NCBI GenBank assembly: GCA_013286655.1
Contig: JABDFG010000006.1
Span: forward strand, 1-64,000
Source: Bacteroidota bacterium
GTDB lineage: Bacteria; Bacteroidota; Bacteroidia; JABDFU01
Reading direction: 5' to 3'
DNA length: 64,000 nucleotides
The notes beneath the pieces are model-generated. The model searched no databases. It saw only the letters and a list, made by a program, of their open reading frames with translations, and was not told where the DNA came from. Of this stretch, positions 1-64,000 are shown in pieces. A program made the translations under genes and the position numbers. How positions within the stretch are numbered: position 1 is the first letter of the stretch; every line of letters starts with the position of its first letter.

Positions 1-253
1 ATTCCTGACCTACGATAAATTCCAGCGCGTTATTGGGAACCATAAAGTATTTGAGGGTAAGTCCATATAAAGGCCCTCCCCTCAACCCGAAAGCTGTCGT
101 ATAACCTTCTTTTCCACCATGCCGGGCAAAGCAATGCCCGTTGATGATACCTGTCATAATAATCAATAAACATATTCGTGTAGTCGTCTTCATTTCTTTT
201 CTTTTGTGCAATGTATAAATTAACTAAATTTAAAGCAACAGTTTTTATTAAAA

Positions 254-823
254 TTGAGACAAACAACAACTAAGAAACGTTGCTTTTGGGTAACGCAAGA
301 TCCCTTGTACATCGAATACCACGACAAAGAGTGGGGTCGACCGGTACATGATGACAAAGTGCTGTTTGAGTTTTTAGTGTTGGAAAGTTTCCAGGCAGGG
401 CTAAGCTGGCTCACTGTTTTAAAAAAGCGGGAGAACTTTCGCAAAGCGTTCGCTGATTTTGATGCGAAGAAAATAGCAAAGTTTGATAAACGCAAGTATG
501 AATCCCTGATGCAGGATGCCGGAATTATCAGAAACCGTTTAAAAATAGAAGCTGCGATAAATAATGCCGGCCGTTTTCTGGAGATACAAAAAGAATTCGG
601 ATCATTCGATAAATACGTCTGGTCATTTACTCAGGGAAAAACGATCGTGAATAAACCAAAAGACAGAGCAGAATATCACGCTAAAACGGAAATCTCAGAC
701 GCCATGAGTAAAGACATGGGTAAACGTGGATTTAAATTCAGGGGCTCAACCATCTGCTATGCGTTCATGCAGGCCGTTGGCATCGTTGACGATCACACCA
801 AAGATTGCTTTCGCTGCAAATAG
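254..823 (+). CDS. tag: DNA-3-methyladenine glycosylase I
   Basis: Protein reads CFWVTQDPLYIEYHDKEWGRPVHDD..FEFLVLESFQAGLSW..; typical Tag family residues. Confidence 0.95.
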   Translation: MRQTTTKKRCFWVTQDPLYIEYHDKEWGRPVHDDKVLFEFLVLESFQAGLSWLTVLKKRENFRKAFADFDAKKIAKFDKRKYESLMQDAGIIRNRLKIEAAINNAGRFLEIQKEFGSFDKYVWSFTQGKTIVNKPKDRAEYHAKTEISDAMSKDMGKRGFKFRGSTICYAFMQAVGIVDDHTKDCFRCK

Positions 824-842
824 CACTGTTATTTTAACCCAG

Positions 843-2768
843 CTAAGACAATTTTCCCTGCAGTTCTTCCCACTTAATCATTTCCAATCCCAATCTCTTT
901 TTAGAATCTTCATATTTGCTGAAAAGAGCTCTGTCATTTACAATTGCCTGGTACTGTCCAGGGTCGGCCAGCTTTTCATCAAATGCTTTAATTTCTTTTT
1001 CCAGTCTTTCAATTTCTTTTTCGGTCTTTGAAAGTTGAGTCTGCAGATTTTTCAACTCCTTCTCCATCTTTTGCTTCTCCTCCAGGCCCTTGTTCTCTTC
1101 CGCTGGTTTTTTAATTCCCGGTTCTTTCTTCTCTTTCAGGTCCAGGTCCATCAGCTGCTCAATCCTCTTCTCTTCCAGGTATTCGTTAATATCCCCAAAG
1201 TGTTGTTTTACATTTCCATTCTTAAACTCATACACTTTACTGGTCAGGCCTTGCAAAAAATCCCGGTCATGAGAAACAATAACCAGGCTTCCATCATATT
1301 TCATCAAAGCATTTTTCAGCACCTCCTTCGACCGTATGTCAAGATGGTTAGTAGGCTCATCGAGCACCAGCAAATTATAGGGTTCGAGTAATAATTTGCA
1401 CATGGCGAGACGCGACTTTTCTCCACCCGACAATACTTTCACTTTCTTTTCCGTATCATCTCCGCTAAACAAAAAAGAACCCAGGAGATTGCGCACATTT
1501 TTCCGGACTTCTCCAACAGCCACTTCATCAATCGTATCAAAAACAGTTGCCTCCAGGTCCAGCATTTCCGTTTGATTCTGTGCGTAATAACCGATGTTTA
1601 CATTATGGCCAAGCGTTATTTTACCTTCCGTGATCGCTTGATCGCCTACAATTAATTTCAGCATGGTCGATTTCCCTTCCCCATTACGTCCGACAAAAGC
1701 AATCTTCTCTTCCCGCTCAATCATAAAGTCCACCTTGCTGAAAATTGTTTTTTCACCGTATTGTTTTTTCACCTGATCAGCTTCCACAACAACTTTCCCA
1801 CCACGAGGAGCAGGAGGGAAGCGGAAATAAATACTTGAATTGTCCGATTCATCCACCTCCACAATTTCCAGCTTATCCAGTTTTTTAATGAGCGACTGTG
1901 CAAAAGAAGCTTTATTAGCTTTGGCCCTGTATTTATCAATCAAGCCTTGGGTTTTATCAATGTATTTTTGCTGATTCTTGGCAGCGGCATCCAGCTGATC
2001 TTTGCGTTCTTTACGAAGTATTAAATATTTGGAATAATTGGCACGGTAATCAAAAATTTTACCCATGGATATTTCGATCGTGCGTGTGGTCAGGTTATCC
2101 AAAAAACGTTTATCATGTGAGACCATTACTACGGATCCGTAATAACTCCTTAAAAAATTCTCCAACCACAAAATGGATTCAATATCCAGGTGGTTGGTAG
2201 GCTCATCCAGCAAAACCACATTTGGTTTTTGCAATAAAATTTTGGCCAGCTCGATGCGCATGCGCCATCCCCCGCTGAACTCATCCGTAAGCCGGGTAAA
2301 ATCCTTGCGCTCAAAGCCCAGTCCCAGAAGCGTAATTTCTATTTTTTCGTTGATAGCGCCAGCTCCGATCAGGTCGAGGCGTTCATGCGCCTCATTGAGC
2401 TGGGTGATGAGGTTCATGTAAGCGTCCGATTCGTAATCCGTGCGGGTTTCCAGCTGATGGGTGATGGTCACAATAGCGGCCTCCAGTTTTTTCACTTCAT
2501 CAAAAGCAGTGGCGGCTTCATCAAAAACTGTTTTGCCCAGATTATGCACCATATCCTGGGGCAAATAACCGATTGTACATTCATTCGGCTTCGAGACCTC
2601 CCCTTTCTGTGGCTTTTGCAGGCCAGCCAATATCTTCAAAAGAGTAGATTTTCCCGCTCCATTCTTCCCTGCAAGACCAATCCGATCCTGTTTATTAATT
2701 AAAAAAGAAATGTCTTCAAAAAGAAAGGAACCTCCAAATCCAACACTCAACCCACTTACAGATATCAT
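843..2768 (-). CDS. ABC-F family ATPase (duplicated ABC domains)
   Basis: Two Walker A (GKNGAGKST, GRNGEGKST), two ABC signatures (LSGG/FSGG), DEPTNHLD twice, coiled-coil C-terminus. Confidence 0.95.
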   Translation of the reverse strand: MISVSGLSVGFGGSFLFEDISFLINKQDRIGLAGKNGAGKSTLLKILAGLQKPQKGEVSKPNECTIGYLPQDMVHNLGKTVFDEAATAFDEVKKLEAAIVTITHQLETRTDYESDAYMNLITQLNEAHERLDLIGAGAINEKIEITLLGLGFERKDFTRLTDEFSGGWRMRIELAKILLQKPNVVLLDEPTNHLDIESILWLENFLRSYYGSVVMVSHDKRFLDNLTTRTIEISMGKIFDYRANYSKYLILRKERKDQLDAAAKNQQKYIDKTQGLIDKYRAKANKASFAQSLIKKLDKLEIVEVDESDNSSIYFRFPPAPRGGKVVVEADQVKKQYGEKTIFSKVDFMIEREEKIAFVGRNGEGKSTMLKLIVGDQAITEGKITLGHNVNIGYYAQNQTEMLDLEATVFDTIDEVAVGEVRKNVRNLLGSFLFSGDDTEKKVKVLSGGEKSRLAMCKLLLEPYNLLVLDEPTNHLDIRSKEVLKNALMKYDGSLVIVSHDRDFLQGLTSKVYEFKNGNVKQHFGDINEYLEEKRIEQLMDLDLKEKKEPGIKKPAEENKGLEEKQKMEKELKNLQTQLSKTEKEIERLEKEIKAFDEKLADPGQYQAIVNDRALFSKYEDSKKRLGLEMIKWEELQGKLS

Positions 2769-2901
2769 TTTTCAAAATTAAGTTCGCAAAGATACGAAAT
2801 GTAAGGAAAAACGAGTGACATCTTATTTTGATAAGTATAATTCGTAAATTGTAATCCAAGAGCACATAGAAAACGCTCCACTGAATTTTTAAAACACAAT
2901 C

Positions 2902-5733
2902 ATGAAAAAGGCAGCTCTTTTTACTTTATCCGCAGGATTTTTAATTACCCTGAGTTTTTTTATGGCGAGTTATCTCCGGATTATAAGGCAAAAGCAAGAA
3001 GTAAATCAGAAGAGCTCAAAATCAATGGACTCAGAAGAAGCCGGTCTATGGGACTGGGAACAGATGCGTCTACAGGATCCGGTTACAGGAATGATTCCCG
3101 ATCATATTCAGCAGAAAGAACAAATTTTTGCTTCTTACTTACCCAGCGATGATAGATCAGATAATAGTGCACTCAGAACGCTTAATCAAAGTTCCTGGGC
3201 TCAGGTCGGTCCCTGGAATGTAGGAGGAAGGACAAGAGCAATGGCAATTGATATCAATAACGATAATGTCATTATTGCCGGTTCTGTTTCGGGCACCTTA
3301 TTCCGTTCTGTTAACGGAGGAAAAAACTGGACACCTGTTTCCTCTCTTGCAATGGAGCCATTTGGTTCCACCTGCATAGTTCAAGATCCGCGAAAAGACA
3401 AAACGAACATTTGGTACCTTGGAACCGGTGAAAACATAGGGTCTTCCGCTGGTGCGGTGGGTGCGTATTATCAGGGTAACGGAGTTTATAAATCCTTAGA
3501 CAGTGGCATAACGTGGACATCACTCAGCGCTACAGTATACAATGCGCCCCAATCATTTCATCCATTTGATGGTATCTGGAATATCGCAGTTAATCCTGTC
3601 GATACCGCTCATGACGAAGTTTATTGTGCCGTTATAGGGGGTATTTACAAGAGCCTGGATGGGGGAAATACCTGGAATACGGCTATCGGAACTCCTGGAA
3701 ACAGTAGCACTGACTACACGGATCTGGTAATAACACCGTCGGGAATCATTTACGCAACACTTAGTTCGGGAGGTTCAAAATCGGGTATCTGGCGTTCAAC
3801 AGATGGAATAACATTCACTAACATTACACCCATTTCTTTTCCAGCTACCTATAATAGGATCGTTATGGGTTACGCGCCTTCTGATTTAAATCAGGTTTAT
3901 TTCTTAGCGAATACACCGGGGTTTGGCCGGGCAGATAGTATTTCAAAGGGAAATGTTAACTGGAACAGTTTATGGAAATACCGGTACGTTTCCGGTGATG
4001 GCTCAGGAGCAGGTGGAAATTGGACAGACTTGTCTTCTAATCTTCCGGGAGGAGGAACCCAAACGGTTTCCAATTTCGAGACCCAGGGCACAGGTTATGA
4101 CATGCTTGTAAAAGTGTTGCCAACAGATACCAATATTGTTTTCATAGGTGGGACCAATTTATACCGTTCTACGGACGGATTTAAAACTAAAAACAATGTC
4201 CATCAAATTGGTGGTTACCATTTAGGACTTACTTCTTTTAATGGTCCTCCGGTAAACTCTTTGTATCCGGATCATCATCCGGATCAACACGCCCTTGCTT
4301 TTTTTAGTTCCAGTAGTAATAGTATGGTCAGTTCAAATGACGGAGGTGTTTTTAAGACATTGAACAATACCCTGGACACCGTTCAGTGGATCTCACTCGA
4401 CAGCGGCTATGTAACTTCCCAGTTTTTTACGGTGGCAATGGATCATGCCTCTTCAGGAGATAATGTGGTAACGGGAGGATTACAGGATAATGGAAGTCGT
4501 TTTACCAATTCACCTGATCTTACTATCCCCTGGACCTTTCCCGCTGGAGGTGATGGTAATTACTGTGCCATTGCCGACCATAAATCGATGTACTATTTTG
4601 CAACTACCGGGAGCCGTATTTTTAAGGAATCGCTCGATGTGAATGGTAACGTTACAGGCTTAAATAGAATTGATCCCATAGGCGGAAAAGGGTATTTGTT
4701 TGTAAATCCTTATCTACTTGATCCGAATAACAATAACCTCATGTACCTCGCTGGAGGTAATTTCATTTGGAGAAATAATGATCTTTCAGCTATTCCTCTT
4801 CTGAATAAATATGATTCTATCAGTACGAACTGGATTAAATTTCCGGATTCCATAAACACAGGAACAATTTCAGCACTTGCCATATCTAAAACGAATCCTG
4901 TCAATAGACTCTATTATGGAACCAGTGCGGGTGCACTATTTAAAATAGATAGTGCCAGCAGTTATACAGGTGCTATACCACCCGTAAACAGGACAACCGG
5001 ACTGACGAATGCAGGCGCTGCGACAAACGGATACATTACCTGTATCACAGTAAACCCTCTTAATGCCAATAATATAATGGTCGTTTACAGCAATTATAAT
5101 GTGTACAGCTTATTCTACAGTACAGATGGAGGAATCACCTTTACAAAGGTGGCAGGAAATCTCGAACAGTTTTCGAGTGGCAGCGGGGATGGGCCTTCCT
5201 GTCGCTGGGCCTCCATTATCCCGGTAAACAATGGGACCGTTTATATGGTAGCCACCAGCACTGGTTTATACGCTACAGACACATTGATGGGTCTGGCAAC
5301 AGTATGGATCCAGCAGGGAAGCAATACTATCGGCGGCGTTGTGTGCGACATGATTGATTACCGTACCACAGACGGATTTGTTGCAGTGGCTACCCATGGG
5401 AAAGGGGTCTTTACTACACATATAACAAGCACAAAAGATGTCATGAATATAGATGAGCTGAAGAAGCAAAGCGACATTTCACTCACAAACTTCCCCAATC
5501 CCTTCAGTAATTCCACCACCATTGCAATTAACCTCGAAACACCTTCTAAAGTAACCATTCAGGTGATGGATACGAAAGGGGAAATGGAGGAAACAATTAT
5601 TACTAACCAGGAAATGGCAGCGGGCACAACGAACATATCCTTTAACTCTAACACCTATTCCCCAGGTATGTATTACGTCGTTGTAACAACGGGAAGCAAG
5701 GTGAAAATTCAGAAAATGCTGATTGTAAAATAA
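2902..5733 (+). CDS. T9SS-secreted BNR/VPS10-like propeller protein
   Basis: Signal peptide; repeated YKSLDGGNTWN / YRSTDGF motifs; C-terminal FPNPFSNSTTIAINL..KIQKMLIVK sorting domain. Confidence 0.85.
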   Translation: MKKAALFTLSAGFLITLSFFMASYLRIIRQKQEVNQKSSKSMDSEEAGLWDWEQMRLQDPVTGMIPDHIQQKEQIFASYLPSDDRSDNSALRTLNQSSWAQVGPWNVGGRTRAMAIDINNDNVIIAGSVSGTLFRSVNGGKNWTPVSSLAMEPFGSTCIVQDPRKDKTNIWYLGTGENIGSSAGAVGAYYQGNGVYKSLDSGITWTSLSATVYNAPQSFHPFDGIWNIAVNPVDTAHDEVYCAVIGGIYKSLDGGNTWNTAIGTPGNSSTDYTDLVITPSGIIYATLSSGGSKSGIWRSTDGITFTNITPISFPATYNRIVMGYAPSDLNQVYFLANTPGFGRADSISKGNVNWNSLWKYRYVSGDGSGAGGNWTDLSSNLPGGGTQTVSNFETQGTGYDMLVKVLPTDTNIVFIGGTNLYRSTDGFKTKNNVHQIGGYHLGLTSFNGPPVNSLYPDHHPDQHALAFFSSSSNSMVSSNDGGVFKTLNNTLDTVQWISLDSGYVTSQFFTVAMDHASSGDNVVTGGLQDNGSRFTNSPDLTIPWTFPAGGDGNYCAIADHKSMYYFATTGSRIFKESLDVNGNVTGLNRIDPIGGKGYLFVNPYLLDPNNNNLMYLAGGNFIWRNNDLSAIPLLNKYDSISTNWIKFPDSINTGTISALAISKTNPVNRLYYGTSAGALFKIDSASSYTGAIPPVNRTTGLTNAGAATNGYITCITVNPLNANNIMVVYSNYNVYSLFYSTDGGITFTKVAGNLEQFSSGSGDGPSCRWASIIPVNNGTVYMVATSTGLYATDTLMGLATVWIQQGSNTIGGVVCDMIDYRTTDGFVAVATHGKGVFTTHITSTKDVMNIDELKKQSDISLTNFPNPFSNSTTIAINLETPSKVTIQVMDTKGEMEETIITNQEMAAGTTNISFNSNTYSPGMYYVVVTTGSKVKIQKMLIVK

Positions 5734-5816
5734 TTTTTTCCCTAACTGTCTGGATTTTTTCTAATTTGGCGCTCGGAGCAAATAGGTTTTTGTGATCACT
5801 GGATAATGTTTAGAGT

Positions 5817-6317
5817 ATGAAATGTAAATTTTTTATCATCGCTTTAGTTGCCGTAAGCTACCTGTTCGGACAGGACAATAACCCCAAAATAGGAACTGCT
5901 TTTGTACAAACGCTTTCCGGGAAAAGTCTCAGTACAGATTCTCTCAGCAATGGGGGAAAGCCTATTCTGATCAGCTTCTGGGCTACCTGGTGTAAGCCAT
6001 GTGTAGCAGAATTAAATGCGATCAATGAGAACTATAGTGATTGGCAAAAAGAAACCGGGGTAAAAGTCATTGCGATTTCTGTTGATGATGCCAGGACCAT
6101 GAATAACGTTGCACCCTTCATCAATGGACGCAACTGGAACTACGAAGTATACCTTGATCCAAATGGAGAATTTCAAAGAGCAATGAGTGTAAATTTAGTT
6201 CCCCATAGTTTTATCATCAACGGGAAGCGCGAAATCGTTTCCCAACATACCTCTTATAATCCGGGAGACGAAGATAAATTATACGAAGAAATCAAGAAAA
6301 TAAGTTCTGCCAAGTAA
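5817..6317 (+). CDS. TlpA-like thioredoxin family protein
   Basis: FWATWCKPCVAELNAIN active-site motif. Confidence 0.9.
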   Translation: MKCKFFIIALVAVSYLFGQDNNPKIGTAFVQTLSGKSLSTDSLSNGGKPILISFWATWCKPCVAELNAINENYSDWQKETGVKVIAISVDDARTMNNVAPFINGRNWNYEVYLDPNGEFQRAMSVNLVPHSFIINGKREIVSQHTSYNPGDEDKLYEEIKKISSAK

Positions 6318-6327
6318 CTCCTCCCGC

Positions 6328-7956
6328 ATGAATTTCAGTTTTAAAGGATTTGTTTTTTTAAGCGGCTTGTTTTTTTTAGGACTTCAGGGAGAAGCCCAGA
6401 TAGGTGTTCCTTCTGGGTTAAGCGGAAATGTAGAGATCGATGCCCAGACCTACAAACACGATTCCTTGATCGGAGCACCTAAGGTTCCGGAAAAGATCAA
6501 TTCCAATGCCTTCATAAATCTTCTATATAACAACGGTCCCATTAACGCAGGTTTAAGGTATGAATCCTATGCCGACGTCCTGCAGGGATACGATCCGAGA
6601 TACAATGGCAATGGCATTATGTATCGGTATATCGAATTTGTGAAAAATGAATTAACCGTAACAGCGGGTAGCTTCTATGAACAATTTGGAAGTGGGATGA
6701 TCTTACGTGGTTATTTTCAACCAGGTCTTGGAGTGGACAATGCATTTGACGGTTTCCGGGTTAAATACAGAAAAAATGGAATAACACTGAAGGCCTTCGT
6801 TGCCCGGCAACGCGAATATTGGGTAAATGGCCCCGGCATTGTACGAGGCATTGACGCGGAAGTAAACATAAACGAATTAATTCCTGCTTTTGCCAACTCG
6901 AAAAATATCATTACGCTGGGCAGTAGTTTCGTAAGCAAGTACCAGGCGGCAGACGATCCGGTATACAACCTTCCGGAGAATGTCGGGGCATTCGCTGCGC
7001 GCATGAATATCCACCGGGAAGGTTTTAATTTTTATTCCGAATATGCTCTGAAGGCCAACGACCCTTCCCTTGAAAACAATTTTATTTATAAAAATGGCCA
7101 GGCCTTATACCTTACAGGTGGATACAGTAAGAAAGGATTTGGGTTCACCGTAACCGCAAAACGTCTGGACAATATGGATTTCAGGAGCGATCGGAATGGA
7201 ACATTGAATGACTTAAATATAAACTATCTCCCCGCTATCTCTGAACAATACACCTATCGTCTCGCCACACTATATCCTTATGCTACCCAGGATCTGGGCG
7301 AAATGGGAGCATCCGCTAAGATGTATTATCAGTTTCAGCCCGGCACCGCTATAGGAGGAGAATACGGAACCTTATTAAGCCTTGAAACGAGCCAGGTGAA
7401 TAGTATCCAGATGAATCCGGTAAGTTCGGGGCTTGGCTATACCTCTAATTTTTTTGAAATTGGCAACACTGTTTATTATTCGGACGTAAATATTGAGCTT
7501 AGTAAAAAAATAAGTAAAGAATTTAAACTATCATTGAATTACCTCTACGAACAATACAACATGGCGGTTGTACAGGGACATCCGGACACACCAATGGTAT
7601 ATGCCCATATTGGAGTCTTGGACATGCAATATAAATTCAGTTCCCACAAAACGCTGAGGATGGAACTTCAGCATTTATATACCAAGGAAGACAGAGGTAA
7701 TTGGGCCTTTGCATTGGTGGAATACTACCTTCCTCATGGATGGTCATTCAATGCATTTGATCAGTACAATTACGGAAATCCTGTGCCGTCCCTGCAATTG
7801 CATTATCCCAGTGTCGGAGTGGCATATGTAAAAAACACATCGAGAATAGCTCTTGGCTATGGGAAGCAGGTAGCCGGACTGCTATGTGTAGGAGGAGTAT
7901 GCCGGTATGTGCCGGCCTCTGATGGTTTTAGCGTATCCCTGACAAGCAGTTTCTAA
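6328..7956 (+). CDS. DUF6029-like outer-membrane beta-barrel protein
   Basis: Signal peptide, beta-rich sequence, gene order TlpA-DUF6029-Omp28; family assigned from memory of GLRYESY..GSFYEQFGSGMILRGY. Confidence 0.7.
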   Translation: MNFSFKGFVFLSGLFFLGLQGEAQIGVPSGLSGNVEIDAQTYKHDSLIGAPKVPEKINSNAFINLLYNNGPINAGLRYESYADVLQGYDPRYNGNGIMYRYIEFVKNELTVTAGSFYEQFGSGMILRGYFQPGLGVDNAFDGFRVKYRKNGITLKAFVARQREYWVNGPGIVRGIDAEVNINELIPAFANSKNIITLGSSFVSKYQAADDPVYNLPENVGAFAARMNIHREGFNFYSEYALKANDPSLENNFIYKNGQALYLTGGYSKKGFGFTVTAKRLDNMDFRSDRNGTLNDLNINYLPAISEQYTYRLATLYPYATQDLGEMGASAKMYYQFQPGTAIGGEYGTLLSLETSQVNSIQMNPVSSGLGYTSNFFEIGNTVYYSDVNIELSKKISKEFKLSLNYLYEQYNMAVVQGHPDTPMVYAHIGVLDMQYKFSSHKTLRMELQHLYTKEDRGNWAFALVEYYLPHGWSFNAFDQYNYGNPVPSLQLHYPSVGVAYVKNTSRIALGYGKQVAGLLCVGGVCRYVPASDGFSVSLTSSF

Positions 7957-7970
7957 GGAATAAGTATACT

Positions 7971-8825
7971 TTAGGGAAGTAAATTCGTTTGTTGTGCCTG
8001 GATAACTTCGTTGGTAGAATTATTAAAGACATAGGCAACAAGGTGGCAGTTCTTAGGAACCAAAGCGGAATCCAATGTACAGGTGTAATTATTTGACCAG
8101 ACGGAATAAGCGCTGGGATTAGACGCAATTTGTTGTCCCCAGTCTCCATTCAGGTTCCCCCGCAATACATGCATAAAAACATATTTAAGGTTAAACGGTC
8201 CACTTCCCATTATCTGGGCATTAATAATACTGTCCTCCGTATATTCCAGGCATAAGCTATAGGTGCCTTTTAGATTACTTAGCCAGTTAACACTAACAGA
8301 AAATGCCGATTGTTTGATGAGGGGGTTATAATTGGAATTGGAGATAATGATATTTGCAGCAGCAGTATCATTGACGAAAGTTTGGATAGCGGCACCCCAG
8401 GACCCTGAACCCAGCAGGGCTGGACGGCTTTGACTTCCCCCTGCGTATGGTTTACGGTTCACCATTGCGGAAGGATCCCCGCTAATTCCAAAATAAGAAG
8501 CATATTCGTTTCCGGAAGAAGTTTCGAAATTATAATTAAACGGTGCCCCAATGGGATCCGCCAGGCTCAAGGCATGAATAGCAACAGGAATGACCCTTCC
8601 TTTAAAGGTACTATCGATAAAACCTTCCACTATCTGTGCAGCAGCAGGACAATTGGGACAAGTATGTCCTGTAAATTCCTCCAAAAGAATATTCCGGGAA
8701 TTAGGAAATGTAGCGACAGCAGATTGAGTTTTTTTGTAGGGCGGAACTATTTTATCACAAGCATTGAAGAACGCAAGGATAAGTCCTGCAATAACCACTC
8801 CGGCAACTGATCTTAAAATTTGCAT
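7971..8825 (-). CDS. Omp28-related outer-membrane lipoprotein
   Basis: Lipobox-like N-terminus (FFNAC) and NILLEEFTGHTCPNCPAAAQIV motif. Confidence 0.85.
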   Translation of the reverse strand: MQILRSVAGVVIAGLILAFFNACDKIVPPYKKTQSAVATFPNSRNILLEEFTGHTCPNCPAAAQIVEGFIDSTFKGRVIPVAIHALSLADPIGAPFNYNFETSSGNEYASYFGISGDPSAMVNRKPYAGGSQSRPALLGSGSWGAAIQTFVNDTAAANIIISNSNYNPLIKQSAFSVSVNWLSNLKGTYSLCLEYTEDSIINAQIMGSGPFNLKYVFMHVLRGNLNGDWGQQIASNPSAYSVWSNNYTCTLDSALVPKNCHLVAYVFNNSTNEVIQAQQTNLLP

Positions 8826-8858
8826 GTGAGCTTATAAAAAGAATGCATTTGTTTTCAT

Positions 8859-9584
8859 TCAATGTGAAACGACCAGTTTCCGCGAGGAAGGAGCCATGCC
8901 GCTAGCCTGAAAGCTACACGTAAATATACCGGAAGGCAAATCGTCAATAGGGATATTCATGGTTCCCGTTGAAGGGCTCAAAAGCCATGTTTTGACGAGC
9001 TGACCGAGGGAATTATAAATCCTTAACTGTGCATCAAAATCAGTGTGATAGGTAAAGCTCAATATACTATTCGCAGGGTTAGGATACAAGGAAGAAACCT
9101 GAACACTCTTGGAAGAAATAATAGGCACACCGGTCGGATTCACTATAAATTTCACAAATATCCAGGCAGAATCGGTAGCAGATTGAGTTACAACATCATA
9201 TCGGATAATTGTTGTACCCTCAGACATGGCAACATATTCGGTAAAAAGAGCATTCGGATTTTTCCCCTTGGGTGTAGTAAAGGAAGAAGAGGCATAGTTT
9301 GTATTATCTGGAACATTTGCCAAACAAGTGATACCCACACAAATAGTATATTGGCAATTAGCTACCGCGATAGCGGTGGGAAAACAATTTATTCCAACAA
9401 CAAGAGGAACCAGGCTGTTATTGATGTAAAAATGATCGCTAAGTGTGTTATATATCTCTCCATAGACAAGCACCGTATCACCATTTGCAAGTACATGTCC
9501 GGAAGTATCCTGCAATGATAATTGCCCATAACTGCTTACAGAAAGACATGCGATAATGATGAAGGAGAGTATGGTCTGTTTCAT
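8859..9584 (-). CDS. T9SS type A sorting domain-containing protein
   Basis: Signal peptide; C-terminal SSLYPNPANSILSFTYHTDFDAQLRIYNSLGQLVKTW..SSRKLVVSH. Confidence 0.8.
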   Translation of the reverse strand: MKQTILSFIIIACLSVSSYGQLSLQDTSGHVLANGDTVLVYGEIYNTLSDHFYINNSLVPLVVGINCFPTAIAVANCQYTICVGITCLANVPDNTNYASSSFTTPKGKNPNALFTEYVAMSEGTTIIRYDVVTQSATDSAWIFVKFIVNPTGVPIISSKSVQVSSLYPNPANSILSFTYHTDFDAQLRIYNSLGQLVKTWLLSPSTGTMNIPIDDLPSGIFTCSFQASGMAPSSRKLVVSH

Positions 9585-9638
9585 TTGAATGTGGTTTTAC
9601 TCGTGCAGAAATTGTCGCTGAATAAATTTAATCATTTA

Positions 9639-11759
9639 TTACTGTATAATCAATTTTTTAGTGGTGGAAGAGTTGTCGGTTGCAAACTTAACCATATAAA
9701 TGCCTGTAGGTAAACCATTTCCATTTAGTTCAAGAGCATGTTTTCCTGCAACCGTTCTGCCAAGGTTTTCCGAATACACTTTTTCTCCCAGCAAATTAGT
9801 TACTTCAATACTTATATTTTCTTCTTTCGCAATATCATAGACTAAGTTAGTACTGCCCTTGGCAGGATTAGGATACATCTCAAAATAAACACCGTCGGAA
9901 ACTTCCTGAACACCCAGCACATAATTCAATTTTGCGCTCGCACTTTGGTACACATATTTAGCCGGAACCCCTAAAGTAGGTTCCCCGTTTTTATCCTGAA
10001 GAAACACCGTAAAGCGTGCTGTTTGAGTGGAGTCGTAACGTGTCGTATCACTTAATTTGAGGCTTGCGCCAAGAGGATCGATGCCCCATGGATGATTCAC
10101 TTTCCAGCTAACGTTAATTGATTGGGTAGAGTTGGTAGAAAAAGCGGCAAGCTTTGTTCCATTTGCCGTTGGCATCATATCTTCTACCACATCCGGAAAA
10201 TGAAGCAATCCAGGATACAGGTTATCAGGGATACCCAGGCCTAGTGAATAAGGGCCGATCGGGGAATCAAAATAGATCTGAGGGTCTTCCTGACTCTGGT
10301 CGAGACCATAAGAGATGGTATCAACAGAAAGAGCAACCTGTGCAGTAATACCGGCAGGAAAATTTCCATATGCAGTAATGTTTGCCGAAAGAGCAAAGGT
10401 CTTCGTAGCAGCAGTATAGGTTGCTGAAGTAATGGAAATGCCAAATGCAGATCCTGCGTTGGCTGCTTCTTGTATAGAGGAAGAGGAAAGAGATCCATAA
10501 GCAGGGAATATGTAGCTTCCGTCTATCTGAGCCTGAGGAACGCCACCCGTCTTAGGTGGATTATAGTATGTCCATCGTCCCTGCACAAAAGGCAACCAGG
10601 TTACGGAATCCATAAAATCCCTGCCGGGGAAATTCACATGGTATCTGATCGCATTACATTTCGCAAGGTTATTGGCAGAAACCGAATCTATATTCGGAGT
10701 AGCAAACATGCAGGGATTACAGGAAGCATTCATAAATTCTTCTAACAGCACCATTTTAGGCTGAACAGCGCTTATCGCCATAAAATTGGCTTGCAGCGTA
10801 TCATTTTTATTATTCTGATCAGCATTTGCCCCATTGAGGTTGTCCGCCCATAATTTTACAGTATAAGTGCCTACAGCAGTAGGTGTAAACGATAGATTAT
10901 CAGTAAAATTATAGGAAGTAAGCCCATTGAAACCCGTTATTCCATTAATAGTGTATGATTGGGCCGCTCCTCCGTTAACGCTATAATTCATATGAAGGGA
11001 AGTAATACCAACTCCCCCAAAATTCTCAAGTGCACCGGTAAATTTATAAGAGTTACCTACTTGCATGAGGTAAGGTAAGTTTTGGGAAGTAAGGCTTAAA
11101 TCATAATCAAGTGGTGCAAATACATCGACATTGTCGATGGCGATTCCTGCTCCTGGATATCCAATAGAATTAGGGACTCCGTCAAAATAAGCAAACCCAA
11201 GCATTACATTAGCTTGGTTAGCCGCATAAGCCGAAATGTCGTACACCAGGGAATCCTGCCAGGTGAAATTATTCGCCGGCAGTGCTTTTCCGGTAACAGT
11301 TGCCCAGGTTTTTCCTCCATTCGTCGAAATAACAAGGGTGGTGGTGTCATAACCGTTAAAAACGTAATTCATTAAATCAAAAGAAACAAAAACATGGGAA
11401 TGCCCCAGGCAACTAAAGGAGGGGGTATACAACGTGTCATAGTTTGTAGCCACCGTGAGATTGTTATCGAAATCGTCAACCAGGCCAAAATAAGTATGAG
11501 TAGGGACGTTTTGTTCAAAAGTGCCTGCAATATTAAATGTAGTCGAATTCCCAAACTGCCAGCCCAGATTAGTAGGATCTGCGGCGGTCTGCTGCTGTGT
11601 CCAGCCCGCAGGAATAGCGGTTTTAGAGGCTTCGAAATTTTGAAACAGGATCGTTGTTTGCGCATTCAGGGCAGCAAACGTAAATAAAGCCGCTGCCAAT
11701 AATAACCTGGAGTGGAGTAGTAATTTTTTTCTCATTTTCATTTTTTTTAGACCTTGCAA
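9639..11759 (-). CDS. T9SS-secreted protein with Omp28-like domain
   Basis: MVLLEEFMNASCNPCMFATPNI motif; C-terminal FEMYPNPAKGSTNLVYDI..TKKLIIQ. Confidence 0.8.
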   Translation of the reverse strand: MQGLKKMKMRKKLLLHSRLLLAAALFTFAALNAQTTILFQNFEASKTAIPAGWTQQQTAADPTNLGWQFGNSTTFNIAGTFEQNVPTHTYFGLVDDFDNNLTVATNYDTLYTPSFSCLGHSHVFVSFDLMNYVFNGYDTTTLVISTNGGKTWATVTGKALPANNFTWQDSLVYDISAYAANQANVMLGFAYFDGVPNSIGYPGAGIAIDNVDVFAPLDYDLSLTSQNLPYLMQVGNSYKFTGALENFGGVGITSLHMNYSVNGGAAQSYTINGITGFNGLTSYNFTDNLSFTPTAVGTYTVKLWADNLNGANADQNNKNDTLQANFMAISAVQPKMVLLEEFMNASCNPCMFATPNIDSVSANNLAKCNAIRYHVNFPGRDFMDSVTWLPFVQGRWTYYNPPKTGGVPQAQIDGSYIFPAYGSLSSSSIQEAANAGSAFGISITSATYTAATKTFALSANITAYGNFPAGITAQVALSVDTISYGLDQSQEDPQIYFDSPIGPYSLGLGIPDNLYPGLLHFPDVVEDMMPTANGTKLAAFSTNSTQSINVSWKVNHPWGIDPLGASLKLSDTTRYDSTQTARFTVFLQDKNGEPTLGVPAKYVYQSASAKLNYVLGVQEVSDGVYFEMYPNPAKGSTNLVYDIAKEENISIEVTNLLGEKVYSENLGRTVAGKHALELNGNGLPTGIYMVKFATDNSSTTKKLIIQ

Positions 11760-12017
11760 AGGTACTATATAAACTTACAAACACATCCTACTATTTAGGG
11801 ATATTCAAGATTCATTAAGTTTATTTATTAAACGGCAATGCTGACCCTTTCAATAGCGACATTGTTGAGTAAACGGTAAAGATGCCATATCACAAATACA
11901 AGCAGCCCTGCGCATTATTTGTCGAATTAGGCTTCTTTCAGTAAATTCAGCCTAAAAAATCCCGGCATTTGAAATCTTTTTAATCGTGCTTAAAGCTTAA
12001 TTCATAAAAAATAATCT

Positions 12018-12677
12018 ATGTTACAAGTTAAAACCTTAAGTTATTTATCGGCCCTCAAAAAGAACAACAACCGGGATTGGTTTGAAAAAAATCGTCCTTC
12101 GTATGAAACAGCTAAAGCAGACGTGCAAAAATTCATTCAGGAACTAATCCCCGAACTATCCAAATTCGATAAAGCATTGGTAGGTCTGGAAGGGAAGAAA
12201 TGCATGTTCCGTATCAACCGGGACGTGCGCTTTTCAAAAGACAAAACCCCTTACAAAACTAACTTTGGAGCCAGTATCAAACCCGGCGGAAAAAAATCCC
12301 CGCTTCCAGGCTATTACCTTCACCTAGATCCAACCTCTGCATTTTTAGCCGGAGGGATTTGGATGCCCGAGCCCGACAAACTGAACGCCATTCGCCAGGA
12401 AATAGATTATAATTTTAAGGACTTTCAGAAAATCGTAAACGACAAGAATTTTAAAAAGCATTTTGGAACCCTTAGTCAGGATGAAAAGCTTGTCAATGTA
12501 CCCAAAGGTTATCTCAAAGACAATCCCGCGGCTGAATTTTTAAAACTAAAAAGTTTTGTTGCTTATAAAAATATCAGCGCAAAAGAGACGACTTCAAAAA
12601 TTTTCATTAAGCAATGTGTGGAAACATTCAAAGCAATGCATGCTTTGAATTTATTTCTGAGAAAGGCAATGGATTAA
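12018..12677 (+). CDS. DUF2461 (TIGR02453-like) protein
   Basis: LSALKKNNNRDWFEKNRPSYETAK..FRINRDVRFSKDKTPYKTNFGA. Confidence 0.9.
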   Translation: MLQVKTLSYLSALKKNNNRDWFEKNRPSYETAKADVQKFIQELIPELSKFDKALVGLEGKKCMFRINRDVRFSKDKTPYKTNFGASIKPGGKKSPLPGYYLHLDPTSAFLAGGIWMPEPDKLNAIRQEIDYNFKDFQKIVNDKNFKKHFGTLSQDEKLVNVPKGYLKDNPAAEFLKLKSFVAYKNISAKETTSKIFIKQCVETFKAMHALNLFLRKAMD

Positions 12678-12681
12678 GTGT

Positions 12682-12731
12682 TTAATTAGCTAATTCACGA
12701 ATTGGCTAATTAACAAATTGGCTAATTAGTT
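12682..12731. repeat. AATTGGCTAATT-type repeat between convergent genes
   Basis: TTAATTAGCTAATTcacgAATTGGCTAATTaacaAATTGGCTAATTAG read directly; palindromic units. Confidence 0.8.
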
Positions 12732-13451
12732 CCTTAATACAAAATTCTGGCCGAGGTATACCTTCCGCACCTGCTCGTTATTAGCGAGCTCCTCCGCAGT
12801 TCCGGCCATAAGTATAGAACCTTCAAAGAGAAGGTAAGCCCTGTCAGTAATACTCAATGTTTCATGAACATTATGATCCGTAATTAAAATGCCGATATTT
12901 TTTGCCTTCAATTTATGGACAACAATTTGAATATCCTCCACTGCAATAGGGTCGACACCCGCAAAAGGCTCATCCAGCAAAATAAACTTAGGATCAACAG
13001 CCAGGCAGCGGGCAATCTCGGTTCTTCTGCGCTCGCCGCCCGAAAGCCGGTCCCCGGTATTTTTCCGGATATGTTGGAGCCCAAACTCATCCAGCAAAGA
13101 CTCAAGTTTTTCCGCTTGCTGCACCTTCGAGAGCTTGGTAAATTCCAGGATCGCCTTAATATTATCCTCTACACTCAATTTTCTGAATACAGAAGCCTCC
13201 TGGGGTAAATATCCTATTCCCATTTGCGCACGCTTATACATGGGAAGATCAGTAATGTCAGTAGTATCCAGAAAAATCTTGCCCGCGTTTGGTTTAATCA
13301 TTCCCACGATCATATAGAAAGAAGTAGTCTTTCCGGCCCCGTTAGGCCCCAGTAACCCCACAATCTCTCCCTGATTTACCTGTACCGATACATCCTTGGC
13401 AACAGTCCGGTTCTTGTATTTTTTGAGCAGATTATCAGTCCTTAAAAGCAT
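12726..13451 (-). CDS. lptB: LPS export ABC transporter ATP-binding protein
   Basis: Walker [35 protein letters not shown] typical of LptB. Confidence 0.92.
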
Positions 13452-13470
13452 TTATCTCATCATTAGTGGT

Positions 13471-13497
13471 TAATCCCTAATCCCTAATCCTCCCTAA
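13471..13497. repeat. CCCTAAT heptamer repeat
   Basis: TAATCCCTAATCCCTAATCCTCCCTAA. Confidence 0.75.
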
Positions 13498-13566
13498 AGA
13501 TACTTCAATATTATATTAAATTTTATAGACTCCATTACTTTTTACCATAACTTAGTCGCGTTAAAC

Positions 13567-13652
13567 TTTAGGGGTGCCCCGGGATAAGTGGGAGCTGAGA
13601 ACAGACCCTGAGAACCTGAACAGGATAATACCTGCGAGAGGGAAAAGTAGAA
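13567..13652 (+). promoter_or_regulatory. TPP riboswitch (THI element)
   Basis: GGGGTGCC...CTGAGAACAGACCCTGAGAACCTGAACAGGATAATACCTGCGAGAGGGAA matches the conserved thi-box; directly upstream of thiS-thiC. Confidence 0.95.
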
Positions 13653-13715
13653 GACCGCGTTGTGCGTATTTTCATTTCCCCTGAAGTTTATAAGAATAAT
13701 TAAAACAACAGCTAA

Positions 13716-13919
13716 ATGAAATTGATTGTAAACGATAAGCCCGAAATACTTCTAATCGGAAACCGTTTGCTTGATCTCTTGCACAAAACAAACCTGACCA
13801 AACAGAAAGGACTCGCTGTCGCAGTAAACAACAACATCGTTCCCAAAGCAGAATGGGAAAATCACGAATTAAAAGAAAACGATAAAATAACCATCATCCG
13901 TGCTACACAAGGCGGATAA
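13716..13919 (+). CDS. thiS: Sulfur carrier protein ThiS
   Basis: 67 aa with C-terminal GG; between TPP riboswitch and thiC. Confidence 0.92.
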   Translation: MKLIVNDKPEILLIGNRLLDLLHKTNLTKQKGLAVAVNNNIVPKAEWENHELKENDKITIIRATQGG

Positions 13920-15746
<1,827 letters not shown>

Positions 15747-15767
15747 AGCATACAAGAAAACTCCCTA

Positions 15768-16541
15768 ATGCAGGAAATCACACTCGAGATGCCGATTGTT
15801 TTAACCATAGCCGGGTTCGACCCCAGCGCATGTGCGGGCGTTCTTGCGGATATCAAAACACTGGAAGCACACAACGTATACGGTATGGCTGTTTGTACAG
15901 CCAATACCATTCAAAACGTTCAGGAATTTGAAACCCCAAATTGGCAAAAATCAGAAGAAATCATAACCCAACTGAATATTTTGTTTAAACAGATCCGATT
16001 TGACTTCGTTAAAATTGGCCTGATCGAAAATTTCAGTCTGTTAACAATTATCCTGGGCAAATTGATCGCTCATAACAAGGACATTAAAATTATCTGGGAT
16101 CCCATTTGCAAAGCAAGCGCGGCTTTTGAATTTCATAACCGGATCGATAAAAAACAGTTGGAAGAGGTTTGTTCAAAAATATACCTGCTTACTCCGAACA
16201 TGGAAGAAATAGCCGTGTTGGTTCCCGATCGGGAGCCCGAAATCGTAGGCAACTATTTGTCACGCTTTTGTAACGTATTAATAAAAGGAGGACATAGCAA
16301 GGACGGTACGGCCACCGATACACTCTATCAGGAAGGAAAAATGCCGCATCAATTTAAAGTAAACAAGCGCAGCAACTTTTCGAAACGCGGAACGGGATGT
16401 GTACTCTCTTCGGCTATTCTTGCAAATTTGGCCAATGGTTTGGAATTAATTCAAGCATGTGAAAAAGCAAAAACATACACTCAGAATTACATCACCAGCA
16501 ACAGTTCAGAGATCGGCTTTCATGAATATGCAAATAGATAA
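15768..16541 (+). CDS. thiD: Hydroxymethylpyrimidine/phosphomethylpyrimidine kinase-like
   Basis: TIAGFDPSACAGVLADIKTLEAHNVYGMAVCTANTIQN; KRGTGCVLSSAI; thi operon context. Confidence 0.88.
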   Translation: MQEITLEMPIVLTIAGFDPSACAGVLADIKTLEAHNVYGMAVCTANTIQNVQEFETPNWQKSEEIITQLNILFKQIRFDFVKIGLIENFSLLTIILGKLIAHNKDIKIIWDPICKASAAFEFHNRIDKKQLEEVCSKIYLLTPNMEEIAVLVPDREPEIVGNYLSRFCNVLIKGGHSKDGTATDTLYQEGKMPHQFKVNKRSNFSKRGTGCVLSSAILANLANGLELIQACEKAKTYTQNYITSNSSEIGFHEYANR

Positions 16542-17151
16542 ATTACACTATATCACGACGAATTTTTCGGATGCCGAACAAGCTTGTAGGGGAGGAGCTG
16601 GATGGATTCAGCTCCGGATCAAAAACAAAGCTTACGAAGAATGGAAAGCAATTGCCCGGGAGACAAAAAAGGTATGTGAGCAGTATGGAACAAAACTAAT
16701 TATTAATGATAGCGTTCAATTGGCAAAAGAAATCGGAGCAGCAGGCGTTCACCTTGGAAAGGAAGACATGTCGCCCGCAGAAGCAAGGATTATTTTGGGA
16801 GATCAGTTCATAATTGGTGGAACAGCGAATACCTGGGAAGATATAAAAAGACTGACAACATTAAGAATAGATTACATAGGTTTAGGACCTTTCCGGTATA
16901 CACAGACGAAAACAAATTTAAGTCCTCTGCTGGGAATCAAAGGCTACGATGCTTTAATGAAAAATTGCCGGGTTGAAAGTGTGACAACGCCCATGATTGC
17001 AATAGGTGGAATACAGAAAGAAGATATCCATTCTGTTTTAGCCACAGGAGTATTTGGAATAGCCGTATCCTCCGCGATCACTAATTCAGGTAACATTAAA
17101 AAAGAAACCTTCCGGTTTAAGGAAGCGATTGAAAATTATAAAAGAGAATAA
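16522..17151 (+). CDS. thiE: Thiamine phosphate synthase (start trimmed from ORF start 16459)
   Basis: GAGWIQLRIKNK..LIINDSVQLAKEIGAAGVHLGKEDMSPAEAR..IGLGPFRYTQTK; GGI. Confidence 0.9.
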   Translation: MNMQIDKLHYITTNFSDAEQACRGGAGWIQLRIKNKAYEEWKAIARETKKVCEQYGTKLIINDSVQLAKEIGAAGVHLGKEDMSPAEARIILGDQFIIGGTANTWEDIKRLTTLRIDYIGLGPFRYTQTKTNLSPLLGIKGYDALMKNCRVESVTTPMIAIGGIQKEDIHSVLATGVFGIAVSSAITNSGNIKKETFRFKEAIENYKRE

Positions 17152-17160
17152 TTACAACAC

Positions 17161-17937
17161 ATGGACAAGGATTTGTTAACGATAGCAGGTAAAACATTTA
17201 GTTCCCGTTTATTCACCGGAACAGGTAAATTCGGTTCTTCTGAATTAATGGAACAAGCTTTGTTGGCTTCAGGCTCTGAACTGGTAACTGTTGCGCTGAA
17301 GCGTGTTGATATGAAAAATAAAGAAGATGATATTTTAAAACACCTTTCAGACAATCGGTTTAACTTACTGCCCAATACTTCCGGTGTGAGAAATGCCAAA
17401 GAAGCCATTTTTGCTGCCCAGATAGCGCGGGAAGCTTTACAAACGAATTGGCTTAAACTGGAGATTCACCCCGATCCCCGGTACCTTTTACCCGACCCCA
17501 TTGAAACACTCAAAGCAGCTGAAGAATTAGTAAAACTTGGTTTTGTCGTATTGCCCTATATACATGCCGATCCCGTACTCTGCAAACGTTTGGAAGAAGC
17601 AGGTGTGGCCGCTGTAATGCCCTTGGGTTCGGTAATTGGAAGCAACAAGGGATTGAAAACGAAAGATTTTTTGGAAATTATCATTGAACAAAGCACTGTT
17701 CCTGTGATTATAGATGCGGGTATAGGTGCGCCCTCTCATGCAGCTCAGGCGATGGAAATGGGTGCCGATGCGGTTCTGGTAAATACGGCAATAGCAACTT
17801 CGGAAGATCCGGTTCAAATGGCAAAAGCGTTCAAACTATCCATCGAGGCCGGCCGCATGGCCTACAGAGCTAAACTGGCGGTTCCCAAAGATTTTGCAGA
17901 AGCAAGTAGTCCCTTCACCCGATTTTTAGAAGATTGA
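17161..17937 (+). CDS. thiG: Thiazole synthase
   Basis: [63 protein letters not shown]. Confidence 0.97.
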
Positions 17938-17938
17938 T

Positions 17939-19054
17939 ATGTTTCAGGATGTTTTCGATAACTATCATTGGGAAACTGTTAAGAACAGTATCTATTCTAT
18001 AACAGAATCGGATGTCTTACAGGCCTTACAAAAAGACAAACGAGATTTAGAAGATTTTAAGGCACTTATCTCTCCGGCAGCAATTCCTCACCTGGAGAAA
18101 ATGGCGGAACTCAGCCATCATCTTACTCAAAAACGATTTGGAAAAACACTGCAAATGTATATTCCCTTTTACCTTTCCAACGAGTGCCAGAATATATGTA
18201 CCTATTGTGGATTTAGTTTTGACAATAAAATCAAGCGCAAAACACTTACGGAGGAAGAAATACTAAAAGAAGCTCAGGCAATAAAATCCTTAGGGTACGA
18301 TCATGTACTATTAGTGACTGGTGAAGCAGCTCAGACAGTAGGAGTCAATTACCTGAAAAAAGCAATACAGCTTATCCAGCCTTATTTTTCACACCTGGCG
18401 ATCGAAGTCCAGCCCCTGGAACAAGACGATTACCGGGAGCTTCAAAGTTTTGGATTGAATACCGTATTGGTTTACCAGGAAACGTATCATGTGAAAAATT
18501 ATAAAACACATCATACCAAAGGGAAAAAATCCAATTTTTACTATCGGTTGGGGACTCCGGATAGAATTGGAAAATCAGGTATTCATAAAATCGGGATAGG
18601 CGTATTGTTAGGCTTAGAAGATTGGAGGACCGATAGTTTTTTTACGGCCCTTCACCTGGACTATCTTCAGAAAGTATATTGGCAAACGAAGTACACTGTT
18701 TCATTTCCGCGCCTGCGCCCGGCAGAAGGATTCGCTGTTCCGGGGAATGAGCTGAGCGACAAAGAGCTCGTTCAGTTGATCTGTGCTTACCGGATTCTGA
18801 ATGAAGAAATAGAGTTATCCATTTCCACCCGTGAAAGCGAAAAATTTCGTGACAACATCATTAAGCTGGGAATCACTTCCATCAGTGCCGGTTCAAAAAC
18901 AAACCCGGGGGGCTATGCGGTGGAAACAGAATCACTTAAACAGTTTGAAATTTCCGACGAACGCTCCCCGGAAGAAATCAGCAGCATGATCAAAAGGCAG
19001 GGTTACGAACCTGTATGGAAAGATTGGGATAGAGTTTTGATGAACAGGGAATAG
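17939..19054 (+). CDS. thiH: 2-iminoacetate synthase (radical SAM)
   Basis: CQNICTYCGFSF CxxxCxxC motif; operon position. Confidence 0.95.
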   Translation: MFQDVFDNYHWETVKNSIYSITESDVLQALQKDKRDLEDFKALISPAAIPHLEKMAELSHHLTQKRFGKTLQMYIPFYLSNECQNICTYCGFSFDNKIKRKTLTEEEILKEAQAIKSLGYDHVLLVTGEAAQTVGVNYLKKAIQLIQPYFSHLAIEVQPLEQDDYRELQSFGLNTVLVYQETYHVKNYKTHHTKGKKSNFYYRLGTPDRIGKSGIHKIGIGVLLGLEDWRTDSFFTALHLDYLQKVYWQTKYTVSFPRLRPAEGFAVPGNELSDKELVQLICAYRILNEEIELSISTRESEKFRDNIIKLGITSISAGSKTNPGGYAVETESLKQFEISDERSPEEISSMIKRQGYEPVWKDWDRVLMNRE

Positions 19055-19068
19055 GGAAGCGAATAGCC

Positions 19069-19134
19069 AAATACTAAGCGAAGCGAAGTATTCATGAACT
19101 CCGATAAAACTAAACAGACGAGGTGAGTAATAGC
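19069..19134 (+). repeat. 66-bp intergenic repeat, copy 1
   Basis: AAATACTAAGCGAAGCGAAGTATTCATGAACTCCGATAAAACTAAACAGACGAGGTGAGTAATAGC; identical to 39222..39287. Confidence 0.95.
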
Positions 19135-19177
19135 AAGTAGCCAATAGAAATAGGAATAAGAAATAGGGAGGAAGACA

Positions 19178-20275
19178 ATGACAGAAAAAGAGTTAAACAG
19201 ATACAACCGGCAGATCATTCTTTCGGAAATCGGACTCTCCGGCCAGCAAAAGCTGAAAGATGCCAAAGTACTTGTTATTGGCGCAGGAGGTTTAGGCTGT
19301 CCGCTGCTGTTTTATTTGGCAGCAGCAGGGGTGGGGCATATTGGAATGATAGACGGAGATCAAGTAGAAGAAAGCAATTTGCAAAGACAAATTTTGTATT
19401 CCTCGGCGGACATTGGAAAATACAAAGCAGAGATTGCCAAAGAAAAACTGGAAAGTCAAAATCCATTTATTAACCTCACTGCACATACTGCAGAACTCAC
19501 ACCTCAAAATGCGTTGTCGGTTTTATCGGATTACGATATCATTGTGGATGGTTCCGATAATTTTCCCACCCGTTATTTGGTGGGCGATGCATGTGCAATG
19601 TTAAATAAGCCACTCGTATTCGGATCAATTTATAAATTCCAGGGACAGGTTTCCGTTTTTAATTACAAAGAGGGTCCAACGTATCGATGTTTATATCCGG
19701 AAGCCCCTCCAGCGGAAGAATCCCCCAATTGTTCCGAAATAGGCGTGATAGCCACACTGCCCGGGATAATAGGAACACTGCAGGCGAACGAAGTAATAAA
19801 AATACTCACGGGAGTAGGAGAACCTCTCAGTGGAAAACTACTGACACTGGATGCACTCAGCATGAAATTCGAAACATTTCGATTTTCGCTGGTTGAAGAA
19901 AATAAAAGCAGAACACTATTGACAGACTACTCACAATCCTGCAACTCAACTACCAAGGAAATATTCGTCACAAAGGAAATATCCTCAGAAACCCTGAAAC
20001 TAAAAATAGCTTCGGAAGAAAAATTTCAATTAATAGATGTACGGGAATCCTCTGAACACGAAAGAGACAATATCGGAGGAGAGCTCATTCCGATCAATTC
20101 ATTGCTCCAAAACCTTGATAAAATAAAAAAAGAGATTCCTGTTATCTTTTATTGTCAGTCAGGAATCAGAAGCAAAAAAGCAGTGGAAATACTAGCTCAA
20201 AAAGGATATGAAAATGTATCTTCTTTAAAAAACGGGATACGTTCCTTTCAAAAAACAGTTTTCCCCGCCGTTTAA
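19178..20275 (+). CDS. thiF: ThiF/MoeB family adenylyltransferase with C-terminal rhodanese domain
   Basis: RYNRQIILSEIGLSGQQKLKDAKVLVIGAGGLGCP; C-terminal IPVIFYCQSGIRSKKA. Confidence 0.92.
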   Translation: MTEKELNRYNRQIILSEIGLSGQQKLKDAKVLVIGAGGLGCPLLFYLAAAGVGHIGMIDGDQVEESNLQRQILYSSADIGKYKAEIAKEKLESQNPFINLTAHTAELTPQNALSVLSDYDIIVDGSDNFPTRYLVGDACAMLNKPLVFGSIYKFQGQVSVFNYKEGPTYRCLYPEAPPAEESPNCSEIGVIATLPGIIGTLQANEVIKILTGVGEPLSGKLLTLDALSMKFETFRFSLVEENKSRTLLTDYSQSCNSTTKEIFVTKEISSETLKLKIASEEKFQLIDVRESSEHERDNIGGELIPINSLLQNLDKIKKEIPVIFYCQSGIRSKKAVEILAQKGYENVSSLKNGIRSFQKTVFPAV

Positions 20276-20481
20276 TCAATAAAGCCGACCGTCAGATAAT
20301 TGGAGGTATTTAGTTGGGAAGGATGTTGTTCTTTTGCTACTACACGAATATAAAATAATCTTGAGAAAATCATTTTCCTTTATAGTCATCTCTTTAACAG
20401 CAATAACAACGTTTATTTTTCTTATTTCGATCGGCATAGCGGCGATTTCGGAGAAAGAATTATTTACAAAAAAAATATAAA

Positions 20482-21117
20482 TTAATTGACTAAATCAGAA
20501 ATTTTCGAATGAATTTTAGGAAATTCATTCAGTGGATCCTTACTTTCCCATACCGCGCCCAACAGAGCTGCCCCTGAAAACCCGAGCTCTTTTGTTAAGG
20601 AAACATTCAAAGCATTAACTCCCCCCAGCGCAATAACCTTGGGTAATATCCGATGCTCCTGGTTCCAAAGCTGAAAACGTTCCAGTAACAACTTTCGATC
20701 AAAGGCACTGGAGTATCCGGGTTTACTGATACTGTCAAAAACAGGACCCAGGAAAACATACTCAAAGGGATAAACATTTTTTTCAAGTTCCTCCAATGAA
20801 TGAAAAGAAGCCGAAATTATTTTTTGTGACGGGAACTCAAGCTCAATAGCTTTAATGAGTATTTTTTTCTCCTCATTCAGATGAATTCCCTTCAGCCGGT
20901 ATTTTGAAGCCAGCTGAAAATGAGAATGAATAACTATCCGATGATAAAATCGGACAGGAATAGATTGGATGTAGTCATCCAGTTGTTTCTCATTCCAGTC
21001 CGGTTTACGCAAATGAAAACAATCAAGCCCACGATCAAAAAGTTGGGAAACCAGTTCGGTTTCATGATCAATTGAATATTCAGGAGATACTATGATTAGC
21101 CTAAACAATACACCCAT
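20482..21117 (-). CDS. Divergent thiamine phosphate synthase/TenI-like protein
   Basis: TIM-barrel TenI-like: GLDCFHLRKPDW..RIVIHSHFQLASKYRLKGIHLNEE..YVFLGPVFDSISKPGY..IALGGV. Confidence 0.8.
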   Translation of the reverse strand: MGVLFRLIIVSPEYSIDHETELVSQLFDRGLDCFHLRKPDWNEKQLDDYIQSIPVRFYHRIVIHSHFQLASKYRLKGIHLNEEKKILIKAIELEFPSQKIISASFHSLEELEKNVYPFEYVFLGPVFDSISKPGYSSAFDRKLLLERFQLWNQEHRILPKVIALGGVNALNVSLTKELGFSGAALLGAVWESKDPLNEFPKIHSKISDLVN

Positions 21118-21130
21118 TATTTATTTTTCC

Positions 21131-21196
21131 TGTTTCCCTATTGGCTATTGGCTACTCGCTATTGCCTATTCACTCAATCTCAATTCCCAATTCCTT
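21131..21196. repeat. Heptamer repeat CCCTATTGGCTATTGGCTACTCGCTATTGCC
   Basis: Direct reading; 7-nt period. Confidence 0.85.
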
Positions 21197-21799
21197 ATAC
21201 TTATTCACATACTCCATGAACACCCCGACAGGATCATTCCCGTCCCAGATATCACTGCGTATGGCAAGACCACGAAATCCGATTTCTTTAACCTTGCTGA
21301 TATGCTGCACCCCGATACCTCCGCGGGCGATAACATGATAGCGCGATTTTTCCAGAACCCCCTTTAAACTATGTTCTGTAAAACCCGCCTGGTATTTCGA
21401 GGTTGAGCTGTCGAAGATCGGACTCAGAAAAACATAGCTATATTCTTTAAAAGATTCAACAATACTTCCAAGCTTAGTATAAGAGGTAGAAGTGATAAAT
21501 GCTGACCTGCGGGATTTGAGTAGTTTAAGTATGAACCAGGTTTGGAACTTTCTTTTTTTGTGTTTCTTGGTAAGATGGATCCCTTTCAGATTAAATTTCA
21601 AAAGAAGTTTATGATGAGAATGTACGATGATACGGTTATGATATTCGGCTGGGATCTTTTTTATTAGTTCCGTAAGTTTTGGAGTAGAATATTTGGGTTT
21701 ACTAAGATGCAGTGTTTGTAATCCATTTTCAAAAAAAACAGTAAAGATGTTCTCTTCATTTATAATCGTTTTAGCGGATGAAATGACGATCAGTTTCAT
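21170..21799 (-). CDS. Second divergent ThiE/TenI-like protein
   Basis: GLQTLHLSKPKY..RIIVHSHHKLLLKFNLKGIHL..YVFLSPIFDSSTSKYQ..IARGGI; paralogue of the neighbouring CDS. Confidence 0.78.
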   Translation of the reverse strand: MKLIVISSAKTIINEENIFTVFFENGLQTLHLSKPKYSTPKLTELIKKIPAEYHNRIIVHSHHKLLLKFNLKGIHLTKKHKKRKFQTWFILKLLKSRRSAFITSTSYTKLGSIVESFKEYSYVFLSPIFDSSTSKYQAGFTEHSLKGVLEKSRYHVIARGGIGVQHISKVKEIGFRGLAIRSDIWDGNDPVGVFMEYVNKYKELGIEIE

Positions 21800-21807
21800 T
21801 TTTTATT

Positions 21808-22578
21808 TTAAGTATGAATAATGGAATTTTTATGAGCAGCATCCGCTATATCAAGCAGCAGCCCTGGGCAATCTTCAAAAGCGTTACCCATGACAATCAA
21901 ATCCGCCCCCGAATTCCACGCAGCCCTGGCCTCCCCGACTGATTTAATTCCTCCTCCGACAATCAGGGGGATACTGATAGTTGACTTAACAGCCCTGATC
22001 ATTTGTTCCCTTACCGGATGTAAGGCTCCGCTACCTCCATCCAGGTAAATTAATCGAAGTCCCAGCATTTCACCTGCCATTGCTGTACAAACTGCAATTT
22101 CATTTTTATCGAAAGGAATAGGAGTTGTATTGCTGATATAAGAAGCCGTAGTTGCTCTCCCGCTATCCACTAAAATATAGCCGGTAGAAAGAAGTTCAAG
22201 CCCACTTTCTTTGAGATAAGGAGCAGCCAGCACATGTTGGCCAATTAATAAATCCGGATTCCTTCCTGAAATAAGTGAAAGTAATAAAATACCATCCGCC
22301 GTATTGCAGATTTGCATGGAGCTACCCGGAAAGATAATAACGGGGATATCCGAATTTTTTTTGATCACCTGGATGCAACGTTGAATATTTCCTCCCGACA
22401 TCAGGCTTCCCCCGATAAAAAAATAATCGATCGCCGCCTTATTAGCCAGTTCAACAATTTCAATAGATTCAAATTTGTCCGGGTCAATCAGCACAGCCAG
22501 CTGTTTCTGTCCCTCGCGCATTTTATCAAGAATGATAGAATAGATAGAACCCTTACTCCGTCTGTTTTCACTTCTCAT
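21808..22578 (-). CDS. Geranylgeranylglyceryl/heptaprenylglyceryl phosphate synthase family (PcrB-like)
   Basis: AVLIDPDKF..YFFIGGSLMSGG..IIFPGSSMQI..LLLSLISGRNPDLLIGQHV..YLDGGSGA..PLIVGGGIKS. Confidence 0.9.
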   Translation of the reverse strand: MRSENRRSKGSIYSIILDKMREGQKQLAVLIDPDKFESIEIVELANKAAIDYFFIGGSLMSGGNIQRCIQVIKKNSDIPVIIFPGSSMQICNTADGILLLSLISGRNPDLLIGQHVLAAPYLKESGLELLSTGYILVDSGRATTASYISNTTPIPFDKNEIAVCTAMAGEMLGLRLIYLDGGSGALHPVREQMIRAVKSTISIPLIVGGGIKSVGEARAAWNSGADLIVMGNAFEDCPGLLLDIADAAHKNSIIHT

Positions 22579-22590
22579 AGCATTACAATA

Positions 22591-23223
22591 TTAGAGGATA
22601 TCACTCACATAAACCAACATATATTCTCCTATTTTTTCATAACACAAGGATAAAGTAATCGTAAAATCCCCAATGCTGATATGTCCCTTGATCCTTCCAT
22701 AATTTTCCGGCGTAAAAGGCTCAACAAACAAATTGTCGCGGAAGATCAATCCTTTCTTGCCGTAGTATTTATACAGAGCTTCTTTTGCGCACCAGTAAAT
22801 AGTTAAGTGTTCCATTCTGTTGGGAGTTTCAACAACAGCGAGTTCTCTTTCACTCATAAACTTGGAAGAAATCCGTTCAATAGTAGGCTTAATCCGTTCA
22901 ATGTCAATGCCGGTTTCTTTAGTTGCACTAATAATTACGGCGACCAGATCTTGAGAATGTGAAATTGAAATTTTAAAGGTTGAATGCAGCAAAAAAGGTT
23001 TATTGAAAACATCATACGCTATTTCATTGCAGGTTTCCGGCCCGAGAAGATTAATCAGTATGCGGGCACAGAGACGCTGCTTTTTTAGCAGCTCATTTAC
23101 ATCGAGGAGTATGGGATCAATCGGACAATTCTGCAAGGCAACCAAGTCCTCAAAACCTTCGGTTATATGCCACAAAGCCAGACGGTTATTCCCGTCTACA
23201 TATTTATCAACTAACAGCGGCAT
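22591..23223 (-). CDS. 4'-phosphopantetheinyl transferase superfamily protein
   Basis: SISHSQDLVAVIIS..GIDIERIKP..WCAKEALYKYYGKKG. Confidence 0.88.
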   Translation of the reverse strand: MPLLVDKYVDGNNRLALWHITEGFEDLVALQNCPIDPILLDVNELLKKQRLCARILINLLGPETCNEIAYDVFNKPFLLHSTFKISISHSQDLVAVIISATKETGIDIERIKPTIERISSKFMSERELAVVETPNRMEHLTIYWCAKEALYKYYGKKGLIFRDNLFVEPFTPENYGRIKGHISIGDFTITLSLCYEKIGEYMLVYVSDIL

Positions 23224-23252
23224 AATTGTAGTTCAATATAAGTTATATATTT

Positions 23253-23282
23253 TTGCGCTTTTCAGGGCAATTCCTACCTTTG
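23253..23282 (+). promoter_or_regulatory. Bacteroidota-type promoter (TTG-N19-TACCTTTG) for ahcY
   Basis: TTG at 23253 and TACCTTTG at 23275-23282, matching the -33/-7 consensus spacing. Confidence 0.6.
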
Positions 23283-23322
23283 CAGCCAAATCAGGATAAC
23301 ACATAAATTTAAATAAAAAAAC

Positions 23323-24642
23323 ATGGCAAATACAGCGACAACAAAATACACCAAGTATAAAGTAAAAGATATAGGTTTGGCCGAATGGGGTCGCAAAGAA
23401 ATTAAGTTAGCAGAACAGGAAATGCCTGGTTTAATGGCACTCCGGGAGGAGTTTGGACCCCAAAAGCCACTCAAGGGCGCGCGAATAGCGGGCTGTTTAC
23501 ACATGACCATTCAGACAGCCGTTTTGATCGAGACATTAGTCGAATTAGGTGCAGAAGTTACCTGGTCTTCCTGTAACATATTCTCAACACAAGATCATGC
23601 CGCGGCCGCCATAGCCGCTGCAGGAATACCCGTATACGCCTGGAAAGGTATGAATGCAGAAGAATTCGATTGGTGCATCGAACAAACCATTTTCTTTGGA
23701 GAAAACAGAAACCCTTTAAACATGATTCTGGACGACGGAGGAGATTTAACCAATATGGTACTCGACCAATATCCCGAGCTCGTCAAAGGCATCAAAGGAA
23801 TTTCCGAAGAAACGACAACAGGGGTGCTACGTCTGCATGAGCGCATGACGAAAGGAACACTTCCGCTTCCGGCTATTAACGTAAATGATTCCGTTACCAA
23901 ATCTAAGTTTGACAATAAATATGGATGCCGCGAGTCCTTGGTAGATGCAATTCGCAGGGCCACGGATCTTATGCTGGCTGGAAAAGTCGCCGTAGTCGCC
24001 GGGTACGGAGATGTAGGAAAAGGATCGGCAGAATCATTAAAAGATTCCAAAGTGCGCGTGATCGTTACCGAAATAGATCCTATTTGTGCATTACAGGCAG
24101 CAATGGAAGGCTATGAAGTCAGGAAGATGGACGATGCGGTAAAAGAAGCGGACATTGTGGTAACAGCCACAGGCAATTTCAATATCATAACAGACCGTCA
24201 TTTCAAAGCAATGAAGCACAATGCGGTAGTATGTAATATTGGTCATTTCGACAACGAAATAGACATGGCCTGGTTAAACAAAAATTACGGTTCCACGAAG
24301 GATACCATCAAACCACAGGTCGATAAATATACAATTGACGGTAAAGACATCATCGTATTGGCAGAAGGTCGTTTGGTAAATTTAGGCTGTGCAATGGGAC
24401 ATCCCTCTTTTGTCATGAGCAATTCCTTCACCAATCAAACACTGGCACAATTAGAACTGTGGACAAATCCCGGCAAATACGAAAACAAAGTATATACTTT
24501 GCCAAAGCAACTGGATGAAAAAGTAGCCCGCCTGCACCTGAAAAAAGTGGGAGTTGAGATCGATACACTAACAGACGTTCAGGCTAAATACATCGGCGTT
24601 CAAAAGAGTGGACCGTTTAAGAATGACAGCTATAGATATTAG
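23323..24642 (+). CDS. ahcY: Adenosylhomocysteinase
   Basis: Full-length [63 protein letters not shown]. Confidence 0.98.
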
Positions 24643-24643
24643 G

Positions 24644-24731
24644 TAATAGCGAATAGCCAATAGTTAATAGTTAATAGTTAATAGGGAAAGTATTCAATAG
24701 GATAACCTCCCAATTCCCTATTCGCTAGTTA
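24644..24731. repeat. Heptamer (AATAGNN) repeat plus inverted arm, between convergent genes
   Basis: TAATAGCGAATAGCCAATAGTTAATAGTTAATAGTTAATAGGG ... CCAATTCCCTATTCGCTAG. Confidence 0.9.
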
Positions 24732-25189
24732 GTGATGGTTACCGTTGTGTTTCCGTCGAAAGAAGTCTTATACTGAGTCAGTGGAATAGTTGCAGGACCT
24801 TGTTTTACTTGTCCGGTTTGAATCAGAAATTGAGACCCGCAATTCTTGCAGCTATCAATGATATAAGCGCCGGTTTTATCAACCACCAGAGGAGCACATT
24901 CCGTTGCCGTATTATAGGTGCAGCTGCGTTCATAAGCATTAAACTGGTCAAAGGAGACCCGGTAAAGTATAATTCCGCGGACCCCACCATTCGGGCTTTG
25001 GGGAATATAGACATAACCCGTTACTGAATTTAGCGCAGCATACTGAGGGAAAGAAAAATTAACCGTTACGTTTACCAAACCAGAAGTAGCCGTATTGGAG
25101 CTCTTGTTACAACTATTCCAAATAAAGGAAAAAACCACAACCGGAAGGATATATTTAAGGAACTTTATCATGCTTACTAAGGTAAGCAT
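24725..25189 (-). CDS. Exported lipoprotein with Rieske-like Cys pattern
   Basis: Lipobox-like WNSC; ERSCTYNTATECAPL..DSCKNCGSQFLIQTGQVKQGPATIPLTQYKTSF. Confidence 0.6.
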   Translation of the reverse strand: MLTLVSMIKFLKYILPVVVFSFIWNSCNKSSNTATSGLVNVTVNFSFPQYAALNSVTGYVYIPQSPNGGVRGIILYRVSFDQFNAYERSCTYNTATECAPLVVDKTGAYIIDSCKNCGSQFLIQTGQVKQGPATIPLTQYKTSFDGNTTVTITN

Positions 25190-25236
25190 TTTTAATAAAA
25201 AATCAAGATCAATTCTCGTACATTAGTATCGGTTTT

Positions 25237-25563
25237 TTGATTAAAAAAATGAAGAAAACGTATAAACAAATAGTATTCTTAATTCTGTTTTCCGTTCCCT
25301 TTTTTGCGTTTTCCCAGGAAGCAGCCGCCAAAAAAGATCAGAAAGAAGAACCCAAAAGCAGCTGGGCGCAGCGGAGAGAAGCCAAAAAACAGTGGAGAGA
25401 GCAGCGGAAAAATGAGCGGGAAGAAAAAAAGAAAATAAAAGACCACGACAAGCGACTTCAGACAAAAAAAGTATTACGCAGAATGAAGAAGGATAAACGA
25501 GAGGCCGAGCGCAGGAATGAAAACAAACGCGAATTTTTCCTTAAACGCTGGTTCTCCAAATAA
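25237..25563 (+). CDS. Small exported Lys/Arg/Glu-rich protein
   Basis: Signal peptide then highly charged KKQWREQRKNEREEKKKIK.. sequence; stop overlaps next start. Confidence 0.65.
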   Translation: MIKKMKKTYKQIVFLILFSVPFFAFSQEAAAKKDQKEEPKSSWAQRREAKKQWREQRKNEREEKKKIKDHDKRLQTKKVLRRMKKDKREAERRNENKREFFLKRWFSK

Positions 25564-28547
25564 TGCGTAAACACTCGCTCTATTTGCTACTCGTTGTTGG
25601 CTATTCGCTAATTATTCAAACAATAGTATTTTCTCAATCTTACTTCTTCCGCAATTATTCAGTTGACAACGGTCTGCCCTTTGTACAGGTATCAGCAATA
25701 TACCAGGACAGCAAAGGTAATCTCTGGACCGGAGGGTATGGAGGACTCAGTAAGTTCGATGGCACCTTTAAAAATTACGGACCTAAAAACGGACTGATCC
25801 ATCATTCCGTTACCTGTATTACAGAGGACAAACAAGGAAGTATCTGGATAGGAACGATCAAAGGAATAAGCAGACTCGAAAAAGGGAAGTTCACATCCTA
25901 TACCACAAAAGAAGGCCTCTCGGATAATAACATACGAGCCTGTTTAACCGACAGGGAAGGAAATGAATGGTTTGCGACAGGAAACGGGCTTACAAAATAC
26001 AACGGCAGAAGATTTGAAATAATCACAACAGAAAATGGATTACCGTCGAACGACATAATCTCCGTTTACCAGGATTCCTTGGGGATAATGTGGTTCGGAA
26101 CCTCCAGGGGTTTGAGTTCCTGCTCGGGTAAAAAAATCACAAACTATACAACTCTGAATGGTTTGCCCGGTAATTATATCCAGAGCATTACCGGAGACAA
26201 GCACGGCAACCTCTGGGTAGGAACCAATAACGGATTAAGTATTTTCAACAAAACCAAGTTCGAAAATTATTTCACAGAAAACGGTCTGCCCGATAATAAT
26301 ATCAATGTAGTTCGGATGGATGCCAGGAATAACATGTGGGTAGGAACCAATAAAGGCCTTTGTAAAGTACTGAATAAGGAAGGTGCGATCTTCTTTAAGA
26401 AATACCACTTATCAGACGTATCCAATAGCCGGATCATAAATAGTATGACTTCCGACTACGAAGGCAATTTTTGGGTAGGCACCCACAATGGATTATACCG
26501 TTACCGGGCGGATGTATTTGCGTTGTATTCAGAAAAAGAAGGCTTGCAAAACACGTTTATTTATCAGATCCTGCGGGATAAAAATAAAAATCTTTTTGTA
26601 GGCACCCAGGGCGGTGGTTTTTATTTATACGATGGCAGCAATTTTTCAAACTTCAGCACGAAAGAAGGCTTATGTGACAATACCATAAACGCTGCAGTTC
26701 TTGATAAAGAGAATAGGTTATGGATAGGAACAAACAAAGGTCTCAGCAGGTTTGACGGACGTGCTTTTCAAAATTACAGCAGAAAAGATGGCCTTTCCTG
26801 TGATTCAGTAACCGCTGTTTTTATAGACGATAAGGGAGTTCTCTGGTTGGGCGGTAAAAACAGTATCACCCTTTACGATGGCAAAAAATTCAAAAAGCTG
26901 CTCCTGCCGGAATCCGGTGAAAGCGCAGGTGTTTGGGCCATTATGGAGGATCAAAACAAAACGATCTGGATAGGAACCTATCTTGGAGGTTTATATAAAT
27001 ATGAGCAGGGGAAAATGATAGCGTGTTCAGCTCAAACCGGGATCAACAGCAATTCTGTGCTGAGTATTGTACAAAACAAAACAGGAGATTTGTTTTTCGG
27101 AACACTGGATGGAGTGTTTATGCTTTCACCTGCAGTTGGGGGAGTTCCGGCCATGCCGGCAATACATTTCGATGAATCGGATGGTATGAGTTCCGATCTG
27201 GTATATGTCGTATTACTCGATGATAAAGGCTTTTTATGGGCAGGCACCAACCAGGGGATTAATAAAATAAATATCACTGAATTTAAAAAGAATGGGAAAA
27301 AAATCGTTGAACCTTACACAAAAGAAGATGGTTTTCAAGGTGTAGAATGCAATAGCAATGGTGCTTTCAAAGATTCCGACGGTGCCCTTTGGTTCGGCAC
27401 CGTCAACGGGTTAATAAAATACTTACCCGCCGAAGATATCGAAAACACCCTCGAACCCAGAACCACGATCACCTCCATCACATTAGCGGAACACGATACA
27501 TTGCTTCCCGACTTCTGTAAGTTACCCTACGATTTAAATACCATAACATTTAAATTCATTGGTATTTGCCTCAGCAATCCCTATAAAGTTCATTACCAGT
27601 ATAAACTGGAGGGTATTGATAAGCAATGGTCTGCAGTCACTACCGAAAATTTTATAAAATATTCAGGCCTGCCTCCGGGGAACTATCAATTTAAAGTAAT
27701 CAGTTCCAACAACGAAAATGTCTGGAATAAAACACCCCTTGTTTTTTCATTTTTCATTACACCCCCTTTCTGGAAAACGGCCTGGTTTCGCATTTTGACT
27801 ACGGTTGGAGTAACGGGCCTGGTTTTTTTATTTATCTATTACCGTGTGAACCAGGTGCGTGTCAAAGAACGTCAAAGGTCCGACTTGCAAAAACGAATTG
27901 CCGGCATCGAACTATTAGGTTTAAGGTACCAGATGAATCCTCATTTTATTTTCAATACGATGAGTTCCATACAGCATTACATCTCCAATAACGAACCAGA
28001 TGCAGCCTTAAAATACCTGAGCCGTTTTGCAAAATTGATGCGGGCGATTATGGAAAACTCCAAGCAGTCCACCATCACAGTAAAAGTGGAGCTCGATACC
28101 TTAAAACTATACCTGGAACTGGAAAGTATGCGCTTTGCCGGTAAATTCGAATACACTTTCCGCATTGACCCTAAGATAGACGTCAATTACGAAGAAATTC
28201 CCTCTATGCTGATCCAGCCCTATGTCGAAAATGCCATCATACATGGCCTCTTGCCCAAAGCAAAAAACGGAAAGCTATTTATTGATTTAACTAAAAATGA
28301 TAATTTCATCATTTGTACCATTGAAGATGATGGAATAGGGAGGAGTAAGGCAGAAGAACTGAATAAGAGCAGGGTAAGTCAGCATCGCTCGTTGGGTATG
28401 TCCATAACAAAAGAGCGATTATCCATACTCAATCATATTAACAGCAACAATAACAGCTTAAGTGAAAAAATAACGGACCTTTTTGACGAAAAAGGAAACC
28501 CTGCAGGAACAAGAGTAGTCATTTATATACCTTTGGAAATCACCTGA
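25563..28547 (+). CDS. Two-component-regulator-propeller sensor histidine kinase (LytS-type)
   Basis: Many LWIGTNKGLSRFDG..NYSRKDGL propeller repeats, Y_Y_Y-like domain, TM, LRYQMNPHFIFNTMSSIQHYI. Confidence 0.93.
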   Translation: MRKHSLYLLLVVGYSLIIQTIVFSQSYFFRNYSVDNGLPFVQVSAIYQDSKGNLWTGGYGGLSKFDGTFKNYGPKNGLIHHSVTCITEDKQGSIWIGTIKGISRLEKGKFTSYTTKEGLSDNNIRACLTDREGNEWFATGNGLTKYNGRRFEIITTENGLPSNDIISVYQDSLGIMWFGTSRGLSSCSGKKITNYTTLNGLPGNYIQSITGDKHGNLWVGTNNGLSIFNKTKFENYFTENGLPDNNINVVRMDARNNMWVGTNKGLCKVLNKEGAIFFKKYHLSDVSNSRIINSMTSDYEGNFWVGTHNGLYRYRADVFALYSEKEGLQNTFIYQILRDKNKNLFVGTQGGGFYLYDGSNFSNFSTKEGLCDNTINAAVLDKENRLWIGTNKGLSRFDGRAFQNYSRKDGLSCDSVTAVFIDDKGVLWLGGKNSITLYDGKKFKKLLLPESGESAGVWAIMEDQNKTIWIGTYLGGLYKYEQGKMIACSAQTGINSNSVLSIVQNKTGDLFFGTLDGVFMLSPAVGGVPAMPAIHFDESDGMSSDLVYVVLLDDKGFLWAGTNQGINKINITEFKKNGKKIVEPYTKEDGFQGVECNSNGAFKDSDGALWFGTVNGLIKYLPAEDIENTLEPRTTITSITLAEHDTLLPDFCKLPYDLNTITFKFIGICLSNPYKVHYQYKLEGIDKQWSAVTTENFIKYSGLPPGNYQFKVISSNNENVWNKTPLVFSFFITPPFWKTAWFRILTTVGVTGLVFLFIYYRVNQVRVKERQRSDLQKRIAGIELLGLRYQMNPHFIFNTMSSIQHYISNNEPDAALKYLSRFAKLMRAIMENSKQSTITVKVELDTLKLYLELESMRFAGKFEYTFRIDPKIDVNYEEIPSMLIQPYVENAIIHGLLPKAKNGKLFIDLTKNDNFIICTIEDDGIGRSKAEELNKSRVSQHRSLGMSITKERLSILNHINSNNNSLSEKITDLFDEKGNPAGTRVVIYIPLEIT
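25573..25617. repeat. Heptamer-period sequence within the signal-peptide coding region
   Basis: TATTTGC TACTCGT TGTTGGC TATTCGC TAATTAT. Confidence 0.75.
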
Positions 28548-28575
28548 AAATTGTAAATTTTTAATCTACGCAAAA

Positions 28576-29322
28576 ATGAAAGCCATCTTAATCGACGACG
28601 AAAACGGATCCCGGGAATCCCTCGCGAAACTACTTGAAAAACATTGCCCCCAGGTAGAAATTATTTCCAAAGCAAACTCCATGATAACGGGGCTTACAGC
28701 CATTCAGCAATACGAGCCCGACCTGGTTTTTCTGGACATCGAAATGCCCAATGGCAGCGGTTTTGATTTACTGGGAAAGATAAAAGAGATAGACTTTGAT
28801 GTTGTCTTTATAACCGCCTACGATCAATATGCGATACGGGCGATAAAATTCAGTGCCGTAGACTATTTGTTAAAACCGGTCGACCCTGAAGAACTGGTGC
28901 TGGCAGTAAAGCGGGTAGAAGACAAACGGGGAAGTAAAAATACGAACAATGATAAGTACAAGGTGCTGCTTTCCAATATGAAAAGCGAAAGCAAACTGAA
29001 AAAAGTAGCCATTCCGGACGGAGATGGTTTGATTTTCATCAGCCTGAGCGATATTATTCGTTGCGACTCAGATGGAAATTATACCTATTTCATTTTGAAC
29101 AACGGAAAAAAAATCATCTCCGCCAGGACATTGGGAGAATACGAAGAAATGTTCGAAGGCGAGCATTTTTTCCGGGTGCACCGTTCCCACCTGATTAACC
29201 TCGATCACGTAAAAAAATACATAAAAGGAGAAGGGGGCTATGCCGTCCTCTCTGATAACTCACAAGTGGAAGTCTCCCGCAGAAAAAAGAATGAATTTCT
29301 TGAAAAGCTGGCCGGAACATAA
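28576..29322 (+). CDS. LytTR family response regulator
   Basis: Receiver FLDIEMPNGSGFDLL..YAIRAIKFSAVDYLLKP; C-terminal FFRVHRSHLINLDHVKKY. Confidence 0.95.
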   Translation: MKAILIDDENGSRESLAKLLEKHCPQVEIISKANSMITGLTAIQQYEPDLVFLDIEMPNGSGFDLLGKIKEIDFDVVFITAYDQYAIRAIKFSAVDYLLKPVDPEELVLAVKRVEDKRGSKNTNNDKYKVLLSNMKSESKLKKVAIPDGDGLIFISLSDIIRCDSDGNYTYFILNNGKKIISARTLGEYEEMFEGEHFFRVHRSHLINLDHVKKYIKGEGGYAVLSDNSQVEVSRRKKNEFLEKLAGT

Positions 29323-29518
29323 ACCGTTCATCTGCCAATTCCAACCGCTTAAAAAGAAAGTCCCTCCTTCAGGAAGAATGCATAAATAAAAAAAGCAATC
29401 CTGTGTAATATTGTCATAGCACTTAGATTTTTTAAAATTTGCAAATCTTTGGCATTTATTCCTATATTCGCGAGCATTTTATATGAAAAATCCTGTTATC
29501 TAACATAAAATTAAGCAG

Positions 29519-32500
29519 ATGCTGCGAAAACTACTACTTTTCATTTCGTTTGTTTTAGTGGGAACCTCCCTCTTAAAAGCCCAGACCGGCTCAATCAAAA
29601 TTAAATTGGTTGACAAAAAAACCCATGATGCCATGCCATTTTCCAGTGTCGTAGTGGAACAAAATGGGGTAAACATAGTATCCAACCAAACCAATTTTGA
29701 TGGAGAAGTAATATTTACCGCCCTTCCCCCTGGAAAATATGATGTGAAAGCCAGTTTTGTCGGTTACCAGACCATTGAAAAAACAGGAGCAATAGTATCG
29801 GTAGACCAGACTAAGTACCTGCAGATTGACATGGAAGACTTGGGAGGGGTTGTCATGAAAGAAGTTAAAATCGAAGCCACTGCTGTTGAACTGGTAGACA
29901 AAAACATCTCTGATTCCAAGACAGTCACCCGGGAAGACTATCAGAACATGGCAGCAAAAGACGTAGACGGAGTGGTCGCTACTGGTGCAGGTATTTTTCA
30001 GGCCGATCGGGGTCAGGCCCTGAATGCGCGGGGGGCCAGGAGCGAAGGAACAACTTATTATGTGGACGGTGTTCAGGTGCCGGCGGGAAGCGCTTTAGGA
30101 ATAGCTCAAAATGGGATTGAACAAATCACAACCATATCAGGAGGTATCCCTGCTCAGTACGGAAACGCTTTAGGAGCCGTCATCGCGATCACAACCCGGG
30201 GAGTTCAGCCTAATTTCTTCGCTACTGTTCAGGGGGAAAGTTCAGAATACCTGGATGCTTTCGGTCATAACCTGGGAGGATTCAGCCTTGGCGCCCCGAT
30301 CTATTCCAAAAGAGATACCGCAGGACATAAAAAAGCCGTTGTCGGTTTTATTCTATCGGGTGAATTGGCCCATGACAAAGATCCGAATCCCTCTGCAATC
30401 GGAACCTATGCCGTTAATCCCAGCACGCTCAGTTACCTTCAGCAGAACCCTTTACGTCTTTCAGCAAATGGAGCTACCGATGTGCGAAGCTCGGAATTTG
30501 TAACCATGAACGATCTGGAAAAATTACAATACCGTCAGGATGTAGCAGCTACCGGTATTAACCTGAATGGAAAACTGAAATTCGCGATCAATGACAATAC
30601 CGATCTTACGGTGGGAGGAAGGTATTCCTATGGAAATTCACAAGGTTCCGTATACAATTTTGCCTTATTCAATCCTTCTGAAAACCCCCAGGTCTTAAGC
30701 AATACGATTAATGTGAATGCCCGTTTGGTGGAACGTTTCAATACAAAAACAGAAACGGAAAAAGAAAAATCAAACGCTTTGATCACCAATGCGGTATATA
30801 CCTTACAAGGGGAGTTCACCAGAGATCATCAAACGGTGCAGGATGAAAACTATAAAAACAATTTATTCGACTATGGCTATGTCGGCAACTTCAATGTTAT
30901 TCGCGGTAAGCAGGATTACTGGGTAGATGGCCCCAATGGAACCGGTGGGTATGCCTCTAATTATATTTATGACAACAACAAACACGCATATGTTCAGCAA
31001 GGTCTTCCGGGAGATTCTTTAGTACTATTTACACCTGGAACAGTCAATCCCAATGCAGCCAATTATACCAGTGATTATTACAGTTTACGGGGAAGTCCGG
31101 TACACAATTACCAGGAAATTCAACAGGGTCTGGGTTTATTGAACGGAGATGCTCCGGGAAATATCTATTCTTTATGGTACAATACAGGTAGTGTATACAA
31201 TGGTTATTCCCAGACCACTAATGATCAATTCCGGGTGTATACGAATTTTTCGGCCAGTATTAAAAATCACAACATACAGGTGGGGTTTGATTATACACAA
31301 AGTATTCAAAGTCAATATTCGCTGAGTCCGGAAGGACTATGGACATTGATGCGCTCGCTGACAAACTTCCATTTGCAACAATTGGACACGGCAAATCCGA
31401 TCAAGGGAACTCTGGGTGCATATAATACTATCTCGTATAATCCCAAATACAATGCAGCTACTCAGACACAATTTGACAAGAGTTTACGGGCGAAATTGGG
31501 TCTCCCGGTTGATGGCACAACCATCATCAATACGGATGGTCTGAGTCCTAGTATGTATTCACTGGGTATGTTCAGCCCAGACAACCTTTTAAACGGTGGA
31601 AATTCCCTGGTAAGCTATTCGGGGTACGATTATATGGGGAATAAATTAACAGGAGGCAGTCCAAGTTTCAACAGTTATTTTACAGCCAAAGATGCGAATG
31701 GGAACTTCACACGTCAGGTAGGCGCTTTCGAACCGATTTATATTTCCGGATATGTTCAGGATCAGTTCGATATCTCTGATTTGAAAGTCCGCTTGGGTTT
31801 ACGACTGGAAGAATACAATGCCAACCAGGAAGTATTAAAAGATCCATTCTCACTATATGCCATTAAATCGGTAGGAGAAGCAACAAACCTGGGTACTGCT
31901 CCCTCCAATATTCCTAACAATTATGTAGTATATGTGGACAATCCCAATAACCCTACAAAGATTGTGGGTTACCGTAATCCGAATTCTTCCATTGCCTCTC
32001 CGCAATGGTTTACTCCGGGTGGGGTTCAGGTAAACAATCCGGCAGTATTGGCAAATAATGCCGGTATCAGTCAGGTATATCCTTACCTGGTTAATCCTAA
32101 TTCCACCACCATTACTACAGATGCGTTCAAGACCTATATTCCGGCAATCAACCTGATGCCACGTATCGCTTTTGCCTTTCCGATTTCTGATCTGGCTCAG
32201 TTCAATGCGAATTACGATATCATCACCCAACGTCCTTCTGATGGAACAAACTACGCGAACCCTAGCCAATATTTATTCTGGTCCTACCAGGCGCAAAATC
32301 CGTTTTTGGCAAATCCGGGCCTTCAGCCCCAGCAAACAACGAATTACGAACTCGGATACAAGCAATACCTGAGTGATCGCAAAAACTCAGCACTGACCAT
32401 ATCTGGATTTTACCGGGAATTTAGAAACATGGAACAAGTAATCGGAGTTTATCAAGCTTACCCTTCTCCATACACGACCTATGGAAGCATCGATTTTGCG

Positions 32501-33277
32501 ACCGTTAAAGGGATGTCCCTGGCATATGAAATGCGCCGTTTCCACAATATCCAGTTAAGTGCAAACTACACCTTGCAATTTGCCAATGGAACAGGTTCGG
32601 GACCAGCGGATGGAATTAATTTAGTAACTGCCCAGTTGCCTAACCTCCGGACGTTGATTCCCTTAAGCTATGATCAACGTCACGTGTTTCACATGGTACT
32701 GGATTACCGCTATGGAAACAAGACGGAATACGATGGTCCGGTATGGATTCGTCACAAAGGAAAAGAAGGTGAAAAGGTGATAAGATTATTTGAGAATATG
32801 GGCATTAACTTAACCACTATTGCCGGTTCCGGAACTCCGTATAGCCGTCAGGCCAATGTTACTGAGGGAAATGGCAACAATTCGAGTGTGGTTATTGGCG
32901 TAGCACAACGTTCTGTATTGGAGGGTAGTCCGGATGGATCGAATCTCCCCTGGACCTACCGGCTTGACCTGAAAGTGGATAAAAACCTGATCGTAACCTG
33001 GAGGCAGGAAACAGAGGGCAAAGCTGCAAAAAAAGGAAGGCTTAATATTTACATAAGGTGTTTAAATCTTTTAAATACCCAGAATATCCTGTCTGTTTAT
33101 CACTACACCGGAAACCCGGGAGATGACGGTTATCTTTCGTCCACTGTAGGTCAGCAATACGTGGCTGCTCAAAACAGCCCCACTTCTTTCAGCAACCTGT
33201 ATTCGATTAAAGTGAATAACCCGGCCAATTATAGTCTTCCAAGGGAAATTATACTTGGATTTATGATGGATTTTTAA
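29519..33277 (+). CDS. TonB-dependent receptor with carboxypeptidase-like regulatory domain
   Basis: N-terminal CarboxypepD_reg-like domain; plug DGVVATGAGIFQADRGQALNARGARSEGTTYYVDGVQV; beta-barrel. Confidence 0.92.
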   Translation: MLRKLLLFISFVLVGTSLLKAQTGSIKIKLVDKKTHDAMPFSSVVVEQNGVNIVSNQTNFDGEVIFTALPPGKYDVKASFVGYQTIEKTGAIVSVDQTKYLQIDMEDLGGVVMKEVKIEATAVELVDKNISDSKTVTREDYQNMAAKDVDGVVATGAGIFQADRGQALNARGARSEGTTYYVDGVQVPAGSALGIAQNGIEQITTISGGIPAQYGNALGAVIAITTRGVQPNFFATVQGESSEYLDAFGHNLGGFSLGAPIYSKRDTAGHKKAVVGFILSGELAHDKDPNPSAIGTYAVNPSTLSYLQQNPLRLSANGATDVRSSEFVTMNDLEKLQYRQDVAATGINLNGKLKFAINDNTDLTVGGRYSYGNSQGSVYNFALFNPSENPQVLSNTINVNARLVERFNTKTETEKEKSNALITNAVYTLQGEFTRDHQTVQDENYKNNLFDYGYVGNFNVIRGKQDYWVDGPNGTGGYASNYIYDNNKHAYVQQGLPGDSLVLFTPGTVNPNAANYTSDYYSLRGSPVHNYQEIQQGLGLLNGDAPGNIYSLWYNTGSVYNGYSQTTNDQFRVYTNFSASIKNHNIQVGFDYTQSIQSQYSLSPEGLWTLMRSLTNFHLQQLDTANPIKGTLGAYNTISYNPKYNAATQTQFDKSLRAKLGLPVDGTTIINTDGLSPSMYSLGMFSPDNLLNGGNSLVSYSGYDYMGNKLTGGSPSFNSYFTAKDANGNFTRQVGAFEPIYISGYVQDQFDISDLKVRLGLRLEEYNANQEVLKDPFSLYAIKSVGEATNLGTAPSNIPNNYVVYVDNPNNPTKIVGYRNPNSSIASPQWFTPGGVQVNNPAVLANNAGISQVYPYLVNPNSTTITTDAFKTYIPAINLMPRIAFAFPISDLAQFNANYDIITQRPSDGTNYANPSQYLFWSYQAQNPFLANPGLQPQQTTNYELGYKQYLSDRKNSALTISGFYREFRNMEQVIGVYQAYPSPYTTYGSIDFATVKGMSLAYEMRRFHNIQLSANYTLQFANGTGSGPADGINLVTAQLPNLRTLIPLSYDQRHVFHMVLDYRYGNKTEYDGPVWIRHKGKEGEKVIRLFENMGINLTTIAGSGTPYSRQANVTEGNGNNSSVVIGVAQRSVLEGSPDGSNLPWTYRLDLKVDKNLIVTWRQETEGKAAKKGRLNIYIRCLNLLNTQNILSVYHYTGNPGDDGYLSSTVGQQYVAAQNSPTSFSNLYSIKVNNPANYSLPREIILGFMMDF

Positions 33278-33281
33278 AACA

Positions 33282-36200
33282 TTGAATATGAAAAACAAAA
33301 AAACTATTCTGTTCCTGTTAGTGATACTAACCTCAACAGTCATCCGTATTTTCGCCCGTGAAAACAATATTGGCAGTTCCGGGATGAGGCAAAAGGAAGT
33401 CGAAAATGTGATGTCCGGTTGTGTAGCTGGCACATCCAGGGACGTACTTGATTTGAACAATGTTCGTACGACCATCCTCACCAGCGGCGATATGTGGTGG
33501 GACCTGGTATCCGCAAAATACGAAGTACCCAAAGGAGGAGGAGCCAGTTCTATATTTGCCGGATCTCTTTGGATAGGCGGGATAGATGGGGGAGGACAAT
33601 TGAAAGTATCAGCCATGACCTACCGTCAAAGCGGTGTCGATTTTTGGCCTGGCCCCTTGGATACAACCAATACTAGCATCTCCTCATCGGAATGTTCTGC
33701 CTACGATAAACATTATGTAATCACCCTTGCTGAAGTGCAAAACTATGTGAATGGAACCGGTACGCTTACACCAGCAATTCAAAACTGGCCTGGAAATGGT
33801 CATACAGCCCTTGGCGAGGCAAGCCACCTGGCTCCCTTTTTTGATAGAAATGGAGATGGTTTCTATGATCCGCAGCCAAATGCTGGTGGAGGCGACTATC
33901 CTTTATTTAGTCTGAATCCAGCTCATCCGCTCAGTTGTAATACACCACAATTATTCGGAGATAAAACCATGTGGGGGGTCTTTAACGACGAAGGAAACAT
34001 TCATACGGAAAGTAAAGGAGCTGCTATAGGCCTGGAAATCCGTTACCAGGCATTTGCCTATACGACAAATGATGCAATCAACAATGCTACTTTTTATGAT
34101 TATCAGATCATTAACCGTTCAACAGAATCCCTGTATAAAACCTATTTTGGCGTCTGGGTGGATTTTGACCTGGGTTATTACCAGGATGATTATACAGGAT
34201 GTGATGTAGCCAATGGTTTGGGTTATGGCTACAATGGTCTGGCGGTGGATGGAACAGGCGCTGTCGGACAATATGGGGCGAATCCTCCCTGTGTCGGAGT
34301 GGACTTTTTTCGTGGTCCCCACGTAAGCACAGGTCCTGGCGCAACTCCAAACGATGGAATTGACCAGAATGGTATCAGCTTTGTCGATCCTGCCACGGGC
34401 CGCATCGGCATGGCCAAATTTGTATATTATAACAACGATTTTACCCCACAGGGGAATCCTACCAAAGCACAGGATTATTATAATTACCTGACAGGTTTCT
34501 GGATTGACGGTACTCCCTTTACCTATGGGGGAAACGCTTACAAGGGCTCAGGGCCCCAATGTGATTTTATGTTCCCCGGAACTTCTGATCCAACGGGATT
34601 GGGTACCGGATTGAATGGTCAACCACAGCCTCAGCCGGCCTGGAGCGAAGTAACAGCTCACGATGCACCGGGTGACAGACGTTTTATGGAATCGGCCGGT
34701 CCTTTCACCTTACAGGTGGGAGCCGTGAACAGTGTCACAACAGGTGTTGTCTGGGGAAGAGCGACTCAGGGGGGGAACCTGGCTTCCATTCCGGTCATGC
34801 AGGATGCCGATGTATTGGCTCAGGCTTTATTTAACAATTGTTTCGCAATCGCCAATGGACCCGATGCTCCGGACATGACCATACAGGAACTGAACGATGA
34901 ATTGATTATCTACCTGACCAATAAAACATCTTCCAACAATTACAAGGAAACATACAAGGAAAAAGATGCCTATATCTCTCATAATCATACAGACAGTTTA
35001 TACAAATTTGAAGGCTATCAGGTCTTTCAAATCTCTGACTCTTCTGTTTCTGCTGCAGACGTCTATAACCCAAGTAAAGCCCGCTTAGTCTTTCAATGCG
35101 ATATAAAAAACAACCAGGTGACGAAAATCATCAATTATTACAAGGATCAGGTTTTAGGCTGGGTACCCCAATTGATGGTTTCGGGAACAGACTCCGGAAT
35201 AACCCATTCCTTTGTGGTAAAAACGGATGCTTTTTCAACCGGATCCCCCAACCTGGTCAATCAAAAGCAGTATTACTTTTTAGCCATTGCTTATGGCTAT
35301 AACCCGGGAGAAGCCTATCCGGATCCTAATTCGAACGTAGGTGCTGTTTTCACAGATGGATATACAGGTGTGAAAGACGGTTACAATTTACCTTACATCG
35401 CAAGCAGAAGAAACGTACATTATGCGGTAGGTATGCCTCATATCCCTTCTCCGGAATATGGAGGAACGATGTTAAACTCAGGTTATGGAAACGGCGTTCA
35501 GTTAACCCGTCTGGAAGGACAGGGGAACGGTGGAAGGATATTGCAGCTGACTGGCAAAAGCGATACACTTATTCAGAATTCAGGAGTATATAGTAAAACA
35601 AATCCAAATGGTGCAAGAGTTGCAAACATTACCTATGACCGTGGAGTGGGCCCGATTAATATCATGGTCATTGATCCATTAAGCGTACCTCCCGGAAATT
35701 TCCAGATTTCTATCAGCGATTCCTCTGCAAAAGCAAGATGGGTACTCACAAATATGACTACCGGAGTTAAGATAAAATCAGACACTACCCTGCAGGTTGG
35801 TAATCAACAGATCATTCCGGAACTCGGACTCTCAATCACAGCATCTTATACAACGGATATTGCCGCGATCAATTCGGGGATTGAAACAGCTCCAAATGGT
35901 ATACTTGCTTCCAGTATGACATTTGGAGATCCTACCAAGCAATGGTTGTCTGGCTTACCCGATATGGATACGCATGATGCTCCTGCAGCCTACGAGGACT
36001 GGATCCGTTCAGGTGTGTTCATTGCTCCGGCAGGTAGTCCAGCTGAAAATCCATTTGGCGATTATGTAGGTTATGATAATAGCCAGTATTTTCAAAAAGT
36101 GCTTGGGGGTACCTGGGCTCCTTATGAAATGTGTGCATATACAGATGAAAATAAAATCAGTATTGCTGGTCCGGCATTTTACGCAGGAGCTATCAGCTCT

Positions 36201-37385
36201 AAAGGAGCTCCGCTTACTCCTCCGCTTACAATTCCTTCCTCAACTATGGGAAGAACTCTGGCCAGTGTAGATGTAGTATTTACGTCAAATCCAGGACCCA
36301 ATAATATGTATTGGACCCGTTGCCCGGTGCTTGAAATGCAGGAAAGTCCTTTATTAGCTCAGGGCGGAGCTTCTAAATTAAGTTTGAGAAGGGCGGCTTC
36401 CGTTGATAGATTTGGACACAGCGGTACGGGCTCTTCCACAGATCCGAATAGCCCTAATTACATAGAAAGTACAGGTATGGGTTGGTTCCCGGGTTATGCT
36501 ATTAATATAGAAACAGGAGAGCGTCTGAACATGGCCTTCGGAGAAGATTCCGGTTTGCCAACTGAGAATGGGCGCGATATGGTATGGAACCCGACCTCTG
36601 ATGTTTTTGATGCAACCGGTATAAACCCGATTTTTGGAGGGAAACATTATATTTATGTTTTTGCTCATGTGGCCGATCAGACAATCTCATCTTCTGATTT
36701 TCCGGGAGGGATAGGACCTAGGAATATTCCACGCTACGACGGAGGCTTAGCTGCCTGGGAATTATTAACTGCAGCCGTAAGTGCAAATAATGTAACCTAT
36801 CAAAAACTCCTTTTTGCAGATGCCATGTGGGTAAACATTCCTTTGTTGGCACAAGGCCATAAATTGCTGGAAACAACTGCAACAGTTCAGATCAGGGTTC
36901 CACGTATATTTCGTAAAGGCTTTAGTGGTTTTTTTGGAGCCAAATCTTCAACGGATGCTAAAGTTCTTGATACCACTGCTACACCTCAGAACAAGAACTG
37001 GCCTTTGTACAGTTTTACAACGAATGATCTCCAGGTACAAAAAGGTCTTGTTTCCGTTGCAAAAAGTGCCCTCGATCTGATCAACATAGTTCCTAATCCC
37101 TATTATGCATACTCGGGATATGAAGTAAGTCAGGTGGACCACCGGGTCAGGATCACCAATTTGCCCCCGACCAGCACGATTCGCATTTTTACATTGAACG
37201 GAACCCTCATCCGCACCATCAATAAAGCAGATCCCTCTACTTATGCAGATTGGGATCTGAACAACCAGGCGGGAATTCAGATAGCCAGTGGACTGTATCT
37301 TATTCATGTAAATGCACCGGGAGTAGGTGAAAAAATACTAAAATGGTTTGGAGTAATCCGACCAGCTGATTTGAATACTTTTTAA
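33282..37385 (+). CDS. Very large exported protein with T9SS-like C-terminal domain
   Basis: 1367 aa; C-terminal LINIVPNPYYAYSGYE..VRITNLPPTSTIRIFTLNGTLIRTI..GLYLIHVNAPGVGEKILKWFGV. Confidence 0.8.
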   Translation: MNMKNKKTILFLLVILTSTVIRIFARENNIGSSGMRQKEVENVMSGCVAGTSRDVLDLNNVRTTILTSGDMWWDLVSAKYEVPKGGGASSIFAGSLWIGGIDGGGQLKVSAMTYRQSGVDFWPGPLDTTNTSISSSECSAYDKHYVITLAEVQNYVNGTGTLTPAIQNWPGNGHTALGEASHLAPFFDRNGDGFYDPQPNAGGGDYPLFSLNPAHPLSCNTPQLFGDKTMWGVFNDEGNIHTESKGAAIGLEIRYQAFAYTTNDAINNATFYDYQIINRSTESLYKTYFGVWVDFDLGYYQDDYTGCDVANGLGYGYNGLAVDGTGAVGQYGANPPCVGVDFFRGPHVSTGPGATPNDGIDQNGISFVDPATGRIGMAKFVYYNNDFTPQGNPTKAQDYYNYLTGFWIDGTPFTYGGNAYKGSGPQCDFMFPGTSDPTGLGTGLNGQPQPQPAWSEVTAHDAPGDRRFMESAGPFTLQVGAVNSVTTGVVWGRATQGGNLASIPVMQDADVLAQALFNNCFAIANGPDAPDMTIQELNDELIIYLTNKTSSNNYKETYKEKDAYISHNHTDSLYKFEGYQVFQISDSSVSAADVYNPSKARLVFQCDIKNNQVTKIINYYKDQVLGWVPQLMVSGTDSGITHSFVVKTDAFSTGSPNLVNQKQYYFLAIAYGYNPGEAYPDPNSNVGAVFTDGYTGVKDGYNLPYIASRRNVHYAVGMPHIPSPEYGGTMLNSGYGNGVQLTRLEGQGNGGRILQLTGKSDTLIQNSGVYSKTNPNGARVANITYDRGVGPINIMVIDPLSVPPGNFQISISDSSAKARWVLTNMTTGVKIKSDTTLQVGNQQIIPELGLSITASYTTDIAAINSGIETAPNGILASSMTFGDPTKQWLSGLPDMDTHDAPAAYEDWIRSGVFIAPAGSPAENPFGDYVGYDNSQYFQKVLGGTWAPYEMCAYTDENKISIAGPAFYAGAISSKGAPLTPPLTIPSSTMGRTLASVDVVFTSNPGPNNMYWTRCPVLEMQESPLLAQGGASKLSLRRAASVDRFGHSGTGSSTDPNSPNYIESTGMGWFPGYAINIETGERLNMAFGEDSGLPTENGRDMVWNPTSDVFDATGINPIFGGKHYIYVFAHVADQTISSSDFPGGIGPRNIPRYDGGLAAWELLTAAVSANNVTYQKLLFADAMWVNIPLLAQGHKLLETTATVQIRVPRIFRKGFSGFFGAKSSTDAKVLDTTATPQNKNWPLYSFTTNDLQVQKGLVSVAKSALDLINIVPNPYYAYSGYEVSQVDHRVRITNLPPTSTIRIFTLNGTLIRTINKADPSTYADWDLNNQAGIQIASGLYLIHVNAPGVGEKILKWFGVIRPADLNTF

Positions 37386-37437
37386 TATAGAATGTCGTAT
37401 TGTCGTATTGATAAAATGAGAATATAAAACAAGGGCC

Positions 37438-38529
37438 ATGAAAAAAAGTTATAAAAGAACACTCGCAGCCTTCTGTACCTCTTTGACACTGGTGGGTAGC
37501 ATGTTTGCAGGCAATGTGGATCGCTCCGGTGAGGCGGGAGCATCAGAATTGCTGATTAATCCCTGGGCCCGTAGTTCGGGGCAGGCGGGCGCAAATACAG
37601 CAAGTGTAACGGGTCTGGAAGCCACCTATTCAAACGTAGCCGGAATAGCGTTTATACCCAAAACCGAATTGATCTTTTCCTATACGGATTGGCTAGTAGG
37701 TACGGGTATCAGCATCAGCTCTTTTGGTTTTACCCAGCGGGTTGGCGAAACGGGAGCAATTGCCCTAACGGTTATGAGCATGAATTTTGGTAACATTCCG
37801 ATCACAACAGTTGCTCAGCCCGAAGGAGGGATCGGAACTTTTTCTCCTTCTTTTGTTAACGTGGGCCTTTCTTATGCCAAAGGTTTTTCAGATAATATAT
37901 ACGGGGGAGTGACCACCCGGATTATTTCGGAAGCCATCTCCAATGTTCAAGCCCTGGACGTCGCGATTGATGCGGGAGTTCAGTATGTCACCGGTAAACA
38001 TAAACAAGTTCATTTTGGGGTTTCTCTGAAAAACGTAGGTCCTACGATGGCATTCACAGGAGATGGACTTTCTTTCACAACTCCATTGCCACAAAACAAT
38101 CCGTCTGGAACACAAACCTATACTGTTGAAAACCGTTCCTCGGGTGCAGAATTACCTTCCTTGCTGAACATTGGTGGAGCATACGACTTTTATTTTTCCA
38201 AAGATTCCACCGTATTAAAAAACAACCGCATCACGGTAGCTTTTAACTTTACCTCCAACTCCTACAGCAAAGATGATTTTCTGCTGGGAGTAGAATATAG
38301 TTTCCGGTCATTCCTGATGCTCAGGCTAGGATATATGTTCGAACAAGGCATCTGGAATGGGGCTGATGGAATATCAACCGATCGGACAAGCGTATTCACC
38401 GGCCCTACAGCCGGAGTGACCTTTGAAGTACCATTCAAAAATAAATCCACTTTTGGTTTTGATTATTCCTACCGTCAGACCGATCCTTTCTCGGGCGTAC
38501 ATAGCTTTGGAGTAAGAATAAATTTGTAA
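37438..38529 (+). CDS. PorV/PorQ-like outer-membrane protein
   Basis: AGASELLINPWARSSGQAGANTASVTGLEATYSNVAGIAF; beta-barrel, terminal aromatic/hydrophobic strand. Confidence 0.8.
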   Translation: MKKSYKRTLAAFCTSLTLVGSMFAGNVDRSGEAGASELLINPWARSSGQAGANTASVTGLEATYSNVAGIAFIPKTELIFSYTDWLVGTGISISSFGFTQRVGETGAIALTVMSMNFGNIPITTVAQPEGGIGTFSPSFVNVGLSYAKGFSDNIYGGVTTRIISEAISNVQALDVAIDAGVQYVTGKHKQVHFGVSLKNVGPTMAFTGDGLSFTTPLPQNNPSGTQTYTVENRSSGAELPSLLNIGGAYDFYFSKDSTVLKNNRITVAFNFTSNSYSKDDFLLGVEYSFRSFLMLRLGYMFEQGIWNGADGISTDRTSVFTGPTAGVTFEVPFKNKSTFGFDYSYRQTDPFSGVHSFGVRINL

Positions 38530-38558
38530 ATTAGTACTTGGTACAAGGCATTTCTCGT

Positions 38559-38593
38559 GAGTCCTGAGTCCGGAGATTATGGAAATCCATAAT
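38559..38593. repeat. GAGTCCT/GAGTCCG heptamers plus 18-nt palindrome
   Basis: GAGTCCTGAGTCCGGAG followed by ATTATGGAAATCCATAAT (38576..38593). Confidence 0.75.
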
Positions 38594-38653
38594 ACGAAAA
38601 CTTCAAACTGACGGCTAAAGCTTTGTGCGTTGTATTATAAACCAGATAAAAAA

Positions 38654-39127
38654 ATGTCACAGATTTCATATTTCACCGAAGAAGGCTTGAAAAAGCTGAA
38701 AGACGAACTTCATCACCTGGAAGCAGTAGAACGCCCCTCCATCTCCCGGCAAATTGCAGAAGCCAGGGACAAGGGAGATCTCTCCGAAAATGCAGAATAC
38801 GATGCAGCCAAAGAAGCACAAGGTTTGCTGGAATTGAAAATATCCAAGATGAAAGAGCTGGTAAGCAATGCCCGCATTCTGGATGAAACCCAGATAGACA
38901 ACTCCAAAGTATTCATTCGTTCAAAGGTCAAAATAAAGAACCTGAAAAACGATGCCACTATGCAGTACATACTGGTAGCTGAAAGCGAAGCCAACCTGAA
39001 AGAAGGAAAAATATCAGTCGACTCACCCATAGGAAAAGGCCTCTTGGGGAAAAAAGTAGGAGAGAAAGCCGAAATCAAAACTCCCGCCGGAAGCGTGAAA
39101 TTTGAAATAGTGAATATTTCCAGATAG
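38654..39127 (+). CDS. greA: Transcription elongation factor GreA (start trimmed from 38630)
   Basis: SYFTEEGLKKLKDELHHLEAVERPSISRQIAEARDKGDLSENAEYDAAKEAQG. Confidence 0.96.
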   Translation: MSQISYFTEEGLKKLKDELHHLEAVERPSISRQIAEARDKGDLSENAEYDAAKEAQGLLELKISKMKELVSNARILDETQIDNSKVFIRSKVKIKNLKNDATMQYILVAESEANLKEGKISVDSPIGKGLLGKKVGEKAEIKTPAGSVKFEIVNISR

Positions 39128-39156
39128 GACTTAGTTAATAGTTATTAGCGAAATGC

Positions 39157-39208
39157 AAAGCATTCATGAACCCCGATGAAATAAAAATAAAAAAGTGAGT
39201 AATAGCGA
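39157..39208 (+). repeat. Diverged copy of the 66-bp repeat
   Basis: AGCATTCATGAACCCCGATGAAATAAAAATAAAAAAGTGAGTAATAG resembles the 66-bp unit. Confidence 0.6.
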
Positions 39209-39221
39209 ATAGCCAATAGGG

Positions 39222-39287
39222 AAATACTAAGCGAAGCGAAGTATTCATGAACTCCGATAAAACTAAACAGACGAGGTGAGTAATAGC
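39222..39287 (+). repeat. 66-bp intergenic repeat, copy 2
   Basis: Identical to 19069..19134. Confidence 0.95.
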
Positions 39288-39356
39288 CATCATGCATAAT
39301 AGCATTAAAAACATATAAACCCCTAATCGCTATTGGCTAATCGCTGCCTTAATTAA

Positions 39357-39752
39357 ATGACCATTTTCACTAAAATAATCAAAGGCGAAATTCCCTCCTA
39401 TAAAATAGCAGAGACAAGAGACTACCTTGCCATTCTGGACATATTTCCATTAGCCAAAGGCCATACACTCGTCATTCCGAAAAAAGAAACAGATGATATC
39501 TTCGATCTCGGCGATCAGGAATTTTCAGGCCTGCAGCTTTTCTCCAAAAAGGTAGCCAAAGCCATTAAAAAAGCGATTCCCTGCAAGAGAATCGGAACGG
39601 CCGTCATTGGACTCGAAGTACCCCATGCACACATTCACCTGGTACCCATCAATACGATGCAGGACCTTAATTTTGAAAAACCCAAACTCAAACTTTCTGA
39701 TGTGGAGATGCAGCAAATAGCAATAGCCATACAAGAGGCCTATCAGGAATGA
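39357..39752 (+). CDS. HIT family protein
   Basis: FTKIIKGEIPSYKIAE..LAKGHTLVIPKKE..VPHAHIHLVP. Confidence 0.95.
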   Translation: MTIFTKIIKGEIPSYKIAETRDYLAILDIFPLAKGHTLVIPKKETDDIFDLGDQEFSGLQLFSKKVAKAIKKAIPCKRIGTAVIGLEVPHAHIHLVPINTMQDLNFEKPKLKLSDVEMQQIAIAIQEAYQE

Positions 39753-40423
39753 AAGCCAAAGCGGGAAATTCGGGTGTAATTTTGTCCCTTCTGTTAATCC
39801 TTCCCCTGCTATTTATTCTTTCTCTACTCTTTATTTCCTGCAACACAAATCATAAAAACGCAGATGTCTTTTCCATACCCTTAAAACATATAGGCGATCA
39901 AAACGGTCATTTCAAATCCCAAATCCTAAATCCTGAATCCCAGATCCCAAATCCTAACTCCCAATTATTCGCATCTTTTCATTTGCCACTCCAAACCTCC
40001 GTAATCATATTCCTTTCACCCAGCTGCCCCATGTGTCAAAACTATAGTCTGGTGCTAAATCAGTTAAACGATCATTACAAAGAAAAAGGAATAGCTTTTT
40101 ATGGAATATTCAGCGGACAAGAACGCGATACCTTGGAACAAAAAACATTTGCAAAAACATACAAAATAAACTTCGACTTATTGCTGGATGAAAAAAAACA
40201 ATTAGCCAATAACCTTCATGCAACAATCACTCCAGAAGTATTCCTGATAGACACGAACAAAGAAATAATATATAAGGGCAGCATTGACAACTGGCTGATC
40301 GAACCCGGAAAAAAACGAAGTATTGTTACCGAACATTATTTAGAAGATGCTTTATGGGCCGTCACCTCAGGAAACAAAATAAAAATATCCTCTACGGAAG
40401 CAAAGGGCTGTTTAATAGAATAA
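39749..40423 (+). CDS. Redoxin/thioredoxin-like lipoprotein
   Basis: Lipobox LLFISC; FLSPSCPMCQNYSLVLNQL active-site motif. Confidence 0.8.
   Translation: MKAKAGNSGVILSLLLILPLLFILSLLFISCNTNHKNADVFSIPLKHIGDQNGHFKSQILNPESQIPNPNSQLFASFHLPLQTSVIIFLSPSCPMCQNYSLVLNQLNDHYKEKGIAFYGIFSGQERDTLEQKTFAKTYKINFDLLLDEKKQLANNLHATITPEVFLIDTNKEIIYKGSIDNWLIEPGKKRSIVTEHYLEDALWAVTSGNKIKISSTEAKGCLIE
39914..39966 (+). repeat. AATCCNA heptamer repeat inside the redoxin CDS
   Basis: AAATCCCAAATCCTAAATCCTGAATCCCAGATCCCAAATCCTAACTCCCAA. Confidence 0.9.
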
Positions 40424-40426
40424 TTA

Positions 40427-41818
40427 ATGAACAGGATAAATTATTTAGGATTTAGGATTATGGATTATGGATTCAGGAATTTAGGATTTTTGCTAATTGT
40501 AATTACATTCCTTTCCTGCAAACAAAAAAGTAAAGTCACCTATTCCAAAGACGTTGCTCCGATCATCTACAAAAATTGCACAAGCTGCCACCGGCCCGGT
40601 TCGGCGGGCCCCTTTCCACTTGTAAGTTATAACGACGCAGCCAAACGTTCAAAAATGATTGCGAGTATAACGAAGTCCAGGCGAATGCCACCCTGGCCGG
40701 CCGACAATACCTATACCCATTTCACGGACGAAAATGTGCTCAGTAAAGAAGAAATAAACCTCTTGCAGCAATGGGCAGAAGCAGGAGCTCCGGTGGGCGA
40801 TGCAAATCATGTACCGAAGGCACCTTCCTATACCGCTTCTATATTAGGCAAGCCCGACCTGGTCGTTAAAATGCCAGAGGCATTCAAAATCAAGGGTGAC
40901 AATACAGATCACTTCATGTTCATGAAAGTACCCTTCGAAATACCCAGGGATACCTTTGTGCGGGCCATCGAATTTGTACCCGGAAATAAGGCCTTGGTAC
41001 ATCACGTAAACGGTCATTTGATCCGTTACCAATACGATAAAAAGAAAAACGTAAATGACGGAGAAAAAATAGTTGACTCACAGGCATACCCCGTCAAAGA
41101 ACTCTATGAAAAACTGAAGTTAGCCAATGACGATGGCAGCTATCCGCTTTTAAAATCTTCCTTCGTAAATTATTTGCCGGGAGTATTGCCAACAATGTAT
41201 CCCGACGGAATAGGAGGGTTCAGTCTGAATCGGAAAAATGCAATTTTACTCAAAGACATCCACTACGGACCCTCTCCGATAGACACAACAGACCAAAGCT
41301 ATTTCAATATTTTTTTCGCAAAAGAAGCGCCCAAGCGTCCGACACTCGAAATGCAATTAGGCACCCTGGGTATATCCGAAATAATACCCCCATTGATCAT
41401 ACCTCCCAATGAAGTCAAAACTTTTTATACCCGCGCCGTTGCGCCGAGAGATATGTCTGTCCTTACGATCAATCCGCACATGCATTTACTTGGAAAAACA
41501 TTTTGGGCCTTTGCTATTACACCCAAAGGTGACACCATTCCATTAATCCGGATTCAGAAATGGGATTTTCGCTGGCAATACTTTTATACCTTCAAAAAAA
41601 TTGTCAAAATCCCCAGAGGATCCCTTATAACAGTTATTGCCACATACGACAATACCCGTAATAACCCCGAAAATCCCTTCAATCCGCCCCAATTGGTGCA
41701 GGAGCGTAATGGCAGTATGCGTACCACCGACGAAATGTTACAGTTTATCATTACGTATTTGCCCTATCAGCCCGGGGATGAGAATATAAGTTTAGCGAAG
41801 GAAGCGAATGGCGAATAG
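40427..41818 (+). CDS. Exported c-type cytochrome/copper type II ascorbate-dependent monooxygenase-like protein
   Basis: CTSCH heme-binding motif near lipobox; C-terminal LTINPHMHLLGKTFWAFA PHM-like motif. Confidence 0.75.
   Translation: MNRINYLGFRIMDYGFRNLGFLLIVITFLSCKQKSKVTYSKDVAPIIYKNCTSCHRPGSAGPFPLVSYNDAAKRSKMIASITKSRRMPPWPADNTYTHFTDENVLSKEEINLLQQWAEAGAPVGDANHVPKAPSYTASILGKPDLVVKMPEAFKIKGDNTDHFMFMKVPFEIPRDTFVRAIEFVPGNKALVHHVNGHLIRYQYDKKKNVNDGEKIVDSQAYPVKELYEKLKLANDDGSYPLLKSSFVNYLPGVLPTMYPDGIGGFSLNRKNAILLKDIHYGPSPIDTTDQSYFNIFFAKEAPKRPTLEMQLGTLGISEIIPPLIIPPNEVKTFYTRAVAPRDMSVLTINPHMHLLGKTFWAFAITPKGDTIPLIRIQKWDFRWQYFYTFKKIVKIPRGSLITVIATYDNTRNNPENPFNPPQLVQERNGSMRTTDEMLQFIITYLPYQPGDENISLAKEANGE
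40444..40490 (+). repeat. TTAGGAT heptamer repeat at the 5' end of the cytochrome/PHM-like CDS
   Basis: TTTAGGATTTAGGATTATGGATTATGGATTCAGGAATTTAGGATTTT. Confidence 0.9.
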
Positions 41819-41878
41819 CCAACAGTGAAATCCGCCGATGGCGCCCTATTGGCTAATCGCTATTCCCTATTGGCTAAT
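41803..41878. repeat. Heptamer repeats spanning both convergent gene 3' ends
   Basis: GCGAATGGCGAATAGCCAACAG ... CCCTATTGGCTAATCGCTATTCCCTATTGGCTAATT. Confidence 0.85.
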
Positions 41879-42420
41879 TTATCAGGGTTTGCACTCAAAA
41901 ACGATTTCCAGCCGGAATGCTTCTTCTCTCCGGAAGAAGAAGTTCTCTGAAAAAAATGACAGACAGCTGCCGCCAATCCATCCGTCGCATCCAGGTGTTT
42001 CGGCAATTCTGAAAAATTCAACAAGGTCTGAAGCATAGCTGCAACCTGTTCCTTCGATGCATTTCCATTTCCGGTAATAGACTGTTTGATTTTTTTAGGC
42101 GAATATTCAAAAACAGGAATATTCCTGTACAAAGCACCCGCAATAGCCACCCCCTGGGCCCTTCCTAATTTCAACATACTCTGTACGTTTTTTCCAAAAA
42201 AAGGAGCCTCGATTGCCAATTCATCCGGCTTATACTCTTCGATCAGCTGTAAAGTCCTTGAAAAAATAGCCTTCAGTTTCATCGGCTGATCCTCCAGTTT
42301 ATGAAGATGTAAAACACCAATCGCGATCAATTCAATTTTAGAACCTTTGATATGAAGGAGACCATAGCCCATGATAGTCGTGCCGGGATCAATGCCAAGT
42401 ATAACTTTGTCTGTACTCAT
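41860..42420 (-). CDS. ruvC: Holliday junction resolvase RuvC
   Basis: [42 protein letters not shown]. Confidence 0.96.
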
Positions 42421-42456
42421 CCCCTTGAAATTTTCTATTTTTGAGCAAGTTTCCGT

Positions 42457-43398
42457 ATGTCGAACAAAGTTATAAGTCTTTTCATCAAGTCAACCATCGC
42501 GGGCCTCAGTCTTTGGTACATTTATGAAAAGATAACAGGCCAGGGCGATCATACAACAATCATCCGGGAACTAAAAACAACGTTCACAGACAGTACAAGT
42601 CTAAAACTACTACTGCCATTAGTACTCATGTTCCTCAACTGGTCCCTCGAAGCCTTGAAATGGAAAATGATCATGGAACAAGTGGAGCCCATCACATTTA
42701 CAAAAGCATTAAAAGCCATCATAACAGGAGTCACGATGAGCATCTTCACTCCTAATAGAGTAGGGGAGTTTTCCGGCAGAATATTTTTTCTAAAACAGGA
42801 AAACAGGAAAATCGCCATCCCGCTCACATTTTTAGGAAACGCATCGCAATTACTAGTCACCCTGGTAGCCGGAACCCTCGCACTTATCGTTTACCTGCCA
42901 GTATATACCAGCTTAAACTCGCAGCCCTCTATTTATTATTTAATCTTCCTCCTGGTCATTCTCGTAAACATAGCATTAATACTGGCTTATTTTAACGTTT
43001 CTTTCCTTAGCAGGTTCTGGAAGTACCTGGAAATACTGAACCATTACTCTTTCCGCCAACTCAGTAAAATAGTTTCCCTTTCCCTTTTCCGTTATGTTAT
43101 CTTCAGCCTTCAATTCTATCTCCTGCTTCAATTATTCGGAATAAACATAAATCCTTCCCGGGCAATTATCATGATTGCACTTACCTTCTTCTCCATCACG
43201 GTCATACCAACCATTACACTGACGGAACCGGGAGTAAGAGGCTCTGCGGCACTCACATTTATAGGTCTGCTTTCTGCCAACACTATCGGGATCGTAGCAG
43301 CTACCTTCAGTTTGTGGTTAATCAATATTGTCTTTCCGGCTATCCTGGGTATCGTATTTCTCTTTCAACTGAAGTTTTTCAAAAGTGCCAATGATTGA
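42457..43398 (+). CDS. Lysylphosphatidylglycerol synthase TM-region/YbhN-like membrane protein
   Basis: Multi-[30 protein letters not shown]. Confidence 0.78.
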
Positions 43399-44536
43399 CC
43401 TCGCCTTTTATATTCTAGCTACGATAAGCATGTTTTTTGCTTTTCGATACGTCTATCTTGTAGGAGACGTTTCACGAACCTGGAAAAAAATGCCCGATTT
43501 TGTACCCATTATCAGTTCTCCCCAAACAACCATAAGTATCATCATTCCTGCCCGCGACGAAGAAGCGAACATACTCCATTGCCTTCAACACCTGAACCGG
43601 CAGACCTATCCGGCGAATCTTTTTGAAACGATCATCGTTGACGATGACTCAAGCGATAAAACAGTCAGTCTGGTCCAAAAATTTATTTCGGAAAACAAAC
43701 AAACAAACGCTCAACTCATTCCATTTAATGGACAAGAAGGAAAAAAAGCTGCTCTGAAAACAGGTATAGCACAGTCCTCCTCCACACTCATCATCACCCT
43801 TGATGCTGATTGCACCATGGGGGCGAACTGGCTTTCTTCTATTGCTGCTTTTTATGAGCAGCAAGCTCCCAAAATGATCATTGGACCAGTAGCCCTGCAC
43901 GAAGACAATAACACCTTCAGTTATTTACAAGATCAGGAACTCAGATGCCTCGTCGCATTTACAGGAGCCTATTGTCAGCACAATCGGCCCTTCCTGTGCA
44001 ATGGCGCAAACCTCATATTTGAAAGAGCCGCATACCAGCAGGTAAGTGGTTACGAGGGCAATATGCAGGTAGCCTCCGGAGACGATATTTTTCTGATGAA
44101 CAAATTCCAGCAGACCTTTCCCGGGCAGATCAGCTTTATCAAATCCACCCAGGCCCTGATTTATACCCGGGCACAGAAGCAATTAAAAATATTCCTGCAT
44201 CAACGTATCCGCTGGGCCTCAAAAATCGGGATCAGCACAAATAAGAGTGCCACTCATGTCGGCCTGATCGTTTCCGGCATCAATGCCGTAATCTTGATCA
44301 ATTTACTGATTTCATTTTTTTACGGTAAATTTGCAAGCATATTCATAATTCTTTTTGCAATAAAATATGCAGTTGACGGTCAATTACTAAAAATAGTTTC
44401 CGTTTTTTTTAATAAACGGACCCGGAGATCACAGGTTCTGCTAACAGCCATGTGTTATCCCATATATAATGTAATTATTTTGTTCCTGAGTATGCGTCGG
44501 AAGTATGAATGGAAAGGTAGAAAGATAGCTGGATGA
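43385..44536 (+). CDS. Glycosyltransferase family 2
   Basis: ISIIIPARDEEANILHCLQHLNRQTYP..IIVDDDSSDKT; C-terminal TMs. Confidence 0.92.
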   Translation: MPMIDLAFYILATISMFFAFRYVYLVGDVSRTWKKMPDFVPIISSPQTTISIIIPARDEEANILHCLQHLNRQTYPANLFETIIVDDDSSDKTVSLVQKFISENKQTNAQLIPFNGQEGKKAALKTGIAQSSSTLIITLDADCTMGANWLSSIAAFYEQQAPKMIIGPVALHEDNNTFSYLQDQELRCLVAFTGAYCQHNRPFLCNGANLIFERAAYQQVSGYEGNMQVASGDDIFLMNKFQQTFPGQISFIKSTQALIYTRAQKQLKIFLHQRIRWASKIGISTNKSATHVGLIVSGINAVILINLLISFFYGKFASIFIILFAIKYAVDGQLLKIVSVFFNKRTRRSQVLLTAMCYPIYNVIILFLSMRRKYEWKGRKIAG

Positions 44537-45747
44537 GTAAAGCAGATTACGCCTGGCAACGATTAAAAAAGAACACATTAGCTCTGCTCGGTCTGGGTAT
44601 TATTTGCCTGTTTCTCTTCGTCTCCGTATTCGGATACCTTATAGCCCCCGATGGAAGTCCGGACGCCAACAATCAGAAACTCGAGCTGGCAATGAAGCCG
44701 CCCGGTTTTAAAGTAAAAGAAATCCACATTCGCAAAAATGAACCATTGCATAATCCCGGTTTTTTTTCAAAGCTGATATATGGTCAGGAGAACGATTATA
44801 AAGAAGTTCCGTTTCGTCAATTCCAATTCAAAGAGAACGCTCTTATCTATGAAGAATACACCGGCAAAGAAAATATCCCTGGCTGTAAAATAAAATACAA
44901 CCTTGCCGACATTGTCTATGCGATTGATTACAGTAAACCCTTTACCGACAATGTTCAGGAAGGCTATATTCAGTTTTACGACATCGATTCGGGGCAACAA
45001 TTAAAAAGAAACAGAGCCGATCTGCAGAATGAAATAGTGAACAAACAAATAAAAGAACACCACTATTTTCTGGGCACTGACCGTGCCGGCAGGGATATGC
45101 TTAGTAGGCTGATCATTGGAACACGTATTTCATTCACAATAGGATTTATTTCCGTCATCCTCTCCATTTTCATCGGAGTTTTATTGGGAGCACTCTCGGG
45201 GTATTACCGGGGTTGGGCCGACAACCTCATCATGTGGATCATCAATGTCGTCTGGTCCATCCCAACACTGTTATTGGTTATAGCACTTACATTCGTTCTC
45301 GGAAAAGGTTTCTGGCAGGTATTCATAGCAGTAGGGTTCACCATGTGGGTAGAAGTAGCACGCGTAATCCGGGGACAAATAATAAGCCTGCGCGAAAAAG
45401 AATACGTAGAAGCAGGACGCGCATTAGGTTTCAGTAGTCTGAGAATAATAGCAAGACATCTGCTTCCCAACATTACAGGTACTATTATCGTACTTTCCGC
45501 AGCCAATTTCGCCAATGCCATCCTGATAGAAGCGGGACTTAGTTTTCTGGGCATAGGCGCACAACCGCCGACAGTATCCTGGGGATCAATGATCAACGAT
45601 CACAAAGGCTATATAATAGCCAATGCAGCTTACCTGGCCTTCCTGCCCGGTCTTGCGATCATGCTCATGGTATTAGCATTTGTTTTGCTCGGAAACGGTC
45701 TTAGAGACGTTTTTGATACAAAGACAATGGACGAAGTAAGTATATAA
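44533..45747 (+). CDS. ABC transporter permease (DppC/OppC-like) with large periplasmic insertion
   Basis: FLGTDRAGRDMLSRLIIGTRISF..EYVEAGRALGFSSLRIIARHLLPN..FLGIGAQPPTVSWGSMI. Confidence 0.9.
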   Translation: MSKADYAWQRLKKNTLALLGLGIICLFLFVSVFGYLIAPDGSPDANNQKLELAMKPPGFKVKEIHIRKNEPLHNPGFFSKLIYGQENDYKEVPFRQFQFKENALIYEEYTGKENIPGCKIKYNLADIVYAIDYSKPFTDNVQEGYIQFYDIDSGQQLKRNRADLQNEIVNKQIKEHHYFLGTDRAGRDMLSRLIIGTRISFTIGFISVILSIFIGVLLGALSGYYRGWADNLIMWIINVVWSIPTLLLVIALTFVLGKGFWQVFIAVGFTMWVEVARVIRGQIISLREKEYVEAGRALGFSSLRIIARHLLPNITGTIIVLSAANFANAILIEAGLSFLGIGAQPPTVSWGSMINDHKGYIIANAAYLAFLPGLAIMLMVLAFVLLGNGLRDVFDTKTMDEVSI

Positions 45748-46107
45748 TTAAAACGGCAAATCATCCGCCGGCGAGTCAAGAGCCGGAACAGCCTTAACAT
45801 CAGCAGAGCTGGAGGAATTTGAATTAGAAGCAGCACCGGCTTCCAGTCTCCAGGCTTCCAAAGAATTAAAATACTTCACTTCACCCTGAGGATTTTTCCA
45901 TTCCCGTCCACGAAGATTGAAAAACACTTTTAATTCATCCCCGACCTTATAATTATCCAGCAGGCCGCAACGATCCTGCGTCAGTTGAAACTGGATAAAC
46001 TGAGGATATTGAGAAGAATTTTCAGTAATAACAAATTCTCTTTTCTTAAATTTTTCCGAAACTTGAACTTCGTTGTTTTTAATTTTAAGCGTTCCTGTGA
46101 TTTCCAT
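45748..46107 (-). CDS. DUF3127 protein
   Basis: MEITGTLKIKNNEVQVSEKFKKREFVITE..YPQFIQFQLTQDRCGLLD. Confidence 0.88.
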   Translation of the reverse strand: MEITGTLKIKNNEVQVSEKFKKREFVITENSSQYPQFIQFQLTQDRCGLLDNYKVGDELKVFFNLRGREWKNPQGEVKYFNSLEAWRLEAGAASNSNSSSSADVKAVPALDSPADDLPF

Positions 46108-46125
46108 TGTATATAGGTTTATTGT

Positions 46126-47022
46126 TTACAAAACATTCAAAGCAAGCAAAGTTTTCCATCCCTCCATAACACTCCCCCCGTCCAAAAACTCCTTAGCCCT
46201 AACATGCAGGTGATGTTCAAGAAGCCCCCTGTCGCTACCAAATTTCTGAAAAATATCCGCTAAAGCCGTCTTTTTAAACTCATTTATTTCAACCATTTCC
46301 GGCAATTTTTCAACATTCCCAAGTTGCCCCAGATTATTGCCCGACAAAACCTTACTAAATCGAATCTTCTCCGGAATCCCATCCACCCCAATTCCGATTT
46401 TAGCCAAGGGCTTCTCCACTTCAAAAACGGCATTTCCGGAAGCCCTGCAATAAAAATTACCTCCCATACGACCTACCAGGTCGAGCTTATGAAGGTCAAT
46501 GTTTTTATCAGCATCCAGAACATCCTCATTGATGTGCATCATCAGGATCTCACAAATGACCAGGTTCCCTGCACCACCCGAACTCCCCAATTCAATAATC
46601 TGCTTCACCCTACATTCCAATTGAACCGGGCTTTCCTGAACCCGGAAAGGTTTAATCAATAAAGAAGAAACAGGGGTAAGGCCCGTTTTTGTAAACTCAT
46701 TCACTCCTTTTGGAAACTCCGTACTCGAAAGCGAAGCCTGTTGAACAAGGTCAAAATTCACCACATTAATAACCACTTCCGGTACCTCCTTCAAATTATC
46801 GTAGGTATTTTTAGTAGCACCCGTGCGTCCACTGCGCGAAGGCGAAAAAACAGCAATCGGAGGCTTGGCACTAAAAATATTAAAAAAGCTAAAAGGACTC
46901 AAGTTAGGATTTCCATGAATGTCCACCGTACTCGCAAACGCAATCGGCCTTGGGGCCACAGCACCCACCAGATAGCTATGAAACACAGAAGCTTTAGCGA
47001 CATTCGGATCAATACTTAGCAT
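46126..47022 (-). CDS. Flavin reductase-like domain protein
   Basis: VGAVAPRPIAFASTVDIHGNPNLSPFSFFNIFSAKPP..TYDNLKEVPEVVINVV. Confidence 0.9.
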   Translation of the reverse strand: MLSIDPNVAKASVFHSYLVGAVAPRPIAFASTVDIHGNPNLSPFSFFNIFSAKPPIAVFSPSRSGRTGATKNTYDNLKEVPEVVINVVNFDLVQQASLSSTEFPKGVNEFTKTGLTPVSSLLIKPFRVQESPVQLECRVKQIIELGSSGGAGNLVICEILMMHINEDVLDADKNIDLHKLDLVGRMGGNFYCRASGNAVFEVEKPLAKIGIGVDGIPEKIRFSKVLSGNNLGQLGNVEKLPEMVEINEFKKTALADIFQKFGSDRGLLEHHLHVRAKEFLDGGSVMEGWKTLLALNVL

Positions 47023-47083
47023 AGTTTCGTCTTTAGATTACAAGCCAATAAATGGACACAAATATAGGTGTATTTGGGGGTAA

Positions 47084-47109
47084 TTTGCGTCCACAAATGT
47101 GTCCACAAA
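47084..47109 (+). repeat. 26-bp direct repeat, copy 1 (GTCCACA)
   Basis: TTTGCGTCCACAAATGTGTCCACAAA; 24/26 identical to copy 2. Confidence 0.85.
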
Positions 47110-47523
47110 AAATGACTTTTTGGGGTTTCCTGACATAGTGTGAATGGCTGTATCATTTACCGCAAATATTGCGGATATTAATTTGTTTGCGCAGAGAATA
47201 AGTACTGCTTTTCCCGCTAATTATGCGGAGAATAGCTACCTAACAGGCAGGGGGCAGGAGTACAAATTATGAATTGCTTGCTACTGCGAAACGGGGATAG
47301 CATTGTTGTTTGTGTAAAGCAATTTAACCATTACCCCTATTGAGATACCGAGATTTGCAATGGCTGAATAGCCAATCAGCAAAAACGTTCAGGAAGCCCG
47401 CAAATATCAGTTCCCCGACTTTTTCTCCCAATTCAGTAAGTCCACTTTTCAGGCACGTGAATTTTCACAATTTCAATGTCGGAACCAAAAAAGCCGTACA
47501 TTTGCCCTTCAATAAAAAGAAAA

Positions 47524-47549
47524 TTTGTGTCCACAGATGTGTCCACAAA
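47524..47549 (+). repeat. 26-bp direct repeat, copy 2
   Basis: TTTGTGTCCACAGATGTGTCCACAAA. Confidence 0.85.
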
Positions 47550-47620
47550 CAATTTTTCAGGTTCTTTAATAATTTTTAAAATTTCCATAACCACTTGATT
47601 TTTAGGTGGTTAATCTAAAT

Positions 47621-47705
47621 GCGGGCGTGGCGAAATTGGCAGACGCACTAGACTTAGGATCTAGCGCTTCACGGCATGGGGGTTCGAGTCCCTTCGCCCG
47701 CACCA
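47621..47705 (+). tRNA. tRNA-Leu (anticodon UAG), CCA encoded
   Basis: GCGGGCG/CGCCCGC acceptor, CTAGA-CTTAGGA-TCTAG anticodon arm, long variable arm, GGTTCGAGTCC T-arm, ACCA end. Confidence 0.96.
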
Positions 47706-47735
47706 ATAGAGATAACTCTCATTTATCTCACCATT

Positions 47736-47764
47736 AAGCCCCTGATCCATTCGGGGGCTTTTTG
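47736..47764 (+). terminator. Rho-independent terminator after tRNA-Leu
   Basis: AAGCCCCTGATCCATTCGGGGGCTTTTTG hairpin plus T-run. Confidence 0.8.
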
Positions 47765-48169
47765 TTTCCATCCCCTCCAATGCCCCGTGTTTACTCACTA
47801 AATCATAGGGCTCCACCAAATCAAAACCTATTTTTTTGCCGGCCGTCTTGGGGTTCGAGCCGACTTTTTCTATTTCTGACTTCAAAACCCAATAATCACC
47901 CATCATTTTATAGGATTTCTTTAGAAAGCGTTTTGAGCTAAATGAAAATATAGGAGTCTTTCCTTCCGCATTTTAAAACTGAAATATACCACTTGCCCTT
48001 TTTCAGAGACTTTTAACATTTATTGCGATACGGCCCCGGTAATATAGTCTCTTATATTAATATGGTTTAACACATTTTAATCTTATTGGTATAGTTTCAG
48101 CATCATTTTTGCTGTTGATTAACTAAACATATCATCATGCAATAATTTATACTCCACCAAATTTCAAAA

Positions 48170-48454
48170 ATGATGAGTATAAAACAAATCAATGAGTTCG
48201 AAAAAGAGCAATCTTCTGAACTCACAGCCAATGAAGTCCTTCCTGATAGGGAGCTTCAAGCGAAACGTTACAATAAACTTATCTGTGCCATGCAACTATG
48301 GAATGTGGTTCACGAAAAGAGTAGAATCATATTTAGATCAGGAGGAGAAATCAAAACGGTAGATACCCCCATCTGGTTTGTATCCGAAAAGTATGTTTGT
48401 ATTAATGCAGGAGTTACGGTACTGGTGTCGTGTATTTTAGACGTTATATTTTAA
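48170..48454 (+). CDS. Hypothetical protein
   Basis: 94-aa ORF, no recognised family. Confidence 0.5.
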   Translation: MMSIKQINEFEKEQSSELTANEVLPDRELQAKRYNKLICAMQLWNVVHEKSRIIFRSGGEIKTVDTPIWFVSEKYVCINAGVTVLVSCILDVIF

Positions 48455-48498
48455 TCTTTTATAAAACCGGCTTAATTACTTTGTCAAAGAATTAAACA

Positions 48499-50103
48499 AT
48501 GCAAAAGATATGGAAGCTTATCAAGCTGTTTTCGGCGCTCATTTTCATCTATTCTTATGGACATGCGCAGGAAAGCGACCAGACATTATTGATGCAGGTA
48601 GAGCACGATGATCAGTCTGCTGTAGATGCAATAGCAATGTATCCTTCTGAAACAAGGAAAGCCATTTTCGAAGTCGCCAAATATCCTGAATTAATAGTGC
48701 GTTTACAGGCAATGCAAATTCAGACAAAGGGGCAGTTTTCCGACATACTTAGCTCGCTTAGCAAAGAGGAGAAGGAAAAAATATGGAATCTTACCAGGTA
48801 TCCGTCCCTGATTTCGGAGATTACCAAAGGTCACAAAAAAACGGAAGCGGAAATCAAAACCATTTTGCTCAATTATCCAGAGGAAATCCATCAAACAGCA
48901 TTAGATGAAGGAATAAAAAATTACAGTTTATTACTTCAGATTTCCGGAAAAGACAGCACCAACCGAAAAAGTCTTGAACTATTGCTAAAAGACTATAATC
49001 CTGTTACAGCAAATGCTTATCGTGACATCATTAAAATGCCTGAAATTTTGAATACACTTTATGATAACATGCAACTTACGGTTGTAATAGGTGATTTGTA
49101 TAAAAAAAGTCCGGAATGGGTTTTAAACGAAACAGATTCCATTAATCAAGTGCTAACTGCTCAAAATACAAAGGAAATATCTGATTGGGAACAAAGTCTG
49201 AAGGATGATACACAGGCGCAGAAGCAGTTCACTCAGGCGGCAGAAGATTATGCTCAGGATAATGGTTATCAGGTTGCGGACTATTCCAGTCCGCTTACAT
49301 CAGATGTTACAGATTATACTACCTATCCGTATAACTGGTGGTTCGGCTATCCGTCTTGGGATCCTTATGCTTATTGGGATCCATATCCCCTCTGGTATGA
49401 TTGGGGATTTTATTATGGCGAAGGTAGAAAGCCTTATTTTTTCGGACTGCCTTCCAGTTATTTCATGGATTGGTATTTCTATTATCCTGAAAATTGGAGT
49501 CGTTACCCTGAACTTGCCAATCATTATTACAATTATTACAACAGGCATCCCAATTCATGTTTCAGCAACCCGATAAGCAGGAGTGTAAGTGTGTGGAAAA
49601 GCAGGAATTCAGATATTGTGAATACTGATTGGGATAAAGAGGATGCTGGCCGTACCAAACGCTTTAAAGAATTTGGAGAAATGGAAGTAAGCAGGACAAA
49701 ATACAATATTAAGAATTCAAAGCATCCATTGGAAAGGAATGAATATGTGCAGAAGTATCAGAGGAAATTTCCGGAAATCAAGGCTACAATTGTACCTGGC
49801 GAAAAGCCGCTACCGGAAACTCCAGCTCCATCTAAGAGACCCGTAGTAAAGATTCCTACGGGCAAACCGCAGACAAATAGGCCATCAGTTAAACCGGCGG
49901 TTTCCAATGTGCACATACGTAATAGTCAAAACAGGTCGGCTCAACAATACCATCAAAGTACCTGGCAGAATATACAACCTCAACGTTCATCGCCGGCACC
50001 TGTACGCTCGGCTCCCGCACATTCTGCGCCCATGCGTTCTGTGCCCATGCGCTCTGCACCTCTTCAATCTGGAGGCAGTGGTAGTGGTGCAAGAAGAAGA
50101 TAG
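48499..50103 (+). CDS. Exported Tyr/Trp/Pro-rich protein, family member A
   Basis: Signal peptide; IFEVAKYPELIVRLQ..LTRYPSLIS; YPYNWWFGYPSWDPYAYWDPYPLWYDWGFYYG; homologous to 56926..58092. Confidence 0.8.
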   Translation: MQKIWKLIKLFSALIFIYSYGHAQESDQTLLMQVEHDDQSAVDAIAMYPSETRKAIFEVAKYPELIVRLQAMQIQTKGQFSDILSSLSKEEKEKIWNLTRYPSLISEITKGHKKTEAEIKTILLNYPEEIHQTALDEGIKNYSLLLQISGKDSTNRKSLELLLKDYNPVTANAYRDIIKMPEILNTLYDNMQLTVVIGDLYKKSPEWVLNETDSINQVLTAQNTKEISDWEQSLKDDTQAQKQFTQAAEDYAQDNGYQVADYSSPLTSDVTDYTTYPYNWWFGYPSWDPYAYWDPYPLWYDWGFYYGEGRKPYFFGLPSSYFMDWYFYYPENWSRYPELANHYYNYYNRHPNSCFSNPISRSVSVWKSRNSDIVNTDWDKEDAGRTKRFKEFGEMEVSRTKYNIKNSKHPLERNEYVQKYQRKFPEIKATIVPGEKPLPETPAPSKRPVVKIPTGKPQTNRPSVKPAVSNVHIRNSQNRSAQQYHQSTWQNIQPQRSSPAPVRSAPAHSAPMRSVPMRSAPLQSGGSGSGARRR

Positions 50104-50204
50104 AAAGGGAATCGGTTCTTTCCCCCTTAGAATTCATTGTCTCTAGGTAGATGAAATAGAGTTGAGAAGCCTTCCTCTCGCCTTAGTAAAGGGAGCCTAA
50201 CGAA

Positions 50205-50804
50205 TTATGACTTCCATTTAATAGAGCAGCCGATAGCCTTTGTTGCAGGGAGTCTCACGGATTTCCCAGCCAATAAATCATTTACGGCATCTTCAACATA
50301 TTTTTCCTTTGCTGCTGATGGATCATTACTGTTATCGTCTATGGCGCCTATATATTTTACAAGATATTCGCTTCCGAATTTTTGTAAAACATATACATGT
50401 GGAGTATGGGCAGCTCCAAAGGAGCGCGCTATATCTTGTGTTTCATCAATAAGGTATGGGAAGGTGTAGTTTTTGTCCTTTGCCCTTTTTTGCATATTCG
50501 TATAACTGTCTTCGTCAACCTGTTTGGGGTCGTTCGGATTGATGGCTATTACAGGATAGCCCAGTGAAGCATACTTTGCATTTAAAGCAATAATTCTGTC
50601 CTCATAAGCTTTTGCGAACGGGCAATGATTACAGGTAAATGTTACAATAAAGCCCTTCGCATTTTTATAATCGGCCATGGATACCATTTTCCCATCAACA
50701 TTTTTGAGTTTAAAATCAATTGCCTTGTCTCCGACATTGTATCCCGTTTTGACGAATGATGCCATCAAAAGTATTGCTGCTGAAAGGATTGCTATTTTTT
50801 TCAT
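50205..50804 (-). CDS. AhpC/TSA-type redoxin (exported)
   Basis: FTCNHCPFAKAYEDRIIALNAKYASLGYPVIAINPNDP. Confidence 0.88.
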   Translation of the reverse strand: MKKIAILSAAILLMASFVKTGYNVGDKAIDFKLKNVDGKMVSMADYKNAKGFIVTFTCNHCPFAKAYEDRIIALNAKYASLGYPVIAINPNDPKQVDEDSYTNMQKRAKDKNYTFPYLIDETQDIARSFGAAHTPHVYVLQKFGSEYLVKYIGAIDDNSNDPSAAKEKYVEDAVNDLLAGKSVRLPATKAIGCSIKWKS

Positions 50805-51289
50805 GGTTTGTTAAGTTTGGCTTGTATTAGATTATTTAATTTATCTTCTGTAAAGTCCCCTTCTTGAAAGTATATTTTTTTTCCATTTCGGTAAATTCCC
50901 GTTGCAGGTATGGTGCCACTCCAGCCGCTATCTATTTTATTAATCCAACTATTCGGATTATTCTCATTTAGCAGAAGCACTTCGGGCTTCAGTGAGTTAT
51001 CTTCTGCAAATTTTTCAACCTTAGCTAATTCCTGCATCGAATTGAGGCTCACATAAATCATTTTTACTTTATTAGATGCATATCTTGTATAAACGGCCTT
51101 GAAGGAAGGTAGCTCCTTAACACAGGGGGCGCACCAGGTAGCCCAGAAGTTCACAACATACAGGGTGTCGTTGTTTTTAATGATTTCCTTTTGTAAATCA
51201 CTTATATTTACGGCGTTTACCCGATGCCAAAGAAATGAAGTTTGCATACAAATAAAAAATAGCAGACCGGTGTTTCTTATTATTTTCAT
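50801..51289 (-). CDS. TlpA-like thioredoxin
   Basis: VVNFWATWCAPCVKELPSFKAVY. Confidence 0.9.
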   Translation of the reverse strand: MKIIRNTGLLFFICMQTSFLWHRVNAVNISDLQKEIIKNNDTLYVVNFWATWCAPCVKELPSFKAVYTRYASNKVKMIYVSLNSMQELAKVEKFAEDNSLKPEVLLLNENNPNSWINKIDSGWSGTIPATGIYRNGKKIYFQEGDFTEDKLNNLIQAKLNKP

Positions 51290-51360
51290 TTTGAATTACT
51301 AAAGATAATATGTAAATTCAATTAAGTTAGACCGTTTTAGAAAAACAAACTTCGAATACC

Positions 51361-53406
51361 ATGAATAGAAAACTACGCTACAGTTATTTTGCAATATTGG
51401 CTTGTATATCCTATTCTGCCATTCAGGGGCAGATCTCCTCTCCAATAAATCCCACTCGCACAGTTGACTGGACGAATGTGGGTATACCCGGAGGAATACC
51501 CAACAGAACAGCTATTTTCAGGACAATCGATGCCTCCTTATATGGTAATGGAACTACGGATGTAACCAATGCTATACAGAACGCTCTTGACAGTTGCCCG
51601 GCGAACAAGGTTGTCTTTCTTGGCTCAGGCACTTTCAGGATCAATGGAAACCTGCAGGTACCCGGCAATGTAACTTTACGTGGAGCAGGACCTCAACAGA
51701 CTATTCTTAAGGGATATGGCAGAGAGTCAGCCATGATTAATTTTGGCTCAGGCCCTAACTACGTTCCTGCTGACAGTATTGCGATAACCGGTGGAACAAA
51801 CAAGGGTTCTCAAACGCTGACCTTAAGTAATAATAGGGGAGTGGCTGTCGGCTCTTATTTAGTGATCAATGAATTGAACGATACAAGTTTTGTTACCATT
51901 AATGGGTATTCAGGTGCCTGTACCTGGTGTGATGTTTATTATAACGGTTCAAGGGCTCTGGGTCAAATAGTGAAAGTTACCTCCGTTAATGGCAACTCTA
52001 TTGGTATTAGTCCAGCTTTGTACATTACTTATAAAAAAGCTCTATCGCCTTTGGCGACCCCATTAGCTACTGGAGCTGAATATGCAGGAGTAGAGGATTT
52101 GCAGCTATATGCGGTTGATAGTCTCGTTTATTCAACAAACGTAAAAATGTACGGTACTGCTTATTGCTGGATCAGGAATATTGAAAGTAATTACACTGCC
52201 GGTGATCATGTGGATATACAGCAGAGTTTCGGATGTGTTGTCAGAGATAGTTATTTTCACGATACCTTCTATCACATACCGGGTTCTGCTGATGGAGATG
52301 TAGATCTTCTTGCGAATACAAGTGCCTGCTTAGTAGAAAACAATCAATTCTGGAGACTTCATGCATCTGTCATGTTGGAGTGGGGGGCAGCCGGTAATGT
52401 GGTTGCCTATAATTATGCATTCGGTAATTTTGCCTCAAATGCAATTTGGGCTCTTTTCAGCTCCGTGGATATACATGGAGCACATCCCATGTTTAACCTG
52501 ATTGAGGGGAACCGGTTTAGCGGGTACAACGCGGATGCAATCTGGGGTTCATCAAGTGACCAAACCTTGTTTAGAAACTGGATTGATGGCACAACAAAAA
52601 TATGCAATCCTCTCTTTGGGCGTGGAACTGCCGATACAGCCAACAGCTGGTGGGTTTGTCAACAAGCGGAGGCGATACAGGATTTTTCGGAACAAAGCTC
52701 GGACAATTTTGTAGGTAATGCAGTCGGATCACCGGAACAGTTAAAAGTGACCAAATATAATCAAGGACCAGGTTATGTTCTGCCAATGGATACAATGGAT
52801 ATTGCTCCTGCATACATGTCTTATGATGCAGTAAGTTATGGTTTTGCATTCGGATATGACAATACAAGCACCCCTCTTTTTAATAATAAGTTTGCTTATC
52901 AGACAGCATTTCTCCACGGTAACTTTAACTATGCTGATAGTTTAGTTAGCTGGGATCCTGCTAACACTAACCATACTCTTCCCCCCTCTCTTTATCTGAA
53001 TGCCAAGCCGTCCTGGTACGGGAATATTCTCTGGCCAACAAATGGGCCGGATGTTGTAGGTAATGCAAATGAAAATCCCGCCCAGGTGTGTTTTAATAAA
53101 GGTCTTATGCCAACATGCCTGCAGACTATTTCAACTGGCCTTGACAACAGGTTGAAAACAGAACAGACAGTAAAGGTTTACCCAAATCCTGCGAAAAATA
53201 AAATATACTTTGATATATCATCAACCGGGATAAATAGTTCGAATGTGAGTATTTATACAATTGAAGGGAAATTAATATCCCTGCAAAACTTAAACATTCA
53301 AACGGATAAATCAATGGATATATCCCAGCTTGACCCAGGAATGTATTTTGTCAAAGTTGCAACCGCAAGCTTCAATTCAACCCAAAAAATAGTCGTTAGT
53401 CGCTAA
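51361..53406 (+). CDS. T9SS-secreted pectate-lyase-superfamily beta-helix protein
   Basis: DASLYGNGTTDVTNAIQNALDSCPANKVVFLGSGTFRI..GNVTLRGAGPQQTIL; C-terminal VYPNPAKNKIYFDIS..STQKIVVSR. Confidence 0.85.
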   Translation: MNRKLRYSYFAILACISYSAIQGQISSPINPTRTVDWTNVGIPGGIPNRTAIFRTIDASLYGNGTTDVTNAIQNALDSCPANKVVFLGSGTFRINGNLQVPGNVTLRGAGPQQTILKGYGRESAMINFGSGPNYVPADSIAITGGTNKGSQTLTLSNNRGVAVGSYLVINELNDTSFVTINGYSGACTWCDVYYNGSRALGQIVKVTSVNGNSIGISPALYITYKKALSPLATPLATGAEYAGVEDLQLYAVDSLVYSTNVKMYGTAYCWIRNIESNYTAGDHVDIQQSFGCVVRDSYFHDTFYHIPGSADGDVDLLANTSACLVENNQFWRLHASVMLEWGAAGNVVAYNYAFGNFASNAIWALFSSVDIHGAHPMFNLIEGNRFSGYNADAIWGSSSDQTLFRNWIDGTTKICNPLFGRGTADTANSWWVCQQAEAIQDFSEQSSDNFVGNAVGSPEQLKVTKYNQGPGYVLPMDTMDIAPAYMSYDAVSYGFAFGYDNTSTPLFNNKFAYQTAFLHGNFNYADSLVSWDPANTNHTLPPSLYLNAKPSWYGNILWPTNGPDVVGNANENPAQVCFNKGLMPTCLQTISTGLDNRLKTEQTVKVYPNPAKNKIYFDISSTGINSSNVSIYTIEGKLISLQNLNIQTDKSMDISQLDPGMYFVKVATASFNSTQKIVVSR

Positions 53407-53454
53407 CAGTAGGCTGTCCAGCCTCTGGGAGATACAAAGCTTCGCAAGCAATGC

Positions 53455-54048
53455 TTACATCGACTTCATGTTTTCTAACTTCTTTTGACAATCCATCGAA
53501 TGTTCGAGGTGCATCCTCAAAGTAGGAAGCGTTTTTACAGTAAAGTCTTTTATGTCACTATCCTTACAGTCAGTTAATGCCTTTTCAAATTTGTTGATCG
53601 CTTCTTTATGTCCTTTAATCATTTTATTGCAATATTCCTTGTCAAAATCATCTCCCGTCAGTTCACTTAGCTTTTTATATTCCTCCTGCTCCTTGTCAGT
53701 AAGGGAAGTCGGAATGACAATTGCTTTTTTCTCTGCAAGAGACTGTACTTCTTTTAAACAACTGGAATGATCCTTTTCCATCATTTTTCCGAGTTCTTTA
53801 ACATCCTGCATTTTGCCAGTATTTTCAGCCAACTGGCCCAATTGAATCTCTGTCAGATTAATTACAGCCACATCAGAAATAAATTTTGAATCCATTTCAT
53901 TTACCTTATCGTCGGATTTTGTCTCCGTATATCCGTTAGACGCTTCTTTTGAATCCTCCTGTTTTGCATTCGTGTAACTGCAGGAGGTTAAACCGCCTAT
54001 AATACCTGCACCAAGCAGGAAATGTTTTAAAGTTAATTTAGCGTTCAT
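53455..54048 (-). CDS. DUF4142 protein
   Basis: DSKFISDVAVINLTEIQLGQLAENTGKMQDVKELGKMMEKDHSSCLKEVQSLA. Confidence 0.88.
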   Translation of the reverse strand: MNAKLTLKHFLLGAGIIGGLTSCSYTNAKQEDSKEASNGYTETKSDDKVNEMDSKFISDVAVINLTEIQLGQLAENTGKMQDVKELGKMMEKDHSSCLKEVQSLAEKKAIVIPTSLTDKEQEEYKKLSELTGDDFDKEYCNKMIKGHKEAINKFEKALTDCKDSDIKDFTVKTLPTLRMHLEHSMDCQKKLENMKSM

Positions 54049-54104
54049 TTTTTTAGTTTTTAGTTTGAATTATTTATTTTAAATAGGGTAGCCGGTTTTT
54101 TTAC

Positions 54105-54281
54105 TTAGTTAGTTTTTTCAGGTACTTTTTCTCCTTTTTGTCTCGCTTCTGAAAGGCCAATTGCAATGGCCTGCTTTCGGCTTTTTACTTTTTGGCCAGT
54201 GCTGCTTTTAAGTATTCCTTTTTTTTTGCGGTGCATGGCACTTTCTACCATTTCCTGGCTCTTTTTTGAATATTTTTTCAT
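54105..54281 (-). CDS. DUF6496-like small basic protein (58 aa; missing from the ORF track)
   Basis: Hand translation: MKKYSKKSQEMVESAMHRKKKGILKSSTGQKVKSRKQAIAIGLSEARQKGEKVPEKTN*. Confidence 0.8.
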   Translation of the reverse strand: MKKYSKKSQEMVESAMHRKKKGILKSSTGQKVKSRKQAIAIGLSEARQKGEKVPEKTN

Positions 54282-54468
54282 CGGTTTATGGCTTTGAATT
54301 TAGGAGAAGAACTTTTCATGCTGTATTTTATTTTGAGAGACAAGTTTACAGGAATAAATTGCCTGTAGGTGTGAATATTCGACGATAACAGATTATTAAT
54401 AGCTCAAATTTATACCAGCCCGATTGGAAAATAGTTCACAATCCCTTCTTTCCTTTCTTCAGCGGCGA

Positions 54469-54718
54469 TTAAAAAGTTTGCGCAGCCCTGTCAATCTCTG
54501 CTATCGCATAACGAATGGGTTTGCCGGATTCTTGGCAAAGCACTTTGCCAAGACGTTCCCTTTCAGAGCTCAGTTCATCGGATATTTTTTTGAGTAAAAG
54601 GGTTTAGTACATCAAGGATAGCTGATGTTTCAAGGAAGGACCCTGCTACATAAATTCTGTAACTGTTTACGTTCCCGTTTGCAGAAGGCTTTTTGCGGGT
54701 TTGATTTTTAGCCGGCAT
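54469..54718 (-). pseudogene. Aldehyde dehydrogenase N-terminal remnant (truncated, internally deleted)
   Basis: Hand translation: NSYRIYVAGSFLETSAILDVLNPFTQK, then in another frame KISDELSSERERLGKVLCQESGKPIRYAIAEIDRAAQTF*. Confidence 0.75.
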
Positions 54719-54912
54719 ACTCCCTATTTATTGCATCTGCAGTTTTTTCATTTTGCTTTTAACACATGTTAGATTCCCGGCTAATCATTATTCTCGTTTA
54801 ACTAAACAAAATAGCTTTTGGCCGAATTTTAAGAAAATCGGTTCGAAAGCATATTTTCTTTGATGGCAAATTTGCAAGAAACAGGCCATGCAAATGGCTT
54901 AAAAAATACAGA

Positions 54913-54956
54913 GTATTCACGAACTCCTGTAAAATTTAAAAACAAATCGTGTTAAT
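54913..54956 (+). repeat. Diverged copy of the 66-bp repeat
   Basis: GTATTCACGAACTCCTGTAAAATTTAAAAACAAATCGTGTTAA resembles GTATTCATGAACTCCGATAAAACTAAACAGACGAGGTGAGTAA. Confidence 0.5.
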
Positions 54957-54971
54957 TTAAAATTTAAAGAC

Positions 54972-55430
54972 ATGTCACTATTAGTTAGAAACAGAGCTAT
55001 GCTTCCCTCACTGGCAAGCAGTTTTTTCACTGGCGGCAGCTTACTTCCCAGCGTATTTGATTTTGACAACGATTTATTGGACTTTGATGGCGGGTCTGTC
55101 TTGGTCCCCAATGCAAACATTGTCGAAAATGACTCTGATTTCGAAATAGAACTTGCTGCTCCGGGACTTGAGCGTAAAGATTTTAATGTGGAGGTGGACA
55201 ACGGTATTCTCAGTATTACTGCGGAAAAAAAAGAAGAAAAGGAGGAAAAGGAAGCTAATTATAAAAGGAGGGAATTTTCTTACAGATCCTTCCGGCGCTC
55301 CTTTACGTTGCCTGAAAATTCCTCCGTAGACAAAATTGATGCGAAGTACGAAAATGGAATTCTCCGTCTTAAACTTCCCAAAAAAGAGATTACGGTCTCA
55401 AAACCTGCCAAGCAAATTAAAGTTGCCTAA
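54972..55430 (+). CDS. Hsp20/alpha-crystallin family small heat-shock protein
   Basis: FEIELAAPGLERKDFNVEVDNGILSITAEKKEE..YRSFRRSFTLPENSSVDKIDAKYENGILRLKLPKKE. Confidence 0.95.
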   Translation: MSLLVRNRAMLPSLASSFFTGGSLLPSVFDFDNDLLDFDGGSVLVPNANIVENDSDFEIELAAPGLERKDFNVEVDNGILSITAEKKEEKEEKEANYKRREFSYRSFRRSFTLPENSSVDKIDAKYENGILRLKLPKKEITVSKPAKQIKVA

Positions 55431-55446
55431 TCAAGTTCAATAAATT

Positions 55447-55476
55447 AAAGTCCTGACCATAGGGGCCAGGACTTTT
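55447..55476 (+). terminator. Rho-independent terminator after hsp20
   Basis: AAAGTCCTGACCATAGGGGCCAGGACTTTT hairpin plus T-run. Confidence 0.8.
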
Positions 55477-55609
55477 ACAATGCGGATGTGGCGATGAGCT
55501 TTGCGATATGAGCCTCGTCATCATGGATGCAATTTTATATTCCGTAATCTGAAACACAGATGTCATCATGGATATTGTTGATATAAGTGAATCTAAAAAA
55601 TAGACACCA

Positions 55610-56278
55610 ATGAAACAAGACACACAAATTCAGAAAGACGTCATGGACGAACTTAAGTGGGAGCCATTACTAAACGCAACAGAAATCGGAGTAGCCGTAA
55701 AAGATGGAGCTGTAACGTTAACAGGAACAGTAGATAGTTACTCGAAAAGAGAAGAAGCCGAAAACGCCGTCAAACGCGTGGGTGGAGTGAAAGTGATTGC
55801 ACTCGACATTGAAGTGAAACTCGTAGGTTCAGGAATAAAAAATGATACGGAAATTGCCCGGATGATTGCAGATACTTTGAAGTGGAACAGTGATATCCAG
55901 GAAGATAAGGTTAAAATCAAAGTTGAGAACGGATGGGTCACTTTGGAAGGAGTGGTGTATTGGGAATATCAGAAGAATGTTGTTAAAGCTGCGATTAAAA
56001 GACTGACCGGAGTAAAAGGCATCCACAATTTCATAAAAGTTAAGGTGTCGCCTACAACAAAAAACATTAAACAAAAAATTGCTGAAGCATTCCATCGGAG
56101 TGCAACTATTGATTCAGAAAAAGTGGATATTCAGATTTTTGGGGACAAAGCCGTTATTTCAGGAACAGTACGCTCCTGGGCTGAGAAAGAGGATGCAGAA
56201 AATGCCACCAGGAAAGCTCCAGGTATCTCTGTTGTGGAAAATAAAATTATAATAGATGATGAGGTTCTTATTTATTAG
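55610..56278 (+). CDS. Triple BON-domain protein
   Basis: Three BON-like units: VKDGAVTLTGTVDSYSKREEAENAVKRV; VENGWVTLEGVVYWEYQKNVVKAAIKRL; FGDKAVISGTVRSWAEKEDAENATRKA. Confidence 0.92.
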   Translation: MKQDTQIQKDVMDELKWEPLLNATEIGVAVKDGAVTLTGTVDSYSKREEAENAVKRVGGVKVIALDIEVKLVGSGIKNDTEIARMIADTLKWNSDIQEDKVKIKVENGWVTLEGVVYWEYQKNVVKAAIKRLTGVKGIHNFIKVKVSPTTKNIKQKIAEAFHRSATIDSEKVDIQIFGDKAVISGTVRSWAEKEDAENATRKAPGISVVENKIIIDDEVLIY

Positions 56279-56469
56279 TAAGTAATGTGTCATTACAAAA
56301 ACCATTTTATTATGTGCGGGTACAATTTTGATTTGGATATTTTGAATGTTGTTCGCGATCGAAAAGCATCTCCTGAGAAGCGTACCGGTAAATCCCAAAT
56401 GCCTCAGCCATTAAAATACTTTAGAATAAACAAACTTAAATTAAGTTATGAACAACTAAAACAAAAAAC

Positions 56470-56919
56470 ATGTTATTAATCGCCTGTTCGCTCGCTCTGC
56501 TGGTAATGTATGCCGGTGTTAAACTGTTAGCCCTGACTCAAAAGGAAGCCTTGGGTAATCTTTACAAGTACTTTTCCTGGTTTACCATACTAATGGGTTT
56601 TCTGCTATTGATGTGCGTAAGTTGTTTTGCAGTTATTCGCTGTTTTCGTATTCATGAACAAATGATGAATGGAAAACAGCATTATGACGGATTTGGAAGA
56701 GATGGAAAAATGGGACCATTTATGATGTGGGATGGACATATTAATAATGGTGAAATGGACGGTTTCTGGCGTAGGCGGGAAGGCCATCAGGAAAGAATGG
56801 ATGGGGAATGCAGATACGATGGAGTATGTGATGGAAAGGATGGAGAATGCCAGATGAAAAAAGACGAGGCATTAAAAAAAGATTCCATAATCAAGGGAAA
56901 CAAACATATAAATAAATAG
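56470..56919 (+). CDS. Small membrane protein with Asp/Gly/Met/Cys-rich tail
   Basis: Two TMs then QMMNGKQHYDGFGRDGKMGPFMMWDGHINNGEMDGFWRRREGHQERMDGECRYDGVCDGKDGECQMKKD. Confidence 0.65.
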   Translation: MLLIACSLALLVMYAGVKLLALTQKEALGNLYKYFSWFTILMGFLLLMCVSCFAVIRCFRIHEQMMNGKQHYDGFGRDGKMGPFMMWDGHINNGEMDGFWRRREGHQERMDGECRYDGVCDGKDGECQMKKDEALKKDSIIKGNKHINK

Positions 56920-56925
56920 CGCAAA

Positions 56926-58092
56926 ATGAAAAAGATGTTATTTATTTTGGCATTAATCGCATCCTTGAATATCCATTCACAGGATGATTTTTCTTCACTT
57001 CAGCGGCTTATTGGAAACGATAGCTCATCCGTCCGCTTACTTTTTAGTTACCCAGAATCAATTCGAACTGTAATTTTTAATGTTGCGACCTACCCTCAGG
57101 GATTTACCAGACTGGAAGAAATACAAAAGGGAACAACAGCTTCCTTTAAAAAAGCAGTTTCGAAATACAATCAAAACAAACAAAAGCAGTTATGGGACGT
57201 CACCCGCTACCCTGACTTGATTCCCTTGCTGATAAGGAATAAGGATAAATCAGAATCTGAATTGGCTGAATTAATGAAAAACTATCCTCAAAAGACCAGG
57301 AATGCCGCTCTTTATTTTGTAAAGCACGATTATCCCATACTGATTGAAATAGAAAATATCCGCCAGGACTTCGAAACAAAATACAAGGTACTCGTTAAGG
57401 ATTTTCCGGGGAATGTTCAAAATTCCTTCGACAAGCTTCTTTATACCCCCGAACTGATCTCGATACTTTCGGGTGATATCAGGACAACTGTCGCTCTTGG
57501 CGATTTATACAAACAAAATCCAAATCTCCTGAAGCATATAGCTGATTCTGTAAATATGCAAATAACCAAGGAAAACAAAGAAGAATATGAACAGTGGAAA
57601 AGCGGTATAAGCAAAGATCCGAATGTTCAGAAGGATCTTAAACAAATATCTAAGGAATATACGGAGAATGGTGGAGATCAGGATGATGTTTATGATCAGG
57701 GCAATATGAATAATAATGGTAGTGGATATAATGAATCACAAGTAGACAATGCTCCTTATCCCTACTGGGCAGGGTATCCTTATTGGTACGATACACCCTA
57801 CTGGTACCCCTATCCCTGGTGGTACCACACAGGGTTCTACTGGAACCCTGTGGGAATAGCTTTCTATGGTTTGCCCAGTTATCATTTTGGCTGGTGGTAT
57901 TATAGTCACCCCAATTATTACCGGAGATATCCCAGCGCTACGGGATATTTTAATAATCATTATCAAAACTATCCTCGCTCTGTTGGAGGATTTACCAGAA
58001 GTATCAGAAGTTGGAATGGGGCGGAAGGTCATGGCGGTTTTGGCGGGCATGGGGGAGGTTTTGGTGGACGTGGCGGCGGTGGAAGACACTGA
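56926..58092 (+). CDS. Exported Tyr/Trp/Pro-rich protein, family member B
   Basis: VIFNVATYPQGFTRLEEIQ..VTRYPDLIPLL; YPYWAGYPYWYDTPYWYPYPWWYHTGFYW; Gly-rich tail; paralogue of 48499..50103. Confidence 0.8.
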   Translation: MKKMLFILALIASLNIHSQDDFSSLQRLIGNDSSSVRLLFSYPESIRTVIFNVATYPQGFTRLEEIQKGTTASFKKAVSKYNQNKQKQLWDVTRYPDLIPLLIRNKDKSESELAELMKNYPQKTRNAALYFVKHDYPILIEIENIRQDFETKYKVLVKDFPGNVQNSFDKLLYTPELISILSGDIRTTVALGDLYKQNPNLLKHIADSVNMQITKENKEEYEQWKSGISKDPNVQKDLKQISKEYTENGGDQDDVYDQGNMNNNGSGYNESQVDNAPYPYWAGYPYWYDTPYWYPYPWWYHTGFYWNPVGIAFYGLPSYHFGWWYYSHPNYYRRYPSATGYFNNHYQNYPRSVGGFTRSIRSWNGAEGHGGFGGHGGGFGGRGGGGRH

Positions 58093-58116
58093 AGGTTGAT
58101 ATTTTAGGGGTCGGTT

Positions 58117-58932
58117 GTGTTAAAAAAGAAAAGACAGAGAAAATATTTGGATAAAAGATGGCAGAGGATATTCGTCCATCTTCACAACTTTAGAAAATTA
58201 AAAGAACCGGAAGAGTTGCATAAATTACGTATTGAAATAAAAAAAATAAATGCACTGGTATTCTTTTTAAGAGGTTGTTCAAAAAATGAGAATACGTCCA
58301 TAAATTTCAAGCCGGTAAATAAACTATTTAAACGTGCCGGACACATTCGAAATAGTTATGTATACGCGAAGCTTCTGGATCGATATCATTTGGCCGATTC
58401 TGGCCTCAAAACTGAAAGACGTAAAATAATAGTTAACCGATCACGAACATTTTGTTCAAAATATAGGAAGGACATCATTGGAGTTAAAAATACACGGACA
58501 CTTTTAATAAGAAGAATTCACGGGATCGCGAATAAAGAGATTTTGAGAGTGTATAAAAACCAACTGAAGAAATTACATTCTCTTCTTACCCATGAGCATT
58601 CCTCCAGGCAGTTGCATAAATGCCGCAGTAAAATCAAAAAACTAGTGTATATGTACCAAGTTATACATAAACCCCTCGCAAATAAATTAAGGCTTAATAT
58701 ACATTACCTGGATCAACTTCAAAATACCATTGGTAAATGGCACGATACTATTACGGCTGTTGAGTTATTAAGAAGACAAAAGAACTTCGACAAAACTGTG
58801 GTAGATAAACTCCGAAAAAGGAGTCAAGAACTGTCTGATTTAATAGATTCTGCATCAAATAATTTCGGAAAAAAGTTACTGCCTGTTCGGCTGCAAAATA
58901 ATCCTTCCCATCGAATTGCTCACCTCATCTGA
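58117..58932 (+). CDS. CHAD domain protein
   Basis: Helical, His/Lys/Arg-rich: EELHKLRIEIKKINALVFFL..RQLHKCRSKIKKLVYMYQVI..LDQLQNTIGKWHDTITAVELL. Confidence 0.88.
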   Translation: MLKKKRQRKYLDKRWQRIFVHLHNFRKLKEPEELHKLRIEIKKINALVFFLRGCSKNENTSINFKPVNKLFKRAGHIRNSYVYAKLLDRYHLADSGLKTERRKIIVNRSRTFCSKYRKDIIGVKNTRTLLIRRIHGIANKEILRVYKNQLKKLHSLLTHEHSSRQLHKCRSKIKKLVYMYQVIHKPLANKLRLNIHYLDQLQNTIGKWHDTITAVELLRRQKNFDKTVVDKLRKRSQELSDLIDSASNNFGKKLLPVRLQNNPSHRIAHLI

Positions 58933-58979
58933 AAATAGAATCACGATCTTTGTCATGATTTTAAATAAGAAAAGTATGT

Positions 58980-59426
58980 ATGAAACCGAAAGAGAAAATA
59001 ATTTTAATTGACGACAATCTTTATGAAGTCGATTTATTAAACAATGCTTTAGAAAATTTGAACGCAGATTATGAAATCGTATATTTTTCAGATGGAGTGG
59101 ATGCTTTAAACTATTTTGCAAAAACCAAGGACACTATTTTTCTTGTTATTTCAGACGTGCATATGCCCAGAATGAATGGGTTTGAACTGAGAAAGGTGAT
59201 TGACAGCCATGAAAAACTAAAAAAGAAAACTATTCCATTTATTTTTTTCAGCTCATCCACGAAGGAACGTGATATTGATGAAGCGTATGATTGTAATGTT
59301 CAGGGCTATTTCAAAAAGCCAATGGGCTTAGATGAAACGACAGAGCTGATCCACATTATAATTAAATTTTTTCAAAGATGCCTTTATCCTAACAAAATGG
59401 AATATCATAAATATTTTCAGCGTTAA
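58980..59426 (+). CDS. Single-domain response regulator (CheY/Rcp1-like)
   Basis: IILIDDNLYEVDLLNNAL..LVISDVHMPRMNGFELRKVI..FFSSSTKERDIDEAYDCNVQGYFKKP. Confidence 0.93.
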   Translation: MKPKEKIILIDDNLYEVDLLNNALENLNADYEIVYFSDGVDALNYFAKTKDTIFLVISDVHMPRMNGFELRKVIDSHEKLKKKTIPFIFFSSSTKERDIDEAYDCNVQGYFKKPMGLDETTELIHIIIKFFQRCLYPNKMEYHKYFQR

Positions 59427-59439
59427 AAAACTAAACCAA

Positions 59440-59847
59440 ATGGAAAATCAGCGGAAGACTCTTTCAAAAGGAAGAAAAATAACGGCCTGGATATTGGTCG
59501 GGCTATTGGGTGCGCTCTTCGTTATGAGCGGCGCTATGAAATTAATGGGGAGTGCAGAAATGACGACATTTTTTGTCAAGTATGGTTTGGAGGGTAAAAA
59601 CATACTTATCGGAACAGGAGAGCTAATCGCTGTTATTTTATTTGTCGTCCCAAAAACATCATCCCTTGGAGTTTTACTGTTAAGTGCACACATGGGTGGA
59701 GCGATTGCGACACATATGGAACATGGAGAAAGTTATATTCTTCCAACCATACTATTGCTCTTTGTTTGGGTTGCCAACTGGCTTCGTAATCCTGAAATGT
59801 TTTCCTCTTTTACACGAAAGCGAATTCGGACTGATGTAACACCGTGA
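59440..59847 (+). CDS. DoxX family protein
   Basis: ILVGLLGALFVMSGAMKLMGSAEMTTFFVKYGL; four TMs. Confidence 0.85.
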   Translation: MENQRKTLSKGRKITAWILVGLLGALFVMSGAMKLMGSAEMTTFFVKYGLEGKNILIGTGELIAVILFVVPKTSSLGVLLLSAHMGGAIATHMEHGESYILPTILLLFVWVANWLRNPEMFSSFTRKRIRTDVTP

Positions 59848-60020
59848 CCCAGACACTGTCCGTGGGTGGAATTTAACCCATATTTAACATCTATTTGACT
59901 TTTAATTTACCCGGTTAAACGAAATTTAAAACACTTTTCGTACGAAGCAATATAACTTCGTGTTGGTAAAAAAATACACCTGATTAACCTTGGATTAATA
60001 GTTATCTAAAAAAACAAAAA

Positions 60021-60692
60021 ATGACAACAGGAAATTTCGCGGAAATCTTCAAAAACAACATGAATGACGCAATTAAATTGTTTCAAGATACGGGTGCTGC
60101 TGTTCTTGAGGCCCAAACAAAGCAAATTGAATTTGCCGGCAACTTTCTAAAAATGGATACTCTTCAAAAGAATTTTGAAAGTATTTTAAACTTTTCTAAA
60201 GTGGCCTTTAATAATGCCTTAGAATATGGCAAACAGGCAAATGTGAATACATTTCCTAAGGAAATGATTGATACCATAATTGAATCAATGAATCAGCAGG
60301 CTGAAAACATCCGCGCATTTAATCAAACATACCTAGATGCCCTTACTAATCAGATCAATTCTGCGAAACATTTATTTGACTCATCGTTAACGGAAAAATT
60401 TAAAAAAGATTTTGATACAAACATGGCGTCTTTAAAAGAAATGTTAAAAACAATTACAGATAACTACAGCAAGCTGGTGGATCCGTCTTTTGAGACCAAC
60501 AAGGAATTCTTCCATACACTTCATGAGCGTATGGATGAGGCTGTTAATTCAAATCTTAAACTTTGGTCGGAAATACTGAGTGCTTATAAAGCTAATACTG
60601 CAGGATCGGAAAATAATAATTCAAATTCGAAAAATAGCAATCCTGGAAGCGAGCGTAAGACCCAGTTCCGCAAAGAAACTATGGAAAATTAA
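60021..60692 (+). CDS. Phasin-like protein 1
   Basis: Helical amphipathic; AQTKQIEFAGNFLK..; upstream of phaC. Confidence 0.65.
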   Translation: MTTGNFAEIFKNNMNDAIKLFQDTGAAVLEAQTKQIEFAGNFLKMDTLQKNFESILNFSKVAFNNALEYGKQANVNTFPKEMIDTIIESMNQQAENIRAFNQTYLDALTNQINSAKHLFDSSLTEKFKKDFDTNMASLKEMLKTITDNYSKLVDPSFETNKEFFHTLHERMDEAVNSNLKLWSEILSAYKANTAGSENNNSNSKNSNPGSERKTQFRKETMEN

Positions 60693-60710
60693 ACCTTTAA
60701 AAAATACAAA

Positions 60711-61304
60711 ATGAAAACCACACTAAATGAAAAGGCCGAAAAAATGAAAAACAGCATCAACGGCACTGCTGAAAAATCCAAAGAGACGATACGTGAAATT
60801 ATCAATTCCAACACTAAACACATTAGCGCGGCTTTGGATTCCAATAAGAAAATTGTTGATTCGATCAGGGAGAAACTTGGCAAACAGGAAGTTGAAATGG
60901 ATAACACGATTACGTATGCGTTGAAAAAAACTTTTGGAAAAACAATTGAACTTTCTGAAGATGCCATTGACAGCATTATTAATGCCTATACAAGGCAAAT
61001 GGAGTTTAGTGTTGATTTTAATACTAAGTTGATTGATGCCACCAAAGAATCAAACAGTAAAAGTGCTGAAAAAATGCTTCAATTAATTCAGGATAATTTT
61101 GAAGCTTCTCGTCAATTAACAATCAATACTACTAAGGAAATTTTGGATTCTTATAACAGACACACTAACCTGGCACTTAATTTTAACAAAAAATTTGGTG
61201 AAACGATCAATGCCCAAATTGAAAGTCTGTCCCAATTGCAGGGGGCCAATATTACAAATTTTGCAAACTGGTCGCATGACTGGTGGAAAGAAGCATCTGC
61301 TTAA
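60711..61304 (+). CDS. Phasin-like protein 2
   Basis: Helical; INAYTRQMEFSVDFNTKLIDATKESNSKSAEKMLQLIQDNFEASRQLTINTTKEILDSYNRHTNLALNFNKKF; PHA context. Confidence 0.6.
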   Translation: MKTTLNEKAEKMKNSINGTAEKSKETIREIINSNTKHISAALDSNKKIVDSIREKLGKQEVEMDNTITYALKKTFGKTIELSEDAIDSIINAYTRQMEFSVDFNTKLIDATKESNSKSAEKMLQLIQDNFEASRQLTINTTKEILDSYNRHTNLALNFNKKFGETINAQIESLSQLQGANITNFANWSHDWWKEASA

Positions 61305-61386
61305 ATAAGATTATGACTATTACGGGAACTCATTGTGCTACCGGCATAATGAGTTTTTGCTCTTTAACCCCTTTAAATTTAGCATC

Positions 61387-63180
61387 ATGGAGAAAACAGA
61401 AGTTCTAAGGCTGAATGAATTAGCTCAGGAAATGATGAAGGCCGGACAGACAATAGCCCATAACTATGTAGAAAATTTTCCGGCCTATATTAAGGACACT
61501 CAGGATTTTATGGAACCGTTTGTTAACCTGACTTACAAAATGGTCAATAATCCCGAATCGATCCAAAAGGCGCAGGGAACTTACCTTACTTTTTTGCAAA
61601 ACCAAATGGACTTGTCAAAAAGAATTTATGATCGGCAAACAAATAAGGAAAAAAAATATGTTCCTGTCATAAGTCCTGCCCCAAATGATAAGCGTTTTCG
61701 TGCACCTGAATGGGATGAATCCCCCTATTATTTTGATTTTGTAAAACAAAATTATTTGTTAATTTCTCAATTGATAACGCAAATTATTGATTCTGTTGAC
61801 TTAGATAAAAAAGCAAAGGATAAATTGAACTTTTACACCCAACAGTCTCTTGATGCGCTTTCCCCTGCAAATTTTTTCATTACCAACCCTGAAGCGATTA
61901 AACTGGCTATGGAAACCAAGGGGCAAAGCTTAATGGACGGATTTAAGAATATGCTCTCCGACATTGAAAAGGGTCGTATTACGCAAACGGATGAAACTTC
62001 TTTTGATGTAGGGAAAAATCTGGCAGTTTCCAAAGGTGCTGTGATTTTCGAGAATGAATTGATGCAATTAATACAATACGAACCGCTTACAAAAAAAGTT
62101 GGAGAGTATCCATTACTTATGATACCACCCTGGATCAATAAATTTTATATTCTCGATCTTCATCCGGATAAGTCTCTGGTTGAGTTTGCATTAAATAAAG
62201 GACATGCGGTGTTCATGATCTCCTGGAAAAATCCCACTACGGATATAGCTCATTTTACATTTGACGATTATGTAAAAAAAGGAGCGTTAAAGGCGATTGA
62301 AGTGACCCGGATAGTAGGTGGGTCTAAAAAAGTGAATACGCTGGGTTATTGCCTGGGAGGAACGCTACTAGGTATAACACTTTCGATTTTACGTTCAGAC
62401 AGAGATACTTTCCCGGAGGCTATGGCAGAAAAAAATACGGTTAATTCAGTGACTTTGCTTGCCACCATGCTTGATTTTTCCGACATCGGGCCGATGGGTG
62501 CGATCGTTGATGAGGCGTTGGTTTCCAGACTGGAAACCGAATTGAAAGTAAATGGCTTATTGAAAGGAAAAGATATGGCAGAAGCTTTCAACGCAATAAG
62601 AGCCAACGAGCTGATCTGGAATTATGTATCGAACAATTACCTGAAAGGAAAAACACCTCCTCCGTTTAATGTTCTGTTCTGGACAGATGATAATACCAAT
62701 TTGCCTGCAGGTATGTATCTTTTTTACTTGCGTAAAATGCTTTTAGAAAATAAACTGAGCAGAAAAAATGCATTGAGAATTTGTAATGTTCCCATTGACT
62801 TGGGGAAAATAGATATACCTGCTTATATTATAGGTACGGTGGAAGATCATATTTCTCCTTGTGGTACGGCATTTACTACTACGGAGTTGTTCAGCGGGCC
62901 TGTTGAATTCGTTTTGGGAGATTCCGGGCATATCATGGGGGCAATAAATCCTCCATCAAAAGTAAATAAGTACAATTATCACTTTAGTGGGAAGTTAGGA
63001 GATGGATTTAAAACATGGAAGGAAACCGCAAAACAAGGGCAGGGGACCTGGTGGGTACATTGGGAAAAGTGGCTGGAAGATAAATCGGGAAAGCAAGTTG
63101 CCGCTAAAAAAAAATCAGGAACCAAGGCTTTTCCTATTATTGAAAAGGCTCCTGGAAGATATGTTTTGGAAAAATGCTAA
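61387..63180 (+). CDS. phaC: Polyhydroxyalkanoate synthase (class I-like; start trimmed from 61333)
   Basis: PPWINKFYILDLHPDKSLVEFALNKGHAVFMISWKNP; lipase-like box GYCLGG; GDSGHIMGAINPP. Confidence 0.95.
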   Translation: MEKTEVLRLNELAQEMMKAGQTIAHNYVENFPAYIKDTQDFMEPFVNLTYKMVNNPESIQKAQGTYLTFLQNQMDLSKRIYDRQTNKEKKYVPVISPAPNDKRFRAPEWDESPYYFDFVKQNYLLISQLITQIIDSVDLDKKAKDKLNFYTQQSLDALSPANFFITNPEAIKLAMETKGQSLMDGFKNMLSDIEKGRITQTDETSFDVGKNLAVSKGAVIFENELMQLIQYEPLTKKVGEYPLLMIPPWINKFYILDLHPDKSLVEFALNKGHAVFMISWKNPTTDIAHFTFDDYVKKGALKAIEVTRIVGGSKKVNTLGYCLGGTLLGITLSILRSDRDTFPEAMAEKNTVNSVTLLATMLDFSDIGPMGAIVDEALVSRLETELKVNGLLKGKDMAEAFNAIRANELIWNYVSNNYLKGKTPPPFNVLFWTDDNTNLPAGMYLFYLRKMLLENKLSRKNALRICNVPIDLGKIDIPAYIIGTVEDHISPCGTAFTTTELFSGPVEFVLGDSGHIMGAINPPSKVNKYNYHFSGKLGDGFKTWKETAKQGQGTWWVHWEKWLEDKSGKQVAAKKKSGTKAFPIIEKAPGRYVLEKC

Positions 63181-63197
63181 TTTAAATTGTATCATTT

Positions 63198-63965
63198 ATG
63201 AGAGAGAAAAAAAACAAAGTGGCTTTGGTAACCGGAGGAACAGGTGGAATAGGAACTGCCATTTGCAAGAGATTGTATAAGGATGGTTATACACTCGTTG
63301 CTAATTACAGAGATTTTACAAGGGCTATGAAATGGAGAGAGGAAGCAAAGAAATGGAGAGAGGATCAGCTTAAAATGGGAATCGATATTAAAGTGGTGGA
63401 GGGTGATATTTCCGATTATAAATCCGCAGAAAGAATGGTAAAGGAAATAAGCGAAGAAATAGGATCAGTAGATATTCTAGTTAACAATGCAGGAATTACA
63501 AGAGATACTGCCCTGCATAAAATGACACCGGAGCAATGGTATGAAGTCATTAACACAAACCTTAACAGTGTATTTGTTTGTACACGGTTAGTGATTGAAG
63601 GAATGATTGCCAAAGGATGGGGGCGAATTATTAATATTTCGTCCGTGAATGGTCAAAAAGGACAATATGGGCAAACCAATTATGCTACCGCTAAATCGGG
63701 TATGTATGGCTTTACAAAATCCCTGGCCTTGGAGGTTGCGAAAAAGGGAATTACGGTGAATACCATTTCACCGGGCTATATTGGTACAGCTATGGTAATG
63801 GCAATAAAAGAAGAAGTACGTAATAAGATCATAGAGCAGGTTCCTATGGGTCGTTTAGGGACTCCTGAGGAGATAGCAGGAGCGGTTGCTTACCTTGTTT
63901 CCGATGATGCGCGTTATATGACAGGGACAAATATCGCTATCAATGGGGGTTTGCACATGTTTTAA
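63198..63965 (+). CDS. phaB: Acetoacetyl-CoA reductase (SDR)
   Basis: VTGGTGGIGTAIC; NNAGITRDTALHKMTPEQW; GRIINISSVNGQKGQYGQTNYATAKSGMYGFTKSLA; directly after phaC. Confidence 0.93.
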   Translation: MREKKNKVALVTGGTGGIGTAICKRLYKDGYTLVANYRDFTRAMKWREEAKKWREDQLKMGIDIKVVEGDISDYKSAERMVKEISEEIGSVDILVNNAGITRDTALHKMTPEQWYEVINTNLNSVFVCTRLVIEGMIAKGWGRIINISSVNGQKGQYGQTNYATAKSGMYGFTKSLALEVAKKGITVNTISPGYIGTAMVMAIKEEVRNKIIEQVPMGRLGTPEEIAGAVAYLVSDDARYMTGTNIAINGGLHMF

Positions 63966-64000
63966 CCATGCATTTTAAAACGGTTGATCAACAGAATCTT

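Follow-up and report, generated by a model that had tools for sequence, protein, structure and literature searches.

The degenerate heptamer array (CTATTSG)n at positions 21138–21170 (plus strand; CTATTGGCTATTGGCTACTCGCTATTGCCTATT) of the window, by which we mean the whole 64,000-nt stretch of Bacteroidota DNA analyzed here, is one of many degenerate tandem repeats with a heptanucleotide unit that are scattered across the genome. We consider it probable that such arrays arise by 7-nt tandem duplication combined with selection on the encoded peptide, and that the class supplies signal-peptide cores that are hydrophobic whatever the reading frame.

The local array is described by TRF as 4.7 copies of a period-7 unit, CTATTGG, and it sits in the 52-bp gap separating two minus-strand ThiE-like (TMP-TENI) genes, both matching Pfam PF02581: one downstream of the array (20482–21117) and a paralogue (21170–21799; relatives L025/L026) whose stop codon touches it. 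A first-pass annotation had placed a heptamer repeat between these minus-strand genes at 21131–21196; the repeat is present, although that range is slightly wide. On the plus strand the array has no stop in any frame, while the gene strand reads AATAGSS / GCCAATA with TAG stops directly after the stop codon of 21170–21799, and the array is non-coding. The equivalent ThiE junction in relative L026 measures about 10 bp and is array-free. As to the pair itself (20482–21799), the two genes are diverged and adjacent; they are neighbours in the relative G001 and lie on separate contigs in G002, G003 and G004.

Since 7 and 3 have no common factor, a regular array is read as one cyclic heptapeptide in whichever frame, and a change in copy number would, by arithmetic, rotate the frame while leaving the kind of peptide alike. 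The first-pass claim that one heptapeptide is encoded in every frame is correct for pure TATTGGC (cyclic IGYWLLA on this strand), the complement of which is closed by a stop in each frame, but it does not extend to the local gene strand, which carries stops. The ORF peptides quoted in its support are not gene products; PIGYWLLAIAYSL, for example, is read from an ORF on the plus strand, opposite the ThiE genes.

The window holds 5 period-7 segments where 0.17 are expected, and in the source genome (G000) we count 33 period-7 arrays vs. 1.7 expected over 464 kb and 53 vs. 2.0 in Markov controls over 827 kb, so the genome-wide excess of 7-nt periodicity that had been suggested as a check is clearly large. 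Periods of 14, 21 and 28 are likewise high in the 827 kb, with non-multiples of 7 mostly at control level apart from smaller excesses at 6, 8, 15, 16 and 18. Intergenic DNA, which makes up 12% of the genome, holds 37 of the 53 arrays. The sequence CTATTGGCTATTGGC, allowing at most one mismatch, has 44 matches in the 2.62-Mb genome vs. 0 for its reversed pattern. The assembly comprises 125 contigs and is 73% complete, the array statistics sample 1.55 of the 2.62 Mb (59%), and genes were called with our own simple caller. The units fall into family A (TATTSGC/AATAGSS), family B (AATCCYN/GGGATTT) and others. The relative G001 is sparser, with 4 period-7 arrays in 400 kb.

Further family-A arrays in the window are found at 24633–24684 (minus), just after the S-adenosylhomocysteinase-like gene 23323–24642 with the stop-rich strand forward with the gene, and at 41846–41871 (plus), where the array overlaps the 3' end of ruvC (41860–42420, minus) and provides both its C-terminus, KLANRE, and its stop. 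Another (39201–39219, minus) lies between two copies of a palindromic core element (39151–39205 and 39230–39286, both plus), and CTAATCGCTATTGGCTAATCGC (39323–39344, plus) is a family-A array upstream of the HIT gene 39357–39752; the gap 39127–39356 is 229 bp here vs. 0 bp in G001. A core copy with flanking family-A units is also found at 19077–19133 (plus), between thiH-like and ThiF-like genes. Family-B arrays are translated within the redoxin-like lipoprotein 39749–40423 (39913–39964, plus; FKSQILNPESQIPNPNSQ) and form the n-region of the predicted lipoprotein signal peptide of 40427–41818 (40443–40473, plus; MNRINYLGFRIMDYGFRNLGFLLIVITFLSC). Degenerate family-A units at 25580–25617 (plus) lie in the predicted signal peptide (MRKHSLYLLLVVGYSLIIQTIVFSQ) of gene 25563–28547, a two-component regulator propeller/histidine kinase, a case that is weak in that it scores under the period-7 threshold. 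A (TAATCCC)n array occupies 13471–13490 (plus), upstream of the ABC-transporter gene 12726–13451 (minus), and a related array with an 8-nt/16-nt period (GCTAATT-like) is seen at 12683–12729 between convergent genes.

In the 1.55 Mb sampled, predicted signal peptides derived partly from arrays or the core element were counted in at least 13 exported proteins, among them those of the window genes 25563–28547 (weak, degenerate) and 40427–41818 (family-B n-region). These signal peptides are sequence predictions and the start codons are inferred; most array-coded N-termini have no plausible in-frame start past the array, while the C39 lipoprotein does have one (the ATG before LLLFSSC). Read on the open strand, the predicted signal peptide of BamA is MERNTYPPFYSLFAIRYYSRRLFGFIGVCEYFASLRISLFFLFLITLIPLSTFAQ followed by VEL, and the array- or core-coded N-termini of a PorP/SprF protein and of a second PorP/SprF-like protein are MMNIKKFIPNYTPYWLLAIGYWLPASNPTLAQ and MNKKNRNGLIPMPYWLLAITYSLIISNPAKSQ, each followed by D. 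Further N-termini from arrays or the core are found in a TolC-type OEP, a PBP-like lipoprotein, a LysM protein and others. Arrays in coding 5' ends beyond the local site, with predicted hydrophobic N-termini resembling signal peptides, are thus present in this genome and again in G019 (discussed below), as the first-pass annotation had anticipated.

Comparison with orthologues indicates what these arrays may have replaced. BamA has ordinary short signal peptides in G002, G003, G004 and G005 (e.g., MKRLVFLFFLIPFFASSQ), an array-coded one, MSTKNKRFYLTFPPYWLIAIRYSLLLLVPLLGHSQ, in G001, and in the source genome an array plus a core element with part of the old signal-peptide core retained. The array is absent from the G001–G005 relatives of PorP/SprF. 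Judged from these sequences, the array or core seems in most cases to have lengthened or taken over a signal peptide that was already there, and not to have given a cytosolic protein a new N-terminus. The earlier suggestion that such repeats seed hydrophobic N-termini or extensions is therefore supported by replacement and extension among the BamA orthologues, but not by the site from which it was drawn, where the array is outside coding sequence and the cited ORFs are spurious.

The association with signal peptides is seen again in G019, which belongs to another family and lacks the core element. In 400 kb of this genome there are 31 period-7 arrays vs. 1.0 expected, mostly within genes and built from many different heptamers, with units varying by locus. 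Its 8 CTATTGGCTATTGGC loci are without exception within predicted signal peptides, as are those of its congeners G129, G159 and G215. Of 40 coding arrays in G019, 15 lie within the first 40 codons of their gene, where 11.7% would be expected (p = 2e-5). Of the 15 proteins with such an N-terminal array (one protein entered twice), 13 have predicted signal peptides (27% base rate, p = 2e-6) by a crude rule, which is in part circular given that the array contributes hydrophobicity of its own. Enrichment of signal peptides among array-overlapping ORFs, proposed earlier as a check, is therefore found here, subject to that circularity. One lipoprotein has an array-coded predicted signal peptide in its G019 orthologue and an ordinary one in the congeners.

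Since few residues dominate signal peptides, a hydrophobic core written with few codons could look repetitive, and the arrays might be a low-complexity artefact. Codon-block shuffles of G019 that keep the local codons give 0.2 N-terminal arrays vs. 11 seen, and 1.2 other arrays vs. 21 seen, and low-complexity chance is rejected on this basis; in G019 the remaining periods between 4 and 13 stay close to the control level, and the same heptamers are found in intergenic DNA. We regard the artefact as very improbable. It is also important to consider that the signal-peptide arrays could be phase-variation switches in which a one-unit change shifts the frame and turns export off, given that 7 is not a multiple of 3, so that a single-unit change shifts the downstream frame, and that heptamer repeats are described as slippage-prone (PMC4679880). 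Among the genomes compared (one genome per species), however, there are no out-of-frame alleles, and the degeneracy of the arrays means that slippage is lowered. BamA, moreover, is expected to be essential, and we give such switches little credence.

The same heptamer is not confined to signal peptides elsewhere in the class. It is intergenic in G191 and G365, the G091 heptamer is probably 5'-noncoding, and in G003 it lies mostly within repeat-rich surface-type proteins. In-frame heptamer arrays or core elements were also observed in large repeat-rich surface-type proteins at one variable loop after PGIDWVLY (source genome C3 70274, C4 1617, C4 5678 and C5 26839; G003 L140–L145, as inverted pairs in G003). 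Of 395 genomes in the class, 9, spanning five families, contain the exact 19-mer CTATTGGCTATTGGCTATT, and 2 contain its reversed control; period-7 arrays in general are commoner than this 19-mer (23 in 329 kb sampled from other genomes, spread over 9 of them).

A second property of the arrays is their orientation relative to genes. Among family-A arrays 26 nt or longer, all 18 have stops in 3/3 frames on the AATAG strand and in 0/3 on the opposite strand, and near 3' gene ends (within 30 nt) the stop-rich strand is forward in 27 of 29 family-A runs, or in 26 genes vs. 2 after merging runs per gene (p = 3e-6). At 5' gene ends an antisense-before-start placement is observed, 14 vs. 4. Arrays supply several stop codons, with the C-termini IANSQ, LANSQ and LANRE each followed by the stop. 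The polarity persists in arrays that start beyond the stop (16 vs. 2), which means that selection on coding overlap cannot be its whole cause.

This polarity off the coding region is what would be expected if the arrays were regulatory, acting as mRNA 3'-end or DNA protein-binding sites or as parts of terminators, and if their presence in signal peptides were incidental. A like polarity reported in Xanthomonas and Nostoc (PMC4692102) and the inverted array pairs round a spacer at several junctions would fit as well. On the other hand, many G019 arrays are inside coding sequence, the genes flanking the arrays are unrelated, G001 lacks an array at most of the junctions compared, and no Rfam family matches across 18900–42000 of the window. 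Taken together, a regulatory origin seems rather improbable. The inverted pairs round an intergenic spacer were observed at C36 11440–11644, C7 38053–38167 and C16 37826–37912 of the source genome, the first array ending in GGGG and the second starting with CCCC, and the G001 junction orthologous to C2 50586 also has inverted paired arrays. We considered such pairs as the ends of a mobile unit and rejected this, because several (though not all) consist of two arrays, either of which borders on a different gene.

The core element is a palindromic repeat of ~55 nt consisting of a variable hairpin (AATGCGAAGCATT, AATCCGCCAATGGCGGATT, AATACTAAGCGAAGCGAAGTATT), then TCATGAACNC, then GTGARTAATA. There are about 50 copies in the source genome, 15 in G005 and few elsewhere, mostly intergenic with some in frame within protein genes, and the repeat matches no Rfam family; the core model (R1) was given a hairpin of 5 pairs by hand, and a loose pattern scan for the core returned mostly noise. 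At C36 15643–15837 of the source genome four core elements follow one another head-to-tail; the unit is 51 nt long, and the copies are linked by GTGAATA. Where an array or core lies between the genes of a conserved pair, the gap is a median of 106 bp longer than in G001 (n = 7), compared with 0.5 bp for pairs without (n = 30). Not all arrays are recent, however, as paired arrays are shared by the source genome and G001 at junction C2 50586.

These observations raise the possibility that the arrays spread as, or with, a mobile core resembling Rickettsia palindromic elements, the signal-peptide cases being tolerated in-frame insertions. An array lies within 60 bp of 18 of 42 core copies (about 1% expected), the core is read antisense in the predicted signal peptide of BamA and in that of one of two paralogous surface proteins, which differ by its insertion, and core copies occur in tandem. 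Yet the G019 signal-peptide arrays occur without any core, their units vary between loci, and the majority of arrays have no core close by. No Y1 transposase (PF01797) was found in the 73%-complete genome, and with it we set aside the core as a REP with a RAYT. Spread with a mobile core is, on balance, unlikely.

We therefore return to tandem duplication with selection on the encoded peptide. Local 7-nt duplication, presumably slippage-like, would create arrays that build up mostly at gene junctions, lineage by lineage (as shown against one relative), and selection would then sort which of them stay. Directly after a stop codon, as at 21138–21170, an array with its stop-rich strand forward would be harmless or supply a stop. 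An array in a coding 5' end would be retained with its open strand read, and for the most part within a signal peptide, whose core need only be hydrophobic; there it may extend or replace the ancestral one, as judged from the orthologues of BamA, PorP/SprF and one lipoprotein. Other arrays persist in surface-protein loops. Several observations run counter to this account: the after-stop polarity (16 vs. 2) is unexplained by selection on coding overlap, one heptamer recurs in distant families where plain slippage from random sequence predicts otherwise, the arrays of G191, G365 and G091 lie outside signal peptides, and the source genome and G001 share arrays at one junction. A unique suitability of TATTGGC was considered and dropped, its hydrophobicity ranking 143 of 1612 open units. 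A bolder version, which we put forward tentatively and think somewhat less likely to hold than to fail, is that active 7-nt duplication across Bacteroidia continually supplies both frame-independent hydrophobic signal-peptide cores and opposite-strand all-frame stops, rebuilding even core envelope export signals, possibly with phase-variable export.

Heptamer repeats, their polarity and their stop/open asymmetry are already known. Beside cyanobacterial STRR, the heptameric repeats GGGAATC of Xanthomonas and GGGGA(C/T)T of Nostoc are described as in excess, sense after stops and antisense before starts (Rehm et al., 2015, PMC4692102). The arrays here share this placement (26 vs. 2 after stops, 14 vs. 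4 before starts), but family A uses other units and has no GGG tract for G-quadruplexes, and arrays here are also found in predicted signal peptides, a role not reported in the passages of PMC4692102 consulted. TAACTGA direct repeats have been published from Beggiatoaceae, cyanobacteria and five Bacteroidetes genomes (MacGregor, 2015, PMC4679880), so heptamer repeats in Bacteroidota, of which the first-pass annotation was aware of no description, have in fact been described. They resemble the present arrays in being heptamers with all-frame stops forward, an open reverse strand, overlap with gene ends and a presence in Bacteroidetes, and differ in unit (vs. CTATTGG), in their mostly forward position just upstream of start codons in Beggiatoaceae, and in a reverse peptide, LSVISYQ, for which no signal-peptide link is reported (PMC4679880). 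According to Mrazek et al. (2007), as cited in PMC4679880, 7-nt units are the most abundant long simple sequence repeat class in many genomes, with polymerase slippage proposed; coding use as signal peptides is unmentioned in that citing text. Traits of such LSSR and STRR repeats seen here are the 7-nt excess in the source genome (mainly intergenic) and in G019 (mostly coding). Rickettsia palindromic elements, small palindromes in frame in protein genes (reviewed in PMC10969869), are likened to the core by description, not sequence: some core copies are likewise in frame, but the core is about 55 nt vs. about 150, mostly intergenic and often heptamer-flanked. Our literature search, thin on subscription journals, found nothing linking heptamer arrays to signal peptides, and their recruitment in this role, as far as predicted sequences allow, appears new.

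The origin of new signal peptides is poorly documented, and a repeat with a period not divisible by three yields similar hydrophobic peptides whatever its phase. Relatives with and without the array can be compared directly, as for BamA. The finding is further relevant to how start codons are called automatically in Bacteroidota genomes and to the question of why 7-nt repeats abound in bacteria, and the predicted N-termini suggest that heptamer arrays may offer a repeat-driven route to new signal peptides.
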